In this document: one piece after another, positions 1-64,000 of the stretch
Position numbering within the stretch: position 1 is the first letter of the stretch
How the letters are laid out: every line of letters begins with the position of its first letter
The notes under the pieces: generated by a model
The model's database searches: none
What the model was told of the DNA's origin: nothing
The model's input: the letters and a program-made list of their open reading frames with translations, nothing else
DNA from: Listeria ivanovii subsp. londoniensis
GTDB taxonomy: Bacteria; Bacillota; Bacilli; Lactobacillales; Listeriaceae
Length of the DNA: 64,000 nt
Reading direction: 5' to 3'
Assembly (NCBI RefSeq): GCF_000763495.1
Contig: NZ_CP009576.1
Span: 816,001 to 880,000 of the forward strand
Position numbers and translations under genes: made by a program

Positions 1-720
1 GTCATTCATATTATCTCCAATTGCAAAAGTTTCATCAAGCGTTATGCCTAATTTTTCTACATAATATTGTAAGGAAATTCCTTTTTGTGCTTCACGGTGG
101 GTAATTTCAATATTGTCGGAAAACGAAGAAGTAACAGAGAGCTCATTTTCTTTTTCCAGTTTTGCCTTAGCTTTTGCAAGGACTTCTTTGTCAGATGAGA
201 AGGAAATGAATTTTAGGATAGTTAGTTCTTTATTGGCTAAAATTCGTTCTACATCAGGAATTTCGTGAACGTCTTTGGATTCAAAACGTTCTTCTACTTT
301 TTCGGTGATTTCTGTTACAGGAATATCTGGGTGGATGCGCTGATGCATTTTTATCATAAATTCTTTGCCGCGTGCTTTGTCGGTTGTAATTGGTCCCATA
401 TCTGTGAAAAACTCTGTATACATGCCAAGGTCAGATAGTGTATTATACGTATCTCGTGCTAAGTCTCTGTCAATTGGATGTTGTAAAACGATTTTGCCGT
501 GTTCATCACGAATTTCCGCACCATTCATACAAATAGCTGGTGCGTATAAATTTGCTTTATTAATTAATCCCATCGCATCGTCATACATCCGTCCAGTACA
601 TAGGACAAAATGAATCCCTTTTGTACGAGCTTTTTCGATTGCCTCGACGTTTTCTTGTGCAATCTCGATATCAGAGTTAAGTAGTGTGCCATCCATATCT
701 GAAGCAATAACTTTAATCAT
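1..720 (-). CDS. Cof-type HAD-superfamily phosphatase (C-terminus off the left edge)
   Basis: Reading leftward from the ATG at 718-720 gives 240 open codons running off the window. The N-terminus MIKVIASDMDGTLLNSD carries HAD motif I (DxDGTL). Further on come ENVEAIEKARTKGIHFVLCTGR (motif II-type Thr) and MNGAEI. The last visible codons read DETFAIGDNMND, the GDxxND motif III. This is the Cof/YidA layout with a C2 cap domain; family members dephosphorylate sugar phosphates or related small phosphate esters, but the substrate cannot be read from sequence. A strong Shine-Dalgarno (GGGGAGG) precedes the start. Roughly 30 residues should be missing beyond the edge. Confidence 0.9.
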   Translation of the reverse strand, partial: MIKVIASDMDGTLLNSDIEIAQENVEAIEKARTKGIHFVLCTGRMYDDAMGLINKANLYAPAICMNGAEIRDEHGKIVLQHPIDRDLARDTYNTLSDLGMYTEFFTDMGPITTDKARGKEFMIKMHQRIHPDIPVTEITEKVEERFESKDVHEIPDVERILANKELTILKFISFSSDKEVLAKAKAKLEKENELSVTSSFSDNIEITHREAQKGISLQYYVEKLGITLDETFAIGDNMND

Positions 721-853
721 AATATTTAATTCCTCCCCAATTTTACCTACTTAATTAGAATAGCATTTTTTAAAGAAAAATGCACAAAAGGTAGCTGCGA
801 GTAGTTTTCTTTGCAGTCTGATTACTTTACTATATTTCTTTCTGTCATTTGGT

Positions 854-859
854 TATAAT
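854..859 (+). promoter_or_regulatory. -10 element (TATAAT) of the acetyltransferase gene
   Basis: A perfect TATAAT sits at 854-859 without a convincing -35 at 17 bp. Transcription would begin near 866. This places the far-upstream TTG at 849 outside the mRNA and supports the ATG at 894 as the true start. Confidence 0.5.
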
Positions 860-893
860 AGATAAGAATAAAACGTGGATTGGATGTGGCAGG

Positions 894-1457
894 ATGAGTT
901 CAGAACTAGAAAAGATGATTGCAGGAGAAATGTACGATCCAAGCGACAGAGAGCTTGTACACGGTAGAAGTCGTGCGCGGAAGTTCTGTCGGGAAATAAA
1001 TGATACGATGGATGCTGATTCCCGTCAAAGCGTGCTGAAACGTCTATTTGGTGGTACAAAAGAGAACGTTTATGTGGAACCTGCTTTTCGAGTAGATTAT
1101 GGTTCTAATATTTATGTTGGTGAAAATTTTTATGCTAATTTTGATTGTGTTATTTTAGATGTTTGCGAGGTACATATTGGTGAAAATTGCATGATGGCGC
1201 CTGGTGTTCATATTTACACGGCTACACATCCACTTGATCCAGTTGAACGAAATAGCGGTCAGGAATTAGGAAAACCAGTCGTGATTGGTGATAATGTTTG
1301 GATTGGTGGACGTGCGATTATCAATCCTGGTGTAACGCTTGGGAATAATGTAGTAGTTGCCTCTGGCGCAGTTGTAACGAAAAGTTTCCCGGATAATGTT
1401 GTTTTAGCGGGAAATCCAGCGCGAGTAATTAAAACTATTGAGGTTAAGGATAAATGA
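894..1457 (+). CDS. Maltose/galactoside O-acetyltransferase family protein (left-handed beta-helix)
   Basis: Acetyl-CoA-dependent sugar O-acetyltransferase of the Maa/LacA/NodL type, 187 residues. The N-terminus [18 protein letters not shown] matches the usual family start. The body is hexapeptide repeats ([55 protein letters not shown]), with the catalytic His in the THP motif. It ends with the family signature [28 protein letters not shown]. An open frame continues upstream to a TTG at 849, but that start lies before the probable -10 (854-859), so I use ATG 894. It overlaps the next gene by 4 bp (ATGA), suggesting translational coupling. The exact acceptor sugar is unknown. Confidence 0.9.
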
Positions 1458-1717
1458 TTATTTCAGATGCAAAGATTTTTGAACAAATGGAAAGTGAGTT
1501 AGCAAAAGCAAGAGCGGCAACGACAAAGGCGAGTCAAGATAAGCATTTGCATGGTTTGATGTTACTTGTCCAACTTGCGAAAACTGGTGATGAAACAGGT
1601 TTGGAAGTGGGACCAAGTGCAATTCCAAAATCAGAACCTGCGCAAATCGTCAACATGGACGGAAAGAAAATCGAGTTAGAAGATGGAGCAAATGGAGATT
1701 CATTGCTTGATTTTTAG
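1454..1717 (+). CDS. DUF5327 (YwdI-like) small protein
   Basis: An 87-residue soluble, charged protein with an N-terminal amphipathic helix ([21 protein letters not shown]) followed by a flexible acidic tail. It resembles the YwdI/DUF5327 family of Bacillales, which has no known biochemical function. It starts inside the stop of the acetyltransferase gene (ATGA overlap) and is followed after 9 bp by the DUF423 gene. B. subtilis also keeps ywdI near the DUF423 gene ywdK, so the pairing is conserved. Family assignment rests on length, context and composition. Confidence 0.65.
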
Positions 1718-1726
1718 GGGGCTATT

Positions 1727-2104
1727 ATGAAAAAAACAATTATTACTGGAGCCATTTTTGCTGGGCTAGCAGTTCTACTTGGAGCTTTCGGAGCACATGC
1801 TTTAAAAGAAATGCTTGGAAGTTATGCAAGTACTTGGGAAACCGGTGTTCAGTATCAAATGTTTCACGCAGTTGGAATTTTAATCGTCGGCTTACTAATG
1901 GAAAAACAAACTAGTAGACTATATACGTGGGCAGTGATTTTATTTTCGGTTGGAATTGTGTTTTTTTCCGGAAGTTTATATGTCTTAAGTATTTCAAAAG
2001 TGGCTGTGTTAGGTGCCATTACGCCAATCGGAGGAGTTTGTTTTGTCGCCGGATGGTTCTTGCTGATTATGGGCGTATCGAGAAGGTCGACAAAGTTTTA
2101 TTAG
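1727..2104 (+). CDS. DUF423 inner-membrane protein (YwdK-like)
   Basis: A 125-residue protein with four hydrophobic helices and the DUF423 hallmarks: GAFGAHALKEML near the N-terminus, WETGVQYQMFHAVGIL in the second segment, and a TPIGGVCFVAGW motif in the last third. Its function is unknown. A GGGGGC ribosome-binding site sits just after the DUF5327 stop, so it is the last gene of the 894-2104 operon. The transcript should end at the hairpin at 2123-2170. Confidence 0.85.
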   Translation: MKKTIITGAIFAGLAVLLGAFGAHALKEMLGSYASTWETGVQYQMFHAVGILIVGLLMEKQTSRLYTWAVILFSVGIVFFSGSLYVLSISKVAVLGAITPIGGVCFVAGWFLLIMGVSRRSTKFY

Positions 2105-2122
2105 GCAAAAATTAACTTTAAG

Positions 2123-2170
2123 ATAATCGTCTTTGTGCTGTTATTCGAGCATAAAGACGATTATTTTTTA
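2123..2170 (+). terminator. Intrinsic terminator after the DUF423 gene
   Basis: A 12-bp stem ATAATCGTCTTT (2123-2134) pairs with AAAGACGATTAT (2153-2164), with further pairing inward, and is followed by a T-rich run. Confidence 0.8.
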
Positions 2171-2230
2171 TTATTGGCAAATAAGTGCTAAAATAGAGGA
2201 ATCATATTTGATAAGGGAGACAGCAATTAC

Positions 2231-3166
2231 ATGACATATGCACTTGAAATAACAGGATTACGAAAAATATATTCGACTGGGGTGGAAGCTCTTCGTGGGG
2301 TGGATTTGACTGTGGAAGAAGGGGATTTTTATGCACTTCTAGGTCCTAATGGTGCTGGGAAATCGACTACAATCGGCATTATCACCTCGTTAGTCAATAA
2401 AACATCTGGAAAAGTAAAAGTATTTGGTTATGACCTGGATACAGATATTGTCCGCGCGAAACAGCAAATTGGTCTTGTGCCACAAGAATTCAATTTTAAT
2501 CCATTTGAAACGGTTCAACAAATTGTCGTTAACCAAGCGGGCTATTATGGTGTTTCCCGTAAAGAAGCGTTTAAACGTAGCGAAAAATATTTAAAACAAT
2601 CGAATTTATGGGAAAAGCGTCATGAACGGGCTAGAATGCTTTCAGGAGGAATGAAAAGACGCCTGATGATTGCGCGCGCATTGATGCATGAACCGCGGTT
2701 GCTGATTTTAGATGAACCGACTGCTGGGGTGGATATTGAGCTTAGACGCGAAATGTGGACGTTTTTAAGGGAGCTAAATGAGAGCGGCACAACGATTATT
2801 TTAACTACACACTACTTAGAGGAAGCGGAAATGCTTTGCCGAAATATCGGAATTATTCAATCAGGAGAGTTGATTGAAAACACGAGCATGAAATCATTAC
2901 TTGCGAAATTACAATTTGAGACATTTATTTTTGATTTAGAGCCATATGATCAAGCATTCGAAATTTCTGGATATCAGTATGTTTTTGAAGATAAACAAAC
3001 CTTATCTGTTGAAGTTGAACGTAATCAAGGCGTGAATCACATCTTTGAACAATTGAGTGCTCATGGTATTAAAGTGCTTTCTATGCGTAATAAGTCCAAT
3101 CGATTGGAAGAACTATTTTTGAAAATTACCGATGAAAAACATCAAGTGGGGGAAAAACATGTTTAA
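2231..3166 (+). CDS. ABC transporter ATP-binding protein (drug/ABC-2 type)
   Basis: Nucleotide-binding subunit of an ABC-2 exporter, 311 residues. Walker A GPNGAGKST is at residues 38-46. The Q-loop (LVPQEFNF), the ABC signature LSGGMKRR, Walker B LLILDEPTAGVD and the switch His (LTTHYLEEAE) are all intact. The ~90-residue C-terminal extension is typical of CcmA/YadG-type ATPases. It overlaps the permease gene by 8 bp, indicating a two-gene operon (lmo0667/0668 in EGD-e, from memory). Substrate is unknown. Confidence 0.93.
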   Translation: MTYALEITGLRKIYSTGVEALRGVDLTVEEGDFYALLGPNGAGKSTTIGIITSLVNKTSGKVKVFGYDLDTDIVRAKQQIGLVPQEFNFNPFETVQQIVVNQAGYYGVSRKEAFKRSEKYLKQSNLWEKRHERARMLSGGMKRRLMIARALMHEPRLLILDEPTAGVDIELRREMWTFLRELNESGTTIILTTHYLEEAEMLCRNIGIIQSGELIENTSMKSLLAKLQFETFIFDLEPYDQAFEISGYQYVFEDKQTLSVEVERNQGVNHIFEQLSAHGIKVLSMRNKSNRLEELFLKITDEKHQVGEKHV

Positions 3167-3929
3167 TCTATATTTTACAGCTTTAAAAAGTTTAGCAGCG
3201 AAAGAAACGAATCGTTATATGCGGATTTGGGTACAAACATTAGTACCACCAGTTATTACGACCTCTCTTTATTTCATTATCTTTGGGAAAATGATTGGAA
3301 GTCGTATTGGGGATATGGGTGGTTTTTCTTATATGGAGTATATCGTACCCGGACTAATTATGATGTCTGTTATTACGAGCTCTTATGCCAATGTATCTTC
3401 TTCTTTTTTCTCGCAAAAATTCCAGAAAAATATTGAAGAGATTCTGGTTGCGCCAGTGCCAACTCATATTATTATTTGGGGTTTTCTTATCGGTGGGATT
3501 GGTCGAAGTATTTTAGTAGGTTCTCTGGTTACTATTATTTCTTTATTTTTTGTGCCACTTCATGTTTATTCGTGGTCTATCGGGATTATCACCTTTTTGA
3601 TGACTGCGATTGTATTCTCGCTTGCAGGCCTTCTCAATGGGATTTTCGCTAAGTCTTATGATGATGTCTCTATTGTTCCAACATTTGTTTTACAGCCATT
3701 AACATACCTTGGTGGTGTGTTCTACGCTATCTCGATGCTTCCGCCAATTTGGCAAGCCGTTTCGAAAGTAAATCCGATTGTTTATATGATTTCTGGTTTC
3801 CGGTACGGTTTCCTTGGTGTGACCGATGTACCAATTATGGTCTCGATGTTGGTTCTAGTGCTATTTATCGTCGTACTTTATGCGATTTGTTGGTACTTAA
3901 TTAGTAAGGGCAGAGGCTTAAGAAGCTAA
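3159..3929 (+). CDS. ABC-2 type transporter permease
   Basis: Membrane subunit partner of the upstream ATPase: about 256 residues with six predicted transmembrane helices and the ABC-2 signature region GLLNGIFAKSYDDVSIVPTFVLQPLTYLGGVFY. An in-frame ATG exists at 3132, inside the ATPase gene. The ATG at 3159 is preferred because it follows a GTGGGGG Shine-Dalgarno at the right distance. The 8-bp overlap with the ATPase stop implies coupled translation. Substrate cannot be inferred. Confidence 0.9.
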   Translation: MFNLYFTALKSLAAKETNRYMRIWVQTLVPPVITTSLYFIIFGKMIGSRIGDMGGFSYMEYIVPGLIMMSVITSSYANVSSSFFSQKFQKNIEEILVAPVPTHIIIWGFLIGGIGRSILVGSLVTIISLFFVPLHVYSWSIGIITFLMTAIVFSLAGLLNGIFAKSYDDVSIVPTFVLQPLTYLGGVFYAISMLPPIWQAVSKVNPIVYMISGFRYGFLGVTDVPIMVSMLVLVLFIVVLYAICWYLISKGRGLRS

Positions 3930-4000
3930 TCCGAGGAAAGCTTATCCATTTCTGTTTCATTTTAGTTAAATTCGTCATCTAATTTTAATACAAAAAAAGG

Positions 4001-4024
4001 GTTTGCGCTGATAGATACGGGTAT
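4001..4024 (+). promoter_or_regulatory. Sigma-B-type promoter GTTT-N14-GGGTAT
   Basis: GTTT at 4001-4004 and GGGTAT at 4019-4024, separated by 14 bp, match the Listeria/Bacillus sigma-B consensus perfectly. Transcription would start near 4031. No recognisable gene follows for 330 bp. From memory, EGD-e has sigma-B-dependent lmo0669/lmo0670 here, between the ABC pair and the DUF805 gene; they are absent in this window. A near-perfect inverted repeat (3990-4001 and 4064-4074) flanks the promoter. Confidence 0.7.
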
Positions 4025-4040
4025 TATATAGACATAAGCA

Positions 4041-4118
4041 ATGACAATACCATTACTTTTTCTCCCTTTTTTGTATGGATTGTCTTTACTTACCTTAAAC
4101 TCCCTTTTATACTTTTAG
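4041..4118 (+). CDS. Possible 25-codon hydrophobic micro-ORF behind the sigma-B promoter
   Basis: The first ATG after the predicted sigma-B start opens a 25-codon frame, almost entirely Leu/Phe/Ile/Pro/Tyr (begins MTIPLLFLPFLYG), ending with TAG at 4116-4118. It would form a single membrane helix. There is no Shine-Dalgarno and the leader would be only ~10 nt. It may be a chance frame in T-rich DNA left by a deletion. Confidence 0.2.
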   Translation: MTIPLLFLPFLYGLSLLTLNSLLYF

Positions 4119-4251
4119 TGGTTGTTTCACTGCTGCTAGGGGTATTTTTTTGTGAATTTTTCATGTATTAATGGTTTTCCTATCAATAATATAGAGTAAA
4201 TTTCATTATAAAAGAGTCGAAAGTAATGCGACTAAAGATTCGTTTTGGTAA

Positions 4252-4287
4252 ATAAAATAGAAATGTGTCTATTTTATGAATCTTTTT
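4252..4287 (+). terminator. A/T-rich hairpin with T-run (possible terminator)
   Basis: ATAAAATAG (4252-4260) pairs with CTATTTTAT (4269-4277) around an 8-nt loop, followed by gaatcttttt. It would cap a ~250-nt RNA from the sigma-B promoter at 4001. The stem is A/T-rich and weak. Apart from this, the sigma-B promoter and a TATAAT at 4300-4305, the 3930-4364 gap shows no feature. Confidence 0.35.
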
Positions 4288-4364
4288 GTTATGACCTTGT
4301 ATAATGAGGTGGCTGCGTATATTCTTAGAGGAACAACAAATTTTTTATATACATAGGAGGAAAC

Positions 4365-4787
4365 ATGGGATTTTTAGAAGCTTATAAGTCATTTTGGAAG
4401 AATTATGTCAATTTTAGTGGTCGTGCATCTCGTTCGGCGTATTGGTATGTAGTACTTTGGAATGCAATTATTATTGGGATTCTTTACATTTTAGCAATTA
4501 TTTTTGGTATTTCCGCATTGATGGAAGGTAGTATGGGCGGCACTGGTATGGTTGGCGGTGGTGGCGCACTATTTATTTTAATTATTTTGTGGCTGTATCT
4601 ACTTGCGGTTTTAATTCCAACAATCAGCATTACTGTTCGGCGTTTACATGATTCAGGGAAAAGTGGTTTTTTTGCATTTCTTGACTTAATTCCATTTGTT
4701 GGGGGAATTATTATTTTAGTATTTATGTGCCTTGAAAGTGACGGACCAAACCAATATGGTGATGATAATAGTCAATTTGATATTTAA
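4365..4787 (+). CDS. DUF805 membrane protein
   Basis: A 140-residue integral membrane protein. The N-terminus MGFLEAYKSFWKNYVNFSGRASRSAYWYV has the DUF805 signature (F-x-G-R-x-S-R-x-x-Y/F-W), the middle contains ITVRRLHDSGKSG, and the C-terminus ends GPNQYGDD (G-x-N-x-[YF]-G). Three to four hydrophobic segments are interrupted by a Gly-rich loop (SMGGTGMVGGGGA). Molecular function is unknown. A strong AGGAGG lies six bases before the ATG; the nearest -10 is TATAAT at 4300-4305. It ends at a bidirectional terminator shared with the mogR operon. Confidence 0.88.
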   Translation: MGFLEAYKSFWKNYVNFSGRASRSAYWYVVLWNAIIIGILYILAIIFGISALMEGSMGGTGMVGGGGALFILIILWLYLLAVLIPTISITVRRLHDSGKSGFFAFLDLIPFVGGIIILVFMCLESDGPNQYGDDNSQFDI

Positions 4788-4793
4788 ATAGAA

Positions 4794-4828
4794 AACGAGC
4801 TAGGAATTTGATCCTAGCTCGTTTTTTT
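4794..4828 (+). terminator. Bidirectional intrinsic terminator
   Basis: AACGAGCTAGGA (4794-4805) pairs perfectly with TCCTAGCTCGTT (4812-4823). The right arm is followed by T7 and the left arm is preceded by AAAA. It serves the DUF805 gene on the plus strand and the mogR-linked gene on the minus strand. Confidence 0.9.
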
Positions 4829-5036
4829 AATGGATTCCTTCGCTTACGAGAAACCAATTAACTTGGCTTGTATTAATAAAATAAGTTAAGTCATATTTTG
4901 TTAATTCAATACATTTTTCGTTAAATAGGTTTTTTAAGTCAGCTTTTGATAATTCGTGGATGCTGATGTTGTTGATTTTTGCGTCGTCATCAAGACGAAT
5001 CGATTCTCCGTTTGCGGTATAAATTTCGATATACAT
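4827..5036 (-). CDS. Small protein of unknown function downstream of mogR
   Basis: A 69-residue acidic protein (MYIEIYTANGESIRLDDDAKINNISI...) with mixed beta and helix character, no signal peptide and no membrane segment. I do not recognise a family. It lies 18 bp downstream of mogR on the same strand with a Shine-Dalgarno (AGAGAGGATGG), so it is co-transcribed with the repressor and ends at the shared terminator. Its conserved linkage to mogR makes a role in motility control possible but unproven. Confidence 0.75.
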   Translation of the reverse strand: MYIEIYTANGESIRLDDDAKINNISIHELSKADLKNLFNEKCIELTKYDLTYFINTSQVNWFLVSEGIH

Positions 5037-5054
5037 CGTACCATCCTCTCTGAA

Positions 5055-5975
5055 TTACATTTGTTTATAGTTTTCCTTAAAAATACCGAGTTGATTAAGC
5101 GTCACAACAAGTTGCTGGCTGAAAAGTGGTAATGCTTGGATTTGGTCTAAATCATTCGCATATGCAAAGTCAGCTACTTGCATGACAAGTGTGTGGAAAG
5201 ATTCAGTCATTGTTTCGTTTTGCTGCTTTAAATAAGAGTTCTCTTGTTCAAGCTCTTGGTATTTTGTTTGTAAATCTTGATATTTACGGTCGAGTTCTTC
5301 TTTTTGCACAGCAAGAGATGAAAGCGAATAAATGCTTTTCAGCAAGTCATAGACATTATTTTCTTCGCCTTGGTTTTCGCCTAAAAGTTGCACATTGCTC
5401 TTAACGCCGGATAATAAATCTACCAAGTTTTTTTCGCGTGTTTTGTCATAATTGATTTGTTCTTTGATAGATGTTGGTGGTTTATATTCCGAAGAAACAA
5501 CTTTTCCGAAAATATTTGTTTTTTCTTTTTGGCTGCTTTTTTGCGTTTTTCTTTTTCTACCCGGCTTATTTTTGGGAATATCTTCTACTTGAATCAATTC
5601 TTTTTTTAGTTTGTAGTAGGTATTTTGTAGCTGGCTCGGTGTTTTTGGAAAGATCCGCAAATCGTTTAAACTTAGCATTTCAGAGATATCAAGTACTTTC
5701 ATATCTTCCAAAATAGCAATTTGGTAACAGGCGGAAAGTAGTTCTAATTCAATTTTTAACCAACTAATGTTGGAGTGCATATATTTCTCGATTCCACCAT
5801 GTTCTTCAACGGCTTGATAAAAATCAGTGAGTAAATGGAAGATTTCTTCGGATGTTTGTTCGTCAATACCAGACTCTGACGCCATTTTTTTAATGTCGGT
5901 AGTAGATGAATTCCCCGGATTATCTACTTGTTTTTTTATTTCTTGAAGTAATTTTCTTATTTCTGATTTAGGCAT
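5055..5975 (-). CDS. mogR: MogR motility gene repressor
   Basis: Transcriptional repressor of flagellar motility genes, 306 residues, the normal MogR length. The N-terminal ~160 residues form the helical DNA-binding region that reads TTTT-N5-AAAA operators. A basic linker (KNKPGRKRKTQKSSQKEK, about residues 134-151) and a C-terminal coiled coil (KEELDRKYQDLQTKYQELEQE) follow. MogR binds A/T operators as a dimer; GmaR antagonises it at low temperature (established for L. monocytogenes). Perfect operator matches occur at 6198, 20017, 20037, 21212, 32339, 53414 and 53454. It is divergent from the fli operon, and a second sigma-B-type promoter inside fliQ would give it a very long leader. Confidence 0.95.
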   Translation of the reverse strand: MPKSEIRKLLQEIKKQVDNPGNSSTTDIKKMASESGIDEQTSEEIFHLLTDFYQAVEEHGGIEKYMHSNISWLKIELELLSACYQIAILEDMKVLDISEMLSLNDLRIFPKTPSQLQNTYYKLKKELIQVEDIPKNKPGRKRKTQKSSQKEKTNIFGKVVSSEYKPPTSIKEQINYDKTREKNLVDLLSGVKSNVQLLGENQGEENNVYDLLKSIYSLSSLAVQKEELDRKYQDLQTKYQELEQENSYLKQQNETMTESFHTLVMQVADFAYANDLDQIQALPLFSQQLVVTLNQLGIFKENYKQM

Positions 5976-6004
5976 ACAATCACATACCTCTCTATCCTAT
6001 AGTA

Positions 6005-6032
6005 TTATTGATTTTCTGTTTATTTTTATAAT
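6005..6032 (+). promoter_or_regulatory. Possible promoter in the mogR-fli intergenic region
   Basis: TTATTG (6005-6010), a 16-bp spacer and TATAAT (6027-6032). It would start a transcript near 6039, upstream of the mini-ORF at 6087 and the terminator at 6153. The -35 is weak. Confidence 0.3.
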
Positions 6033-6086
6033 AACAATATATGTTAGTTGTGTAAAGGGAACGCAAATGGGTCAAAAGGAGTGGGT

Positions 6087-6110
6087 ATGAAGAACCTTTT
6101 TTTGTGTTAA
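6087..6110 (+). CDS. Possible 7-codon leader ORF (MKNLFLC)
   Basis: AAAAGGAG lies a few bases before ATG 6087, which opens MKNLFLC and stops at TAA 6108-6110. The Shine-Dalgarno is better than that of the following fliO-like gene. Expression is unknown. Confidence 0.25.
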   Translation: MKNLFLC

Positions 6111-6152
6111 ATAAAAAAATATTAATCAAATAATGAGAAGCTTTCCTTTGAT

Positions 6153-6178
6153 ACAGCTATTACTATGGCTGTTTTTTT
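6153..6178 (+). terminator. Intrinsic-terminator-like hairpin upstream of the fli operon
   Basis: ACAGCTAT (6153-6160) pairs with ATGGCTGT (6165-6172) through one wobble around a tact loop, followed by T7. It lies between the mini-ORF and the MogR site, where no annotated gene needs a terminator. Confidence 0.55.
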
Positions 6179-6197
6179 AATTTTTACCAACTTTTCA

Positions 6198-6210
6198 TTT
6201 TTTAAAAAAA
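6198..6210 (+). promoter_or_regulatory. MogR operator upstream of the first motility operon
   Basis: T6A7 reads TTTT-TTAAA-AAAA, a perfect match to the MogR site. A degenerate copy (TTTTGAAAAAATG) lies at 6281-6293. The core promoter could not be resolved in this A/T-rich stretch. Confidence 0.75.
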
Positions 6211-6346
6211 GTATAGATTTTTTTTAGATTTGGTGTAAAATTTTATATTGCAGTTACAAAAAATACTTTATTGATATATATTTTGAAAAAATGATTTATT
6301 TTTGTAATCTGATGAAGGGAGTGAAAGGTGAATTTACCTTACTTGA

Positions 6347-6661
6347 ATGGAATATTTTTTATCACTTTTTAAAATTGTTGCACTATTAGCTGTGCTTGCA
6401 GGTATTTCTTACTTTTTAGTAAAGAAAAACAAACAAGCGGCTCGAACTAGAAAAAGCGAAAATGACCTTATAAAGTTGGAAGATACGCTTCTCATCTCTC
6501 ATCAGTTACGCGCAGTTCTTTTAGAAGTGGACGGAGAGAAAGTGCTGACGATTATTTCAAATAATGATATTAGAACGGTGTCACTAAAAGGAAATAATGT
6601 CCAAGATGAGTCACTTTTCCGAGAATTACTTTTGAAAGAGGAGACGAAAGAAAATGCGTAA
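6347..6661 (+). CDS. FliO-like flagellar export component
   Basis: 104 residues: one N-terminal transmembrane helix (YFLSLFKIVALLAVLAGISYFLV), a basic segment (KKNKQAARTRK), then a small cytoplasmic domain with the FliO-type pattern LEDTLLISHQLRAVLLEVDGEKVLTI. FliO assists assembly of the FliPQR export gate, which fits its place directly before fliP (8-bp overlap). The Listeria literature often names this gene fliN; the membrane topology and order favour FliO. An in-frame TGA lies just before ATG 6347, so this is the earliest start, yet the GGGAG/AAAGG purines sit unusually far upstream. A 14-codon GTG frame at 6328 overlaps the start. Confidence 0.8.
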   Translation: MEYFLSLFKIVALLAVLAGISYFLVKKNKQAARTRKSENDLIKLEDTLLISHQLRAVLLEVDGEKVLTIISNNDIRTVSLKGNNVQDESLFRELLLKEETKENA

Positions 6662-7421
6662 AATAGCTTCTAAACGAGTATTTCAAGTATCCTTTGTTGC
6701 TATTTTTGTATTTTCTTTGATTTTCTTTTGGCCAGGTACGAGTGTTCATGCTGAAAGTTGGCTGGACTCGCTGGGTGTAAATGGAACAGATGGGGTTAAT
6801 TCTAGTGTTGCCCTATTTGTTTTAGTGACAGTGCTCTCTTTGTCTGCTTCGATTGTATTAATGTTCACACATTTTACGTATTGTATTATCGTTCTTGGAT
6901 TAACGAGACAGGGGCTTGGAGCGACGAATTTGCCACCTAATCAGGTACTTGTTGGTCTTGCACTTTTCCTATCTTTGTTTATGATGCAACCTTTGATTAC
7001 GGCATGGTATGACGATGTGTATAAACCATCACAAACAGAAGAATGGAGTGCATCGAAAGTTTGGGATGAAACAAAACCGCTCCTGACAAAGTATGTGGCT
7101 GAAAATACATATAAGCATGATATCAACATGATGTTAAAAGCAGAAGGAGAAAAACCGGTAACAAAAAAAGAAGATGCACCGCTTATGGCGCTTATGCCGG
7201 CTTTTATTTTGACACAGATTACCCAAGGATTTTTAACTGGAATGTTTATTTACTTGGCGTTTATTTTTATAGATTTGATCGTTAGTACTTTACTTATGTA
7301 TCTGGGTATGATGATGGTTCCACCGATGACGATTAGTTTGCCATTTAAGATTCTAGTCTTTATTTTCATTGGTGGATATGGGTTAATTACCAACATGATC
7401 TTTCAAACAATCAACTTTTAA
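6654..7421 (+). CDS. fliP: FliP flagellar export-gate protein
   Basis: Core membrane protein of the flagellar type III export gate, 255 residues. It has a signal-like N-terminus (AIFVFSLIFFWPGTSVHAES), which FliP proteins characteristically carry. Family motifs include VLVTVLSLSASIVLMFTHFT, RQGLGATNLPPNQVLVGLALFLSLFMMQP and, at the C-terminus, FILTQITQGFLTGMFIYLAFIFIDLIV with LMYLGMMMVPP. FliP oligomerises with FliQ and FliR to form the pore. It starts inside the upstream stop (ATGCGTAA overlap) and is covered by the predicted antisense mogR leader. Confidence 0.97.
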   Translation: MRKIASKRVFQVSFVAIFVFSLIFFWPGTSVHAESWLDSLGVNGTDGVNSSVALFVLVTVLSLSASIVLMFTHFTYCIIVLGLTRQGLGATNLPPNQVLVGLALFLSLFMMQPLITAWYDDVYKPSQTEEWSASKVWDETKPLLTKYVAENTYKHDINMMLKAEGEKPVTKKEDAPLMALMPAFILTQITQGFLTGMFIYLAFIFIDLIVSTLLMYLGMMMVPPMTISLPFKILVFIFIGGYGLITNMIFQTINF

Positions 7422-7433
7422 GGGAGTAGCAAA

Positions 7434-7706
7434 ATGAACTTAACGCCGATTACACAAATTTTTCAAGATTTTTTCTATAGTGGGCTGGCGCTTATTTTGC
7501 CGGTGTCGCTTATTTGTATCGTAGTGGTGATTGTGGTAGCGATTTTGATGGCAATGATGCAAATTCAAGACCAATCGCTGACGTTTTTACCGAAGATTAT
7601 TGCTTTTGTAGTGGCGCTCTTTATTCTTGGACCGTGGATGTTTGAACACATGACGGATTTGTTTGTAGGAATCTTTTCCAAATTACCCCTGATGATTAGG
7701 GTGTAA
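7434..7706 (+). CDS. fliQ: FliQ flagellar export-gate protein
   Basis: 90 residues with two long hydrophobic helices, the FliQ size and shape. The second helix contains the family region AMMQIQDQSLTFLPKIIAFVVALFILGPWM. It forms part of the FliPQR export pore. It sits 12 bp after fliP and 2 bp before fliR. Its last codons contain, on the minus strand, the sigma-B-type promoter that drives the long mogR leader. Confidence 0.96.
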   Translation: MNLTPITQIFQDFFYSGLALILPVSLICIVVVIVVAILMAMMQIQDQSLTFLPKIIAFVVALFILGPWMFEHMTDLFVGIFSKLPLMIRV

Positions 7707-7708
7707 AC
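7682..7708 (-). promoter_or_regulatory. Sigma-B-type promoter (P1) for the long mogR transcript
   Basis: On the minus strand, GTTT (7708-7705), a 16-bp spacer and GGGTAAT (7688-7682). This is close to the sigma-B consensus GTTT-N13-16-GGGWAT, with one mismatch in the -10. It lies at the end of fliQ, exactly where the sigma-B-dependent mogR promoter has been reported in L. monocytogenes. Confidence 0.75.
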
Positions 7709-8470
7709 ATGGAGTTTGAATTTTTTCTTGCTGTAGTAATTGTTTTTTGCCGTATTGCTAGTTTTTTATTCTTCTTTCCGCTGTTAAAAGGGCGTCATAT
7801 TCCGAACAGTGTCAAAGTGATATTCGGAATGGCGATTTCGATTCCAGTGGCAACGGTAGTCGATGTTTCTGGGATTACGACATTGCCTGATTTGCTTTTA
7901 CGAGTAACGTCAGAAGTCGTGTTTGGTCTCGCACTTGCAAAATTAGTGGAAATTATTGCCGTCATTCCTAAAATGGCTGGTTTTATGATTGATTATGATT
8001 TAGGATTTTCACAGGTAAACTTAATAGACCCTTCGTACGGGACACAAAATTCGATTACAGCAGCGATTTTAGATACGTTTTTTGTAGTTATTTTTCTATC
8101 TTTGCAGGGACTTGATTACTTGATTTTTTACTTAATGAAATCGTTTGAATTTACTGCTTCGGTTTCGATTTTATTTGAAAAAGGTTTTATTGATTTATTT
8201 CTCGGGACGCTTGGTTTTGCGCTTGCCTCGGCTGTGTCGATTGCGCTTCCGATTATGGGCAGTATTTTTATCGTCAATATTATTCTCGCTTTTATTTCCA
8301 AGAGTGCGCCGCAAATTAATATTTTTATGAATGCATTTATTATAAAAATTACCTTTGGGATTTTCATATTAGCGTGCGCGGTTCCTATCTTGAGTACAGT
8401 TTTTAAAAATTTGACAGATGAGATGATTCAGCAATATGTGTCGTTTTTTGATTATTTACTGAAAAAATAG
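7709..8470 (+). CDS. fliR: FliR flagellar export-gate protein
   Basis: 253-residue membrane protein with six or more helices and typical FliR features: an N-terminal R-x-x-x-F-F-F segment (CRIASFLFFFPLLKGRHIPNSVKV), then GFMIDYDLGFSQVNLIDPSYGTQNSITA (the G-x-x-[ML]-x-x-x-x-G-x-[SQ]-x-x-x-x-[ID]-P motif) and a late APQINIFMNAFIIKI region. It completes the export pore with FliP and FliQ. Start ATG 7709 is 2 bp after the fliQ stop. Confidence 0.97.
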   Translation: MEFEFFLAVVIVFCRIASFLFFFPLLKGRHIPNSVKVIFGMAISIPVATVVDVSGITTLPDLLLRVTSEVVFGLALAKLVEIIAVIPKMAGFMIDYDLGFSQVNLIDPSYGTQNSITAAILDTFFVVIFLSLQGLDYLIFYLMKSFEFTASVSILFEKGFIDLFLGTLGFALASAVSIALPIMGSIFIVNIILAFISKSAPQINIFMNAFIIKITFGIFILACAVPILSTVFKNLTDEMIQQYVSFFDYLLKK

Positions 8471-8484
8471 GGAGGAAATGAAGC

Positions 8485-9531
8485 TTGGCGAAAGATAATA
8501 AAACGGAAAAAGCAACGCCGCGCCGCATTAAGAAAGCTAGAAACGAAGGTAATGTGGCGAAAAGTAAAGAACTTAATAATGCTTTTTCATTGCTGATTGT
8601 AGCAGGACTTCTTTATTTCTTTGGCGAGATGTTTATTAAAAACACCATCCAAGGTTTTGTTGCTCTTTTGAAACAGCCACCAAATCTTGCTAGTATTGAA
8701 AGCTATAGTTTATTTTACATAATGGAGTTTGGCAAAGTACTTCTTCCTGTCATGATAATGGTAGTGATTTTTGGCTTAATGAATTACGGGGTGCAAGTCG
8801 GGATTTTATTCTCAGCAAAGGCGGTAAAACCACAATTTAAACGCTTAAATCCAGCAAATTATTTTAAACGGGTTTTTAGTGTTAAAGGTATTGTGGAAGT
8901 CGTGAAGGCGTTGTTGTTGATCACGCTTCTGTCATATGTTGCGTATATCGGTTTCCGGGATCACCTCCAAACGCTAATTAGTTACACCGGGCAAAATTGG
9001 CTTTATTCGCTCAAACAAATTTTTTCTTTATTTAAAAATGAATTTTTAGCATTATTTTTAGTTATTGCGGTAATTGGCTTGCTCGACTTTTTTTACCAGC
9101 GATACGATTATAAAAAAGGGCTACGGATGTCAAAGCAAGAAATTAAAGACGAAATGAAAGATTCTGAGGGACGCCCGGAAGTGAAACAGCGCCAAAGAAG
9201 TATTGCCAGAGGACTTTTGCAAGGTTCGATTACGAAGAAAATGGCGGATGCGACGTTTGTTGTTAATAACCCGACGCATATATCTGTTGTCATGCGTTAT
9301 GACAAAGCGAAAGATCATGCACCAAAACTTCTTGCAAAAGGAGAAGATGAATTAGCGCTTTTTATTCGCCAAGTGGCAGAAACAGACGAAGTACCGATGA
9401 TTACGAACAGACAGCTGGCTCGGAGTATTTATTACACGACGAATCCAGATGAATACATACAAGAAGATTTATATAAAGATGTGATTGAAGTAATGAAAGA
9501 ATTGATGGACGCAGACAAAATCCAGTTCTAA
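8485..9531 (+). CDS. flhB: FlhB export switch protein
   Basis: Export-specificity switch, 348 residues. It opens with the hallmark KTEKATPRRIKKARNEGNVAKS and has four transmembrane helices. The cytoplasmic domain carries the self-cleavage motif N262-P263-T264-H265 (FVVNNPTHISVV). Cleavage between Asn and Pro switches export from rod/hook to filament substrates, sensed through FliK. Translation starts at TTG 8485, placed by a GGGAGG nine bases upstream. Confidence 0.97.
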   Translation: MAKDNKTEKATPRRIKKARNEGNVAKSKELNNAFSLLIVAGLLYFFGEMFIKNTIQGFVALLKQPPNLASIESYSLFYIMEFGKVLLPVMIMVVIFGLMNYGVQVGILFSAKAVKPQFKRLNPANYFKRVFSVKGIVEVVKALLLITLLSYVAYIGFRDHLQTLISYTGQNWLYSLKQIFSLFKNEFLALFLVIAVIGLLDFFYQRYDYKKGLRMSKQEIKDEMKDSEGRPEVKQRQRSIARGLLQGSITKKMADATFVVNNPTHISVVMRYDKAKDHAPKLLAKGEDELALFIRQVAETDEVPMITNRQLARSIYYTTNPDEYIQEDLYKDVIEVMKELMDADKIQF

Positions 9532-9577
9532 CAACATATGAGCGACCTTTCTAAAATTAGAAAAGGCGGGTTTCAAA

Positions 9578-11653
9578 ATGGGGAGTTTAGGGGCAATAAA
9601 AAAATATTTTGCTATCTTGATTGCAGTTTCATTTGTCATTGCGCTGATTGTGCCGCTACCTCCATTTGTGTTGGATTTAGTGTTGGTAACGATACTAGCA
9701 TTTTCAGTGTTAGTATACATGCGTGCGACTTCGATTAAAGATTGGAATGAATTAAAGTCATTTCCATCTTTGCTACTGTTAATGGGAATTTTTCGAGTTT
9801 CGATTAATATTTCAACAACACGGGCGATTTTAACTACAGGAGACCCGGGACAAGTGATTAAGCAATTCGGGAACTTTGTTATTGGTAGTAATTTTGTTGT
9901 CGGGATTGTTATCTTTATCATTTTAATTGTCTTTCAATTTATCGTAGCAAATGGTTCCTCGCGAACGGCGGAAGTAGCTGCAAGGTTTACATTAGACGCA
10001 TTGCCTGGGAAACAAATGGCGATTGACGCGGACTTGAATCAGCGGCTGATTACTGAACCAGAAGCGAAAGAAAAACGGGCTTACTTGAATATGGAGACGG
10101 AATTTTACGGTGCGATGGACGGGGCTGGGAAATTTGTTAAGGGTGATGTTCTCTTTACGGTTCTGTTGGCAGTCGTTAATATCGTTTTTGGCTTAATTGT
10201 CGGAATGGTCCAAGGTGGCCTTTCGTTCGGGGAGGCGGCGGTTAAGTATACCGAGCTTACAATTGGTGATGGGATTGTTAGTCAGATTGGCTCGCTACTC
10301 ATGGCGATGTCAGCTGGTGTCATCGTTACCCGGGTATTTGATGGCTCTGATGATAACGTTGCGGTTGGTATTTTTAAAGAACTGATGCAAAATTCCGTGG
10401 TTGTGTATACACTTGCTGGGATGTTTATTTTAATGGGCGTGTTTAGTCCACTGCCAGCGATTCCTTTTGTTGGGATTGGTGTTGTGCTTGGAGTGATTGG
10501 CTACCGGACGCAATTTAATATCAAGAAAAAAGAACAGCTAGATTTAGCGAAAGAAATGGAACTAATTCAGTCGGAAAACAATTCAGCAGAGGCAGAACAT
10601 AACCAAGCCTTTGGTGCTGCACGCGAGAAATTTCCAGTTGTTGTGGAGTTAGGTCTTAATATTGCGGCATTAGTCAAACAAAAAATGAACGGCGAAACTG
10701 CCAAAGACAAAGTGGTGTTAATGCGTAAATCAATCCTACAAGACTTAGGAATCGGCGTTCCGGGGATTAACTTCAAAGATAACACCAGTTTTCAACCACG
10801 TGGCAAATATGAAATTAAAGTTAAAGGTGTTGCTGTTGCAAGTGGCGTTTTGAAAGCGGGGCATTTACTAGCGCTTAAAACACCGGGAGTGATGATTGAT
10901 CTTGATGCTGAACCAACCAAGGACCCGATTTTTGGGGAAGATGGTTACTGGATTTTGCCAGGTGAATTAGAAGATGCGCAAATGAAAAATTATCAGGTGC
11001 TTGAACCATTGAGTATTTTAATCACCCATTTGGATGTTGTCTTACGGAAAAACTTACACGAACTTTTGATGCGACAACAAATTAAAGACTTAATTGATAG
11101 CTTGGCAGACGAAAATCAAATTTTAATTGATGAAATTAAGAAAAAAGAAATAGATTACTCACTGATTCAAGGTGTGTTAAGACAATTGCTTAAAGAAGGG
11201 ATTTCAGTCCGCGATTTGCCAACGATTGTCGAAGGTATTATTGACGGGCAAACGATTTATCCGAATGATCTGGACGGAATTACTGCTTTTGTCAGAGAAC
11301 GGATTTCGAAAGTCATCTGTGAGCAGGCGAAAAATCAAGATGGAAAAATATACGCTTTGCTATTACAGGATTCTATCGAAATGGATACCGAAATTGTTAA
11401 CACGCCATACTATGGATATGCACTGAACTGGGCGCTGGATAAGGAATTGCCGATTATTCAAAAGGTGCGCGACACAGTGAATAAAGCACAACTGACAGGG
11501 CGCGAACCAGTCATTTTAACGAGGCGGAAAGATTTCCGTTTTGGCTTTGTACGTGTTTTAGAACGGTACCAATTAGACGTGCCAGTTCTAGCCATTAGTG
11601 AACTCTCGCCAGAAACAGAAGTGGAACAAATTGCGCTTATTGAACCAACTTGA
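9578..11653 (+). CDS. flhA: FlhA flagellar export apparatus protein
   Basis: 691-residue export-gate subunit that docks chaperone-substrate complexes. The first ~330 residues hold about eight transmembrane helices and the conserved FHIPEP-region patterns [62 protein letters not shown]-type cytoplasmic loop (here [19 protein letters not shown]) and FVKGDV. The C-terminal ~350 residues are the soluble nonameric ring domain. Full length, directly followed by flhF. Confidence 0.97.
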   Translation: [691 protein letters not shown]

Positions 11654-11674
11654 TGAAGGAGGTAATCCGTAGAA

Positions 11675-12898
11675 ATGGGAAAACATTTAGTCGAAAAGAT
11701 GGAAATTTTTAAAGCGAATTCTAAGCGGGAAATTCATAAAAAGATTCGCTTAGTAACGAATGAACCTTATAGGATTACGGATGAACGGGTCACAAAACTT
11801 GGTATGTTTAAGAAGCAATATGAAGTGACAGCGGTCATTATGAGTGAAGTAGCAATCGCGGATGGACGAATGGATTTTCAAGAAACATTTGCAAAATCAG
11901 TAGTGAAAAATCGTCCGAAAACAGATGATTTACTCAAAAAGGAAAAATTATTAGAAATGCTGGCTTCAGGAGCAGAACTTGCGACTTCAACGCCGCTTTT
12001 GGAAGAACGGAAAACACAGGAAGAAGAACTTTCAGCAATGCGACAAGAATTAGCAGCATTAAACCGCGAACTGGCTGTGAAGATGCGCGAAGAACGTGAA
12101 CAAAATAGTGATTTCGTGAAATTTTTAAAGAGTCGGGGCATAAGCGATACGTATGTTGCAGATTTTATGCAAGCGGGAAGAAAGCAGTTCAAACAAGTGG
12201 AATCAGCCCATTTAGATGATATTACGGATTGGTTTGTACCGTATTTATCGGGCAAATTGGCGCTTGAAGACATGTTTGATTTAAGCAACCACCGGATTAT
12301 TTCTTTAATTGGACAAACTGGGGTTGGGAAAACAACTACGCTCGTAAAACTAGGTTGGCAACTTTTGAAACAAAATCGGACAGTTGGTTTTATTACAACA
12401 GATACTTTCAGATCAGGGGCGGTAGAGCAGTTCCAAGGTTATGCGGATAAACTTGATGTGGAACTCATTGTTGCGACAAGCCCAGCCGAACTAGAAGAAG
12501 CAGTACAATACATGACGTATGTAAGTGGTGTAGATCATATTTTGATTGACACTGTGGGGAGAAATTATTTAGCAGAGGAATCGGTAAATGAAATCGCGGC
12601 CTATACAAATGTGGTTCATCCTGACTTAACTTGCTTTACTTTTTCATCAGGTATGAAAAGTGCCGATGTGATGTCGATTTTACCGAAGTTAGCGGAAATT
12701 CCGATGGATGGTTTTATTATTACCAAAATGGATGAAACAACGAGAATTGGTGATTTATACACGGTGATGCAGGAAACGAACTTACCGGTGTTATATATGA
12801 CAGATGGGCAAAACATTACGGAGAACATTTTTAGACCAAAAAGTCGTTGGTTAGCGGAGCGGTTTGTTGGCGCAGATAGGAGGCAGGTGTTGGAATGA
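11675..12898 (+). CDS. flhF: FlhF SRP-type GTPase
   Basis: Signal-recognition-particle-family GTPase that positions flagella, 407 residues. It has an N-terminal basic domain, a coiled middle (EERKTQEEELSAMRQELAALN) and an NG domain with P-loop GQTGVGKT at 213-220, then DTFRSGAVEQF, DTVGRN and TKMDE. In many bacteria flhF is followed by the ATPase gene flhG; here flgG follows instead and no flhG is present in the window. Stop and next start overlap (ATGA). Confidence 0.95.
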   Translation: MGKHLVEKMEIFKANSKREIHKKIRLVTNEPYRITDERVTKLGMFKKQYEVTAVIMSEVAIADGRMDFQETFAKSVVKNRPKTDDLLKKEKLLEMLASGAELATSTPLLEERKTQEEELSAMRQELAALNRELAVKMREEREQNSDFVKFLKSRGISDTYVADFMQAGRKQFKQVESAHLDDITDWFVPYLSGKLALEDMFDLSNHRIISLIGQTGVGKTTTLVKLGWQLLKQNRTVGFITTDTFRSGAVEQFQGYADKLDVELIVATSPAELEEAVQYMTYVSGVDHILIDTVGRNYLAEESVNEIAAYTNVVHPDLTCFTFSSGMKSADVMSILPKLAEIPMDGFIITKMDETTRIGDLYTVMQETNLPVLYMTDGQNITENIFRPKSRWLAERFVGADRRQVLE

Positions 12899-13674
12899 AA
12901 GGTTTATACATTGGTGCAGCTGGGATGATGAACTATATGCAACATATTCAAGTCCATTCAAATAATGTGGCAAATGCACAAACGCCTGGTTTTAAATTCG
13001 ACCAGTTAACAAGTGAAGTTATTTCAAAAAACAAAGTCAATTATCAAAACAACCCAGTCGCTAAGCAAGTAGGAACGATTGATTACGGGGTTCGCCCTGC
13101 CGCAACACATATCAATTTAACAGCTGGGTCAAGCTATATTACTAACCGAGATCGAGATTTCTTCATGCAAGACGCAAACCCAGAACAAGGTAGTAATTTT
13201 TTCATCACTGCGAAAAATGGCGAGATTTCACTTTCTAGAGGTGGACAGTTCCACTCAGATCAATTCGGCTTTTTGCGAACAGCTGATGGAGCTAACCTTT
13301 TAAGTGCAACAGGAGAGGCGGTTCAAGTTGGTGTGAAAACATCTATCCGAGCTGAAGCAAATGGAGCTTTATACAATGCTGAAACAAATGCCTATCTCGG
13401 TCGCTTAGGAACAAGATTTGTATCCGCTGACCAAGTAGATAATTTAGCAAAAGATGGGGAAGGACGACTGCATGTAAACGGAACAAACACAATGAACTTA
13501 CCAGCTGGACAAGGGATTATCCAAAACGGTGTACTCGAAACGTCTAATGTCGATTTAGGTGTAGAAATGGTGCAACTGATGGATAACCAGCGAATGGTGC
13601 AAGCTTCGAAAAATATTGTGAATATGTTTGATAAGGTTTATGACAAAGAATCGAGCGGATTAATTCGTCAGTAA
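12895..13674 (+). CDS. flgG: Flagellar basal-body rod protein (FlgG/FlgF type)
   Basis: 259 residues with the flagellar axial-protein N-terminus (KGLYIGAAGMMNYMQHIQVHSNNVANAQTPGFK) and the C-terminal heptad region ending LETSNVDLGVEMVQLMDNQRMVQASKNIVNMFDKVYDK. These terminal coiled coils build the distal rod. Bacillus has two such genes (flhO/flhP). This is the only FlgF/FlgG-type rod gene here apart from FlgB, FlgC and FlgE. It overlaps flhF by 4 bp. Confidence 0.92.
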   Translation: MKGLYIGAAGMMNYMQHIQVHSNNVANAQTPGFKFDQLTSEVISKNKVNYQNNPVAKQVGTIDYGVRPAATHINLTAGSSYITNRDRDFFMQDANPEQGSNFFITAKNGEISLSRGGQFHSDQFGFLRTADGANLLSATGEAVQVGVKTSIRAEANGALYNAETNAYLGRLGTRFVSADQVDNLAKDGEGRLHVNGTNTMNLPAGQGIIQNGVLETSNVDLGVEMVQLMDNQRMVQASKNIVNMFDKVYDKESSGLIRQ

Positions 13675-13701
13675 CGGCCTAGCTAAGAGGGAGGAAAAAG
13701 A

Positions 13702-14490
13702 ATGATTCCAGATTTGGAAAAGGATTATCTTTACTTTACTCGTGTCGTCAAAAGGGATTTAGGTTTAGATCTTACGCTTTATAAAGAAACACAAATGAAA
13801 CGGCGGATTCTGTCATTCATTGTAAAAAAGAAATATGGTACTTTTGGGGAATTTTTTAAGCATTTGAAAAAAGACACACTACTTTTAGATGAGTTTATTA
13901 GTTTGATTACGATTAATGTTTCGTCGTTTTTCCGGAATCGAAATCGTTGGGATGCATTAGAAAAGTCAGTGATTCCGCAGTTGCTTGAAAATAGTCGCGG
14001 AAAACTTCGGGTTTGGAGTGCGGCTTGTTCGTCGGGCGAGGAGCCTTATTCCTTAGCTATGATGTTAGAGCGATCGGTTGGGGCGAGGAATTATGATATT
14101 TTAGCAACAGATCTTGAACCAGCGATTTTAAAACGAGCGGTGATTGGTGAATATCAAAGTCGCCAAATGGAAGAATTAAACGAACAAGAACGACAAAATG
14201 CGTTTATCCAAAACGATAATACATACCAAATTTTACCAAAATATCGAAGGTCGATTCGGTTCAGACGTCATGATTTATTAACGGATTACTATGAAAAAGG
14301 CTTTGATTTGATTGTCTGTCGGAATGTACTAATTTACTTTACGGCGGAAGGGAAGCATCAAGCGTATCAGAAATTTGCAGATTCATTGAGGCGTGGTGGC
14401 GTGTTATTCATTGGCGGTTCAGAGCAAATTCTTAATCCAGCTGAATATGGGCTGGCAACGTTAAATAACTTTTTTTACATAAAAACATAG
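13702..14490 (+). CDS. cheR: CheR chemoreceptor methyltransferase
   Basis: S-adenosylmethionine-dependent glutamate methyltransferase acting on chemoreceptors, 262 residues. The N-terminal helical domain has the VKRDLGLDLTLYKETQMKRRIL pattern. The catalytic domain has FFRNRNRWDALEKSVIP, the SAM motif RVWSAACSSGEEPYSLAM and the late DLIVCRNVLIYF motif. No cheB methylesterase gene is present in the window, so how methylation is reversed is not apparent here. Confidence 0.96.
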   Translation: MIPDLEKDYLYFTRVVKRDLGLDLTLYKETQMKRRILSFIVKKKYGTFGEFFKHLKKDTLLLDEFISLITINVSSFFRNRNRWDALEKSVIPQLLENSRGKLRVWSAACSSGEEPYSLAMMLERSVGARNYDILATDLEPAILKRAVIGEYQSRQMEELNEQERQNAFIQNDNTYQILPKYRRSIRFRRHDLLTDYYEKGFDLIVCRNVLIYFTAEGKHQAYQKFADSLRRGGVLFIGGSEQILNPAEYGLATLNNFFYIKT

Positions 14491-14513
14491 CAAAAAGAAA
14501 TGGAGTTGGTTAG

Positions 14514-14849
14514 ATGGGACGAATGGAAAATATTAAAAATTTAGCGTTTTTCGAGGATAAGCCTGGACTTGCCGAGCAAATTTTGGCACTTGAAAAGCAA
14601 GAACAAATTTTCTTACCAAATGAATTTGAGATTAGACAAACAGTCGCTTATCAAATCGGCGAAAAAGAAGTCATCTTAGGTCGATTAGAATCATTTTATT
14701 TCCTGGCTTTAAAAGGTGTGGAAGAAAGTGTTTACCGGTCGCAGGCATTTGCCAGTGAAGCGGATGCAAAAGCGTTTTTCGTTCATTTACCAGAAATGGA
14801 AAATGAACTAGTTGCTTTTTGGTTAAATGAAGTAGAATTAGTTCGCTGA
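14514..14849 (+). CDS. Conserved hypothetical protein in the motility operon
   Basis: 111-residue acidic protein (MGRMENIKNLAFFEDKPGLAEQILALEKQEQIFLPNEFEI...) with no signal peptide or membrane helix; I recognise no family. It lies between cheR and motA with short gaps (23 and 26 bp), so it belongs to the MogR-controlled operon. An ATG at 14523 is an alternative start; 14514 has the better-spaced GGAG. A motility role is inferred from position only. Confidence 0.8.
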   Translation: MGRMENIKNLAFFEDKPGLAEQILALEKQEQIFLPNEFEIRQTVAYQIGEKEVILGRLESFYFLALKGVEESVYRSQAFASEADAKAFFVHLPEMENELVAFWLNEVELVR

Positions 14850-14875
14850 AAAAAGTAGGTGGGAGATGAGGTAAC

Positions 14876-15727
14876 GTGGAAATAACAACAATTGTTGGAC
14901 TTGTTTTAGCAGTAATTGTCATCGCAGGTTCATTTATGATTCAAAATATATCACTTGCAATGCTGTTTAGCGCAGAAGCTTTAATTGTTATTATACTTGG
15001 AACGATTACAGCGGTAATGATGGCGCACCCATGGAGTGATGTAAAAGTTGTACCAAAACTTTTTAAAATTCTATTCACGAAAGAACGAGGCCCAGACAAA
15101 GTAGACGTATTAATTCAGTACAAAGAATATGCTGATGAAATAAGACGTAGTGGTGTGTTAGCTTTAGAAGACTCTGTTGATGAAATGGAAGACCCATTTA
15201 TGAAACGAGGCATGCGCTTAGTAGTTGATGGTCAATCTTCCCCAGAGTTTTTAAGAGATGTCCTTGAAGAAGAAGTTTCTAGCATGGAAGAGCGTCACGC
15301 AGCATACGCCAAGATTTTTGCATCTGCCGGAGCCTATGCACCGACGCTCGGGGTGCTTGGTGCTGCAATGGGGCTAATTCACGCCATGGGAGAAATGTCG
15401 AATCCAGACAAATTAAGCGAAGCGATTGCCGCCGCATTTATTTGTACCATTTTCGGGATTTTCACCGGTTACGTACTTTGGACACCGTTTGCTAACAAAC
15501 TAAAAGTAAAATCGCAAAAAGAAGTGCATTTGCGCTATATGATGATTGAGGGAGTCGTTGCGCTTCAAGAAAGAAATGCACCACGTGTTGTGGAAGAACG
15601 TTTATTATCTTTTTTAAGTCCAAAAGAGAAAGATGTGCTGCGAAATGGAAAAGGGAAGAAAACGAGAGAAGTGGAGGAATTTGAGCGTGGCCAAGCGTCG
15701 CAAGAAACCGCAGGAGGAACACGTTGA
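14876..15727 (+). CDS. motA: MotA flagellar stator subunit
   Basis: Proton-channel stator protein, 283 residues with four transmembrane helices (two near the N-terminus, two at about 150-205). It contains the MotA signature region (ASAGAYAPTLGVLGAAMGLIHAMGEMSNPDKLSEAIAAAFICTIFGIFTGYVLW split across helices 3 and 4) and a charged cytoplasmic loop between helices 2 and 3. Start is GTG 14876, preceded by GTGGGAGATGAGG. Its last 41 bp overlap the motB start. Confidence 0.95.
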   Translation: MEITTIVGLVLAVIVIAGSFMIQNISLAMLFSAEALIVIILGTITAVMMAHPWSDVKVVPKLFKILFTKERGPDKVDVLIQYKEYADEIRRSGVLALEDSVDEMEDPFMKRGMRLVVDGQSSPEFLRDVLEEEVSSMEERHAAYAKIFASAGAYAPTLGVLGAAMGLIHAMGEMSNPDKLSEAIAAAFICTIFGIFTGYVLWTPFANKLKVKSQKEVHLRYMMIEGVVALQERNAPRVVEERLLSFLSPKEKDVLRNGKGKKTREVEEFERGQASQETAGGTR

Positions 15728-16514
15728 TGAGACGTGGTTAATTCCATATAGTGATTTGCTGACACTTTTACTTGCTCTATTTATTGTTCTGTTTGCTTCT
15801 AGCTCAGTTGATGCGAAAAAATTTGAACAAATGGGAAATGCTTTTAAGAAGATTGTAGAAGAAGGCGCGGCAGGCAACCAAGCATATGTATCAAAAGGAG
15901 AAGGTCCGGATGATCCAAATGTAAATGCAGTACTAAAGGCGATGGATGAGCAAGATAAGAAGAAGCAGGCAAATGAAGAAGAGAAAGCGAAAAAAGCAGC
16001 AGCTGCCTTACTTAAAAAGCAAAATGAAGAAAAAATCGAAGCGTTTAAAAAACAAATTGATAGCTATATCCAAGCAGAAAAATTAGGAACAAAAATGACG
16101 ACGAAATATTCGGATGAGGGGCTTTTAATCACTATCCGTGATGATATCTTGTTCCAATCTGGTAGCGCAGAATTATCCGCAGGCAAACGAGAAATTGCAA
16201 AAGAAATTGGTGATTTATTTGCTCAAGGTAAAGGAACGATGGAAGGAATTGTGTCAGGTCATACGGATAATGTGCCAATAAGTACTTCCACCTATTCCTC
16301 CAACTGGGAACTAAGTGTAGCTCGGGCTGTTAATTTTATGGAAGCGATAATCCAAGAAAATAATGAAGTGAACCCTGGCGAATTTAGTGCGCGCGGATAC
16401 GGCGAATTTAAACCAGTTGCGAAAAATGATGTCGCGACCAATCGAGAAAAAAACAGACGTGTTGAAATCATGGTTCGTCCGATTAACCCGGATAAACTGG
16501 ACGAAGATAAATGA
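15687..16514 (+). CDS. motB: MotB flagellar stator subunit
   Basis: Peptidoglycan-anchoring stator subunit, 275 residues. The N-terminus VAKRRKKPQEEHVDETWLIP leads into YSDLLTLLLALFIVLFASS, whose Asp is the proton-binding residue. A Lys/Glu/Ala-rich linker follows, then an OmpA-like domain with SGHTDNVPISTSTYSSNWELSVARA and NREKNRRVEIMV. The frame is open back to 15633, but GTG 15687 has a proper GTGGAGG and gives the standard MotB N-terminus, so I use it. Confidence 0.95.
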   Translation: MAKRRKKPQEEHVDETWLIPYSDLLTLLLALFIVLFASSSVDAKKFEQMGNAFKKIVEEGAAGNQAYVSKGEGPDDPNVNAVLKAMDEQDKKKQANEEEKAKKAAAALLKKQNEEKIEAFKKQIDSYIQAEKLGTKMTTKYSDEGLLITIRDDILFQSGSAELSAGKREIAKEIGDLFAQGKGTMEGIVSGHTDNVPISTSTYSSNWELSVARAVNFMEAIIQENNEVNPGEFSARGYGEFKPVAKNDVATNREKNRRVEIMVRPINPDKLDEDK

Positions 16515-16524
16515 GGTGAATTAG

Positions 16525-17025
16525 TTGCAACTATTTTTAAGCGGTTCCCATACACTAACGGATTATGACAAACAAGAAATCGAAAGCTATTTAGAAAAAT
16601 TTGTACCTGTTAATCATATTCACTTACTCTGTTATAAGTCGATTGAAAATGAAGTTTTGCAGTTTTTTCTTAAAAAAGAACATCTGGCTCCGAGGTTGTC
16701 TATTTATACTTTTGCGCCGAAAGAGTGTTTACCAGAACCATTTTTATCAGCCATTGATTATTTGGAACGACTGGGGAGTAGTTATCAGTCATTTGGCTAT
16801 TTTAATACGATCATCGCAAAACCAACTTATGAGAAATTTTTAGCACAGATTATTAGTAAAATGGATTTGGTATGTTGTTTTTACAACGGAGATAAGCCAA
16901 CTGATGTGATTCCAGTAGATGTGGCTAAAACATGCGATGTCCAAAGTATGATTTATGATTTACCGAAAACAAAAAAACATCTTCTGCACCGAACAAGTAG
17001 CGATAAAATAAAATTAGTGAATTAA
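16525..17025 (+). CDS. Conserved hypothetical protein upstream of gmaR
   Basis: 166-residue soluble protein starting at TTG 16525 (GAGGTG seven bases upstream). No signal peptide. The sequence (MQLFLSGSHTLTDYDKQEIESYLEKF...) has a Rossmann-like alternation and resembles nothing I can name. It is 22 bp before gmaR and 10 bp after motB (lmo0687 in EGD-e, from memory), hence part of the motility operon. A role with GmaR or in flagellar function is possible but not shown. Confidence 0.8.
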   Translation: MQLFLSGSHTLTDYDKQEIESYLEKFVPVNHIHLLCYKSIENEVLQFFLKKEHLAPRLSIYTFAPKECLPEPFLSAIDYLERLGSSYQSFGYFNTIIAKPTYEKFLAQIISKMDLVCCFYNGDKPTDVIPVDVAKTCDVQSMIYDLPKTKKHLLHRTSSDKIKLVN

Positions 17026-17047
17026 TTGATAGAAAGAGGGAAAGTTC

Positions 17048-18961
17048 ATGCGGCCGTTAATTTCGATTTGTATGATTGTCAAAAATGAAGCGCATATTTT
17101 AAGACAAAGCCTAGCATCATTTAGAAAGTTTACTGAAGAAATCATTATTGTAGACACTGGTTCCACGGATGAAACGAAAAAAATTGCCAAAGAATTCACT
17201 GATTTCGTCTATGATTTTGAATGGACCGGAAACTTCTCTGATGCAAGAAATTTTGCTGCAACTAAAGCAACTGGAAAATGGATTATGGCGATTGATGCAG
17301 ATGAATGCTTGGAAGAAGAAAGTTATTTGAAATTAAAAAAACAATTGAAATTACAAAACGAATCCATCTATATGGCGCAAATTATTAGCTTTACAGGGGA
17401 AAAAGGGCGTGTGACGACAACGAACCATATGCCTCGTATTTACAAAAATGATGGAACGATTTGTTTTCGTGGGGTTATTCATGAACAATTGGAAGCAGTT
17501 GATAAACATAGCATTGAAGCGGGAATTGCAGATGTAAAAATTTATCATTATGGTTATATGTCGGAAATTGTTGAAAAACAAGGGAAATCGAATCGTAATC
17601 TGCGCTTGCTTGAAAAAGAAGTGAAAAATAATAAAGATAGTGGTTTCGTTCATTTTAATATTGGCCAAGAAATGAATCGACTTGGTAAGAATAAAGAAGC
17701 ATTAAAAGAGTTTTCGGAAGCATTTCGGCTGCGTGACGATAACCAGTATATTTGGGCGAAATTAAGTGCTTACCATATTGCGGATTTATTAGAACAAGAA
17801 AAACGCTACGAAGAAAGCTTGGCGATTATTGAGGAAGCAAGAATTATTTGGCCAAACGTGCCAGAATTCCCACTTAAAAAAGCGAACATTCTTTACCTAA
17901 GTCACCAACTAGAAGACGCCAAAGAAATTTATCAAAGTTTGCTCGAAACGACAACGATTGACTATCAACCAATCGTTTTATACGAAGCAACCAACTTTAT
18001 TCCACACAAAATGCTGGGACACATTTACTTAGAAGAAAAAGATTATACTCGAGCAATGACATATTTTTCTAAAGCCTACGCTGAAAATAGTTCGGATTAT
18101 GGCGTGATGTTCCAAATGATCATGCTACTAAGCAAATTCCACGAGCCAAAAGAAATTTTTGCTTTTATGGAACGTCATCAGTTTATTTCAAGTACGGAGA
18201 CGGGGTTACGTTTGCTTTCGATGACGACACAACAAGGTTATGCAGAACTGTCTGAGCTAATTGTTCAGTCACTTACTGATGTTTATCCGCCAGTCGCAGA
18301 AGCAACCGAAGTCAAAATCCGTACGATTCGCAACGTTTTCCCTGTTATTAGTGAAACTGCAATTGTATTTGGGATAAAAGAAGAATTGATTGACGCGGCA
18401 GATCTTTGTTTGTGGCATTACGAAAATCCACAATTACCAATTGAAAAAGTAATGAAAAATAGTGATGTTGGCGATATTTATAATTTTATTTTCGAAAATG
18501 GACCAAGAATTAGTAAAAAACGTTATTTATTTGTATTAGAACGAGCAATTGCACTCGGAAAAGGCGAATTTGCGGATTACTTATTGGCATTAAGAACTGG
18601 ATATCATGATAGCATTAACAGTCATATCGCTGACTTATTCTTCCAATATGATTTTGCTGATATCGCGCTTGATTTTTATAATATTGTTGATGCCAATGAA
18701 GTTACAAAACAAGGCTATATTAATTTAATTAATTATTTAGTGGATGCTGGAGTAGAAGACGAGGCGCTTTCGATTGCTGAAAGAGGAATAGATAATTTTA
18801 GCACTGATTTCCGTTTTTACCTTTGGGCAATCAAAATTGATGCGGAAAACCGCGCGGACCGAATTAGCGAAGCAATGGACGAATTTCCGAACAACCGCTA
18901 TTTAGCAAAACTGTTAGATGAAGTTACCGTGTTTCAAGATGCTATGACCAATAATCGATAG
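17048..18961 (+). CDS. gmaR: GmaR: MogR anti-repressor and flagellin O-GlcNAc transferase
   Basis: 637 residues. The N-terminal ~230 are a family-2 glycosyltransferase (ISICMIVKNEAHILRQSLAS, IIIVDTGSTDETKKIAKEF, and the D83-A-D85 metal/nucleotide motif in WIMAIDADECL). The remainder is helical TPR-like repeats (for example KEALKEFSEAFRLRDDNQYIWAKLSAYHIAD). In L. monocytogenes this protein binds MogR and frees motility promoters below 37 C, and also adds N-acetylglucosamine to FlaA. Encoding it inside a MogR-repressed operon creates positive feedback. Confidence 0.96.
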   Translation: MRPLISICMIVKNEAHILRQSLASFRKFTEEIIIVDTGSTDETKKIAKEFTDFVYDFEWTGNFSDARNFAATKATGKWIMAIDADECLEEESYLKLKKQLKLQNESIYMAQIISFTGEKGRVTTTNHMPRIYKNDGTICFRGVIHEQLEAVDKHSIEAGIADVKIYHYGYMSEIVEKQGKSNRNLRLLEKEVKNNKDSGFVHFNIGQEMNRLGKNKEALKEFSEAFRLRDDNQYIWAKLSAYHIADLLEQEKRYEESLAIIEEARIIWPNVPEFPLKKANILYLSHQLEDAKEIYQSLLETTTIDYQPIVLYEATNFIPHKMLGHIYLEEKDYTRAMTYFSKAYAENSSDYGVMFQMIMLLSKFHEPKEIFAFMERHQFISSTETGLRLLSMTTQQGYAELSELIVQSLTDVYPPVAEATEVKIRTIRNVFPVISETAIVFGIKEELIDAADLCLWHYENPQLPIEKVMKNSDVGDIYNFIFENGPRISKKRYLFVLERAIALGKGEFADYLLALRTGYHDSINSHIADLFFQYDFADIALDFYNIVDANEVTKQGYINLINYLVDAGVEDEALSIAERGIDNFSTDFRFYLWAIKIDAENRADRISEAMDEFPNNRYLAKLLDEVTVFQDAMTNNR

Positions 18962-18973
18962 GAGGCCAGTAAT

Positions 18974-19882
18974 ATGACAGAAGAAAAAGGGATTTTACTA
19001 CAAAGTGGTACAAATGAATTAGAAATTGTTACTTTTACAGTTGGCGAAAACTTATTTTGTATTAATGTTTTAAAAGTAAAGGAAATCATTCATCCTCTAG
19101 AAGTCACACCAGTACCAGACTCTAACCCGGCAATTGAAGGGGTTTCTCAAGTGCGTGGCGAAATTATGCCAGTTGTCAATCTTGCCCGTGTCATGAAACT
19201 TCCAGAAATTGAACCAGAAAACACTAAATTTATCATTACTGAATTAAACCAAATGAAAATCGTTTTCCGTGTCGATGAAGTACACCGGATTCAACGTATT
19301 TCTTGGGGACAAATTGAAGAGCCAGAAAAACTTTCGATTGGCTTAGAAGAGTTGGCTGTTGGGATCGTGAAACTAGAGGGCAATTTAGTCCTACTACTCG
19401 ACTACGAAAAAATTATTTATGAAATTAGCGGAAATGCTGATTTTGCAGTTACAGGCGAAGACCGAATTACTAGAAAAGTAAACCGTGAAGAGAAAACGAT
19501 TTTTATCGCAGAAGATTCACAAATGCTTCGACAATTACTGGAGGACACGCTTCATGAGGCTGGTTACACGAATCTGCAATTCTTCGCAAATGGGAAAGAA
19601 GCCCAAGAACACATTTTCAAATTACTAAAAGAACAAAAACAACAAACGTTTGATAATGTCAATTTGCTTATTACCGATATTGAAATGCCGCAAATGGACG
19701 GGCATCATTTAACAAAAGTAATAAAAGAAGATGAAATTGGACGCGACTTGCCAGTTGTTATTTTCTCGTCGCTAATTACAGAAGATCTTGAACACAAAGG
19801 TGCCGGTGTAGGTGCTGATGCGCAAGTAAGTAAGCCTAATATTCACCAATTGATTAATATATTAGATGAACTCGTACTATAA
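18974..19882 (+). CDS. cheV: CheV chemotaxis coupling protein
   Basis: 302 residues: a CheW-like coupling domain (to about 155; ITFTVGENLFCINVLKVKEIIHP-type start, VRGEIMPVVNLARVM) joined to a receiver domain (from about 175; FIAEDSQMLRQLLED, phospho-acceptor D235 in LLITDIEMPQMDG). It couples receptors to CheA and adapts through phosphorylation. As no separate cheW lies in the window, CheV may be the main coupler. It ends the first motility operon. Confidence 0.96.
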   Translation: MTEEKGILLQSGTNELEIVTFTVGENLFCINVLKVKEIIHPLEVTPVPDSNPAIEGVSQVRGEIMPVVNLARVMKLPEIEPENTKFIITELNQMKIVFRVDEVHRIQRISWGQIEEPEKLSIGLEELAVGIVKLEGNLVLLLDYEKIIYEISGNADFAVTGEDRITRKVNREEKTIFIAEDSQMLRQLLEDTLHEAGYTNLQFFANGKEAQEHIFKLLKEQKQQTFDNVNLLITDIEMPQMDGHHLTKVIKEDEIGRDLPVVIFSSLITEDLEHKGAGVGADAQVSKPNIHQLINILDELVL

Positions 19883-19883
19883 A

Positions 19884-19927
19884 AATAAGTGTTTGGACAA
19901 TCTGATTTGTTCAAACACTTATTTTTT
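19884..19927 (+). terminator. Terminator of the first motility operon
   Basis: AATAAGTGTTTG (19884-19895) pairs with CAAACACTTATT (19912-19923), followed by a T-run. The T6A6 that follows is one base off a MogR operator. Confidence 0.85.
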
Positions 19928-20016
19928 AAAAAACTAATTAATTATAAAAATGATAAAATCTTTATTTAAAGCCATTTTAAAGTATTTTTGCATATTGAAA
20001 TAACTTATTTTTATGT

Positions 20017-20029
20017 TTTTAACAAAAAA
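20017..20029 (+). promoter_or_regulatory. MogR operator 1 of flaA
   Basis: TTTT-AACAA-AAAA, a perfect match to the MogR consensus, just upstream of the flaA -35. Confidence 0.85.
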
Positions 20030-20032
20030 CAT

Positions 20033-20061
20033 TTGATTTTTTTAAAAAACGAAGATATAAT
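20033..20061 (+). promoter_or_regulatory. flaA promoter (TTGATT-N17-TATAAT)
   Basis: TTGATT (20033-20038), a 17-bp spacer and TATAAT (20056-20061), a sigma-A rather than a sigma-D (TAAA...GCCGATAA) promoter. The leader is about 50 nt with AGGAGGG before the ATG. Confidence 0.85.
20037..20049 (+). promoter_or_regulatory. MogR operator 2 of flaA
   Basis: T7A6 reads TTTT-TTTAA-AAAA and overlaps the end of the -35 and the spacer, so bound MogR would exclude RNA polymerase. Confidence 0.85.
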
Positions 20062-20117
20062 AAAGCATATAGAGAAGAGCAGTCTTTTCTAAACCGAAAT
20101 CTAGGAGGGAAACACAA

Positions 20118-20981
20118 ATGAAAGTAAATACAAATATTATTAGCTTGAAAACACAAGAATATCTTCGTAAAAACAACGAAGGCATGACTCAAGCACAAGA
20201 ACGTTTGGCATCTGGTAAACGTATTAACAGTTCTCTTGATGACGCTGCTGGTCTTGCAGTTGTAACTCGTATGAACGTTAAATCTACAGGCTTAGATGCA
20301 GCAAGCAAAAACTCATCCATGGGTATTGACTTGTTACAAACAGCGGATTCAGCTCTTAGCTCCATGAGTTCCATCTTGCAACGTATGCGTCAATTAGCAG
20401 TACAATCTTCTAACGGTTCATTCAGTGACGAAGATCGTAAACAATACACTGCTGAATTCGGTAGCTTAATCAAAGAACTTGATCACGTTGCTGACACTAC
20501 TAACTACAACAACATCAAATTGCTAGATCAAACTGCTACAGGAGCTGCAACTCAAGTAAGCATCCAAGCATCTGATAAAGCTAATGACTTAATCAACATT
20601 GATCTTTTCAATGCAAAAGGTCTTTCTGCTGGAACAATTACACTAGGTAGCGGTTCTACAGTAGCTGGTTATAGTGCATTATCTGTTGCTGATGCTGATT
20701 CTTCCCAAGAAGCTACAGAAGCAATTGACGAATTAATCAACAACATCTCTAACGGTCGTGCGCTTCTTGGTGCTGGTATGAGTCGCCTTAGCTACAATGT
20801 ATCTAACGTGAACAACCAATCAATCGCAACAAAAGCATCTGCTTCCTCTATTGAAGATGCAGATATGGCTGCTGAAATGTCCGAAATGACTAAATACAAA
20901 ATTCTTACTCAAACATCAATCAGCATGCTTTCTCAAGCAAACCAAACACCGCAAATGTTAACTCAATTAATTAACAGCTAA
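20118..20981 (+). CDS. flaA: Flagellin FlaA
   Basis: Filament subunit, 287 residues, the L. monocytogenes flagellin length. The N-terminal D0/D1 region contains the conserved MKVNTNIISLKTQEYLRKN start and the SGKRINSSLDDAAGLAV motif; the C-terminal D1/D0 has SRLSYNVSNVNNQS and ends SMLSQANQTPQMLTQLINS. The central variable domain is short. The Ser/Thr-rich middle carries the sites that GmaR modifies with GlcNAc. It is transcribed alone from a MogR-controlled promoter and has unusually strict codon use, as expected for a very highly expressed gene. Confidence 0.98.
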   Translation: MKVNTNIISLKTQEYLRKNNEGMTQAQERLASGKRINSSLDDAAGLAVVTRMNVKSTGLDAASKNSSMGIDLLQTADSALSSMSSILQRMRQLAVQSSNGSFSDEDRKQYTAEFGSLIKELDHVADTTNYNNIKLLDQTATGAATQVSIQASDKANDLINIDLFNAKGLSAGTITLGSGSTVAGYSALSVADADSSQEATEAIDELINNISNGRALLGAGMSRLSYNVSNVNNQSIATKASASSIEDADMAAEMSEMTKYKILTQTSISMLSQANQTPQMLTQLINS

Positions 20982-21021
20982 TAAACATATCAAATTCATT
21001 TATCGAACATTGTTTACCCCT

Positions 21022-21055
21022 AGCCCCTCGTCACCCCGGACGAGGGGCTTTTTAA
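21022..21055 (+). terminator. flaA terminator
   Basis: An 11-bp perfect G/C-rich stem, AGCCCCTCGTC (21022-21032) with GACGAGGGGCT (21039-21049), then T5. Confidence 0.95.
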
Positions 21056-21211
21056 TTCACTTTATGAAAATATTTTTTTATTGAAAACAAGTTATAAAGC
21101 CAAATGAATGGAGATTAATTATTTTTTTATTAATATTATTATAAAAAACGGATATTTTTTCAGAAAAAGGTAGAAATTGTCTTGTTTTTATTATAAAATG
21201 ATATTATGCGA

Positions 21212-21224
21212 TTTTTTTAAAAAA
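21212..21224 (+). promoter_or_regulatory. MogR operator upstream of cheY
   Basis: T7A6 (TTTT-TTTAA-AAAA), perfect match, 35 bp before the cheY start. An A/T-rich TATTAT at 21202-21207 could be the -10. Confidence 0.8.
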
Positions 21225-21258
21225 TATTTAATAGGTATAGGAATGGGAGTTGTATTTT

Positions 21259-21618
21259 ATGTTGAAGTTGTTGATTGTCGACGATGCGATGTTCATGCGT
21301 ACGATGATTAAGAATATTGTGAAGGACAGTGATTTTGAAGTAGTTGCTGAAGCGGAAAACGGGCTAGAGGCAGTGAAAAAGTACGATGAAGTAAAACCAG
21401 ATATTGTGACGCTTGATATCACGATGCCTGAAATGGATGGGTTAGAAGCGTTAACACAAATTATGGCAAAAGATCCATCGGCTAAAGTAATCATGTGTTC
21501 GGCAATGGGGCAACAAGGTATGGTTGTTGACGCCATTAAAAAAGGAGCAAAAGATTTTATCGTAAAACCTTTCCAAGCGGATAGAGTGTTAGAGGCGTTA
21601 GAAAAAGCAGCAAGATAG
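21259..21618 (+). CDS. cheY: CheY response regulator
   Basis: 119-residue single receiver domain that carries the CheA signal to the flagellar switch. Phospho-acceptor D53 lies in TLDITMPEMDG, the acidic pair in LLIVDDA, the switch Ser/Thr in MCSAMGQ and the conserved Lys in IVKPF. The frame extends to a TTG at 21250, but GGGAG is nine bases before ATG 21259, which gives the normal CheY start. Confidence 0.97.
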   Translation: MLKLLIVDDAMFMRTMIKNIVKDSDFEVVAEAENGLEAVKKYDEVKPDIVTLDITMPEMDGLEALTQIMAKDPSAKVIMCSAMGQQGMVVDAIKKGAKDFIVKPFQADRVLEALEKAAR

Positions 21619-21637
21619 AGAAATGGAGGTGGGTTGC

Positions 21638-23488
21638 ATGACTACAAATATGTTAGACCTGTTTATAGAGGAAGCTTCAGAACATTTACAGGCACTAAAT
21701 GATAATCTGTTACAACTTGAAAAAGACCCGACGAATGGCGGATTAGTAAGTGAAATTTTCCGTTCAGCTCATACTTTTAAAGGTATGTCAGCAACGATGG
21801 GATTTCAGCAAGTAGCTGATTTAACGCATGCAATGGAAAATGTATTAGATGAGGTACGTAATAATCGATTAGTTGTAACAGAGCATTTGGTCGACATTAT
21901 TTTTACATGCACTTCCCATTTGGAAACAATGGTTTCGGATATTCAGCACGGTGGACAAGGTGCTGCGGATATTACAAAAACAGTAGCTGACTTAGAAGCG
22001 CTTCTCTCCCCAGAACAAGAAGAATCAACAGAAGCAACTTACCAAATTAGTATAAAAATTGAAGATGCAGCGATTTTAAAAGCAGTGCGAGCAGTAATGT
22101 GTTTAGAACGACTTGCAGAAATTGGCATTATTTCAGACACAACTCCAGACCGGGAAGCTATTGAGCTAGAAGAATTCGAGCAAACTTTTGATGTAGTCTT
22201 AGAATCATCCCAGACTAAAGAAGAAATCGAAGCGGTTCTCCTTGATATTTCTGAAATTGAAAAAGTAACCATTAAAGAAGAAGTAGAAGAAGTGCAAATA
22301 GCTGAACAAATCAAAAAAACTGCCAAACAAACAACCAAACGATTAGAAAATAAAACTATTCGTGTACAACTTGAAAAAATCGAAAAATTAATGAATGTAT
22401 TTGAAGAAAGCGTCATTGAACGAGCAAGAATTGATGAAATCGCTGAAAAAACCAATAACAAAGAATTAATGGAACATCTCGGCAGATTCAGTTCAATATC
22501 CAAGGAAATCCAAAATGGTTTGCTTAATATGAGAATGGTTCCGGTAGATAGTGTTTTCAATCGTTTTCCAAAGATGGTTCGGACGTTAGCAAAAGAACTA
22601 GGGAAAAAGATAGATTTAGTTATTGAAGGTGCCGATACAGAAGTGGACAAAATTGTTATTGACGAAATTGGCGATCCACTTGTCCATTTAATACGTAATT
22701 CCGTTGATCACGGCGCGGAAACAGTGGAAGTTAGACGTAAAAATGGCAAGAACGAAACAGCTACCATTAACTTAAAAGCATTCCATAGTGGCAACAATGT
22801 CGTTATCGAAATTGCCGATGATGGTGCAGGAATTAATAAGCGTAAAGTCTTAGAAAAAGCGATTGCTAAAAATGTAGTAACTCGAGCTGAATCAACCAAA
22901 ATGACTGACACGGAGATTTTTGATTTGTTATTTGACTCTGGATTTAGTACCGCTGATCAAGTGTCTGATCTTTCTGGTCGCGGGGTTGGGCTAGATGTGG
23001 TTCGAAATACTATTTTGAAAATCGGTGGAAAAATAAGTGTTGAATCAAGTGAAAATGCAGGTTCCACTTTTAGAATTGAAATTCCGCTAACACTTTCGAT
23101 TATTCAGTCGATGCTTGTGACTACAGCAGAATATCGCTATGCAGTGCCGCTTGCAAACGTCGCAGAAGCAATCACCATCGACCGTGCGGATATTCAACAT
23201 GTTCACGGTAAGGATTTAATCAATTACCGCGAAACAATTATTGAAGTGCTTGATTTAGGCGAATGCTTCCATGAAACACCGCTGAAAGATACAGAAGAGT
23301 TACTATTGCTTGTTGTAAAAAATGCCAAACGAACTTTTGGACTAGTAATTAAAGATATTATTGGTCAACGAGAAATCGTTTTAAAAACACTGGGAAGCTT
23401 TTTCAGTGAGAGCCAAATTGCCTTTTCCGGAGCAACTATTTTAGGCGATGGGCGTGTTGTTTTAATTTTAAATTTAGAGAGTTTTTAA
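21638..23488 (+). CDS. cheA: CheA chemotaxis histidine kinase
   Basis: 616 residues. The P1 Hpt domain has phospho-His45 (RSAHTFKGM). A CheY-binding P2-like region and the helical dimerisation segment follow. The HATPase domain has LIRNSVDHG, DDGAGINK and DLSGRGVGLDVV, and the CheW-like domain closes the protein. It phosphorylates CheY and CheV. ATG 21638, after GGAGGTGGG, is preferred over the earlier ATG at 21623, which lacks a site. Confidence 0.97.
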   Translation: MTTNMLDLFIEEASEHLQALNDNLLQLEKDPTNGGLVSEIFRSAHTFKGMSATMGFQQVADLTHAMENVLDEVRNNRLVVTEHLVDIIFTCTSHLETMVSDIQHGGQGAADITKTVADLEALLSPEQEESTEATYQISIKIEDAAILKAVRAVMCLERLAEIGIISDTTPDREAIELEEFEQTFDVVLESSQTKEEIEAVLLDISEIEKVTIKEEVEEVQIAEQIKKTAKQTTKRLENKTIRVQLEKIEKLMNVFEESVIERARIDEIAEKTNNKELMEHLGRFSSISKEIQNGLLNMRMVPVDSVFNRFPKMVRTLAKELGKKIDLVIEGADTEVDKIVIDEIGDPLVHLIRNSVDHGAETVEVRRKNGKNETATINLKAFHSGNNVVIEIADDGAGINKRKVLEKAIAKNVVTRAESTKMTDTEIFDLLFDSGFSTADQVSDLSGRGVGLDVVRNTILKIGGKISVESSENAGSTFRIEIPLTLSIIQSMLVTTAEYRYAVPLANVAEAITIDRADIQHVHGKDLINYRETIIEVLDLGECFHETPLKDTEELLLLVVKNAKRTFGLVIKDIIGQREIVLKTLGSFFSESQIAFSGATILGDGRVVLILNLESF

Positions 23489-23500
23489 GGAGGAACCAGG

Positions 23501-23800
23501 ATGGAACAAATATTTCAAGTAGAACTTCCTGAATGGGAACCAAAAGAAACGACGCAAGAAGGTCGTGAAAAAGGAACCATCCGCCAAGTGGAAAATATTG
23601 GCGTGAACTTAATCGTTCGCCTAGGAAAACGAGAAATGCCTGTTGGGGATATTGCTGAGTTAAGCATTGGCGATGTCCTCGAAGTAGAGAAAAAACCAGG
23701 CCATAAAGTAGAGATTTTTTTAGATGAAAAGAAAGTTGGTATCGGTGAAGCTATTTTGATGGATGAGAACTTTGGAATTGTAATCTCAGAAATCGACTAA
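23501..23800 (+). CDS. FliN-like SpoA-domain protein (C-ring)
   Basis: 99 residues comprising essentially one SpoA/FliN domain: TIRQVENIGVNLIVRLGKREMPVGDIAELSIGDVLEVEKKPGHKVEIFLDEKKVGIGEAILMDENFGIVI matches the FliN pattern of V-x-x-x-L-G, a G-x-V-x-x-L turn and a final N-F-G-V-x-I. It would sit at the base of the switch complex. It is one of three SpoA-bearing proteins here besides FliM. Confidence 0.82.
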   Translation: MEQIFQVELPEWEPKETTQEGREKGTIRQVENIGVNLIVRLGKREMPVGDIAELSIGDVLEVEKKPGHKVEIFLDEKKVGIGEAILMDENFGIVISEID

Positions 23801-23818
23801 AGAAAGAAGGCAAGAGAT

Positions 23819-24229
23819 TTGAAACAAGAGGCTTATAACGCAGTGAAGATGAAAGTGGACCAAGAAAAAACGGCCATTTTAAAAGAGTTGCAGTTACTTC
23901 TAGCAAAACGGGAACAAGTCGCTTCAAAATTAGCGCACGAACAAGAGGTTTATTATTCGAGAACAAAAAAAGAAAGACTCCAAGTATCTGTGTTAGCTGG
24001 TAGCATGCAACTAGACGCATTCTCACCAAGCCGTATCAAACAAATGGAGCGCGAAATTAGCCAAATAAGCCAGTACATTCAGAGTAATGAGCAGATTTTA
24101 GAACAATTAGAAGAAAAAGGCAAGCAAGCGAAGAAAATGTACGCTGAAACACGAAAAAAATGGCAACAACTTGAAAATAAAAGGGAAGAACAAACATTAC
24201 GTGATTTAAAAATGGTGCTACTAAAGTAA
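23819..24229 (+). CDS. FliJ-like coiled-coil protein
   Basis: 136 residues, almost wholly helical coiled coil (EKTAILKELQLLLAKREQVASKLAHEQEVYY... KQMEREISQISQYIQSNEQILEQLEEKGKQAKKMYAETRKKWQQLENKREE). Length, topology and position before fliK match FliJ, which links FliH-FliI to FlhA. Sequence identity is too low to name it outright. Start is TTG 23819 after AAGAAGG. Confidence 0.6.
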   Translation: MKQEAYNAVKMKVDQEKTAILKELQLLLAKREQVASKLAHEQEVYYSRTKKERLQVSVLAGSMQLDAFSPSRIKQMEREISQISQYIQSNEQILEQLEEKGKQAKKMYAETRKKWQQLENKREEQTLRDLKMVLLK

Positions 24230-24244
24230 AAGGGAGGAAAAATC

Positions 24245-25279
24245 GTGCTAATCCCAGATAATTTGCTACAACCACTTATCGGAAAAAAAGAAATAGAGCC
24301 AAAAGAGCTGTTAGCAGAAGAATTAGTAGACTTACCATTTATTTCACTTTTAATGGAGAAAAATCCTGCACCGCTTTTAAAGGGAGACTCGAAAAACGAG
24401 AGCGAAACGCAGATGCCGATAAAAGAAATCGCAACACCACTCGTTTCAGCAAAACTACTAGAGAAAGCCGAAGCAGAGAAACTAACTGCTGAACCTTTAG
24501 AGCTAAAAGAAGTAAAAGATACCCTTATAGCCATCGCGAAACAAGCAATGAAACCCCAAGTAGAAACATTTCCTCAAGAAGCAAAAGAACCAGTGAAAAA
24601 TCCCACCCAACAGCAGCCGGTAATGGTTCCATTAATAGTACCTGTTCAGACTCAGCCTACTAAAGAAACACCAAAATTGGCAGAAAACGTCCTAAATAAT
24701 CAATCCATACTCACTAAATTACCTCAGGAAAAAGAAGTTATCCAACTTTTTAAAGCAACGATAAAAGAACCAACCACGATAAAAGAAGAAGTAGTTGTTA
24801 AAAAGCCAGCAGAAACAACGAATATTTGGCATGAATCAACCAAACAAACCGCACCAATAGCCAAACTTGAAAGCCCTGTCACATTAAAACAACTTGATAA
24901 AACAATCACCGACCAAATCGAGCAACTTCAAAAATTTCAAGTCAAACAAAATAAAGCTTTCTTTGCTATTCAACCTGAATCGCTTGGGAAAGTAGAAGTT
25001 TTACTCAAAAAAATGCCAGATAAAATCTTTGTACATATTGAATATCAAGAGCAGACTGCCAAACAAAAACTCGAACAAATGGCGCAAGATTTGCATAATC
25101 GTTTCCGCGACCGCGGCGTAGAAGTGGCTGTGACCATGACCGAAAAGCAGGCACCAAAAGATAGCGGACAAGGGTCAGAAGGAAGACATCAAGGAGAATC
25201 CAAAAAAGAAAAAGAACGTGAACACCCACACCGGGAGGAACACAAACCGAAAGTATTTGATTTAGAGGAGGAGACGTAA
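24245..25279 (+). CDS. fliK: FliK-like hook-length control protein
   Basis: 344 residues. The first ~230 are a low-complexity Lys/Glu/Pro/Thr tether typical of molecular-ruler proteins. Residues ~235-305 form the Flg_hook C-terminal domain (FAIQPESLGKVEVLLKKMPDKIFVHIEYQEQTAKQKLEQMAQDLHNRFRDRGVEV in pieces: the L-x-P-x-x-L-G-x-[VL]-x-[VL] core). A charged tail follows. It gauges hook length and triggers the FlhB switch. GTG start; just before flgD and flgE, the usual order. Confidence 0.85.
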   Translation: MLIPDNLLQPLIGKKEIEPKELLAEELVDLPFISLLMEKNPAPLLKGDSKNESETQMPIKEIATPLVSAKLLEKAEAEKLTAEPLELKEVKDTLIAIAKQAMKPQVETFPQEAKEPVKNPTQQQPVMVPLIVPVQTQPTKETPKLAENVLNNQSILTKLPQEKEVIQLFKATIKEPTTIKEEVVVKKPAETTNIWHESTKQTAPIAKLESPVTLKQLDKTITDQIEQLQKFQVKQNKAFFAIQPESLGKVEVLLKKMPDKIFVHIEYQEQTAKQKLEQMAQDLHNRFRDRGVEVAVTMTEKQAPKDSGQGSEGRHQGESKKEKEREHPHREEHKPKVFDLEEET

Positions 25280-25280
25280 T

Positions 25281-25703
25281 TTGGACGGAATTACAAGCTT
25301 ATCAGGGGCTACTCAAGATACGAACAACGCTGTCACATCAAGTGTATCGAAAACACTTGGTAAAGACGATTTTATGAAATTATTTTTAACAAGCTTACAG
25401 TATCAAGATCCATCTAGTCCACTTGATACGAATGAAATGATGTCGCAAATGGCGCAGCTCTCTTTGATGGAACAAGTTGCTAATATGACGACCGCCGTCG
25501 ACAAACTTTCCGAACAAGCACAAAATTCAGCTTTGCAATCTGCGGTTAATTTTATCGGTAAAGATATTAAAGGCGTTTCATTAAATGGAGAAGTGATTAG
25601 CGGTCAAGTAGAAAGCGTTCAGCAGACGACAAATGGCGTAATGTTGAAATTAAAAGAACAAGATAGTCTCGTGCCACTGACATATGTAACAGAAATTAAT
25701 TAA
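25281..25703 (+). CDS. flgD: FlgD hook-capping scaffold protein
   Basis: 140 residues with the FlgD core LGKDDFMKLFLTSLQYQDPSSPLDTNEMMSQMAQLSLMEQ (Q-x-P-x-x-P-x-D/[SN] motif) and a GKDIKG segment. It caps the growing hook. It lacks the extended C-terminal Ig/TIM domain of enteric FlgD and is short like the Bacillus form. TTG start 25281, one base after the fliK stop. Confidence 0.93.
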   Translation: MDGITSLSGATQDTNNAVTSSVSKTLGKDDFMKLFLTSLQYQDPSSPLDTNEMMSQMAQLSLMEQVANMTTAVDKLSEQAQNSALQSAVNFIGKDIKGVSLNGEVISGQVESVQQTTNGVMLKLKEQDSLVPLTYVTEIN

Positions 25704-25721
25704 AATTTGGGAGTGTGACTT

Positions 25722-26957
25722 ATGAATCAAACTATGTACACAGCTATTTCAGGGATGAATGCGTTTCAACAAGCGCTATCAGTTACATCAAATAATATTG
25801 CCAATGCCAATACAACAGGATATAAAAAACAAAGCGTCGTTTTCAATGACTTACTTTACCAAAACACGATGGGATCAGTAGCAGGTGGATTATATGCTGG
25901 AACAAACCCAATGAGCTTCGGTTCAGGAGCAAAAATTGGCGCAATTTTAACAGATTATACAGCAGGTTCACCAACATCGACTGGCAGAAACAAAGATGCT
26001 GCACTTCAAGGTCGTGGCTTTTTCATCGCTGGAGATAATGCTGGCGGAAATATCGTCTACACTCGTGATGGTAGTTTTGCTGTATCAGATAATAATTATT
26101 TAACTACGCAACAAGGTAAATATGTCATGGGCTACGCAACAGATAAAAACGGGAATGTCTTAAGTGGAAATCTACAACCAATTCAAATCCCTCTAAATAG
26201 TGCCATTCCTGGTGAAGCAACGAAAACAGGTAGCTTGAGCGGGAACATTCCACTTGATTGGGGCGAAAAAGATACCATTAATTCCGAGCTTTCGGTATAT
26301 GATAACGCCGGCGGAAAACACAAACTACAAGTGAATATGAAAGCTAGTACTCCAGATGCAAACGGTAATGTTTCTTATGATTACGAAATCCAAATGGACG
26401 GCAAAGCGCTGACACCACCAGTAACTGGAACGCTTAACTATAATGCGCAAGGAGAACTTACGAACGCTGCAGCTCTAAGAAATATCCAAATCAATACGAC
26501 AGTGAACGGCAAACAAATTGATATGGACTTAAATTTAAGCGGCTTAACAAACTACGGCACTAACCAAGTTTTCTCACCAACTTCTGATGGAAAAGGCGCT
26601 GCAACAGTGAAAGACTACGCGATAACTGATTCTGGCTATATCGCAGTGAGCTATTCAGACGGTACTGTAATTCCAGTTGCCCAACTCGCAGTCGCTACTT
26701 TTTCAAATGAAGATGGTCTTGTGAAGATGGGGAACGGTGAATATGTTCCTGGACTTTCTTCAGGCGATGCAGTATACGGTGTTGCAGGACAAAACGGCGC
26801 AGGGGGAATTAGTGGTTCTTCTCTAGAAGGCTCTAATGTAGATTTATCACGGGAGTTTGTTAATTTAATGACTTACCAAAGTGGTTTCCAAGGTAATACA
26901 AAAGTTATTCGTGTAGCCGATGACGTGATGAAACAAATCGTAAACTTGATTCAGTAG
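25722..26957 (+). CDS. flgE: FlgE flagellar hook protein
   Basis: 411 residues with the axial N-terminus MNQTMYTAISGMNAFQQALSVTSNNIANANTTGYKKQSVVFNDL (in part) and the C-terminal GSSLEGSNVDLSREFVNLMTYQSGFQGNTKVI. The middle holds the FlgE beta domains. It forms the universal joint between rod and filament. GGGAG precedes ATG 25722. Confidence 0.96.
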   Translation: MNQTMYTAISGMNAFQQALSVTSNNIANANTTGYKKQSVVFNDLLYQNTMGSVAGGLYAGTNPMSFGSGAKIGAILTDYTAGSPTSTGRNKDAALQGRGFFIAGDNAGGNIVYTRDGSFAVSDNNYLTTQQGKYVMGYATDKNGNVLSGNLQPIQIPLNSAIPGEATKTGSLSGNIPLDWGEKDTINSELSVYDNAGGKHKLQVNMKASTPDANGNVSYDYEIQMDGKALTPPVTGTLNYNAQGELTNAAALRNIQINTTVNGKQIDMDLNLSGLTNYGTNQVFSPTSDGKGAATVKDYAITDSGYIAVSYSDGTVIPVAQLAVATFSNEDGLVKMGNGEYVPGLSSGDAVYGVAGQNGAGGISGSSLEGSNVDLSREFVNLMTYQSGFQGNTKVIRVADDVMKQIVNLIQ

Positions 26958-26970
26958 GGAGTTTAGCTAA

Positions 26971-27207
26971 ATGAAAATAAATCATAATATTCCACTCAGA
27001 ATCGACTTTGAGCTAGGGCGAACCAAACAACCAATCGCCAGTTTACTAGACGTGAAAAAAGGGACCGTTTTTAGGCTAGAAGATTCTGTCGCTAATGTTG
27101 TCAAAATTACGATTTCTGGCAAATGTATTGGTTACGGTGAAATTCTGACAAAAGACGGAAAAATGTTTGTTAAAATAACCAAATTAGGAGAGGGAAGTTC
27201 TTCATGA
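26971..27207 (+). CDS. Small SpoA/FliN-domain protein
   Basis: 78 residues: NHNIPLRIDFELGRTKQPIASLLDVKKGTVFRLEDSVANVVKITISGKCIGYGEILTKDGKMFVKI. This fits a minimal SpoA domain (the E-L-G-R-[TS]-x segment and G-x-x-[FI]-x-L are FliN-like). It sits between flgE and fliM. It is probably an extra C-ring or sorting-platform subunit. Confidence 0.75.
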   Translation: MKINHNIPLRIDFELGRTKQPIASLLDVKKGTVFRLEDSVANVVKITISGKCIGYGEILTKDGKMFVKITKLGEGSSS

Positions 27208-27227
27208 GAGCTAGGGAGTGACAAAAA

Positions 27228-28220
27228 ATGAGCGATAAATTAAGTCAAGAACAAATTGACGCCCTGCTTTCCCAAATGAGTGAAGGTAAGGTAGTCGATG
27301 AAAGTACGGAAATTGGCGACTTTGGGCGCTTTCATCCCTATGATTTTCATAAACCAGAAAAATTTGGTGCTGAACACCTCGAAAGCCTAAAAACCGTTGC
27401 ATCTGCTTTTACGAAAAAAAGTATGGAGTTTGTTTCTCAGCGTATTCGAATTCCGATTCACACCGAAGCAACTCTTGCGGATCAAGTTTCTTTTGCGAGT
27501 GGTTATATTGAAACCATGCCCAATGACAGCTACATTTTTTGCATTATTGACCTTGGTGATCCAGAGCTTGGCCAAATCATTATTGAACTTGATCTGGCGT
27601 ATGTCATTTATATTCATGAATGCTTGTCTGGCGGAAATCCAAAACGGAAACTAAGTGAACGTAGATTACTTTCTGTTTTTGAAGAGCTGACACTGAAGTC
27701 GATTTTAGAAAAATTTTGCGAAGCGCTGAAAGAAAGTTTTAAATCTGTGCACCCAATTGCACCAGAAATCGTCAGCGTCGAAACTAACCCAGCACTTATT
27801 CGTGTGACATCCCCAAATGATATGATGGCGCTTGTAAATGTGGATATCAAATCAGAGTTTTGGATTAGCACGATGCGGATTGGTGTGCCATTTTTCTCTG
27901 TAGAAGAGATTATGAATAAACTCGAAAATGTCGTTGAATACACGTTTGACAAGCGACGGAATTTTGATGCAGAAGTGGAACAAGAACTGCATCAAGTCGA
28001 AAAAGAAGCGCGTATTCGTGTTGGCGAAATTAAAACTACTTGGAAAGAACTGAATAAGCTAGAAGTGGGCGATGTTTTGCTAACGGAAACACACATCCGC
28101 GACACGCTAAAAGGATATGTAACCGAAAAATGGAAATTTGAATGTTATATGGGAAAAAGTGGTAACCAAAAAGCCGTTAAATTTATGCGTCATACAGGGC
28201 GGACAGAGCAGGAGAGGTAG
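27228..28220 (+). CDS. fliM: FliM flagellar motor switch protein
   Basis: 330 residues. The N-terminus MSDKLSQEQIDALLSQM is the CheY-P-binding helix. The middle is the CheC-like domain (FAEALKESFKSV-type helices), and the C-terminus is a SpoA domain (ELNKLEVGDVLLTETHIRDTLKGYV...). CheY-P binding reverses or stops rotation. It lies 2 bp before fliY. Confidence 0.95.
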   Translation: MSDKLSQEQIDALLSQMSEGKVVDESTEIGDFGRFHPYDFHKPEKFGAEHLESLKTVASAFTKKSMEFVSQRIRIPIHTEATLADQVSFASGYIETMPNDSYIFCIIDLGDPELGQIIIELDLAYVIYIHECLSGGNPKRKLSERRLLSVFEELTLKSILEKFCEALKESFKSVHPIAPEIVSVETNPALIRVTSPNDMMALVNVDIKSEFWISTMRIGVPFFSVEEIMNKLENVVEYTFDKRRNFDAEVEQELHQVEKEARIRVGEIKTTWKELNKLEVGDVLLTETHIRDTLKGYVTEKWKFECYMGKSGNQKAVKFMRHTGRTEQER

Positions 28221-28222
28221 AA

Positions 28223-29731
28223 GTGGAGCAATTACTAGATAAAAATATCACGCAAATGGAACTAGATGTGATAGGAGAAATCGCCAACATTTCGTTTGGC
28301 TCAGCTTCTACGGTCTTATCAGATTTATTACACCAACAAGTGACAATTTCCACGCCTAAAGTAGAAATTGTGGATATTTATAATACGAAAGACATTGATA
28401 TTCCGCATGTTGTCTTAGAAGTGAATTTCCACAAAGGAATCGAAATGCGGAATTTATTTGTGTTGCAATCAGAAGTTGCTGCCGCTATCGCTGACTTAAT
28501 GATGATGGGCGACGGAAATATTGATCCAAACGAGGAATTGTCAGAACTTCATTTAAGTGCAGTACAAGAAGCGATGAACCAAATGATGGGGCACTCGGCA
28601 ACCGCGATGAGTAATATGTTTGGAGAAATGATTGATATCACCACACCAGACATTAAAGTCATTGCTTTAAAAGAACAATTAGAAGATAGCGAAGACCAAA
28701 CGATGATAAAAGTTGGTTTTGATTTAATCATTGGCGATCTTATTACCTCCAATTTAATGCAACTGATTCCCGTAAATAAAGGAAAAGAACTTGCCAAGAG
28801 GTTACTTGGTGATACCGAGCCAGAAAAAGAAGAAATCAATTTAACTGCGGAAGAATTAGACGTGTTTTTAGAAGTATGTAATATCGGTATTGGTTCTGCT
28901 TCTACTGTCTTATCCAAGCTACTAAACCGAAAAGTTTCGTTAAAAATCCCAACAGCCAGAGTAATTGATAGTAAAGAGTTTGAATTTAACGAACGTCCGT
29001 GTCTCGTGACTAGTGTCGAATTCGTCGAGGGATTACGTTCAAGCAACACCTTTATTATTAGCAAAAATGCCGCGCTAATTATGGCTGATTTAATGATGAT
29101 GGGTGATGGCAAAGTTCAAGAAGATGCAGAATTAACTGAGCTTGAAGTCAGCGCCGTACAAGAGTTAATGAACCAGATGATGGGCTTTTCTGCTACAGCA
29201 ATGTCAGAAATGCTCGGAACAAAAATTGATATTAGCCCCCCAACGATGGAATTTTGTAATTTTGGCGATACGATGATTCAAAAAAATATCGCTGAAGGTA
29301 AAACAGTGGAAGTGATTTTTCCACTTGAAGTAGAAGGCTTACTAAAAACACCGATGTACCAAATCTTCAACCCAGCTGCTGCAAAAGAAATGGCGCAACT
29401 CATGCTTGCCATTCAAGCTCAAGAAGTAGCAAATAAAGCTGACACACAAGAAATGAAACCTGAAATGCCACTTCCAATCGAGGAAAAAGAAACTTTGTCG
29501 GAAATGGAAGCAATTTTAGAAGCTATTCCAGTGAAGCTAGAAGTAGTTTTTGGAACAGCAAAAGTGAAACTAGAAACATTTATTTCCTGGTGTGAAAAAG
29601 ATGTGATTATTTTAAAAGAAAGTATGAATGAGCCACTTGCCTTGATGTTAAATGGCGTTATCATTGGCAAAGGGATTTTAGTCCGTGTCGATGATCATTT
29701 TGGGATACAAATGACTGAGTTAGTTAGGTGA
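28223..29731 (+). CDS. fliY: FliY switch protein with duplicated CheC phosphatase module
   Basis: 502 residues, longer than B. subtilis FliY (378, from memory). It contains two complete CheC-type units, each with two E-x-x-N active-site helices: E19/N22 (GEIANISFGSAST), E116/N119 (VQEAMNQMMGHSAT), E217/N220 (LEVCNIGIGSAST) and E314/N317 (VQELMNQMMGFSAT). A C-terminal SpoA domain follows (~433-502, KLEVVFGTAKVKLETFISW... DHFGIQMTELV). FliY dephosphorylates CheY-P at the switch. The N-terminal EIDALL peptide of Bacillus FliY is missing. Confidence 0.93.
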   Translation: MEQLLDKNITQMELDVIGEIANISFGSASTVLSDLLHQQVTISTPKVEIVDIYNTKDIDIPHVVLEVNFHKGIEMRNLFVLQSEVAAAIADLMMMGDGNIDPNEELSELHLSAVQEAMNQMMGHSATAMSNMFGEMIDITTPDIKVIALKEQLEDSEDQTMIKVGFDLIIGDLITSNLMQLIPVNKGKELAKRLLGDTEPEKEEINLTAEELDVFLEVCNIGIGSASTVLSKLLNRKVSLKIPTARVIDSKEFEFNERPCLVTSVEFVEGLRSSNTFIISKNAALIMADLMMMGDGKVQEDAELTELEVSAVQELMNQMMGFSATAMSEMLGTKIDISPPTMEFCNFGDTMIQKNIAEGKTVEVIFPLEVEGLLKTPMYQIFNPAAAKEMAQLMLAIQAQEVANKADTQEMKPEMPLPIEEKETLSEMEAILEAIPVKLEVVFGTAKVKLETFISWCEKDVIILKESMNEPLALMLNGVIIGKGILVRVDDHFGIQMTELVR

Positions 29732-31146
29732 AAAATGTGCGTAAACTGGGAGTATTAATCGTTTTGTTTTGGATAATTTTTTCGTATCAAGTAGATGCTA
29801 CGGAAATAATGCCACCAACGATTTCACTTGAAAATGAACAAACAGAATATACGGCCGGAGAAGAAATTCACTTTCGCCTTGAAAATGCGGAAGACTTAAA
29901 AATCGTTTTAATTAATGAACAAGGTCAGAAGCGTTTTTTGAAGGAGCCGGTTTATACGATAACTGATTCGGATTTAGATGGTAGCTACCGCGCCGAGCTA
30001 TATCAAAAAGAGAAGCTTGAACCAGTGTTAGTTGCCGAAGATTTATTTCAGGTGAAGCAACTTGATGAAATAAATCTAGACAATACACCGCCCAGTTTTT
30101 CAGCTATAGATATTAGCCATGATACCGATATTTTACCAACAAGTATGCTGCACGTATCCATCGATGCTAGCGATGCTGGATCAGGAGTGAAAGCTGCAAC
30201 GCTCATCATTCAAGGGGATTCTAACAAAGCAGAAATACAATTAATACAAAACATTTGGACCGAGAAATGGGAAGGCGAACTAGCTTTAACAGATTTTCAG
30301 CCAGGAGAAAAAATTACTTTTGCAGTAAAACTAATGGATTTTGCTGGCAATGAAATAACGGTGGATACTTTAAAAGAACTACAATTATATCAACCTAAAG
30401 ACCCCGCTATCAGCTATAACGGAATAGATATCTTAACTGAACAGAAGAAAATCGTCCAAGTTGGCGAAAAAATCGAACTAACATTAGATAAATATGCAAC
30501 TGAATTTCCTGCTTTTGAATCTGATAGTGGAAAAGTAATCCCGTTAAACTGGCAAAAAAATCCAACTGGCTGGCGAGGAAGTTTGACGCTTAAGAAAGAT
30601 CTTGTAGGCGAAATCATCCAAATACCAGCGTTTGGACCGAAACTACTAATTCGAACCAATAGCACCCCATTTCATTCCATCGAATTAATTAAAAACACTA
30701 TTTTAACAGGAATGATTAATGAAGATTTTGCTACTATTTCACAACTTTATATTGAAGTAAATGGTAGTCGCTATCGGGTGATGCGGGATGGAGCTCGATT
30801 TATAAGCGAAGAAATAACGACCACTGGAGACATTACGCTTTACTGGACAGACTGGGACGGGCAAATTTACAGTGAAGTACTAGTGCAAAAAATTAAGCCG
30901 ATACTTCCTCCAATACATAAAGAAATAATTACCAGTAAACCAGTTATACCAAAAGAAAATCAACCAGTTTTCACAACACCCGCTCCTAAGGCAGAAAATC
31001 CAGTGAAAAAGCTTGAAAATACTTCAAATAAGCAAGCAAAGAAAGAAAATAAATCAACTAACAACTCTAGCAGTATCCCGTTTTGGGTTCCTTCGCTCAT
31101 CATTATCGGCATCATTATTTTTTCGGGAAATAAAGCAATGAAATAA
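29728..31146 (+). CDS. Exported, membrane-anchored protein of unknown function in the flagellar operon
   Basis: 472 residues from GTG 29728 (GTGA overlap with fliY). A signal peptide (KLGVLIVLFWIIFSYQVDA) leads into beta-rich Ig-like domains, for example PPTISLENEQTEYTAGEEIHFRLENAEDL and a segment resembling bacterial Ig repeats (LPTSMLHVSIDASDAGSGVKAATLII). A Pro/Lys/Asn-rich linker and a C-terminal transmembrane helix (VPSLIIIGIIIFSGNKAMK) follow. Extracellular with a membrane anchor. I know of no homologue in the standard flagellar set (lmo0701 in EGD-e, from memory). Confidence 0.8.
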   Translation: MKNVRKLGVLIVLFWIIFSYQVDATEIMPPTISLENEQTEYTAGEEIHFRLENAEDLKIVLINEQGQKRFLKEPVYTITDSDLDGSYRAELYQKEKLEPVLVAEDLFQVKQLDEINLDNTPPSFSAIDISHDTDILPTSMLHVSIDASDAGSGVKAATLIIQGDSNKAEIQLIQNIWTEKWEGELALTDFQPGEKITFAVKLMDFAGNEITVDTLKELQLYQPKDPAISYNGIDILTEQKKIVQVGEKIELTLDKYATEFPAFESDSGKVIPLNWQKNPTGWRGSLTLKKDLVGEIIQIPAFGPKLLIRTNSTPFHSIELIKNTILTGMINEDFATISQLYIEVNGSRYRVMRDGARFISEEITTTGDITLYWTDWDGQIYSEVLVQKIKPILPPIHKEIITSKPVIPKENQPVFTTPAPKAENPVKKLENTSNKQAKKENKSTNNSSSIPFWVPSLIIIGIIIFSGNKAMK

Positions 31147-31169
31147 AAAGCAGAAGTGAGGTGGAGGGT

Positions 31170-32330
31170 ATGAAAATAGATGGCATTCAAGAATCCGCGG
31201 AAAATCGTAACCAATTAGACCGGGAAATAATTAAACAAAATCCACTGGCAAAAGAAGTGACGAGAGCCCAGATGACTACCGAAGTTGCAACAGGAAAAAC
31301 ACCGCCCGTATCATTTTCCTTTCAAGAGCTAAGTAATTTACAACTGAGTAGAACCGCAACAAATTTAGAACTATACATGAAATTAATGATGAACAATGCT
31401 AAAAAAGCCAATGACTTAATTTTCTATGTGATGCGTGCTGGAATTAAAAATCCGACTGATTCAACAAAATGGCAAACAGTTAGAAGAGAAATTAGCAGCC
31501 AACTAAGCACGATTTTAATGAAACAACATAATTTTGAAGCTTATTTTTCAGAAAACCCAGCAAATCAAAAACTTTTTTTAGCCAATCAGAAGATAATGAA
31601 CGAAATATCGTTTCTGCTAAAAATGCTACCAACTTTGACATTTGAGACAACTGGCAAGTACGATTTCTTGCGGACGATGCAAATTGCTTCCGGAAACATG
31701 GAAAAAGGCATTCAAATGATGCGCGAGTTTCAAGGACACATCGAGCATGCGACGAAGCTAGATCCGATTGTGGAAGCAAAACAAGAAACGAACTGGATGA
31801 TTAAAGTTTTGCGTGAATTTGGCAATATGTTTCACGCACGTCACTTAATGCCGTATGAACTACAAGCTGAAAACATCAATATTTGGAAAGTTGGCAGTGA
31901 ATATTTAAAAATGATGAACCAACTTTTACCTCAAATCGGCGCTTTTCCAAATGGCAATATCCAAATTTTTCATCAGCAAGCAACCAAACCACTAACAGAA
32001 CTATTCCAAGAGTTGCAAAGATTAGCTGATGGACAAATGACGCAAGGAAGTATCGCTGTTATTTTGGACCGAATGCAAGGACAATTAACTAGACTGTCGC
32101 AACTTTTCCAAAAAATGGAAGTGGAGGCAGGTTTTACAGATGCTGAACGAATTTTAGGAAGTGTTGACGCCGAATCTGCTAGTGACATGACAAAAATGAT
32201 GCTATTAGCGCAACAAGAAATGTCATTTTTAGATTTATTAGTTAAAGATTTCCGGAGCGTGTCGAAACAACCAGTCTTTTTTTTGATAGTAGCCATTTTT
32301 ATTATTTTATTATTTTTTATTTTATTTTAA
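31170..32330 (+). CDS. Tail-anchored helical protein of unknown function
   Basis: 386 residues, predominantly helical and cytoplasmic, ending in a single very hydrophobic helix (VFFLIVAIFIILLFFILF) right at the C-terminus: a tail-anchor topology. The frame opens at GTG 31161, but ATG 31170, after GTGGAGGG, is the likely start. No known flagellar family recognised. It follows the exported protein by 23 bp and ends the cheY operon segment. Confidence 0.78.
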   Translation: MKIDGIQESAENRNQLDREIIKQNPLAKEVTRAQMTTEVATGKTPPVSFSFQELSNLQLSRTATNLELYMKLMMNNAKKANDLIFYVMRAGIKNPTDSTKWQTVRREISSQLSTILMKQHNFEAYFSENPANQKLFLANQKIMNEISFLLKMLPTLTFETTGKYDFLRTMQIASGNMEKGIQMMREFQGHIEHATKLDPIVEAKQETNWMIKVLREFGNMFHARHLMPYELQAENINIWKVGSEYLKMMNQLLPQIGAFPNGNIQIFHQQATKPLTELFQELQRLADGQMTQGSIAVILDRMQGQLTRLSQLFQKMEVEAGFTDAERILGSVDAESASDMTKMMLLAQQEMSFLDLLVKDFRSVSKQPVFFLIVAIFIILLFFILF

Positions 32331-32338
32331 AAAAGATA

Positions 32339-32351
32339 TTTTTTAAAAAAA
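32339..32351 (+). promoter_or_regulatory. MogR operator before the yaaR-flgK segment
   Basis: T6A7 (TTTT-TTAAA-AAAA), a perfect MogR match only 9 bp after the previous stop. Confidence 0.75.
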
Positions 32352-32376
32352 TATATACTTTTTAGGATTGTTTCAG

Positions 32377-32382
32377 TATAAT
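32377..32382 (+). promoter_or_regulatory. -10 element (TATAAT) of an internal motility promoter
   Basis: A consensus TATAAT lies 26 bp after the MogR site and 55 bp before the yaaR-like start. The -35 is poor. Together they suggest a separately repressible promoter for 32437-45025. Confidence 0.6.
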
Positions 32383-32436
32383 TGAATAGAAAAATAACGT
32401 TTAGAAAGCGAAAATGAGTTTTTCGGGGGAAAAAGG

Positions 32437-32901
32437 ATGAATAATGTTTCAATAAGCCAGATTTCGCAGTCCAAACAGACAAATTTAGTTAGGGGAATGC
32501 AAGAATTAAACCAAACGCAGCAGCTTTATTTCGAGCAAATGAAAGCAAATGGCAAGAAACAAAGTCCATCCCTTACAGAAATCAAGGAATTAATTACCGA
32601 AGTTACAGATAAAAAAACGCTCGTCGAAATGGATATGACGGTCGATAACGTTTTAAGCTATAAAAAAGCTGTCCAATCATTTTTGAATTTTTATGTAAAT
32701 AATGTGATGGATTATGATAATGTCGAAAGCAGGCATCCAAAATATGGGTTTTCTCAAAAAATGACGATTTTAAAGCAAGTAGAAAAACAAACAAGTGAAT
32801 TAGATGATGTGATGAATTTAATTGATACAAAAACTGGACATTTAGACATGTTAAACCGAATTGGTGAAATTACTGGCATGATTCTCGATGTTGTATTGTA
32901 G
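32437..32901 (+). CDS. YaaR-like (DUF327) protein
   Basis: 154 residues. The C-terminal half matches the YaaR/DUF327 pattern: a SFLNFYVNNVMDYDNVESRHPKYGFSQKMTILKQVEKQTSELDDVMNLI helix pair, then the signature LDMLNRIGEITGMILDVVL (B. subtilis YaaR ends LGKIGEIQGMLINLYT, from memory). Function unknown. In Listeria it is the first gene of a MogR-controlled segment, implying use in flagellar assembly. Confidence 0.72.
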   Translation: MNNVSISQISQSKQTNLVRGMQELNQTQQLYFEQMKANGKKQSPSLTEIKELITEVTDKKTLVEMDMTVDNVLSYKKAVQSFLNFYVNNVMDYDNVESRHPKYGFSQKMTILKQVEKQTSELDDVMNLIDTKTGHLDMLNRIGEITGMILDVVL

Positions 32902-32910
32902 GTGATGGGA

Positions 32911-33339
32911 ATGCAGGAAGAAATCCAAAAACAATTGGAAAAATTAATTGAATGTAATGAAAAAGCGAATCAAGAAGCCATTTTATTAGGAAAACTAATT
33001 CAAGCCGAGAATTGGTTAGAAGCGGAAGAGCACCAATTAGGGCTTCAACGTGAATTAGCCATTTTACAAAAAGAATATGAAAATCTGAGAGTGGCGATTG
33101 GTGAAAATAGTACCTTACAACAATGGCAAAGAACTTTGACACCAGCTGAAAATGCACTCATTAATGAACGAAAAGGCTTACTGCTTGAAAAAGAAGCTGC
33201 TCTAAGAATAAGCGTGCAAGAAAATCAAATTAAAACCGAAATGCAGCTAGCGTTTTCTGAACATATGGTGGATGTTATTACCGGCCATCACGCAGAAACG
33301 CAAGCCGAAAATAATATGATGATTAACGAGACTTTTTAG
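32911..33339 (+). CDS. FlgN-like export chaperone (probable)
   Basis: 142 helical residues (MQEEIQKQLEKLIECNEKANQEAILLGKLIQAENW...) located directly before flgK and flgL, the canonical place of FlgN, the chaperone that delivers FlgK and FlgL to FlhA. Three in-frame starts exist (GTG 32902, ATG 32905, ATG 32911); AGGTG at 32900-32904 best serves 32911. Assignment is by topology, length and neighbourhood. Confidence 0.65.
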   Translation: MQEEIQKQLEKLIECNEKANQEAILLGKLIQAENWLEAEEHQLGLQRELAILQKEYENLRVAIGENSTLQQWQRTLTPAENALINERKGLLLEKEAALRISVQENQIKTEMQLAFSEHMVDVITGHHAETQAENNMMINETF

Positions 33340-33357
33340 TAAACGGAGGGATTTTTT

Positions 33358-34881
33358 GTGCGTTTAAGTGATTTTAATACGTCATTATCGGGCATGTCAG
33401 CGGCGCAAATCGCTAATATGGTCGCTCAGCAAAATATTAGTAATATGAATACGCCAGGCTATATTAGGCAAGCAGTGGATCAACAAGCGATTTATAGTGA
33501 TGGTGGGCTTCTAGGTGGAAACAAGCAAACGGGATACGGAGTCAAAGTTACAGACATAAAACGACTGACCAATGTAGCACTTACGACGCAATACAACAAT
33601 CAAATTGCCAAACAATCTGCTTCGTTATACGAAAGTGGCGCATTAAACCAAGCATTAAATTTATTTGGAACACCTGGTAAAAATACGCCAAGTGATAATT
33701 TAGATAACTTTTTCACTGCTTGGGGTGCACTTGCAAAAAATCCTGACCAAGCAACCAATACAACTGCTCTTCTTTCGAGCATGACGATTTTTACCGATCA
33801 ATTAAACCAACTTCATTCAGGCTTAAAAGAACTAGAAACAACCATTACTGCTGACACAGAAGCGGCCGTGAAAGACTTAAACACATTAATTAAAAAACTA
33901 GGCAGTATCAATAAAGCAATTGGGAATGCTGGTTCCAACCCACCAAACGATTTACTAAATCAACGTGACCAACTTTTAACGACCATGTCAGGATATGCAG
34001 GGATTTCTGTGAGCGCACACCCGAATAATCCGGATGTATACGATGTGACAATTGGCGGTCGCTTAGTTGTTCAAGGCGACGAAACGACTGAAATCACTTC
34101 AACGCGTACAGCAAGCGGTTTTGAATTCTCCGTAAGCGGTCAAACGCTCCATATGCCAGAAGGTTCCATTAGTGCTTCCGTTCGCGTCAATCAAAACGAA
34201 ATTAAATCCTATCAAGCTAAAATCGAAACTTTTTCAAATGGCTTAGCGAAAGCGCTAGATGATATTCAAGTAAAAAACGTCAATAAAACAATGGACGATT
34301 TACAAAAAATAAATGATGCGCTCCAAGCAAATCCAAATGATGAAAAACTACTTAGTAATCGCGAAGAACTTTTACGTCAATTGGAAAAATTCCCTGGGGT
34401 AACACGCTCTGGAGACACAATTGATATTGGTGGGACGAGCCATTCGATTGATTCACTTGGCACAAGCACGTATGTAAATGATGTGAGCGACTTTTCGATA
34501 CCAATTTTTGTTCAAAATGCGGGAAAATGGATGATTAATCCTACAATTACAAATAATGCAGAAAACAAACAATTCTTAGGTGTGATTGCGGCGGATATCG
34601 CTTCTTTAAAAACAGATAAAAATATCGAAGGAACCACTTTTCCAAATTTTATGGACGGAATAATTACCGAAGTAGCAACAGATGCAAGTAAAAGTAGTGC
34701 AACATCTACCGCAGATACACAGGCTTTAAGTTCACTTTCAGAGTCAAAATCGTCGCTTGAAGGAGTCAATATTGATGAAGAAATGACGAACATTATGCAG
34801 TATCAAAGCTATTATGTAGCAAATACGAAAGCAATGAATACTGTAAACGATATGATGAAAGCACTCTTAGCAATGTTATAA
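33358..34881 (+). CDS. flgK: FlgK hook-filament junction protein
   Basis: 507 residues with the axial N-terminus (FNTSLSGMSAAQIANMVAQQNISNMNTPGYIRQ) and the C-terminus GVNIDEEMTNIMQYQSYYVANTKAMNTVNDMMKALLAML (typical FlgK ending). First hook-associated protein between hook and filament. Translation begins at GTG 33358 after ACGGAGGG. Confidence 0.95.
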   Translation: MRLSDFNTSLSGMSAAQIANMVAQQNISNMNTPGYIRQAVDQQAIYSDGGLLGGNKQTGYGVKVTDIKRLTNVALTTQYNNQIAKQSASLYESGALNQALNLFGTPGKNTPSDNLDNFFTAWGALAKNPDQATNTTALLSSMTIFTDQLNQLHSGLKELETTITADTEAAVKDLNTLIKKLGSINKAIGNAGSNPPNDLLNQRDQLLTTMSGYAGISVSAHPNNPDVYDVTIGGRLVVQGDETTEITSTRTASGFEFSVSGQTLHMPEGSISASVRVNQNEIKSYQAKIETFSNGLAKALDDIQVKNVNKTMDDLQKINDALQANPNDEKLLSNREELLRQLEKFPGVTRSGDTIDIGGTSHSIDSLGTSTYVNDVSDFSIPIFVQNAGKWMINPTITNNAENKQFLGVIAADIASLKTDKNIEGTTFPNFMDGIITEVATDASKSSATSTADTQALSSLSESKSSLEGVNIDEEMTNIMQYQSYYVANTKAMNTVNDMMKALLAML

Positions 34882-34892
34882 GGAGGAAAATG

Positions 34893-35768
34893 ATGCGAAT
34901 TTCAACGAACCAACAAGCAAATACCATTATTAATCAGTTGAACAATGTCTCAGGAAATCTTGCTAAATACCAATTACAAGTTTCATCTGGGAAGAAATAT
35001 GAGTCAATGAGCCAAAATCCTGGTGCGACGGCGCAAATTTTATCCTATAACCACGTACTTAGCCAGTTAAACCGCGAAAAGACTGATGTGACAGAAGCTA
35101 AGTCGTTACTAAATACGGCAGAAACATCCCTTTCTTCGATGACAACCTCGATGAACCGAGTGAACGCATTAGTCTTACAAGCGATTAATGGCACGAGTGA
35201 TAAAAATAATATGTCTCAATCGGCCGAAGAAATTAAAGGATTACTAGGTGTACTTCTTTCCGTTGCTAATGCAGAAGATGATGGACGATACGTTTTTAGT
35301 GGGTCAAGCACTAGCGTTAAGCCCTTTACAACCGATAAAACAACCGGCGAAATCATTTACAATGGAACAACCGAAAACAAAAATTTCCGTGTTACTGACA
35401 CGCTCGAAGTCGAAGTTTTCCACGATGGAAGCGCGATGACCGATGTATTCAATAATATCCAAAAGATTGTCGACGCAATGAAAACTGGCGACAAAGATGC
35501 GCTTTCTGGTTTGCAAGAAATTAATAGCCAAAATATCGAAATTATCACCAATTCGATGACAAATATTGGCGGGGAAAAAAATGGTGTTGCTGCTTATGAT
35601 AATGTACTTTCCAGCAAAATCACCGACTTCTCAGAACGTAAATCGAATGTAGAAGAAGTGAACATGCCAGAAGCAGTAAGCAATTTAAATAAAACATCTA
35701 TTGCCTACCAAGCAGCATTACAATCAAGTGTCATGGTACAAAAATTAAGCATTCTAAATTATATGTGA
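34893..35768 (+). CDS. flgL: FlgL hook-filament junction protein
   Basis: 291 residues, flagellin-like ends: MRISTNQQANTIINQLNN at the start and NMPEAVSNLNKTSIAYQAALQSSVMVQKLSILNYM at the end. Second hook-associated protein, on which FliD-capped flagellin polymerises. Tandem ATGs at 34890 and 34893; the latter gives the usual M-R-I-S start after AAGGAGGA. Confidence 0.94.
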   Translation: MRISTNQQANTIINQLNNVSGNLAKYQLQVSSGKKYESMSQNPGATAQILSYNHVLSQLNREKTDVTEAKSLLNTAETSLSSMTTSMNRVNALVLQAINGTSDKNNMSQSAEEIKGLLGVLLSVANAEDDGRYVFSGSSTSVKPFTTDKTTGEIIYNGTTENKNFRVTDTLEVEVFHDGSAMTDVFNNIQKIVDAMKTGDKDALSGLQEINSQNIEIITNSMTNIGGEKNGVAAYDNVLSSKITDFSERKSNVEEVNMPEAVSNLNKTSIAYQAALQSSVMVQKLSILNYM

Positions 35769-35779
35769 GGTGAATCCAA

Positions 35780-37069
35780 GTGGGAAGTTCGATTGCAAGC
35801 AGTTTAATGGACCCAACGCAATATTATTCACAATTTATTAGTCTTCAAAAAGCTAGTTTGGAAAAAGCAAAAACGCCTTATCAAAACCAAATTTCTAGCT
35901 ATCAGTCAAGAATTGATCTTTACGCTAGTTTGAAAAATGCCTTATCTGATTCACTGAAAACGATGAGTTCTTTTACTACATACGAAAGCAAAACAAAACT
36001 CGCAACATCATCTAATGAAACAAGTTTTACCGTTTCTTCGACGAGTAGTTCCGTCAATGGCAGTTATTCGATTGAAGTTGAGAACCTTGCAACAGCAGAC
36101 ACATACAATAAAGCAGTTCCAGACATTGAAGCAAAAATCGGCGTGAGTGGCACGATAAAAATCAATGGCAAAGAAATCAAAGTAGACGCAGATAGCTCAA
36201 TGAAAAATGTCATGAATACAATTAATAGCGCCGGAGCTAAAGTGAATTTATATACGTTAGGCGAAAATATGGTTGTGACTTCAGCAACAACAGGTGTAGA
36301 AAACAGCATCAAATTCGAAGGTGACGCCGCTGTTTTAGAAGCGCTCGGTTTAGTACAAAATTCTCCAGACCACTTAGCTGCCGAAGATGCCAAGTTACGA
36401 ATCAACGGGGCAACTGTCACTAGCGCAACGAACAAAGTAACAAACTACATCCCAGGAGTTACGATTAACCTCAAAAAAGAAACCACTGGGACAGAAAAAC
36501 TAACTATCCAAGATCAATCCGATGAAAATGCCGCGAAGATGATTACTAGTTTTGTAAATACATACAACGCACTAACAAGCACAATGAAAACTTATACGGG
36601 AAAAGGAACTATTTTACAAGCCTCTCTTGCCGACTTAGAAGCTAATCGCGCACTAAACAATGTTTTCCAACACAAAAAAGATGGAAATACTTTATTTGAT
36701 TTTGGTATTAGTGTCGACAAAGAAGGCGTTTTAAAAGTAGATGAAACAGCAATGAAAAAAATCGTAGCCGAAGATCCAACCGCCGTTGAAAGATTTTTCT
36801 TTGGTATTGGTGGGCTTGGCGACGAACTTTATCAATCTTTGAACAAAACATTTGGCTCTACTGGTTTTATTACAGACGAAACTACCTCGATGTCGAATGA
36901 AATCAATAAATTAAACCTAAAACTAACCGATATTACTAGCAGAAATGACACACTACTAACGAATATTACCAATCAATATAATAAATGGCTGGAAATGATG
37001 CAGGCGATGCAAAGTGATGCAATGACACTAGACGCGCTAATTGACGGCATGAACAGTTCTAATAAATAA
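35780..37069 (+). CDS. fliD: FliD filament cap protein
   Basis: 429 residues. The N-terminal FliD_N region (SLMDPTQYYSQFISLQKASLEKAKTPYQNQISSYQSRIDLYASLKNAL) and the C-terminal FliD_C region (INKLNLKLTDITSRNDTLLTNITNQYNKWLEMMQAMQSD) are both clear. Caps the filament tip and folds exported flagellin. GTG start 35780. Chaperone genes fliS and a fliT-like gene follow. Confidence 0.94.
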   Translation: MGSSIASSLMDPTQYYSQFISLQKASLEKAKTPYQNQISSYQSRIDLYASLKNALSDSLKTMSSFTTYESKTKLATSSNETSFTVSSTSSSVNGSYSIEVENLATADTYNKAVPDIEAKIGVSGTIKINGKEIKVDADSSMKNVMNTINSAGAKVNLYTLGENMVVTSATTGVENSIKFEGDAAVLEALGLVQNSPDHLAAEDAKLRINGATVTSATNKVTNYIPGVTINLKKETTGTEKLTIQDQSDENAAKMITSFVNTYNALTSTMKTYTGKGTILQASLADLEANRALNNVFQHKKDGNTLFDFGISVDKEGVLKVDETAMKKIVAEDPTAVERFFFGIGGLGDELYQSLNKTFGSTGFITDETTSMSNEINKLNLKLTDITSRNDTLLTNITNQYNKWLEMMQAMQSDAMTLDALIDGMNSSNK

Positions 37070-37088
37070 ACAAGGGTAGGTGGATTAA

Positions 37089-37475
37089 ATGCAAGCTTGG
37101 AAACGGTATACCCAAAATGAACTAAGTACAAGCAACCCCATCAAAAATACGATTTATATATACGAACGTTGTATTATCGAATTTAAAAAGTTAGAAAAAG
37201 CACTAGAAGCACTACATTTTTCTGAAGCAGATTTGATTCTCGATAAAATGGAAAAAATCTTTGAAGAATTAAAATTACAACTAAATCCAGAAGCCGGTCA
37301 AGAATTATACGATAATATTTTTGGACTATACGAATGGATTTCCGAACAAATTCGCCAAATGCAATTACTAAAACAACCAGTTAACATTAACACAATCATT
37401 CACGTCATCACGCAGCTGAAAGAAGGCTACGAGGGAGTGATGAAACATGAATCAAGCAAAGACACATTTGGCTGA
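37089..37475 (+). CDS. fliS: FliS flagellin chaperone
   Basis: 128-residue four-helix bundle with the FliS start AWKRYTQNELSTSNPIKNTIYIYERCIIEFKKLEKAL (family: Y-x-x-x-[QE]-x-x-[TS]-x-[ST]-P-x-x-L-[IV]-x-[ML]-[LY]-[DE]) and the LYEWISEQIRQ helix. Prevents premature FlaA polymerisation in the cytoplasm. Overlaps the next gene by 29 bp. Confidence 0.92.
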   Translation: MQAWKRYTQNELSTSNPIKNTIYIYERCIIEFKKLEKALEALHFSEADLILDKMEKIFEELKLQLNPEAGQELYDNIFGLYEWISEQIRQMQLLKQPVNINTIIHVITQLKEGYEGVMKHESSKDTFG

Positions 37476-37728
37476 GTTAAAGGCGATGTTTCACACAACA
37501 GGCCAATTAACCGTGTCACTGCAAGAATATCAAACCAAACTAAAAGAACTTCTTAAAAGCGCTGAAACGATGCCAAACGACCAAAAGAAAGCATTTTATC
37601 AGGAAACAAAAGCAGTCATAAATAAAGGCCTCCTTTTTACCGAAACGCAATTAGAACGAACCGAAAATGCCTTTACAGAAAATAAAAGTCGTCAAGCCGC
37701 CAACCGAAATTATGCGAAATTTTTCTAA
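37447..37728 (+). CDS. FliT-like small helical protein
   Basis: 93-residue all-helical, charged protein (MNQAKTHLAELKAMFHTTGQLTVSLQEYQTKLKELL...). Position after fliS and 29-bp overlap with it resemble fliT, the FliD chaperone. Sequence alone does not prove it. Confidence 0.6.
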   Translation: MNQAKTHLAELKAMFHTTGQLTVSLQEYQTKLKELLKSAETMPNDQKKAFYQETKAVINKGLLFTETQLERTENAFTENKSRQAANRNYAKFF

Positions 37729-37748
37729 AAGAAAGAAGGAAACAATCA

Positions 37749-38150
37749 GTGGAAAATTACACTACGCATATTGGTAATTATTTAAATTATCTCCAAACTG
37801 CCAACCAAGTAGTTTCGAATAATATCGCCAATGCCAATACATCGAATTTCAAAGCAAGTGAGACGAGTTTCGAGGAATCGCTTGGATCAAGTCTTCGTCC
37901 GTCTGGTCAAAATAATGAGGCAACAACGGGCAGTTTAACTAAGACGAACAGCAAACATTTAGCTGGCACAGAAATAGACCAAACAAATGCGAAAGTAACA
38001 ACTAAAGGCGGTTCTATTAATGAAGATGGCAACAATGTAAATGTCACTTCTGAAATGATTAGCTTAACGAAAAATAACCAAATGTACGCGCTCGCGATCA
38101 GTGCACTCAACTACAATTCATCAATCAACACAGCAGCTCGTGGAAAGTAA
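37749..38150 (+). CDS. flgB: FlgB proximal rod protein
   Basis: 133 residues with the FlgB N-terminus (THIGNYLNYLQTANQVVSNNIANANTSNFKASETSFEE) and the C-terminal MISLTKNNQMYALAISALNYNSSINTAARGK. Proximal rod subunit. GTG start 37749 after AAGAAGGAA; 11 bp before flgC. Confidence 0.93.
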   Translation: MENYTTHIGNYLNYLQTANQVVSNNIANANTSNFKASETSFEESLGSSLRPSGQNNEATTGSLTKTNSKHLAGTEIDQTNAKVTTKGGSINEDGNNVNVTSEMISLTKNNQMYALAISALNYNSSINTAARGK

Positions 38151-38161
38151 GGTGAAAGGTC

Positions 38162-38572
38162 ATGTTTGAAGGGATAAACACAAGTGGCTCAGCGTTAAAT
38201 GCTGCGAAACAATGGATGGAAGTTAGTTCTAATAATATTGCGAACGCGGACTCAAGCGCCGCACCTGGCGAAACACCTTTCCTTAGAAAACGTGTCGTCA
38301 TGTCAGAAATAAGCCCATTCGAAACCGCACTTACCGGTACAAAAGGCATCAAAGTAAGCGAAATATCAAGCGATACAGGCAGCGTCAAGCGTGTCTATGA
38401 TCCAACACATCCAAATGCAAATGAAGCTGGCTACGTAAATTATGCAAACGTTGATATGACTGCCGAAATGACCAATTTAATGGTCGGTCAAAAAATGTAT
38501 GCTGCAAATACTTCCGCTTTACAAGCAAATGAAAAAATGATGGAAAAAGATTTAGAGATTGGCAAAGTATAA
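38162..38572 (+). CDS. flgC: FlgC proximal rod protein
   Basis: 136 residues: FEGINTSGSALNAAKQWMEVSSNNIANADSS at the N-terminus, then the FlgC hallmarks YDPTHPNANEAGYVNYANVDMTAEMTNLM (D-P-x-H-P-x-A-[ND]-x-x-G-Y-V-x-x-P/A-N-V) and C-terminal heptads. Builds the rod with FlgB and FliE. Confidence 0.95.
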   Translation: MFEGINTSGSALNAAKQWMEVSSNNIANADSSAAPGETPFLRKRVVMSEISPFETALTGTKGIKVSEISSDTGSVKRVYDPTHPNANEAGYVNYANVDMTAEMTNLMVGQKMYAANTSALQANEKMMEKDLEIGKV

Positions 38573-38588
38573 AGGAGTGTCGTAATCA

Positions 38589-38885
38589 ATGGCAATGGAA
38601 AGTATTAATACAGCAAGCGTCATGCCCAAAGTCACGCTTTTAGAAACCGCAAAAACAGACAACGCGGCTGGTGCCGGAAATACCTTCACGCAAATGCTGG
38701 ATAGTATGAGTGATGTACAATCAAACGCACAAAATTCCGTTTCCAACCTATTAACTACCGGAGAAGGAAATGCAAGTGATGTACTTATTCAAATGAAAAA
38801 AGCAGAATCAGAAATGAAAACTGCTGCGGTCATTCGTGATAATGTAATCGAAAGCTACAAACAGCTTTTAAATATGCAAGTGTAG
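38589..38885 (+). CDS. fliE: FliE hook-basal body adaptor
   Basis: 98 residues with the FliE core FTQMLDSMSDVQSNAQNSVSNLLTTGEGNASDVLIQMKKAESEMKTAAVIRDNVIESYKQLLNMQV (ending Y-[KN]-[EQ]-[LI]-[ML]-x-M-[QP]-[VI]). Links the MS ring to the rod. A second ATG at 38595 is possible. Confidence 0.94.
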   Translation: MAMESINTASVMPKVTLLETAKTDNAAGAGNTFTQMLDSMSDVQSNAQNSVSNLLTTGEGNASDVLIQMKKAESEMKTAAVIRDNVIESYKQLLNMQV

Positions 38886-38952
38886 CGGTTAGACTAGTCG
38901 GGGGAGTTTTAGTCAATCGTTCACACGAGAAAAATGGAGCGAAGTTTTTAAA

Positions 38953-40596
38953 ATGGCAAAAATAAAAACAATGTATTCGAAATTGAAGAATTGGCACAAA
39001 GGCGCGATTTTTGTCGGCCTTTTTGTCGTAGTCACGGTCTTTTTACTCTATTTAAACACGCCTAAAACAGAAATTACACTTTATAAAAATTTATCAGAAA
39101 CAAGCCAGCAACAAGTTACCGATCAATTAGCTAAAATGGGCGTTGATTACACCGTCGATAAAAGCGGTAATATTTTAGTAGACGAAAAAGTCGAGACACT
39201 CGTACGCGATAAATTCGCCGATCTAGGCATACCATACACAGGTCAAGACGGTAACGACATTTTACTTAATAGTTCTCTTGGTGCCAGTGAAGAAGATAAA
39301 AAAATGCAAGAAAAAGTCGGAACAAAAGTTAATTTAGAAAAAGAAATCGTTCAAAGCTATGGAACAACAGTAGATAGTGCCTCCGTGCAGCTAACATTAC
39401 CAGAATCAAGCTCGATTTTTGAAGAAGCTAGCCAAAAAGGAAGCGCCGCAGTTACACTTAAAACCAAAAACAATCAAACACTGACGAGCGAACAAGTCCT
39501 TGGCATCCAGCGAACCGTAAGTGCAGCAGTACCAAACGTTGCTAGCGAAGATGTAGCAATAATTGATACGAAAAATGGCGTTATTTCAGAAGCAGATACA
39601 TCAAAAGAAGAAGGCAGTTCCGCGTACAAAAATGAAGTAGACATCCAGAATGCAATCGGAAAAAACGTTAAAACTGACATTGAAGGCACACTTTCGAGCA
39701 TTTTTGCCTTAGATAATTTCCGTGTCAATACAAGCGTTACCGTAAATTTTGATGAAATAAAACAAAACACTGAACGTTATCCAAATGACGGAAAAGTTCG
39801 TAGTAATCAAAAAGACACCTCGACTGACACATCGAAAGGTTCCACAAATACAACCGAATCAGGCACCGCTGCTAATGCTGACGTACCAAACTACACAGAA
39901 GAAAACGGCGGGGACACGAATACATACACCAGTGAAAAATCAAGCGAAACAACCAATTACGAATTAGACTCCACTATCCAAGAAATCAAAAAACACCCAG
40001 CACTTGCGAAAACAAATGTGGTTGTTTGGGTAGATCAACAAGCATTAAACAATAACGGCGTAGATATGGCTGAATTTACGAAAGCAGTGGGCGTTTCGGC
40101 TGGATTAACTCCAAATATGGCAACTCCAGAAGGCGCCGAAGAAGGAGCAACTCCAACTTTTGAAGGCACTTTCCAAAACGGAGACGTAACCATCATGCCA
40201 ATTCAGTTCCTAGATAACCAAACACCAGTAGAAAAAGACGCCGGGAAAACTCCTGAACCAGCAAGTAAAGCTTGGATTTGGTGGCTAGCAGGTGGTTTAC
40301 TATTTGCAATTATTGCTGCTGGAATCATCGGCTACATTATCTTCCTTAAACGTAAAGAACAACTAGAAGAAGCACTCGAACCAGAAGAAGTAGATTACAT
40401 CCCTGCCGAAGAAGCAATCGTTATGCCAGAGGATCATCCAGATTTCAATTTCCAAACAGACGCATTCCACTTATCTGAACCAGAACTGAAAGCTAGAAAA
40501 GAAAGCTTGAAAAATAAACTCGGTGAAATGGCCAAAGAAGATCCAGGGCGCGCCGCCGCAGTCATCCAAAAATGGCTGAATGAAAGGCAGGAATAG
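38953..40596 (+). CDS. fliF: FliF MS-ring protein
   Basis: 547 residues with two transmembrane helices (about residues 17-37 and 438-462, WIWWLAGGLLFAIIAAGIIGYIIF). The large periplasm-side YscJ/FliF ring domains lie between them (LGASEEDKKMQEKVGTKVNLEKEIVQSYGTTVDSASVQLTLPESSSIF in part). The C-terminal FliG-binding tail contains REDPGRAAAVIQKWLNE-type (here KEDPGRAAAVIQKWL). Platform for motor and export gate. Confidence 0.95.
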   Translation: MAKIKTMYSKLKNWHKGAIFVGLFVVVTVFLLYLNTPKTEITLYKNLSETSQQQVTDQLAKMGVDYTVDKSGNILVDEKVETLVRDKFADLGIPYTGQDGNDILLNSSLGASEEDKKMQEKVGTKVNLEKEIVQSYGTTVDSASVQLTLPESSSIFEEASQKGSAAVTLKTKNNQTLTSEQVLGIQRTVSAAVPNVASEDVAIIDTKNGVISEADTSKEEGSSAYKNEVDIQNAIGKNVKTDIEGTLSSIFALDNFRVNTSVTVNFDEIKQNTERYPNDGKVRSNQKDTSTDTSKGSTNTTESGTAANADVPNYTEENGGDTNTYTSEKSSETTNYELDSTIQEIKKHPALAKTNVVVWVDQQALNNNGVDMAEFTKAVGVSAGLTPNMATPEGAEEGATPTFEGTFQNGDVTIMPIQFLDNQTPVEKDAGKTPEPASKAWIWWLAGGLLFAIIAAGIIGYIIFLKRKEQLEEALEPEEVDYIPAEEAIVMPEDHPDFNFQTDAFHLSEPELKARKESLKNKLGEMAKEDPGRAAAVIQKWLNERQE

Positions 40597-40599
40597 AAA

Positions 40600-41712
40600 A
40601 TGGCAGAAACACTAAAAGAAACCTTAGAAGATACAATGTCTGAGCAAGAAGCAGTTACAGAAGAAGAAACGTCAACAGATGAAACCACAACACGGACATC
40701 AGAATCAGGTATTTCAAGGCGTGAAAAAGCCGCTCTTATTATTTGGAGTCTAGAGGAAGAAATCGCGACAGAAGTTGTTGATTTACTACCAGATGCCTCC
40801 AAACAACGCCTTGCGCGCGAAATGGCTAAAATGAAAGAAATGGACGGAGGAGCGGTAGAAGAAGCAACCAAAGAATTTTTAGGTGAACTAGAACTTCTTT
40901 CCGGAGGCATTGCCAAACTTGACCGTGAACATTTACAACGTTTATTCCCAGATATGACAACAGAAGAGCTAAACCAACTAATTTATGGCGTTGAAGCAGA
41001 ATCCAGAATCGGTGAAACAGCACTAGATATTTTACGCGAAATTGATGATGTAGACTCATTATTCACGATAATAAGCGATGAGTCTCCACAAACAATAGCG
41101 ATGATTGCTTCCTACATGAAACCAGAAGAAGCCTCCAAATTACTCGCACTTTTACCTGAAGAAAAAATGATTAATACCGTCATCGGCATCGCTAGCTTGG
41201 AGCAATTTGACAGCGAAGTCATGCAAAATGTATCGAATTTACTACGAATTAAACTAGACACAATGTCGAATAGTTCTCTAAACAAAACCGATGGAATTAA
41301 AAATGTCGCGAACATTCTAAATAACGTCACGCGTGGCTTAGAACGGACGATTTTTGAGTATTTGGATGTCCAACAAGCAGAACTTTCCGAACGAATCAAA
41401 GAAAAAATGTTTATGTTTGAAGATATTATCTTGCTTGATAACATGACCTTACAACAAGTACTAGCCGAAATTCAAGACAACAACAAAATCGCCCGCGCAC
41501 TCAAAAACGAAAAAGAAGAACTCAAAGAAAAAATCTTATCTTGCGTATCGAAAAACCGTCGCGATATGATTACCGAAGAACTAGAAGTCTTAGGCCCAAT
41601 CAGACTTTCAGATGTGGAACAAGCACAGCAAGATATTGCGAATGTTGTTAAAAACTTAGAAAAAGACGGAAAAATAGTTATTCAACGGGGTGAACAGGAT
41701 GTCCTTATCTAA
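40600..41712 (+). CDS. fliG: FliG motor switch/torque protein
   Basis: 370 residues. An N-terminal acidic/Thr-rich extension (~40 residues, unusual) precedes the FliF-binding domain (SRREKAALIIWSLEEEIATEVVDLL). The middle domain has the EHPQ-like SDESPQTIAMIASYM, and the C-terminal torque helix has FMFEDIILLDNMTLQQVLAEIQDNNKIARALK. It interacts with MotA and FliM. It overlaps fliH by 14 bp. Confidence 0.95.
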   Translation: MAETLKETLEDTMSEQEAVTEEETSTDETTTRTSESGISRREKAALIIWSLEEEIATEVVDLLPDASKQRLAREMAKMKEMDGGAVEEATKEFLGELELLSGGIAKLDREHLQRLFPDMTTEELNQLIYGVEAESRIGETALDILREIDDVDSLFTIISDESPQTIAMIASYMKPEEASKLLALLPEEKMINTVIGIASLEQFDSEVMQNVSNLLRIKLDTMSNSSLNKTDGIKNVANILNNVTRGLERTIFEYLDVQQAELSERIKEKMFMFEDIILLDNMTLQQVLAEIQDNNKIARALKNEKEELKEKILSCVSKNRRDMITEELEVLGPIRLSDVEQAQQDIANVVKNLEKDGKIVIQRGEQDVLI

Positions 41713-42391
41713 TCCGCGCATCCCGAAAACCGACGTAACGCTATCCGACGTGAAAATGGAACTAATTTATTTGGATGACATTGCCGAATCAACAGAAGTC
41801 GAGTCCCCCTATGCAAAAGAACTAGAACAACTTGAAAATCACCAAAAGGAACTCGAAAAACATAAGTCAACCATTGAAATCGAACAACAAAAAATAGCAA
41901 AGGAAAAAGCCCTATTAGCTGCTGAACGCGCAGAAATTGCTGAACTGAAAAAACAAGCAGCAACAGAACTCGAACAGCAAAAAATAGCTTTTGAACAAGA
42001 AAAAGAACAAATCTATCTAACCATTACCGATTTTCTGTGGGATGAAAGCATTGATCTTGCCGAAAGGATCGTCCATCAAGCAATTGATACACGCCAAATC
42101 GAAGTCTTGCCAATGCTAACCGAAGTCATCCAAAAACTCCCAGTAGCTTTCGACAAACTAAACGTCACAACCCACCCAGAAACATTACAAGCACTAAAAG
42201 AAGAAAACACCGGCACAAAATACGACTGGCTACTAGAAAATATTCACTGGAATTTTGACATGAGACTTGATTACGGCGAATTCACAGTAGAAGAAGAAAA
42301 AGAATACTTTGACTACCGAATCACCGAAATCTTCCAGACACTTCATACACAAAATGACGAACGGAAAATTCTAGGAGGCGATAATTCGTGA
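41699..42391 (+). CDS. fliH: FliH export ATPase regulator
   Basis: 230 residues: a long coiled-coil middle (ELEQLENHQKELEKHKSTIEIEQQKIAKEKALLAAERAEIAELKKQ) and a globular C-terminus (SIDLAERIVHQAIDTRQIEVLPMLTEVIQKL) of the FliH/HrpE type. It binds and restrains FliI. The frame starts at GTG 41690, but ATG 41699 has the better-spaced GGGGTGAACAGG. Placed between fliG and fliI as in other Firmicutes. Confidence 0.85.
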   Translation: MSLSNPRIPKTDVTLSDVKMELIYLDDIAESTEVESPYAKELEQLENHQKELEKHKSTIEIEQQKIAKEKALLAAERAEIAELKKQAATELEQQKIAFEQEKEQIYLTITDFLWDESIDLAERIVHQAIDTRQIEVLPMLTEVIQKLPVAFDKLNVTTHPETLQALKEENTGTKYDWLLENIHWNFDMRLDYGEFTVEEEKEYFDYRITEIFQTLHTQNDERKILGGDNS

Positions 42392-43689
42392 ACTGGTCGC
42401 CTAAAACAAAAGCCTGGCAAGAACTGAAAAACACCGTACCTTACATCCAAAAAGGCAAAATCCACACCGTTCAAGAACAAATGTATATTTCCAAAGGCCC
42501 GCAAGTGAAAATTGGCGATACAGTCATGGTCGGTGAAAATAAAGTCCTTTGCGAAGTTATTTCCATTGAAAAAGAAAACAATATGCTATTGCCATTTAAT
42601 CAAAGCGATAAGGTGGCATATGGCGATTGGGTTTACGTAACGGATACCAACATCACCATTCCAGCGGACGAATTTTTACTTGGAAAAGTGCTAAATGCTT
42701 CTGGAGAAATTTTAAACGAAGAAGCTGGCACGGCAAAATATAAGCAAAAAATGCCACTGGAAGCACCACCAATCCATGCGTTTAATCGCGCAGAAATTAC
42801 CGAAACGCTTGAAACTGGCATAAAAGCAATTGATGGCATGTTAACAATTGGTATTGGTCAAAAAATTGGTATTTTCGCCGGATCCGGTGTCGGGAAATCG
42901 ACTTTGCTAGGTATGATAGCTAGAAACGCAAAGGCGGATATTAATATTATCGGATTAGTTGGCGAGCGGGGCAGGGAAGTAAAGGATTTTTTGCGGAAAG
43001 ATCTCGGTGAAGAAGGACTGCGTAAAAGCGTTATCGTTGCAGCTACTTCTGATGAAAGTCACTTAATGCAATTACGAGCTGCTAAACTTGCTACATCCAT
43101 TGCAGAACATTTCCGCGATCAAGGAAAGACCGTTTTGTTAATGATGGACTCTGTAACACGTTTTGCTGACGCCAGAAGAAGTGTTGATATCGCTGTTAAA
43201 GATTTACCAATTGGTGGAAAAACATTATTGATGGAATCTTATATGAAAAAATTACTTGAACGTTCCGGAAAAACAGAACAAGGCTCGATAACAGGTATTT
43301 ATACTGTTCTCGTCGATGGCGATGATATGAACGGACCAGTACCCGATTTAGCTCGAGGAATTTTAGATGGGCATATTGTCTTAACCAGAGACTTGGCAAC
43401 AAAAAATCATTATCCAGCAATTGATGTTCTTAGTTCTGTTAGTCGAGTAATGGAAGAAATCGTTCCCGAAAGCCAGTGGGAAATGGCCTCGAAGATTCGT
43501 GAATGGATAAGTATTTACCAAGAAAATGAACTCTATTTCAAACTCGGAACCATCGAACAAACGAGCGATAATGCCGCCATTTTTACAAGTAAAGAAAAAT
43601 CATATTTTATTCATCAATTTTTGAAACAATTGCGAGATGAAAGTGTCACGCTCGAAGAAACAAATCAATTGATGGAAACTTTAATATAA
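42388..43689 (+). CDS. fliI: FliI flagellar export ATPase
   Basis: 433-residue F1-beta-like ATPase. P-loop GIFAGSGVGKSTLLGMI, then LVGERGREVKDF, the Walker B MMDSVTRFADARR and a C-terminal helical domain. It energises unloading of export substrates. GTG start overlapping fliH by 4 bp (GTGA). Confidence 0.96.
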   Translation: MNWSPKTKAWQELKNTVPYIQKGKIHTVQEQMYISKGPQVKIGDTVMVGENKVLCEVISIEKENNMLLPFNQSDKVAYGDWVYVTDTNITIPADEFLLGKVLNASGEILNEEAGTAKYKQKMPLEAPPIHAFNRAEITETLETGIKAIDGMLTIGIGQKIGIFAGSGVGKSTLLGMIARNAKADINIIGLVGERGREVKDFLRKDLGEEGLRKSVIVAATSDESHLMQLRAAKLATSIAEHFRDQGKTVLLMMDSVTRFADARRSVDIAVKDLPIGGKTLLMESYMKKLLERSGKTEQGSITGIYTVLVDGDDMNGPVPDLARGILDGHIVLTRDLATKNHYPAIDVLSSVSRVMEEIVPESQWEMASKIREWISIYQENELYFKLGTIEQTSDNAAIFTSKEKSYFIHQFLKQLRDESVTLEETNQLMETLI

Positions 43690-43704
43690 AAAGGAGTATC
43701 GTCA

Positions 43705-44367
43705 GTGAATCCAGTAGAACAAATAATGAGTACAAGACAAGCCGAGTTCGCTAGCGCCTTCGAAGTAGCGAAACAATCTGCAACCACTTTTGAAACTAAA
43801 TTAAATGAACGATTAAACAGCGGAACTACGGAAACAAAAACGACCAACATTCCAACCGTAACAGCTACCGAACTAAACCATGCTCGGGTAGTCTACGAAG
43901 CATTAATTAACCAAACGGAAACCAAGACTACTAAAGCTCCGACCAGCGCAACCGAAAAAACAGCTAGCTCTGAATCAATCAATTGGAATAACTATCAGAT
44001 CAAAGCAATCAGTGCGGAAAATGAAGGAAAGTATAGCGAATTAATTCAAACAGCTGCAGCCAAATATGACGTTCCAGAAGCACTCATTAAGCGAGTTATC
44101 CAAGTAGAATCTAATTTTAATCCAAATGTGGCTTCAAGTGCAGGAGCTACAGGCCTTATGCAACTGATGTATGGAACGAATCGAACAGATCCAGCCACAA
44201 ACATCGATTCAGGTACGAAACAGCTAGCAGGCTATATCAAACAATATGACGGCGACTTAAAACTAGCGCTAGCAGCTTATAATGCCGGGCCAGGAAATGT
44301 TCGTAAATATGGCGGCATTCCACCATTCAAAGAAACACAAAACTATTTAACGAAAATTATTGGATAA
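43705..44367 (+). CDS. SLT lytic transglycosylase
   Basis: 220 residues. Residues ~105-220 form a soluble-lytic-transglycosylase domain: catalytic E135 in VIQVESNFNPNVASSAGATGLMQLM, then AYNAGPGNVRKYGGIPPF. The loop after GLMQLM is several residues shorter than usual. The N-terminal 100 residues are Thr-rich and disordered, without a classical signal peptide, so export through the flagellar gate is likely. It would open peptidoglycan for the rod. No flgJ is present, and this is the obvious functional substitute. Confidence 0.9.
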   Translation: MNPVEQIMSTRQAEFASAFEVAKQSATTFETKLNERLNSGTTETKTTNIPTVTATELNHARVVYEALINQTETKTTKAPTSATEKTASSESINWNNYQIKAISAENEGKYSELIQTAAAKYDVPEALIKRVIQVESNFNPNVASSAGATGLMQLMYGTNRTDPATNIDSGTKQLAGYIKQYDGDLKLALAAYNAGPGNVRKYGGIPPFKETQNYLTKIIG

Positions 44368-44380
44368 AGGAGATAAAGTG

Positions 44381-45025
44381 ATGGGAAACTGGCAACAAAA
44401 ATGGGAGTCTTGGCGAGATATGACCACAGCGATGCAGCAAGAAATCAACATTGAAGCTGCTGAAAAAGTGACTACCTACATAAAAAATGCCCAATTTGAA
44501 GAAGCCATTAGTGTGATTAGACAAACGGAAACCCTTCTAAACGAACTCGATTTTGAAGCGAAAATGGCTCGAGTAGAAGAACAACTTCAAGCTTTTACAA
44601 CCGAACAGGAAGTAACGAAATCCTTTGAAGCAAGCCAACTTCAAAACTTGGAAAATCCATTTGTAAATGTAACTTTAGATTTGTCAGAGGTGAAATCAGC
44701 AGCTATCAACCAGTTCACAAAACGTGATTTCAAATTAGTAGACTCAAGTGAAATCGATATGCAATTTTTAAAAGGTAACCGTAATTTCTATTTAACTATT
44801 TTTAATCCTGAAGAAGATACGGCTGTGCATTACGCTCAACTGGGTGAAAAATGCCAATACAAAAATATTGGTTTTATTTGTCAAACCGAAGCAGCAGCAA
44901 AAATCGCGACGGATCTTACAAACGAATGGCTTGAAACCCTTGAAGCTCCCAAAAAGAAATTTTTAACAATCAATATTGCTGACCTAGAAGCAATGAAACA
45001 AAATCCGGAAGTGCTTTTTCAATAA
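44381..45025 (+). CDS. Conserved hypothetical protein at the end of the motility cluster
   Basis: 214-residue soluble protein (MGNWQQKWESWRDMTTAMQQEINIEAAEKVTTYIKN...). The N-terminal half is helical; the C-terminal half is a compact alpha/beta domain (FYLTIFNPEEDTAVHYAQLGEKCQYKNIGFI). No family recognised. An open frame continues to a TTG at 44360, but AGGAG at 44367-44371 fits ATG 44381. It follows the transglycosylase by 13 bp and is the last gene of the operon. Confidence 0.78.
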   Translation: MGNWQQKWESWRDMTTAMQQEINIEAAEKVTTYIKNAQFEEAISVIRQTETLLNELDFEAKMARVEEQLQAFTTEQEVTKSFEASQLQNLENPFVNVTLDLSEVKSAAINQFTKRDFKLVDSSEIDMQFLKGNRNFYLTIFNPEEDTAVHYAQLGEKCQYKNIGFICQTEAAAKIATDLTNEWLETLEAPKKKFLTINIADLEAMKQNPEVLFQ

Positions 45026-45044
45026 GGAAAAGCACTATCTTTAT
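45010..45044 (+). terminator. Hairpin over the stop codon of the last motility gene
   Basis: AGTGCTTT (45010-45017) pairs with AAAGCACT (45029-45036), followed by atcttta. Weak as an intrinsic terminator because the T-run is poor. Confidence 0.4.
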
Positions 45045-45197
45045 AATGACTTTTATTTCTAAATGTAGCCACAAAATAATTTTTCTTATGCTCTATTGCT
45101 ATATAAAAGTCACCTTGTTAGTCCGTTGTTTAATTACTCCTATTCTTGCAAAAAGGCGGTTTTTATTTATGCGCAGTACAAATATGATTTATGATAG

Positions 45198-45386
45198 AAG
45201 GTTTATGGAATTGCGCTGAATGAAGATGGTGGTTCAGCAGAACAAGGATCATTCATAGTGCATCTTGCTAAAACAAAAGAGAAGCCTAATGCCAAATCTG
45301 AAAATAAGTTAACTATTAACGAGAAAAAACTTTTACATACAGGCAATACAAATTCTGTAGATATAATTGACGACTTGGCTCTATGA
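45198..45386 (+). pseudogene. Decayed fragment resembling a phage tail/baseplate protein
   Basis: A stop-to-stop stretch without a start codon reads KVYGIALNEDGGSAEQGSF... and later NKLTINEKKLLHTGNTNSVD, ending at TGA 45384-45386. The 'LLHTGN' segment is a common feature of phage tail-fibre and receptor-binding proteins, so this looks like the remnant of a phage or tailocin gene. A short frame with a decent ribosome-binding site (ATG 45169) enters the same stretch one frame off, consistent with a frameshift. Family call is by motif only. Confidence 0.4.
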
Positions 45387-45465
45387 GAAGGTGTGTGGTT
45401 GTATTTTAGAAAAAGACAATCAAAGTAAAAAAGTATTGTAAGCACATTTATCAATAAGTTAAAAT

Positions 45466-45508
45466 AAACTGTAGACAAAGTGAGAAGTCATTTTGCCTAC
45501 AGTTTTTT
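45466..45508 (+). terminator. Intrinsic terminator downstream of the phage-like fragment
   Basis: AAACTGTAG (45466-45474) pairs with CTACAGTTT (45497-45505) with inner CAAA/TTTG pairing, then T6. It presumably belonged to the gene now decayed. From here to 45826 I see no gene: only two copies of ATAAATAAAAGAA (near 45659 and 45701) and a GGTTTCT/AGAAACC inverted repeat near 45714-45758. Confidence 0.75.
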
Positions 45509-45826
45509 ATTACATAAATAAACAAGAAGCTAGTATTACAGAAAAAAATCCCAGCTGAATATTCTTTCCATTTTTTATCTAAAAACTCACTAAATGCTCA
45601 TAAAAAATGGGACTGAAAATGTTATACTAATAGTAAGAAAAAATAAATTTTATAAGAGATAAATAAAAGAATCACTATTTTTCAATCGGGAAAAGCGTAT
45701 AAATAAAAGAACAGGTTTCTTTCGATTGTAGAAAATATCCATAGAAACCAATCATTTACATTTTACATGACTACATCATTTGTAAGCTAAAAAAGAAAAA
45801 CTCTAAATCGAAAAGGATTTGTTAAG

Positions 45827-48172
45827 ATGGAAACAAACACACATCTCCCACAAGGCTTATCCAGCGAAGAAGTGAGGGAGCGGGTTAGAAACGGACAAGT
45901 CAATCATGCGCTTAAACCACTAACGCGTAGTATTGCTGGAATTATTCGCGATAATACATTTACGCTCTTTAATATTATTAATGTGGTGATTGCAAGTTTT
46001 ATTATTTTTGTAGGAAGTTATAAGAATTTACTATTTCTTGGAGTGGCCCTTTGTAATACTGCAATGGGAATTTTTCAAGAGATTCGAGCAAAGCGTAATA
46101 TCGATAAATTAACAATATTGACACAAGCCAAAGTGAAAGTCATGCGCGACGGAAAACTTTGTGAACTAGAACAAGGAGAAATCGTACTTGGTGATATTAT
46201 GGTTTTAAATCGGGAAGATCAGATTTGCGCGGATGGAGTGATTTATCGGACAGACGGCTTAGAAGTTGATGAGTCGCAATTAACCGGCGAGTCAGAACCT
46301 GTTTTAAAAGGATCTAAAGACACAGTAATGTCGGGAAGCTATATCGTAAGTGGGCAAGCCTATGTGGAAGTTTCGGCAGTTGGAGAACAAAGCTTTGTCT
46401 CGAAAATTTCCATGGAAGTGAAGCAAGAGAAGCGTCCTGATAGTGAATTAATTCGCTCTATTAAAAAGATTATAAAAGTGCTTACTTTCATTATTATTCC
46501 ACTAGGATTAGCCTTGTTTTTCTCGAAATATTTTCAAGATTTGCCACTTAAAGAATCAGTGCTTGGGACCTCAGCTGCAATGATTGGGATGATTCCAGAA
46601 GGCTTAGTGTTACTAACAAGTATTGCACTCGCAGTTGGTGTCATTAATTTAGCAAAACAAAAAGTCCTTGTAAAATCTATGCCTTGTATTGAAACACTTG
46701 CACGTGTCAATGTGCTTTGTTTAGATAAAACAGGAACGATTACAGATGGAAATTTAGATGTAACAGATATCGTGCTGAAAAATCCAAATGTCTCTGCCGC
46801 TCAAATAAGTGCGAGCGTTAGTGCGATAGTGAGTTCACTAACAGATAATAATGCGACTAGTATCGCTTTAAAAAAACATTTTACGGAAAATCCAGAATGG
46901 CAAGCTACTACCTGTTACCCTTTCTCTTCTGCTAGAAAATGGAGTGGTTGTAGCTTTGCTGAAAAAGGAACATTTTTAATTGGTGCACCAGAATTCCTTT
47001 TCCAAGACTTATCGATAGAAAATAAGCGAGAACTAGATGGCTATGCACGCGAAGGATTTCGAGTTTTAGCGGTAGCTCATACCTCTGAACAAATGAAAAA
47101 AGCTGTTTTACCCGAAAAAAGTGAGTTGCTTGCTTATATTTTGCTTGCCGATAATATTCGTGAGGAAGCACCAAGTACCTTTGCTTTTTTTGCAAATGAA
47201 GGTGTATCCATCAAAGTGATTTCTGGGGATAACCCTGTTACTGTTTCCAATGTCGCTGTTCGTGCCGGAATCGCAAACGGAGATAAATTTATTGATATGA
47301 ATACCGTTAGTGAAAATGCAGATATGGAAAGTTTAATTGAATCATACACTGTTTTTGGTCGCGTTACTCCACACCAAAAAAAATCACTAATTAACGCATA
47401 CCAAAAACAAGGTCATACTGTAGCGATGACTGGAGATGGTGTCAATGATGTGCTCGCTTTGAAAGAAGCAGACTGCAGTATTGCAATGGCTGAAGGAAGT
47501 GGCGCGGCACGCAGTGTTTCGGATTTCGTGCTGTTATCCAATAATTTTGACTCCATGATTGATGTGCTTCGCGAGGGACGCCGTGTTGTTAACAATATTG
47601 AACGGGTTGCTGCACTGTACTTGATTAAAACCATGTATTCTACAGTTTTAGCACTTACCTTCATTTTTGTACCGGGTGCCTATCCATTCCAACCAATTCA
47701 GCTTAGCCCGATTTCTTCATTAACGGTAGGAATTCCATCATTCTTCTTAGCACTAAAACCAAATTATGAACAAATCAAAGGGCAATTCTTGCATAAAGTT
47801 TTACAAACCTCCGTGCCTGCTGCAACTTGTGTCATTGCTTATATCATGTTGATTTTAGCATTTGGTAATATGTTAGGATTAACTTTTGCACAAACTTCAA
47901 CGATGAATGTAATGCTCACGGGTGCAACCTGTTTTGTAGCTTTAATTAGTGTTGGACATCCATTTGGTCCAAAAACAAAATTACTTGTCGGAACAATGAT
48001 GGCTGCATTTGTTTGTTTATTCTTGTTCGCTGGAAATATTTTTTCGTTAGTCTCGATTTTTGATTGGGAAATGATGCTCATTTACGTACCACTTCTCATT
48101 TCTTGTGGCCCATTATATTGGTTTATCAGACATGTTATCATGCGCTTTTCTTGGGCAGGAGCACATGATTAA
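45827..48172 (+). CDS. P-type ATPase, CtpE/Exp7-like cation transporter
   Basis: 781 residues with all P-type landmarks: the actuator LTGESEPV, the phosphorylation site D300-KTGT (CLDKTGTITDG), the hinge TGDGVNDVLALKEAD and about ten transmembrane helices. M4 reads GMIPEGLVLLTSIALAVG; the PEGL core is that of Ca2+-type pumps such as mycobacterial CtpE and pneumococcal Exp7, so Ca2+ transport is the best guess. It stands alone, with its own terminator. It lies outside the motility operons and may be an addition relative to strains I remember. Confidence 0.9.
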   Translation: METNTHLPQGLSSEEVRERVRNGQVNHALKPLTRSIAGIIRDNTFTLFNIINVVIASFIIFVGSYKNLLFLGVALCNTAMGIFQEIRAKRNIDKLTILTQAKVKVMRDGKLCELEQGEIVLGDIMVLNREDQICADGVIYRTDGLEVDESQLTGESEPVLKGSKDTVMSGSYIVSGQAYVEVSAVGEQSFVSKISMEVKQEKRPDSELIRSIKKIIKVLTFIIIPLGLALFFSKYFQDLPLKESVLGTSAAMIGMIPEGLVLLTSIALAVGVINLAKQKVLVKSMPCIETLARVNVLCLDKTGTITDGNLDVTDIVLKNPNVSAAQISASVSAIVSSLTDNNATSIALKKHFTENPEWQATTCYPFSSARKWSGCSFAEKGTFLIGAPEFLFQDLSIENKRELDGYAREGFRVLAVAHTSEQMKKAVLPEKSELLAYILLADNIREEAPSTFAFFANEGVSIKVISGDNPVTVSNVAVRAGIANGDKFIDMNTVSENADMESLIESYTVFGRVTPHQKKSLINAYQKQGHTVAMTGDGVNDVLALKEADCSIAMAEGSGAARSVSDFVLLSNNFDSMIDVLREGRRVVNNIERVAALYLIKTMYSTVLALTFIFVPGAYPFQPIQLSPISSLTVGIPSFFLALKPNYEQIKGQFLHKVLQTSVPAATCVIAYIMLILAFGNMLGLTFAQTSTMNVMLTGATCFVALISVGHPFGPKTKLLVGTMMAAFVCLFLFAGNIFSLVSIFDWEMMLIYVPLLISCGPLYWFIRHVIMRFSWAGAHD

Positions 48173-48178
48173 AATAGT

Positions 48179-48228
48179 AACTGGCATGCTTTTGAATCAG
48201 CTAATTCAAAAGTATGCCAGTTTTTTAT
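48179..48228 (+). terminator. Intrinsic terminator of the P-type ATPase gene
   Basis: AACTGGCAT (48179-48187) pairs with ATGCCAGTT (48214-48222), with a further CTTTTGAAT/ATTCAAAAG inner stem and T6. Confidence 0.93.
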
Positions 48229-48241
48229 TTAAACATAGCTG

Positions 48242-48270
48242 TTGACATCCACCCTACTTTGTATTACTAT
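48242..48270 (+). promoter_or_regulatory. padR operon promoter (TTGACA-N17-TACTAT)
   Basis: Consensus TTGACA (48242-48247), exactly 17 bp, then TACTAT (48265-48270). The operator's left arm covers the -10. Confidence 0.85.
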
Positions 48271-48297
48271 GTAGTTGTACCTAGTAATACAAAGTAG
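48254..48297 (+). promoter_or_regulatory. Perfect 16-bp inverted-repeat operator of the PadR regulator
   Basis: CTACTTTGTATTACTA (48254-48269) and its exact reverse complement (48282-48297), separated by 12 bp, span the -10, the start site and the region just before the ribosome-binding site. The position is ideal for autorepression by the PadR-type protein encoded 15 bp downstream. Confidence 0.85.
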
Positions 48298-48311
48298 AGG
48301 AGTGAATTCGA

Positions 48312-48638
48312 GTGAGAGGACTAACAGAGCTACTTAAAGGGAGTTTAGAAGGCATGATATTAGAGCGCATTTCCAGAGGCGAAACGTATGGTTACGAAAT
48401 CACGAAATACCTCAACGATTTGGGTTTTGATGAGATAGTAGAGGGAACGGTATATACAATTCTCCTCCGTATTGAAAAAAAAGGATTAGTAGAAGTAGAA
48501 AAGAAAAAATCGGATTTAGGTCCAGCTAGAAAATTTTACACATTAAGTGAAAGTGGCAAAGAAGAGTTAGCGCTTTTTTGGAAACGTTGGGAATTTATTC
48601 AAGCGAAAATGATTCAAGTAAAAGGAGGGCAAGTATAA
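48312..48638 (+). CDS. PadR-family transcriptional regulator
   Basis: 108 residues, the short PadR class (winged helix plus one dimerisation helix). LLKGSLEGMILERISRGETYGYEITKYL is the hallmark start and VYTILLRIEKKGLVEVEKKKSDLGPARKFYTLSESGKEELALFWKRW the wing. GTG start 48312 with AGAGGAG. It likely senses a substrate of the exporter encoded downstream, and represses its own operon from the palindrome at 48254-48297. Confidence 0.95.
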   Translation: MRGLTELLKGSLEGMILERISRGETYGYEITKYLNDLGFDEIVEGTVYTILLRIEKKGLVEVEKKKSDLGPARKFYTLSESGKEELALFWKRWEFIQAKMIQVKGGQV

Positions 48639-48961
48639 TGTTTAAATGGTATAAGAAATATCGTGAAGAAAAACGAGATTATAAACTATATAAGAAAAGA
48701 ATTGCTGCTTTGCCTGAAGACTATCAAACTGCAATGAAAGCAATCGAAACCTATTTATGGAGTTTTGCTAAAGGCGCAGGGATGTTTTATGTCTTAAAAA
48801 ACGTCTTAGAAATGTTTGAAAATGCTGTCGCGGATAATCTCGAATTAAAAGCAGTTGTTGGCGACGATTTAGCTGAGTTTGCTGATAATTTATTACTTGA
48901 ATACCCCGAAGAAACATGGCTAGACAAAGAGCGTAAAAAACTACGCAAATCAATGAAATAG
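48638..48961 (+). CDS. DUF1048-family protein
   Basis: 107-residue acidic helical protein (MFKWYKKYREEKRDYKLYKKRIAALPEDYQTAMKAIETYLW...). The DUF1048 family is regularly found beside PadR regulators and ABC exporters in Firmicutes, as here. Its ATG shares the last A of the padR stop, with AAAGGAGG nine bases before. Function unknown. Confidence 0.85.
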   Translation: MFKWYKKYREEKRDYKLYKKRIAALPEDYQTAMKAIETYLWSFAKGAGMFYVLKNVLEMFENAVADNLELKAVVGDDLAEFADNLLLEYPEETWLDKERKKLRKSMK

Positions 48962-48976
48962 GAAGAAGGGCTAATC

Positions 48977-49885
48977 ATGGCTATCATTGATATTCAGCAA
49001 GTCAAAAAGAATTTTAAAAAGCAAGAAGTTTTAAAGCAAGTCACCATACAAGTGGAAACCGGAAAGATTTACGCTTTACTAGGTGCAAATGGAGCAGGAA
49101 AGAGCACACTGCTTAAAATTATCACTGGCTTACTCTCAAGTGATGGCGGAGAAGTAACAATCAAAAATTTATCCGTCCAAAAAAATACCAAAGCAGTACA
49201 GCGTTTATTTAGTTACAATGCGCAACAGGCTAGTGTAGACGAGGTGCTGACTGGATATGAAAATTTACTGTTAATCGGAAAACTCCGCCACGAGAAACGG
49301 CCAAAAGAAGTCGCACTTTCACTTTTAGAACAATTTGGCTTATTAGATAGTAAAGACAAGTCTGTCTCTGCCTATTCAGGTGGAATGAAACGCCGCCTTG
49401 ACTTAGCTATGAGTTTGGTTGGGGATGCAGAAATACTTTTTTTAGATGAACCAACTACTGGCCTTGATCCAAGCAGCCGTTTCGAATTATGGGAAGTTAT
49501 TCAAAAACTCAAAAACAAGGGAAAAACGATTTTTCTAACGACGCAATATTTAGAAGAAGCAGATAAATTGGCCGACACGATTGGTTTCTTGAAAAATGGT
49601 GAAATTATTGCGACAGGCACGCCAAAAGAAATGAAGCGTTTAGCTGGGGAAAACAGTCTGATGCTTACATTCGCTCCAACAGACATCGAAAAAGCAAAAG
49701 AAGTACTCAGAGCATTTAATCCAAAACAACTAAGCGATGTAATTTTATCAGTAGAGCTTGTGGAGGAAATAAAAACGACTTTAGACATTTTGAAAGAATT
49801 ATCTTTGAATCAGCTTGAGCCACAAGACTTTGAGACTATTCGTCCAACGCTTGATGACGTATTTATCGCGTTAACGAAAGGGTGA
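48977..49885 (+). CDS. ABC transporter ATP-binding protein
   Basis: 302-residue ATPase of an ABC-2 exporter: Walker A GANGAGKST (36-44), signature YSGGMKRRLDLA, Walker B ILFLDEPTTGLDPSS and a switch residue changed to Gln (LTTQYLEEAD instead of His), as in DrrA-type ATPases. Followed after 6 bp by its permease. Probably a drug or peptide efflux system controlled by the PadR protein. Confidence 0.93.
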   Translation: MAIIDIQQVKKNFKKQEVLKQVTIQVETGKIYALLGANGAGKSTLLKIITGLLSSDGGEVTIKNLSVQKNTKAVQRLFSYNAQQASVDEVLTGYENLLLIGKLRHEKRPKEVALSLLEQFGLLDSKDKSVSAYSGGMKRRLDLAMSLVGDAEILFLDEPTTGLDPSSRFELWEVIQKLKNKGKTIFLTTQYLEEADKLADTIGFLKNGEIIATGTPKEMKRLAGENSLMLTFAPTDIEKAKEVLRAFNPKQLSDVILSVELVEEIKTTLDILKELSLNQLEPQDFETIRPTLDDVFIALTKG

Positions 49886-49891
49886 ATTAGA

Positions 49892-50659
49892 ATGATGATA
49901 AAAGAATATTTTCAGGATATTTTTGCACTGGCAGGGCGGATTATTAAACATAACATCCGCAGTTTGGACACGATGATTACAGTTGTTGCAATGCCGATTA
50001 TGTTAATGCTTGGAATGGTTTATATTTTTGGTGGGTCGGTGAAGATTGAAGGCTTGTCACAGCAAGATTATATCGACTACATCGTCCCAGGAATTCTCTT
50101 GATGACGATTGCAACAGGATCCGCTTATACAGCACTTCGAATTAATTTAGATAAAACAGCCGGTATGTTTGAACGCTTTAAATCAATGCCAATTGCTAAA
50201 TCAGCAGTAATAGGTGGACACGTAGTTGCATCCGTTATTTTTATGTTAATCTCTTGTTTAGCTGTTTTGATTGTGGCGTGGGTAATTGGTTTTAGAACGG
50301 ATGCGAATTTTGGTGAATGGAGCTTGATTGTATTATTGCTCGTTTTGTTTGCCTTCATGCTCACTTGGCTATCTGTACCATTTGGCTTAATGGCTGGGAG
50401 CGTTGAAGGAGCAGGAGCATTTTCTTACATTATCTTGATGCTCTTGTTTGTCAGCTCAGCATTCGTTCCAGTGGAAGGGATGGCAAAGGTTGTCCGGATA
50501 TTCGCTGAAAACCAGCCAATGACGCCAATTATCCAATCCTTGCGTGACTTGTTTACATCCGCACCACTTTCAAATGATATCTGGTTAGCGCTTGGTTGGA
50601 TGTTTGCGATATTGATTGTTTCTTATATTGGTGGAATGTTTGTTTATAAAAAAATCTAA
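49892..50659 (+). CDS. ABC-2 type permease (DrrB-like)
   Basis: 255-residue permease with six hydrophobic helices and the DrrB-like patterns MPIMLMLGMVYIFGG and YIDYIVPGILLMTIATGSAYTALRINLDKTAGMFERFKSMPI (EAA-like loop R-F-[KR]-[ST]-[ML]-P). Last gene of the padR operon. Confidence 0.92.
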   Translation: MMIKEYFQDIFALAGRIIKHNIRSLDTMITVVAMPIMLMLGMVYIFGGSVKIEGLSQQDYIDYIVPGILLMTIATGSAYTALRINLDKTAGMFERFKSMPIAKSAVIGGHVVASVIFMLISCLAVLIVAWVIGFRTDANFGEWSLIVLLLVLFAFMLTWLSVPFGLMAGSVEGAGAFSYIILMLLFVSSAFVPVEGMAKVVRIFAENQPMTPIIQSLRDLFTSAPLSNDIWLALGWMFAILIVSYIGGMFVYKKI

Positions 50660-50662
50660 CAA

Positions 50663-50700
50663 AAAGAGGCGGGAGATAAGTCCCGGCCTCTTTTTTTATT
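50663..50700 (+). terminator. Bidirectional terminator
   Basis: AAAGAGGC plus GGGA (50663-50674) pairs with TCCC plus GGCCTCTTT (50681-50693), with flanking A- and T-runs. It serves both the padR operon and the FusB-like gene that ends at 50696. Confidence 0.88.
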
Positions 50701-51343
50701 TTCGTTTCCGAACAACCGCAATAAATTCATCTAAAGTTTCCCGAGCTTTTATTTGCTCATTACATACATTGCTATCATAACAAATATAATTTCCATTTGT
50801 CGTATAGATTCCATCGCCCGAAGATTTTGTTTTTGCCATGAAAAGCGAGACTTTCGAGTGGGAATGACAAATAGAGCAGACGCCTTTTTGGATATCAGCA
50901 GAAATGGTTCCTTCTACACCAACCAAGTTTCCATCGTTATAAGTAATGATATATTTCCGCTGTTGAGCAATATCATTCCAACCATAAAACGTGTAATCGC
51001 GCAAATTAAGTTTTGACCACGTAGGTATTTTTAATTTCTTTGTTTTGGCAAATACCTTTTTAAGTTTCGCATCACTAGGCGATACAAATGGAATAACAAA
51101 TGCCTTCAATTCTTCAAGAAATGGCTCAGCTTCTTTCGTAGTAGTAATCGCATGCATTTGGATAAATAAATCCTGATGCTCTTCTAATTCAGCTTGCGAA
51201 AAAATTTGATTGATTTTCTCCTCCGTTAATGACTTCAAAGCCTTAAGCGTCGAAGTATCATTTGCGGAACGGTATGCGCGAGAAACATTGTTTAATTGAT
51301 TTTTAATAAAATTATATTGGTAAGGTTCTATAAACTCTTTCAT
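50696..51343 (-). CDS. FusB/FusC-like EF-G-binding protein
   Basis: 215 residues. The N-terminal half is a helical bundle; the C-terminal half carries a four-Cys treble-clef zinc finger, C156-x2-C159 (GVCSICH) and C188-x5-C194 (YICYDSNVC), the FBP_C domain of FusB proteins. FusB-type proteins bind elongation factor G and free ribosomes stalled by fusidic acid. Older annotation calls the Listeria protein fibronectin-binding. AAAGGAG precedes the ATG. An 18-codon leader and hairpins lie upstream (51395-51497), the arrangement of an antibiotic-induced gene. Whether it confers resistance here is not known. Confidence 0.85.
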   Translation of the reverse strand: MKEFIEPYQYNFIKNQLNNVSRAYRSANDTSTLKALKSLTEEKINQIFSQAELEEHQDLFIQMHAITTTKEAEPFLEELKAFVIPFVSPSDAKLKKVFAKTKKLKIPTWSKLNLRDYTFYGWNDIAQQRKYIITYNDGNLVGVEGTISADIQKGVCSICHSHSKVSLFMAKTKSSGDGIYTTNGNYICYDSNVCNEQIKARETLDEFIAVVRKRK

Positions 51344-51394
51344 TAGTAAATCTCCTTTAATAGTTTAATTTGGGTTAAACTAGCTTCGGGATTG

Positions 51395-51459
51395 AAGAGT
51401 CTATTTTTTTCACTCTTACTTTCTAGGCAATCCAAAAGCCATTGTTAGAAAGTACAGAG
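51395..51459 (-). promoter_or_regulatory. Attenuator hairpins of the FusB-like gene
   Basis: Minus-strand TACTTTCTA (51454-51446) inside the leader ORF pairs with TAGAAAGTA (51425-51417) over the leader stop, extended by CTCT/AGAG across a one-base bulge to 13 bp. A second stem, AAGAGT (51417-51412) with ACTCTT (51400-51395), reuses the same bases, so the two are mutually exclusive. A third dyad (51362-51381, AGTTTAA/TTAAACT) abuts the Shine-Dalgarno of the main gene. Confidence 0.65.
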
Positions 51460-51479
51460 CAGTGCAATTTTAAATGCAT
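51423..51479 (-). CDS. 18-residue leader peptide of the FusB-like gene
   Basis: ATG 51479-51477 opens MHLKLHCSVLSNNGFWIA and ends at TAG 51425-51423. AAGGTGGTGA (51497-51488) is a fitting Shine-Dalgarno. The predicted transcription start (~51497) lies just at its front. Codons 9-13 form one arm of the attenuator hairpin, so a ribosome stalled in the leader would change folding ahead of the EF-G-binding gene. Confidence 0.6.
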   Translation of the reverse strand: MHLKLHCSVLSNNGFWIA

Positions 51480-51503
51480 CTGTTTGATCACCACCTTGCC
51501 TTC

Positions 51504-51532
51504 ATTATAAGCACTTTCGAATTCTTCGTCAA
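51504..51532 (-). promoter_or_regulatory. Promoter of the FusB-like gene (TTGACG-N17-TATAAT)
   Basis: On the minus strand TTGACG (51532-51527), 17 bp, TATAAT (51509-51504): nearly consensus sigma-A. The leader from ~51497 to the main ATG is about 150 nt. Confidence 0.85.
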
Positions 51533-51618
51533 TGCTCGGTCATGAATATTTTTCACAAAATAGGGTAAACGAAAACTATTACACAAAATAGAAAAGTTTT
51601 ATGGGAGGAGAAATAGCA

Positions 51619-53349
51619 ATGTCAAAAGTAAAAGCAAGTGAAACACTCGTACAAACATTAAAAAATTGGGGTATCGACCATGTATACGGATTGCCGGGTG
51701 ACTCGATTGATACGGTAGTTGATGCTTTAAGAGAAGAGCAAGAAGAAATTGAGTTTATTCACGTTCGTCATGAGGAAGTAGCCACTTTAGCCGCTGCCGC
51801 TTACTCTAAACTAACCGGAAAAATTGGTGTCGCATTATCTATCGGCGGACCTGGTGCGATTCATATGTTAAATGGTATGTATGATGCCAAAATGGACCAT
51901 GTACCAATGCTCGTCCTGGCTGGGCAAGTTACAACAGATGTTCTAAATACCGGTTTTTTTCAAGAAGTAAATTTACCAGCAATTTTTGAAGATGTAGCAG
52001 TTTATAATAAACAAATTGATAATGCTGAAACCCTTGCAGATGTCGTCGATGAAGCCATTCGTACTGCTTATAAAGAAAAAGGGGTTGCCGTTCTCACGAT
52101 TCCAAATGACATTCCTGCGCAAACAATCAAAGCGAACCTAGAAGCAAAACCAGTAAAATTCGAACAAAAAAATCCGAAACTCGATGAAATGGACCTTCAA
52201 GAAGCCATCGCATTAATCGATAAAGCGGAAAAACCAGTTATTTTAGCAGGGCTTGGAACAAAGCATGCTGGAGCAGAACTTTTAGCATTTGCGGAAAAAG
52301 CTAAAATCCCAATCATTAACTCCTTACCAGCCAAAACCATTATTCCAGATGATCACTTAAATGCACTTGGAAACCTTGGCAAAATCGGAACGAAACCTGC
52401 CTATGAAGCCATGCAGGAAACCGATTTACTTTTAATGTTTGGAAATGATTATCCGTACAGCAATTATTTACCTAAAAAAGCAAATTGTATTCAAATCGAC
52501 ATTGATCCTTCCAGAATTAGCAAACGCTATCCAGTGACTGTGGGATTAGTTGGTGACGCAGCAGAAATCATTTCTAATTTAACAGCAAAAATTGCTCCTG
52601 TAACAGAACGCAAATTCCTCCAAGCTTGCCAAGAAAACATGCAAGAATGGTGGAAATGGCTAGAAGAAGATACAAGTAAAACAACTGATCCAATCGCGCC
52701 AGAAGTTGTGATGGCGAACATTCAGAAAATCGCCGAGAAAGACGCTATTTTCTCCATTGATGTCGGAACAGCTACTGTTTGGAGTACACGTTATTTACAT
52801 TTAACCCCACAAAATGATTTCCTTGTTTCTGCTTGGTTAGGCACGATGGGTTGCGGTTTGCCAGGAGCAATTGCTGCGAAAAAAGCTTTTCCAGACCGCC
52901 AAGCTATCGCCATCGTAGGAGACGGAGGTTTTTCGATGGTAATGCAAGACTTCGTAACCGCAGTCGGACAAAAAATGCCCATGATTGTCGTAGTTTTAAA
53001 TAACCAAGAGCTTTCTTTCATTAAATACGAACAACAATCAGCCGGAGAATTAAATTATGCAATTGACTTACCAGATATCAATTACGCAAAATTTGCAGAA
53101 AGCTGTGGCGGCATCGGTTTCCGAGTAGAAAAAATGGCCGACCTAGAAAATGCTTTTGAAAGCGCAAAACTCGCAACTAAACCAGTAATCATAGATGTTT
53201 CCGTAGATAGTTCAGCCGCGCCACTACCAGGAAAAATCATTATGGACGAAGCACTTGGCTACACCAAATTTGAAATCGGGTCAATTATAGAAGATCACCG
53301 TTTTGCTAAAATGCCACCGCTAAAAACAATTTTACGTAGATTTTTATAA
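51619..53349 (+). CDS. Thiamine-diphosphate-dependent pyruvate oxidase
   Basis: 576 residues with the three ThDP-enzyme domains: the N-terminal PYR domain (VYGLPGDSIDTVVDAL, HVRHEEVATLAAAAYSKLTGKIGVALSIGGPGAIHMLNG with the conserved Glu), a central FAD-binding domain, and the C-terminal domain with the metal/ThDP motif GDGGFSMVMQDF...NN. Most like pyruvate oxidases (POX/SpxB type), which make acetyl phosphate, CO2 and H2O2. ATG 51619 with GGGAGGAG is preferred over ATG 51601. Confidence 0.88.
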   Translation: MSKVKASETLVQTLKNWGIDHVYGLPGDSIDTVVDALREEQEEIEFIHVRHEEVATLAAAAYSKLTGKIGVALSIGGPGAIHMLNGMYDAKMDHVPMLVLAGQVTTDVLNTGFFQEVNLPAIFEDVAVYNKQIDNAETLADVVDEAIRTAYKEKGVAVLTIPNDIPAQTIKANLEAKPVKFEQKNPKLDEMDLQEAIALIDKAEKPVILAGLGTKHAGAELLAFAEKAKIPIINSLPAKTIIPDDHLNALGNLGKIGTKPAYEAMQETDLLLMFGNDYPYSNYLPKKANCIQIDIDPSRISKRYPVTVGLVGDAAEIISNLTAKIAPVTERKFLQACQENMQEWWKWLEEDTSKTTDPIAPEVVMANIQKIAEKDAIFSIDVGTATVWSTRYLHLTPQNDFLVSAWLGTMGCGLPGAIAAKKAFPDRQAIAIVGDGGFSMVMQDFVTAVGQKMPMIVVVLNNQELSFIKYEQQSAGELNYAIDLPDINYAKFAESCGGIGFRVEKMADLENAFESAKLATKPVIIDVSVDSSAAPLPGKIIMDEALGYTKFEIGSIIEDHRFAKMPPLKTILRRFL

Positions 53350-53413
53350 AAAATTAATAAAAAAACAACTTTACCACCCATTTCACGCAGATATTCTCCA
53401 TTTCTCATTTATA

Positions 53414-53426
53414 TTTTTTATTAAAA
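53414..53426 (+). promoter_or_regulatory. MogR operator 1 of the chemoreceptor gene
   Basis: TTTT-TTATT-AAAA, a perfect MogR match. Confidence 0.7.
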
Positions 53427-53453
53427 CTAATTATTTTACAATAAAATATGGAG

Positions 53454-53466
53454 TTTTTTTAAAAAA
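53454..53466 (+). promoter_or_regulatory. MogR operator 2 of the chemoreceptor gene
   Basis: T7A6 (TTTT-TTTAA-AAAA), just upstream of a GATAAT -10 candidate (53472-53477). It places a gene 8 kb beyond the motility cluster under the same repressor. Confidence 0.8.
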
Positions 53467-53510
53467 TATGAGATAATAAAGTAGAATTAGAGAATAGGAG
53501 TGTGGAATGG

Positions 53511-55310
53511 GTGAATTTAATTAAAAATCGTAAATTAAAAACAAAATTAAGCATCAATATTGTTATAACTACCATCATGTTAATTGGACTTGGGGCAACT
53601 AGTTTCCTTGGTTTTCGTCATGTAGCAGACCTTTCAGATAATATGGTCGATAATAACGTGGCGCCGATGCGAGAAATTGCAACAATCCAAACAAACATGG
53701 CACAAATCAATATCGACATCCTGACCATGTTCGATACAATCAACGGCAAAGCAACACTGATTAAAGATATTGATTCTCTTTATGCAGCAAACGACGAAGC
53801 GCTCCATGCGTTCAAAAAAGCCAATTTAACAGCAGAAGATAAAAAACAGTTAGCTTATTTTGAAGAAAAACTAGCTGATATGAAATCCGCCGCATCTTCC
53901 GTCATTAGCGATACATCAAGCGCTTTAGACGATGCAGAACTATTAGGTGCACAAAACCGTTATTACCAAAATGTCAAAACAAAATTTGATGATGCTACAA
54001 AACAATTAAGCGTTTTAAATGATATGAATTATGAAGAAGTAGAAAAATCATCCCAAGCTATTTCCGACTTCGGAGTAAAAATCAGCTTGATTTTCACAGC
54101 TGTGATTGTCGCAATGTTAATTTCCTTATTTATTTTCAATGCTTATATCACAAAAGTAATTTTAAAAGGAATTCGTCACTTACAAACAGCTGTACATAAA
54201 GTTTCGAGTGGAGACCTATCTTACCGAAGCACATACAATGGTAGAGATGAGTTAGGGGATATTACCAACGACCTTAACGAAATGAGCGAAAATCTACGTT
54301 TAATGATAGAAGACGTGAAAAAAGCTTCTACAGATGTAAAAGCTTCTAGCGATAACGTAATTATCAGTTCGGAAATTATTTCTGCGATGACAACAGAAAT
54401 GGATATTGAAATGAAAATGATGGGCGAACAAATCCAAACGCAAATTGGTAGCATGAAAGAAAGTACCGAAGCAATGGACCAAATGACTGGTGGCGTTCAA
54501 AACGTGGCCGAGTATGCCTTGAAGGTTTCCGATTTAACGAAAGACTCTGCTGAAAAAACCAATGATGGAATTGCTGTTATCAATAATTTAGTATCACAAA
54601 TGGATCGTATTAGTGGTGTAATGCGCTCAAGTACTGACGTCGTTTCCCAGTTAGTAAATCGGGTTGGCGAAGTGGAAAAAGCATTAGATACAGTTACGAA
54701 TATCGCAGACCAAACCAATTTACTAGCACTAAATGCAGCCATCGAATCTGCACGTGCAGGTGAACATGGTCGGGGTTTTGCTGTTGTAGCGGAAGAAGTT
54801 CGTAAATTAGCCGAACAATCACGCCTTGCTGTAGTCGACATTAATACTGTACTTAAAAAAATCCAAACTGAATCGAAAACAACAATTGAAGTCATGAATA
54901 CTGGTCTTTCCGAATCCGAAGCTGGTCAAAAAATCATTTCTGAAACAGAAGCAACATTTTCTGATCTGTTAAATCGAGTAAACGATATTTCCTTACAAAT
55001 GCAAAATGTATCACAAGAAACCGAAGAAATGGCTGCTGGAATTGAAGAAGTAAATACATCTATTAGCGATGTAACCGAAATTTCCAACCAAATCGGTGAA
55101 AAATCAACCGCTGCGCTTGAATTTGCAGAAGTAAACAAAATGAAAGTAGACGAGTTAGTCGTAATCTCCGAAGAAATGCAAAAAATATCAGGTTCATTAG
55201 AAGGGTATGTCGCTAATTTTAATACGGAAGTTAGTGAAGAAGAAACAGTAGAAGAGGAAGAAGCGGGAAATGAAGATGGCGGAGAACCTATCCTAGCGGA
55301 GAACGTCTAG
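53511..55310 (+). CDS. Methyl-accepting chemotaxis protein
   Basis: 599 residues. First transmembrane helix at about 10-32, an extracellular four-helix-bundle sensor (about 33-185), second helix around 188-210, HAMP, then the cytoplasmic signalling coil with the invariant hairpin tip [35 protein letters not shown] in pieces. It ends in an acidic Glu-rich tail. The ligand is unknown. Start: the earlier GTG 53502 is too close to AGGAG (53496-53500), so GTG 53511 is used. Two MogR sites precede it. Confidence 0.93.
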
Positions 55311-55322
55311 GAATTAATAAAA

Positions 55323-56054
55323 ATGCGAATTTGGATAAAATCGCTATTAGTCATTTCGACATGTATCTTTAGCTTTTCCCTTCTAAATACCAAATATAAC
55401 TTTTACTCACCAAGCGTCAAACTAGAAAGTGCTAAAGTAGTCTACAAATTAGACCATGAGCCATTCAACGTCCAATTAGATGTGCCGCTAGTTAATCAAA
55501 TGGATGCGCCAGCACTTTTCAACGGATGTGAAGTCGCTAGTTTAGCAATGATTTTACAGTTTGCTGGTAAAAATGTTACCAAAAATGAACTTGCTAAAGG
55601 ATTACCAACTACACCCATCGAGCAACATGGAAAACATGGTAATCCAGATAAAGCATTTGTTGGGAGTATTAGTGGTGCGAATAGTCCGGGTCTAGGTGTA
55701 AATCACGCACCAATTGCCAAATTAGCAACCCAGTATATTGACCAATCCCACGTTCATGACATTACAGGTAGTGAGCTGAAAGATGTGATTACCGTACTTA
55801 GCACCGGTGCGCCAGTATGGATTATTACGACAACAGACTATCAAGCCCCCAAAAACTGGCAAACGGTGATGACCAAAGAGGGTAAAAAGAAAATCACTTA
55901 TTCCATGCATAGTGTAGTCATTACTGGTTACGACAAAGAAAATTTCTATATTAACGATCCGTATGGTCATAAAAACCGTACTGTAAAAAGAAGTATCTTA
56001 GAAGAAGGTTGGAATGCAATGGGTAAGCAAGCTATTTATCTAAGCCAGCCATAA
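55323..56054 (+). CDS. Exported C39-like (papain-fold) cysteine peptidase domain protein
   Basis: 243 residues with a signal/anchor helix (IKSLLVISTCIFSFSLLN) and a peptidase_C39_2 domain: nucleophile C69 in NGCEVASLAMIL, H196 in MHSVVITGYD and D212 in NDPYG. Extracellular. It lies only 12 bp after the chemoreceptor, likely the same transcript, although no strong Shine-Dalgarno precedes its ATG. Role unknown; a cell-wall or peptide-processing task linked to the receptor is speculation. Confidence 0.82.
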   Translation: MRIWIKSLLVISTCIFSFSLLNTKYNFYSPSVKLESAKVVYKLDHEPFNVQLDVPLVNQMDAPALFNGCEVASLAMILQFAGKNVTKNELAKGLPTTPIEQHGKHGNPDKAFVGSISGANSPGLGVNHAPIAKLATQYIDQSHVHDITGSELKDVITVLSTGAPVWIITTTDYQAPKNWQTVMTKEGKKKITYSMHSVVITGYDKENFYINDPYGHKNRTVKRSILEEGWNAMGKQAIYLSQP

Positions 56055-56059
56055 AAAAA

Positions 56060-56098
56060 CCGTTTGAAAGCATTTGCTGCTCTCAAACGGCTTTTTTA
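56060..56098 (+). terminator. Bidirectional terminator
   Basis: CCGTTTGA (56060-56067) pairs with TCAAACGG (56083-56090), flanked by A7 and T6; usable from both sides, including the minus-strand gene that ends at 56096. Confidence 0.85.
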
Positions 56099-56302
56099 CA
56101 TCTTTTTCTTAACAAATAATACGATGGCCAATAGAACTAAGAAAACACCAATAATTATCGGCCAAATCGAAAATGCATCCCCTGTGGTTGGAAGTACTGT
56201 TGAGCTATTTTCCATTGCACATACCGAACTAATATGGAATGTAGCAATGCCAAAAGAAAAAATAAGTATGATGCTCGACAACCATTTTTTAGAAAAAACC
56301 AT
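56096..56302 (-). CDS. Miniature LPXTG-anchored surface protein
   Basis: 68 residues consisting only of a signal peptide (FSKKWLSSIILIFSFGIATF, cleavage near A29), a stub of about ten residues, the sortase motif LPTTG (37-41), a transmembrane helix and the tail KKKM. After signal and sortase cleavage only a ~11-residue peptide would remain on the wall. AAAGGAGTG precedes ATG 56302; the longer frame from 56344 lacks a site. Confidence 0.78.
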   Translation of the reverse strand: MVFSKKWLSSIILIFSFGIATFHISSVCAMENSSTVLPTTGDAFSIWPIIIGVFLVLLAIVLFVKKKM

Positions 56303-56400
56303 TCCGCACACTCCTTTTTGAATCTTATCTATATTATTAGTCATTTGTTATTTTTTGTCAATGTATAGACCAATTTCGAGTAAATGGCTTTGTATAATGC

Positions 56401-56429
56401 TTGACCTAGTATACATATTGTTGTAAAAT
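56401..56429 (+). promoter_or_regulatory. glmS promoter (TTGACC-N17-TAAAAT)
   Basis: TTGACC (56401-56406), 17-bp spacer, TAAAAT (56424-56429). Start near 56436, about 45 nt before the ribozyme cleavage site. Confidence 0.8.
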
Positions 56430-56469
56430 GAATTTGTTTCCTTGAAAAGCGAATAAGGAGGATAAGTAC

Positions 56470-56655
56470 AACTGAATAGAAGCGCCAGAACTGATCGGAG
56501 CGAAATTACTTTCTAGGTGAAATTCCTAAAAGTAACGGGTCAGTTGACGAGGAGGAGATTAATCGAAGTTTCGGCGGGAGTCTCCCGGCTGTGCATGCAG
56601 TCGTTAAGTCTTACTTACAAATCATTTGGGTGACCAGATGGACAGAGTAGTAAAG
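56470..56655 (+). ncRNA. glmS ribozyme: glmS ribozyme riboswitch
   Basis: Contains the conserved core in order: AGCGCCAGAACTG at 56481 (cleavage between A56481 and G56482), the P2 hairpin with TTACTTTCTAGG...AAAGTAAC, CAGTTGACGAGGAGGAGATT, TCGAAGTTTCGGCGGGAGTCTCCCGGCTGTGCATGCAGTCG in pieces, and the P4 region with GGGTGACCAGATGGACAGAG. Glucosamine-6-phosphate acts as cofactor for self-cleavage, which destabilises the glmS mRNA. It ends ~95 nt before the glmS start, with a G/A-rich segment and Shine-Dalgarno between. Confidence 0.95.
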
Positions 56656-56749
56656 AAACATGCGCTCTACCCTCCAAGGAAACCAAAAAAATAAAGAGGG
56701 CTTGAAATTGGATAAGTCTGCCCGAAGTTAATTATTGGAGGAATTTATT

Positions 56750-58555
56750 ATGTGTGGAATCGTTGGATATATTGGAGAAAATAATGCAAAGAACATTTTA
56801 CTAGAAGGACTTGAAAAATTAGAATATCGTGGCTATGATTCAGCCGGTATTGCGTTACAAAATAAAGAAATTGTTACAGTAGTAAAAGAAAAAGGACGGA
56901 TTGCGGACCTTGCTAGCTTAGTACCAAGTGATGCATTTGGTACTACAGGGATTGGCCATACACGCTGGGCAACTCACGGTAAACCCAACCATGAAAATGC
57001 GCATCCACATCAAAGTAAATCAGGTCGTTTTACGATTGTTCATAATGGCGTTATCGAAAACTATACACTGTTAAAAGAAGAATTTCTTAAAAATCATGTA
57101 TTTATTAGCGATACGGATACAGAAGTAATTGTACGATTGATTGAATTATTTGCGGAGGAACTTTCCACTAAAGAAGCATTTAAAAAAGCATTATCATTAC
57201 TTCATGGTTCCTATGCTATTTGTTTAATTGATCAAACAGACAGCGAAACACTTTACGCAGCAAAAAACAAAAGCCCATTATTAATCGGAAAAGGTAAGGG
57301 GTTCAATGTAATCGCTAGTGATGCAATGGCCGTTTTAAAACAAACAGATCAATTTGTTGAAATTATGGATAAAGAATTAGTTATTTTAACAAAGGATAAT
57401 TTCCGTTTAGAAACATTGGCTGGAGAAGAAGTCGTTCGTGCGAGCTACACTGCTGAACTAGACGCATCGGATATCGAAAAAGGGACTTATCCTCACTACA
57501 TGTTAAAAGAAATTGACGAACAACCAGCTGTAACTCGAAAAATCATCCAAGCGTACCAGAACGAAGCGAGCGAAATCAATGTAAACCAAACGATTATTGA
57601 TGAAATTTTAGCGTCTGATCGCATTCATATTATTGCATGTGGCACAAGTTATCATGCTGGATTAGTTGGAAAAAACTTAATCGAAAAAATGGCGGAAATC
57701 CCTGTAGAAGTTCACGTTTCAAGTGAATTTGGCTATAATTTGCCACTAATGTCTAAAAAACCATTATTTATTTTTATTACTCAAAGTGGCGAAACAGCAG
57801 ATAGCCGTCAATGTCTAGTAAAAGTGAAAGACTTAGGCTACCGAACATTAACCTTAACGAATGTTCCTGGTTCTACGCTTGACCGTGAAGCAGATCACTC
57901 GATGTATCTACATGCTGGACCAGAAATTGCAGTTGCTTCCACCAAAGCTTATACTGCGCAAATTTCGGTATTAGCTGTTTTAGCTGTATCACTCGGACGT
58001 GCGATTGGTAAAGAAGAAGCCAAAACCATTAACTTAGCTGCTGAACTTGGAATTGTTGCTAATGCAATGGAAGCAATGGTGTCAAGCAAGGAAGTGATTG
58101 AACATATTGCAGGGGAATTTTTAGCAACTTCTCGTAATGCTTTCTTCTTAGGTCGTCATATTGATTATTTCGTAGCGATGGAAGCTGCACTCAAATTAAA
58201 AGAAATTTCTTATATTCAAGCAGAAGGTTTTGCTAGTGGGGAACTAAAACATGGAACGATCGCGCTTATTGAAGATGGAACTCCTGTTTTAGCTCTTATT
58301 ACGCAAGAGTCCATTAACTGGAATATTCGTGGCAATGTTAATGAAGTCCTGGCTCGTGGTGCAAATACTTGTGTCTTCGCAATGGAAAATGTCGCGCAAC
58401 CGGGTGATCGATTCATCATTCCGCAAGTGCATCCGTTGCTAACACCACTAGCTAGTGTTATCCCGTGCCAGCTTTTAGCCTATTATGCAGCACTTCACCG
58501 CGATTGCGATGTGGATAAACCAAGAAACTTAGCAAAAAGTGTAACAGTAGAATAA
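56750..58555 (+). CDS. glmS: Glutamine--fructose-6-phosphate aminotransferase
   Basis: Makes glucosamine-6-phosphate for peptidoglycan and for the GlcNAc used by GmaR. 601 residues. Initiation at ATG 56750 exposes the essential Cys nucleophile after Met removal (M-CGIVGYIG). The glutaminase domain has GYDSAGIAL and TRWATHG; the two SIS isomerase domains have [10 protein letters not shown] and TQSGETADS; the C-terminus ends [13 protein letters not shown]. An in-frame TTG at 56735 would hide the Cys and is rejected. Feedback-controlled by the ribozyme in its leader. Confidence 0.98.
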
Positions 58556-58562
58556 AATTTTG

Positions 58563-58596
58563 AGACCTTCTCCCATTTGGAGGAGGTCTTTTTTAG
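58563..58596 (+). terminator. glmS terminator
   Basis: AGACCTTCTCC (58563-58573) pairs with GGAGGAGGTCT (58579-58589) through one wobble, then T6. Confidence 0.88.
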
Positions 58597-58611
58597 TATA
58601 AATCAATAAGT

Positions 58612-58639
58612 TTGCACCATCCCCCTGTTTTGCTATAAA
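58612..58639 (+). promoter_or_regulatory. Promoter of the FAD synthetase gene (TTGCAC-N16-TATAAA)
   Basis: TTGCAC (58612-58617), 16 bp, TATAAA (58634-58639); GGGGGAAG ribosome-binding site ten bases before the ATG. Confidence 0.6.
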
Positions 58640-58666
58640 CTAAATAAGAATGGGGGAAGTAAGCCA

Positions 58667-59404
58667 ATGGAAGTATCACATGTAACACTCGAACCGAGTA
58701 AAGATAGCCGCCCATCTGTTTTAACAATCGGCAAATTTGATGGGGTACATATTGGGCACCAAACAATTTTAAATAAAGCATTATCCATAAAAAGAGAACA
58801 GGAAATCTTAACCGCCATTAGTTTTAGCCCGCATCCACTCTGGGCCTTAAAACAAATCGAAATATACCGTGAAATGTTAACGCCACGAATGGAAAAAGAA
58901 CGTTGGCTAGCACATTTTGGAGTAAACCATCTTATCGAAACTGCTTTTACACCAAAGTATGCAGAAACTACACCAGAGCAATTTGTAGAGAGTCATTTGA
59001 GTCAATTAAACTTATCACATATTATTGTTGGTTCCGAATTTAACTTTGGAAAAGGGCGAGACTCGGATGTCGAATTGCTACGGGACCTTTGTGTTCCTCG
59101 TAATATTGGTGTCATCTCGGTCCCAGTTATCCAAACGAACCAAACAAAAATTAGTTCCACCAATATCCGTGCATTTATTCGGCGGGGCCATTTTCAAGAA
59201 GCGGAAGAGTTGCTTGGACATCTTTGGTATATTACTGGAACTGTTGAAAATGGTGAAATGATTGGATTGGACGATTATGTTCTTCCAGCTACGGGAAAAT
59301 ACCAGACCGATATTGGAATAGTATATATCACCAATGCACGAACTATTCAGCTAGATATGCCAGATGGAGTTCACCAAATTCATATGATAAACAAGCTTTC
59401 CTAG
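58667..59404 (+). CDS. ribC: FAD synthetase (RibF-type, short)
   Basis: 245 residues, against ~310 for bifunctional RibF. The adenylyltransferase domain is complete: SVLTIGKFDGVHIGHQTIL (the GxFDGxHxGH nucleotidyl-transferase motif) and later KISSTNIRAFIRRGHFQEAEELLG (S-S-T-x-I-R). The C-terminal ~60 residues keep only remnants of the riboflavin-kinase barrel and lack its usual catalytic region. So it probably adenylates FMN but does not phosphorylate riboflavin. L. monocytogenes is described as having such a monofunctional enzyme (lmo0728) beside a full RibCF. Confidence 0.85.
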   Translation: MEVSHVTLEPSKDSRPSVLTIGKFDGVHIGHQTILNKALSIKREQEILTAISFSPHPLWALKQIEIYREMLTPRMEKERWLAHFGVNHLIETAFTPKYAETTPEQFVESHLSQLNLSHIIVGSEFNFGKGRDSDVELLRDLCVPRNIGVISVPVIQTNQTKISSTNIRAFIRRGHFQEAEELLGHLWYITGTVENGEMIGLDDYVLPATGKYQTDIGIVYITNARTIQLDMPDGVHQIHMINKLS

Positions 59405-59426
59405 AAATAGGAAAGCTTGTTCTTTA
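59390..59426 (+). terminator. Terminator after the FAD synthetase gene
   Basis: A perfect 13-bp stem, AACAAGCTTTCCT (59390-59402) with AGGAAAGCTTGTT (59409-59421); its left arm includes the end of the gene. Confidence 0.85.
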
Positions 59427-59472
59427 CTTTTTATAAATTTAGTAATATACTAATTTAGTAAATTACTAAATT
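59423..59472 (+). promoter_or_regulatory. Promoter with overlapping TTAGTA/TACTAA dyads
   Basis: TTTACT (59423-59428), 17 bp, TATACT (59446-59451). Two overlapping palindromes cover the -10 and start: TTAGTA-ata-TACTAA (59439-59453) and AATTTAGTAA-A-TTACTAAATT (59452-59472). This looks like an operator read by a dimeric repressor not encoded next to it. Confidence 0.6.
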
Positions 59473-59489
59473 TTAAAAGGAGAAATCTA

Positions 59490-59969
59490 ATGAAGATTCC
59501 AACTACCTTAAAACATAAACCAGTTATGGTTGTTGAAAATTACGAAGAAGTGGATGGCAAGAGTGCTTATCATTCTGATGCAAAAGGACTCTCACTTGGA
59601 CTTGCACAGTGGAATGATCGTGGAAAAGTAGATATTTCAGCTAAAGTTTGGCGTCATACTGGTGATAAATGGTCGAGACAATCGGAGGAATTACCACTAC
59701 ATCGCGTACTTGACCTTGCTATCTTAATTGCTAGAACAAAAGTACATTTTAAAGATGCATACCGTTTACCTGATTTTTATGATAAAGAAAATCCAACACT
59801 CGATCGGATTGGTTTACAAGGGGATGCAATGACAATCGCTGTTTGCGAAGATAATGAATATATTAATGAGGACATCGCACTATTTGAACAAGCATTAAAA
59901 AATGACGACGAGCTTCTTAGTGAACGCCTCCGCACACTTAGCAAACTTTTACAAGAAGCCGGCTATTAA
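59490..59969 (+). CDS. DUF6530-like conserved protein
   Basis: 159-residue soluble protein (PTTLKHKPVMVVENYEEVDGK..., KLLQEAGY end) matching, as far as I can recall, the small DUF6530 family of Firmicutes. No catalytic motif that I can identify. AAAGGAG seven bases before ATG 59490. Followed by the GIY-YIG-like gene after 13 bp, probably one operon under the palindromic operator. Confidence 0.65.
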   Translation: MKIPTTLKHKPVMVVENYEEVDGKSAYHSDAKGLSLGLAQWNDRGKVDISAKVWRHTGDKWSRQSEELPLHRVLDLAILIARTKVHFKDAYRLPDFYDKENPTLDRIGLQGDAMTIAVCEDNEYINEDIALFEQALKNDDELLSERLRTLSKLLQEAGY

Positions 59970-59982
59970 GGGACGTGATAAA

Positions 59983-60321
59983 ATGAATAAAGATAACCGC
60001 AAAGAACTTATCCGTGCTTACAAAGACAAAGCACCAGACGCAGGTGTATATCGTTTCATCAGCCGAGAAAGCGGGAAATCCTTGATTGACAACACAATGG
60101 ATTTAAAAGGAATAGCAAACAAGCTAGCATTTGGAGTGAAAATTGGTGCCGGGAACATGTTACCACCTGAAATGGCAAAAGAAGCCAAACAATTCGGGAT
60201 AGAATCAATTGATTTTGAAATACTAGAAAAAGTAGATATTAAGCCAGAAATGACAAAAGAAGATATCAAACAAGAAAATGATATATTATTGAGTTTATGG
60301 TTGGAAAAAGTAAATGGTTAG
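59983..60321 (+). CDS. GIY-YIG-like nuclease-fold protein
   Basis: 112 residues. MNKDNRKELIRAYKDKAPDAGVYRFISRESGKSLIDNTMDLKGIANKLAFG parallels small GIY-YIG proteins in which a GVYQI...GKIFIGSTxNL segment is standard, with the same C-terminal FGIESIDFEILEKV pattern. The second motif (YIG) is degraded to LID here, so nuclease activity is doubtful. The frame is open to 59902, but the ATG at 59983 with AGGGACGTG is the natural start. Confidence 0.65.
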   Translation: MNKDNRKELIRAYKDKAPDAGVYRFISRESGKSLIDNTMDLKGIANKLAFGVKIGAGNMLPPEMAKEAKQFGIESIDFEILEKVDIKPEMTKEDIKQENDILLSLWLEKVNG

Positions 60322-60473
60322 CATGATGAAAAGGCTAGGTTAGTTCATAGTCTTTTTTGTAGTACGCATAAGTATAGTCAATTTTTCGAAAAATACACAA
60401 AATATCTATATTTCTCCAATGAGAATAATGATATAATGAAATTTGAATTATTTTAAAAAGGGAGGTTGGAAAA

Positions 60474-60872
60474 ATGAATCCAAGAAAAACAGAATTCGTT
60501 CTAACTTTAATAGCGGGGATTACTGGTGTAATTGCTGGGATTACAGGAATAATTGGCGGTGGAATTATGTCTGCAGTATTTAGTTCACCTGAATTAACTT
60601 CGGAAGCTGGTTTATACGACACAGATGTAGATGCATTAGCTAGCGCTGGTGGACTAGTCGTTGTTTTTGCTGTTTTAGCACTTGTTATTGGGATTGCATT
60701 ATTTATTTTTGCATTCCTTATTAAGAAAAATGCTAAAGTATTTGGGATTTTAACGCTTATTTTTGGCGTGGTAGGTTTCTTCTTAATTGGCTTCCTATGG
60801 GTTGTCCCGGGTATTCTTGCAATTATTGCAGGTATTATGTGCCTAGCAAGAAAAGTACCAGCGGCTTTTTAA
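60474..60872 (+). CDS. DUF4064 membrane protein
   Basis: 132 residues with four hydrophobic segments (LTLIAGITGVIAGITGII at the start; VVVFAVLALVIGIALFIFAF; GILTLIFGVVGFFLIGFLW; VVPGILAIIAGIM), the DUF4064 layout. Function unknown. AGGGAGG precedes the ATG. The 152 bp upstream are A/T-rich and contain no further gene. Confidence 0.8.
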   Translation: MNPRKTEFVLTLIAGITGVIAGITGIIGGGIMSAVFSSPELTSEAGLYDTDVDALASAGGLVVVFAVLALVIGIALFIFAFLIKKNAKVFGILTLIFGVVGFFLIGFLWVVPGILAIIAGIMCLARKVPAAF

Positions 60873-60900
60873 GGAATTAGTTTTAAAGAAGACATAAAAA

Positions 60901-60945
60901 GGCTGTAAGCGAATGTGAAAGCATTTTGCTTACAGTCTTTTTTTG
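60901..60945 (+). terminator. Terminator after the DUF4064 gene
   Basis: GGCTGTAAGC (60901-60910) pairs with GCTTACAGTC (60928-60937; one G-T), then T7. Confidence 0.85.
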
Positions 60946-61109
60946 TATGAATTTGTCCCCGATAGGAAAAACATCATATCTAAAGTTTTAATTAATAGCT
61001 AGGTGACTTTTTAGACACAGTTCTATGGAGAAATAGTGTTAGATGCGGAAATATTTTGTTTTCTAGTGATGTATAATTTGGAAATAGAATGAAAGGAGTG
61101 GTAGATATC

Positions 61110-63275
61110 ATGCTTAAAAAAATTAGCTTGATTATGTTAAGTTTCTCTTTATGTATGCCTAGTGTCATAGCATCAGCAGAGGAAAAAACTAAAACACAAA
61201 TCATGGTAAAAGCAGAAAATTTTCCAGAAGGTAAAACATATGCTGAAATTTTTCCGGATCAAAATTTAGCAAAACGAATAGCAGTCTTAAGCGGAAAACA
61301 ACCCACGGATATTGTTACAAAGACTGATTTAGATAGCATCAAGGTACTTCAATGCGATTCATCGGGCATTAGTGATATTGCTGGTCTTGAATATATGGAA
61401 AATTTAACAACCATTGATTTCACTTATTGCAGTGTGACAGACTTGAGTCCATTAGCTAATCTTACTAATCTCATTTATGTAGATTTTGATGGAAATAATA
61501 ATATCGTTGATTTAGAGCCACTAAAGGGATTAATTAATTTAGAAACGTTAAATTTAGGAGCTTTTGATGGGAATAGTATTGTTGACATAAGTCCACTTGC
61601 CAATTTAACAAAATTAAAGAGGCTTGATTTAGAGGGAAATAATATTGTCGATGTCACCCCGCTTAAAGGACTTACAAACTTAGAAAATTTGGACATTTAT
61701 AATAATGAAATTAGTGATATTTGTGCATTAAATTCACTAACCAACCTTACCTCACTTTTCCTTGGTGCGAATACGATAGAAGATTTAACATCTTTAAATT
61801 CGATGCAAAAATTAACAACACTTGAAGCGAGGTCGAATCATTTTGTGAAAAAGGATTTAGAAATAATTAATTCTTTATCGAGTTTAAGGTCATTGGAAAT
61901 GGGAGATAATGATATTACGGATTTATCATTTTTTAATACTTGTACTTCAACTAGCTTGAAATATGTGTACTTTGCAGGTAATCATATAAGCGATATTCGA
62001 CCATTAATGACATACAGAAATGCGCACCGAAATCTATCTACTTACGATGTAACAAAGCAGGTAATTACATTGCCAACTATTGAAACAAAAGAGAATGCTG
62101 TTACGGTAGAAAATAAACTTTTTGATATAAATGGTGATTTACTAGCGCCAAAACAAATCGATAATAAAGGGACTTATACAGCGCCCAATGTAACTTGGGA
62201 TGATTTAACTGCTGATCCAATGAAGGTTTCTTACACATTTAATAATAGTGGAAAGTTCTCTGGGACGGTAAATCAACCAATTGATTATTTAGCACCTGAA
62301 CTTACTTTTGATTCAGAGATAACTTATACTGTCAATACACTAAAAGATGAAGCAACATTTTTGTCAGATGTTTCCGCTGACACAGATGCTAATGCGGAAA
62401 TCAATTCGAATTTTGAAAGTAAGGTAAGGATGAATACAGTGGGAGATTACCGTGTCTCTATTTGGAGTTCCAACAAACATAAGGAGTCACAAGGAATAAT
62501 AACCGTTCATGTTGTAGCGGCGCCAACATTACCGTTCATTACCGCGGATTCAGAAATAACATATGATAAAGGAACTGTAAAAAATGAAGCGGAATTTTTC
62601 AATGATGTATCTGCTACAACTGAAAGAGACGCAACGATAACGAGTAATTTTGATCAAGTTGTTGACTTAGATATCCCAGGGGATTATGAAGTAACACTGA
62701 CTTCTACCAATGCAGTGGGTGCTGTAACAACGAAAGTTATTGTTCATGTTGTTGCAGTACCAGTTTTACCAACTATCACAGCGAGTCCAGAAGTAACATA
62801 TGATAAAGGAATAGCCAAAAATGAAGCGGAATTTTTCAATGATGTATCTGCTACAACTGAAAGAGACGCAACGATAACGAGTGACTTCAATCAAGTAGTA
62901 GATTTAGCAGTCGCAGATGACTATGAAGTGATACTGACTTCCACTAATGCAACAGGATCAGTCTCGACAAAGGTAATTGTTCATGTGGTGGAAAACATAA
63001 CACCAGTTAACCCATTGAACCCAAAAACATCAGACACTCCAGTGATTCCAAATTTACCAGATAATCCTTTGAAGCCAGTCAATCCGGTTGAATCAAAGAG
63101 TAATGTAGCCTATACCATAAATTCAACCGATTCCAAAGCATCACGCGAAAAAAGCACTACTCAAATTTCAGGAAACAGCCTTCCAAAAACAGGTGATAGC
63201 AAGCTTTATTGGGTACTGATTGGATTGATGTTTGTTGGTACTGCAAGTTTTAGTTGGAATAAAAAACGTATTTGA
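61110..63275 (+). CDS. Internalin-like LRR surface protein with LPXTG anchor
   Basis: 721 residues. Signal peptide (LKKISLIMLSFSLCMPSVIASA), a cap region with the internalin-type IFPDQNLAKRIAVLSGKQPTDIV, then about nine SDS22-like 22-residue LRRs (for example LTKLKRLDLEGNNIVDVTPLKG). An Ig-like inter-repeat region follows, then three ~79-residue beta repeats (about 400-640), a Pro-rich spacer and the sortase signal LPKTG (691-695) with helix and KKRI tail. Likely a wall-anchored adhesin of unknown ligand. ATG 61110 is used; ATG 61089 would put residues before the signal peptide and lies ahead of AAAGGAG. Confidence 0.92.
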   Translation: MLKKISLIMLSFSLCMPSVIASAEEKTKTQIMVKAENFPEGKTYAEIFPDQNLAKRIAVLSGKQPTDIVTKTDLDSIKVLQCDSSGISDIAGLEYMENLTTIDFTYCSVTDLSPLANLTNLIYVDFDGNNNIVDLEPLKGLINLETLNLGAFDGNSIVDISPLANLTKLKRLDLEGNNIVDVTPLKGLTNLENLDIYNNEISDICALNSLTNLTSLFLGANTIEDLTSLNSMQKLTTLEARSNHFVKKDLEIINSLSSLRSLEMGDNDITDLSFFNTCTSTSLKYVYFAGNHISDIRPLMTYRNAHRNLSTYDVTKQVITLPTIETKENAVTVENKLFDINGDLLAPKQIDNKGTYTAPNVTWDDLTADPMKVSYTFNNSGKFSGTVNQPIDYLAPELTFDSEITYTVNTLKDEATFLSDVSADTDANAEINSNFESKVRMNTVGDYRVSIWSSNKHKESQGIITVHVVAAPTLPFITADSEITYDKGTVKNEAEFFNDVSATTERDATITSNFDQVVDLDIPGDYEVTLTSTNAVGAVTTKVIVHVVAVPVLPTITASPEVTYDKGIAKNEAEFFNDVSATTERDATITSDFNQVVDLAVADDYEVILTSTNATGSVSTKVIVHVVENITPVNPLNPKTSDTPVIPNLPDNPLKPVNPVESKSNVAYTINSTDSKASREKSTTQISGNSLPKTGDSKLYWVLIGLMFVGTASFSWNKKRI
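62580..62882 (+). repeat. Intragenic duplication in the LRR-LPXTG gene
   Basis: A 66-bp block at 62580-62645 is repeated identically at 62817-62882, exactly 237 bp (79 codons) apart, inside more diverged 79-residue protein repeats (KNEAEFFNDVSATTERDATI in both). Confidence 0.9.
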
Positions 63276-63283
63276 TTATTAGA

Positions 63284-63330
63284 AAAGCAGAAATTCTCTC
63301 CATGATAGAAAGAGGATTTCTGCTTTTTTG
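63284..63330 (+). terminator. Terminator of the LRR-LPXTG gene
   Basis: AAAAGCAGAAATTCTCT (63284-63300) pairs with AGAGGATTTCTGCTTTT (63311-63327) with one mismatch, then Ts. Confidence 0.9.
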
Positions 63331-63427
63331 TGATAAATATAAGCGGATTATTTGTCATGTAATAATGTTGTTTCAATAAAAGGAAACAGAAAGATGCTAG
63401 AGCTTGGTTGCTACCTCAATCATATTT

Positions 63428-64000
63428 TTATACAGACTCTCTTAAAGCTAAATCAATGGGAACTATTTCAGTTATGCTTCTTTTTTGGTTAGGATTAGCA
63501 ATAATTGAAAGTAAATTATCAACGGTTATTTGAGCGATTTTTGGTATGTTTTGCTTTACGCTACTTAGTTTAGGGACGGTATATTTACATTGCGGCGTGT
63601 CATCAAAACCAATGATTTTAATATCCACTGGAATCTTTTTGCCAATCGTTGGTAAAAACGCTAATAACTCGAGAGCAATGTTATCATTAATCGCAAAAAT
63701 ACCATCAACACTAGCTGCATTTTGTAGGAAAGTACGAATATTTTCTTGATAATCCTTTTTTTGTAGATCAACTGTGAATTTAGAAAGTTCTTCGTCATAT
63801 CCGATATTATTTTTCTTTAAAGCATCTTGAAAACCCTTCAAACGCTCTTTGGCAGAAGAAGACTGCCGACTATGCATAAATATTGCTGGGCTTTTTACGC
63901 CAGCATGAATTAAAGATTCGGTTGCTTCAAAAGCTCCTTGATAGTGATTGGAAGAAATGAAAATGGTGTTTTTGTCCTTTGGTTGGCGGTCAATACAAAC
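63428..64000 (-). CDS. LacI-family transcriptional regulator (N-terminus off the right edge)
   Basis: The visible 190 residues enter at the window edge as VCIDRQPKDKNTIFISSNHYQGAFEATESLIHAG. They continue through HSRQSSSAKERLKGFQDALKKN, DGIFAINDNIALELL and GFDDTPQCKYTVPKLSSVKQNIPKIAQITVDNLL. These are the hallmarks of the periplasmic-binding-like effector domain of LacI/GalR repressors. The DNA-binding domain lies beyond 64000. Probably controls a sugar operon to the right. Confidence 0.9.
   Translation of the reverse strand, partial: VCIDRQPKDKNTIFISSNHYQGAFEATESLIHAGVKSPAIFMHSRQSSSAKERLKGFQDALKKNNIGYDEELSKFTVDLQKKDYQENIRTFLQNAASVDGIFAINDNIALELLAFLPTIGKKIPVDIKIIGFDDTPQCKYTVPKLSSVKQNIPKIAQITVDNLLSIIANPNQKRSITEIVPIDLALRESV

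Follow-up and report, generated by a model that had tools for sequence, protein, structure and literature searches.

The region upstream of the fusB homologue of Listeria ivanovii subsp. londoniensis is very probably a chromosomal translational attenuator of the fusB kind, as judged from modelling. The window analyzed is a stretch of 64,000 nucleotides (NCBI RefSeq assembly GCF_000763495.1, contig NZ_CP009576.1, positions 816,001 to 880,000), and all coordinates are positions within it; leader and gene lie on its minus strand. A first-pass annotation had proposed attenuation by a leader peptide for a FusB-like gene, and this proposal was supported by conservation, by modelling of the switch against shuffled sequences, on some measures by covariation of stems across genera, and by the similar behaviour of the fusB leader of pUB101 in the model.

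The fusB locus and its leader

The gene (51343-50696, 215 aa) was assigned to the FusB-type EF-G-binding proteins using Pfam domains and a structure match. Its product matches PF07299 (E 2.3e-26, 92.5 bits, cut-off 27.1) and PF16571 (E 7.9e-12, 45.4 bits, cut-off 27.2), and by sequence it combines the EF-G-binding N-terminal domain and the zinc-finger C-terminal domain that mark the family. Residues C156, C159, C188, and C194 are invariant across 12 aligned FusB-type proteins and are presumably zinc ligands, and the top match among solved structures is Far1/FusB (PDB 9ghc, E 1.4e-47). The NCBIfam cut-offs for the resistance alleles fusB/C/D/F were not reached (best 168.5 bits versus 375), and by these scores the gene is a homologue and none of the named staphylococcal alleles. 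It is the single PF07299 match in the whole genome, a relative is present in 24 of 25 genomes of the same genus, contigs of named Listeria match at 82-89%, and pUB101 FusB is 41.7% identical to the Listeria homologue over 92% of the protein. Homologues of L. innocua, L. monocytogenes, and L. welshimeri are credited with experimental evidence of resistance, according to a figure legend in PMC3352095. One Listeria record filed as a plasmid (NZ_CP030101.1, 2.9 Mb) also carries the homologue; it is a chromosome by size and is likely mis-filed.

Upstream of the gene, a promoter-like site (TTGACG-N17-TATAAT, 51532-51504), already named in the first-pass annotation, has 11 of 12 consensus matches, and both hexamers are identical across all 15 Listeria loci with a close homologue. 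It is the top-scoring of five sites found by the promoter scan in 50000-53000; at the threshold of the scan, the same region yields 8.0 sites on average when shuffled, so promoter-like sites as such are common. The Shine-Dalgarno sequence AAGGTGGTGAT (51497-51487) precedes the leader MHLKLHCSVLSNNGFWIA, an ORF of 18 codons (ATG at 51479, stop TAG at 51425-51423) that, like its Shine-Dalgarno sequence, had been called correctly. The leader ORF is present in 15/15 Listeria loci with a close homologue, the one in the window included, with peptide variants. The duplex with the 16S rRNA 3' end was calculated at -17.6 kcal/mol for the leader Shine-Dalgarno versus -9.1 kcal/mol for the fusB site (AAAGGAG, 51358-51352). 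When the 41 window ORFs of at least 150 aa with a Shine-Dalgarno energy of -8 kcal/mol or better at their own start were compared, only the fusB homologue was preceded by a leader with a Shine-Dalgarno energy of -15 or lower.

No intrinsic terminator was found by a consensus scan of the minus strand between leader and gene (51423-51343), which points to translational and not transcriptional attenuation, and transcription attenuation of the rli80/hflXr kind was rejected on this ground. A known Rfam element was also rejected, the sole window match at gathering thresholds being the glmS ribozyme riboswitch elsewhere (56470-56665, plus strand, 141.8 bits). Convergent with fusB on the plus strand (48312-50659) are ORFs that by eye resemble genes for a PadR-type regulator, a DUF1048 protein, and an ABC transporter, and the annotation of another locus (L061) places LftR and DUF1048 next to fusB. 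A terminator-like hairpin at 50670-50685 was scored on both strands.

Predicted folds and the modelled effect of a halted ribosome

The leader RNA folds with a z-score of -4.46, and none of 200 shuffles folded equally well. The 13-bp leader hairpin of the first-pass annotation, with its first arm inside the leader and the second on the leader stop, was recovered with 13 pairs. Arm 1 (51459-51446, leader codons 7-12) reads CTCT (51459-51456)-G-TACTTTCTA (51454-51446), and its CTCT and TACTTTCTA parts pair with arm 2 (TAGAAAGTAAGAG, 51425-51413, starting on the leader stop), that is, with AGAG (51416-51413) and TAGAAAGTA (51425-51417). The local hairpin of TAGTTTAA (51382-51375) with TTAAACTA (51368-51361), likewise named before as a third dyad, ends two bases upstream of the fusB Shine-Dalgarno.

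In the minimum-energy fold, the 17 bases at 51404-51388 are paired with the gene start at 51355-51330. These are the first 17 bases of arm 3 (ATAGACTCTTCAATCCCGAAGCTA, 51404-51381), and arm 4 (51355-51330) comprises the Shine-Dalgarno stretch GGAGAT, the TG of the ATG at 51343, and codons 2-5. Within the 17 pairs of this closed fold, ATAGACTCTT (51404-51395) pairs with AAGAGTTTAT (51339-51330, codons 2-5), CA with the TG of the start codon, and ATCCC with GG-GAT in the Shine-Dalgarno stretch, with the local dyad inside. This OFF-state pairing was absent from the first-pass description; the pairing of a segment 3' of the leader with the fusB Shine-Dalgarno, start, and codons 2-5 is what makes the arrangement a switch.

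In the alternative (ON) fold, the 3' part of the leader, TGGCTTTTGGATTG (51441-51428), pairs with CAATCCCGAAGCTA (51394-51381) of arm 3 in 13 of 14 positions, nested with a pairing of AAGAGT (51417-51412) and ACTCTT (51400-51395), which is the competing second stem reusing hairpin bases that had been noticed earlier. A complementarity of GGATTG in the hairpin loop with CAATCC near 51387-51392 had been described as an additional pairing; it is real, with CAATCC at 51394-51389, and forms the core of the 13/14-pair antisequestor, not a loose extra. The predicted arrangement is a four-arm design, closed as 1:2 with 3:4 and open with the leader part and arm 2 on arm 3.

The cost of opening the gene from its Shine-Dalgarno through its start codon was calculated using ViennaRNA while a ribosome footprint, reaching from 13 bases upstream to 15 bases downstream of the first P-codon base, was moved stepwise through the leader. 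For the window locus (L001), the cost was 7.5 kcal/mol for the free RNA, 2.6-3.5 with the P site at codons 5-9, and 7.5 with the ribosome at the stop; in the model, a ribosome at the leader start or stop codon leaves the fusB cost unlowered. The contrast between closed and halted states was 4.61, against -0.01 +/- 0.92 for shuffles, and was equalled by 2 of 1,000, the closed-state cost alone being not unusual (67/1000). Changes in footprint size moved the open window by a codon or two, and codon 7 was low under every setting tried. When codon 7 is in the P site, the single best fold retains the sequestering stem and the drop is one of the ensemble. The closed fold is predicted to sequester the ribosome-binding site and covering of arm 1 to open it, for L001 partially and in the ensemble only. 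Of the 14 other Listeria loci, all at 5.7-9.2 kcal/mol when free, L002-L004 dropped to about 2-3 and the remaining 11 to about 1; for L006 with 60 nt of the gene included the cost dropped only to 4.8.

The fusB leader of pUB101 was chosen as a yardstick because its induction is reported in the literature. In the same model, its cost fell from 8.5 to 1.8 kcal/mol (0/1000 shuffles), with opening predicted for a P site at codons 5-11; without the 25 nt upstream of the leader, the drop was only from 6.1 to about 4. Shuffle tests were then extended to 64 of 88 leader loci, 24 near-duplicates having been dropped. No shuffle out of 60 did as well at 21 of the 64, and at most 3 of 60 did so at 39, where 4.2 were expected. 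The 25 loci that fail to separate from shuffles (>3/60) include the enterococcal MHNNVSYLKELGLNK and MHRQNVSYLKSMGLYK types, with several NVSYLKE leaders among the enterococcal ones, and two relatives of the Listeria class, L086 and L103. Six of the 39 separating loci (L081, L083, L088, L091, L099, and L104) owe their contrast to the stop-codon position, the opening gained from the halted ribosome being <1 kcal/mol. Codon 8 is inside the open window in 31 of the 39, with differing peptides. Eight further loci (seven from genus g88, one other) gave 0/60 shuffles in five and 1, 5, and 7 in one each.

Variants of the fold were seen outside Listeria. L098 builds the first hairpin with 13 pairs from letters other than those of Listeria. 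In Vagococcus salmoninarum (L100, L140), leader codons 7-9 pair directly with the gene Shine-Dalgarno in the best fold, which on modelling is a simpler variant of the same switch design. At L129, L132, L147, L149, L165, and L173 (the Enterococcus gallinarum/casseliflavus group and E. timonensis), the leader ends only 21-41 bases upstream of the gene start; the four-arm design may be unsuited to these, and another coupling may operate.

Leaders across FusB-type loci

A leader was defined as an ORF of 8-45 codons with a Shine-Dalgarno energy of -10 or better and a start at most 145 bases upstream of the gene. The rule was applied to 109 regions; 113 genomes had a match, and G035, G047, G095, G218, and G241, with short or broken matches, were left out. 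A leader was found at 15/15 close Listeria loci and, elsewhere in the order, at 72 of 78 loci (with L075 counted as a doubtful case), giving 87 of 93 FusB-type loci; the peptides differ across the order and their place upstream of the gene is similar. Under the same rule, leaders were found at none of the distant FusB-like loci, nine in other Listeria and seven in a sister genus. The distant gene in other Listeria species (L016-L021, L025-L027) is 30-37% identical where matched full-length, and in G001, G006, and G007 the match is split in two pieces, some with stops.

Among 54 named loci (species partly repeated), 45 carry a leader, in Listeria, Enterococcus, Vagococcus, Weissella, and Secundilactobacillus; by the same rule, none was found at the Macrococcus, Gracilibacillus, Mesobacillus, and Jeotgalibacillus loci of this set. 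An invention confined to Listeria was rejected, as leaders precede FusB-type genes in other genera. A class-wide search covered 26 of the 30 loci given, four repeats being left out and matches without a locus excluded. Seven fusD-like loci of g88 carry leaders, mostly of type MLHKNATLLIQS, and one of the seven lies above the fusD cut-off; the genus is taken from the fusD match to be Staphylococcus. Their Shine-Dalgarno energies (-9.3 to -10.1) are at the edge of the -10 cut-off, and they were accepted because the same peptide type recurs. Four further g88 loci were leaderless in this search, and a leader was found in one (L191) of the other 15 regions.

In a tree of 64 proteins, 54 rows, 51 of them with a leader, form one clade with 100/100 support; the three leaderless rows inside it are Macrococcus, and the ten rows outside are leaderless. 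The simplest reading is a single origin at the base of the clade with loss in Macrococcus, on which midpoint rooting and long branches cast some doubt. Peptide type tracks the protein tree. Three loci of genus g21 (L080, L095, and L096, from G267, G139, and G362) are leaderless by the rule and have genus mates with a leader; L080, the one inspected by eye, retains the bases just upstream of the gene, and the three are possible decayed switches.

Covariation was scored in an alignment (A3) of 17 rows, 11 of the 15 Listeria loci after removal of near-duplicates and six loci of two other genera, with Vagococcus among the named ones. Listeria leaders have the motif M-x-x-K-x-H, as do five of the six relatives. 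Shuffle counts in A3 are not probabilities, because the rows are related. The antisequestor stem was paired in 83.0% of cells versus 76.4% in shuffles (0/500) and 24-55% with slid partners, and eight cells were changed on both sides (1/500 shuffles); GGATTG/CAATCC is swapped for CAGTATTG/CAATACTG in three rows. The sequestering stem was paired in 85.9% versus 80.6% in shuffles (0/500) and 34-52% slid, with cells changed on both sides exceeding all but 1 of 500 shuffles. For the two stems, respectively, the counts of doubly changed pairs (33 and 87 of 500) and of further pair types (92 and 269 of 500) stayed within the range of shuffles. Arms 1:2 are nearly invariant in Listeria, with no covariation there, and in other genera have other letters and another register, so that A3 cannot score the first hairpin. 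AAGAGT/ACTCTT is invariant in the 11 Listeria rows and not kept in the six others, and the local hairpin before the Shine-Dalgarno is paired in 11/11 Listeria rows, with no variation. Covariation across Listeria leaders, suggested earlier as a check, is hence uninformative for the first hairpin, which hardly varies; the antisequestor and sequestering stems have cross-genus support from some of the measures only.

A covariance model of the Listeria/Vagococcus class (R1) gave hits in 22 of 295 genomes of the order, the best 12 candidates per listed genome being scored under stricter filters, with which weak copies elsewhere could be missed. Strong hits at fusB-type loci account for 21 of the 22, and the remaining one (G229, E 0.009) is weak; so far as seen, the element appears to belong to the fusB gene. 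By sequence comparison and modelling together, attenuators of this kind appear widespread in the chromosomal FusB clade.

Proposed mechanism, known systems, and alternatives

In the proposed mechanism, the mRNA would begin with the 18-codon leader under its strong Shine-Dalgarno. With the leader empty, or a ribosome at its start or stop, arm 1 would pair with arm 2 and arm 3 with the fusB start, keeping fusB off. If translation halted with one of codons 5-9 in the P site, the ribosome would cover arm 1, arm 2 and the 3' part of the leader would become free to pair with arm 3, and the fusB start would open. In nature, elongation would be arrested early in the leader, with trapping of EF-G by fusidic acid or a comparable block of translocation as the likeliest cause; conserved leader residues may set the position of the halt. 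FusB protein would then free the trapped EF-G, reading of the leader would resume, and the switch would close.

The closest known system is fusB (far1) of pUB101 in Staphylococcus aureus, reported to be controlled by translational attenuation in which fusidic-acid-inhibited ribosomes stall on the leader (PMC3352095, PMC12008383). Both systems have a FusB-family gene, a leader ORF with a strong Shine-Dalgarno, and predicted opening by an early-codon halt; pUB101 fusB differs in being plasmid-borne and in its leader, MLKDITYLKLLDLEYKMLCS, which has no evident likeness to that of Listeria. The predicted sequestering stem lies just upstream of the Shine-Dalgarno in pUB101, whereas in Listeria it extends over Shine-Dalgarno, start codon, and codons 2-5. 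To our knowledge, the Listeria leader also has no evident likeness to ErmCL, and ermC/ermCL, with another drug target and another gene, is not a relative. That macrolide attenuator is alike in its leader, its competing stems, and the release of a sequestered ribosome-binding site by a stalled ribosome (PMC10219788). The hflXr/rli80 system of Listeria monocytogenes also places a ribosome-rescue gene under leader-ORF attenuation, but there the attenuation is transcriptional and uses a terminator and an RLR peptide (PMC6310831), whereas the scan found no terminator at the fusB locus. In E. coli toiL-topAI, a ribosome stalled on a uORF likewise exposes a downstream ribosome-binding site, but there the Shine-Dalgarno is paired directly with the uORF itself, and toiL is induced by agents that stall ribosomes at the start codon (PMC12121999); in the Listeria model, a start-codon halt is predicted not to induce. 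How FusB homologues are regulated is described as unknown in a 2025 review, staphylococcal resistance islands are stated to hold a leader peptide in front of fusB (PMC12561750), and the word leader does not occur in the text examined of the fusF paper (PMC12843955). Among the titles and abstract openings listed, no description was found of a leader before the Listeria or enterococcal homologue.

A broader form of the same explanation, compatible with it, is a general stall sensor in which any slow early elongation in the leader (several drug classes, shortage of EF-G, or shortage of charged tRNA) would open fusB, with fusidic acid as one trigger. Because the ON window covers codons 5-9 or 5-11 in the model, a halt at any of many positions would suffice; toiL in E. 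coli responds to several classes of antibiotic with differing stall codons (PMC12121999), and FusB homologues occur in chromosomes of bacteria described as unlikely to have met fusidic acid (PMC12008383). Such breadth has a chance somewhat below even: EF-G is what the gene product acts on, leaders within a clade resemble each other in their residues (M-x-x-K-x-H), which general sensing would not need, and pUB101 fusB is reportedly induced by fusidic acid (PMC3352095, PMC12008383). Rather unlikely, and also compatible with the attenuator reading, is a nascent-peptide arrest in which the leader peptide would sensitize the ribosome to the drug or EF-G state, as in erm leaders, with conserved Ser/Thr/His at codons 5-8 as the arrest motif. 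Consistent with this are the tracking of the protein tree by peptide type and a raw count of S/T, made without a codon-aware null: among 88 distinct leaders, 74 have S or T within codons 5-8 and 58 within codons 9-12 (29 and 22, respectively, among 35 representatives). The same bases, however, serve RNA pairing (UGCA repeats in Listeria; GUAUC in enterococci, by eye), so that selection on the peptide is not isolated, and leaders of different clades have little sequence in common.

That the region is a conserved 5' UTR without regulation, its stems due to chance or to mRNA stability, is very improbable. The 25 of 64 loci without a clear switch signal would fit it, but shuffles matched the contrast in only 2 of 1,000 cases for L001 and in none for the reportedly induced pUB101, leaders with a Shine-Dalgarno energy of -10 or better precede 87 of 93 FusB-type genes, and the antisequestor and sequestering stems show covariation on some measures.

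Taking the attenuator reading further, it is tentatively proposed, as a possibility a little short of an even one, that the leader switch is ancestral to the whole FusB clade and predates the clinical use of fusidic acid. FusB proteins would then be housekeeping rescue factors for jammed EF-G, and their leaders would form a family of built-in detectors of arrested translocation, responding to an early halt at about codons 5-9 with differing peptides and base pairs but a common geometry. The sensor of the plasmid resistance gene would be an inheritance, not an invention of its own. The locus and its relatives offer a testable answer on the regulation of FusB in Listeria, Enterococcus, Vagococcus, Weissella, and some staphylococci, namely attenuation by a leader peptide in which halts count within a defined window of codons. 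If the reading is true, early elongation arrest would induce the gene while start-codon or stop-codon arrest would not, the switch would report EF-G arrest in living cells, and a clinical resistance gene would be tied to an older chromosomal control.
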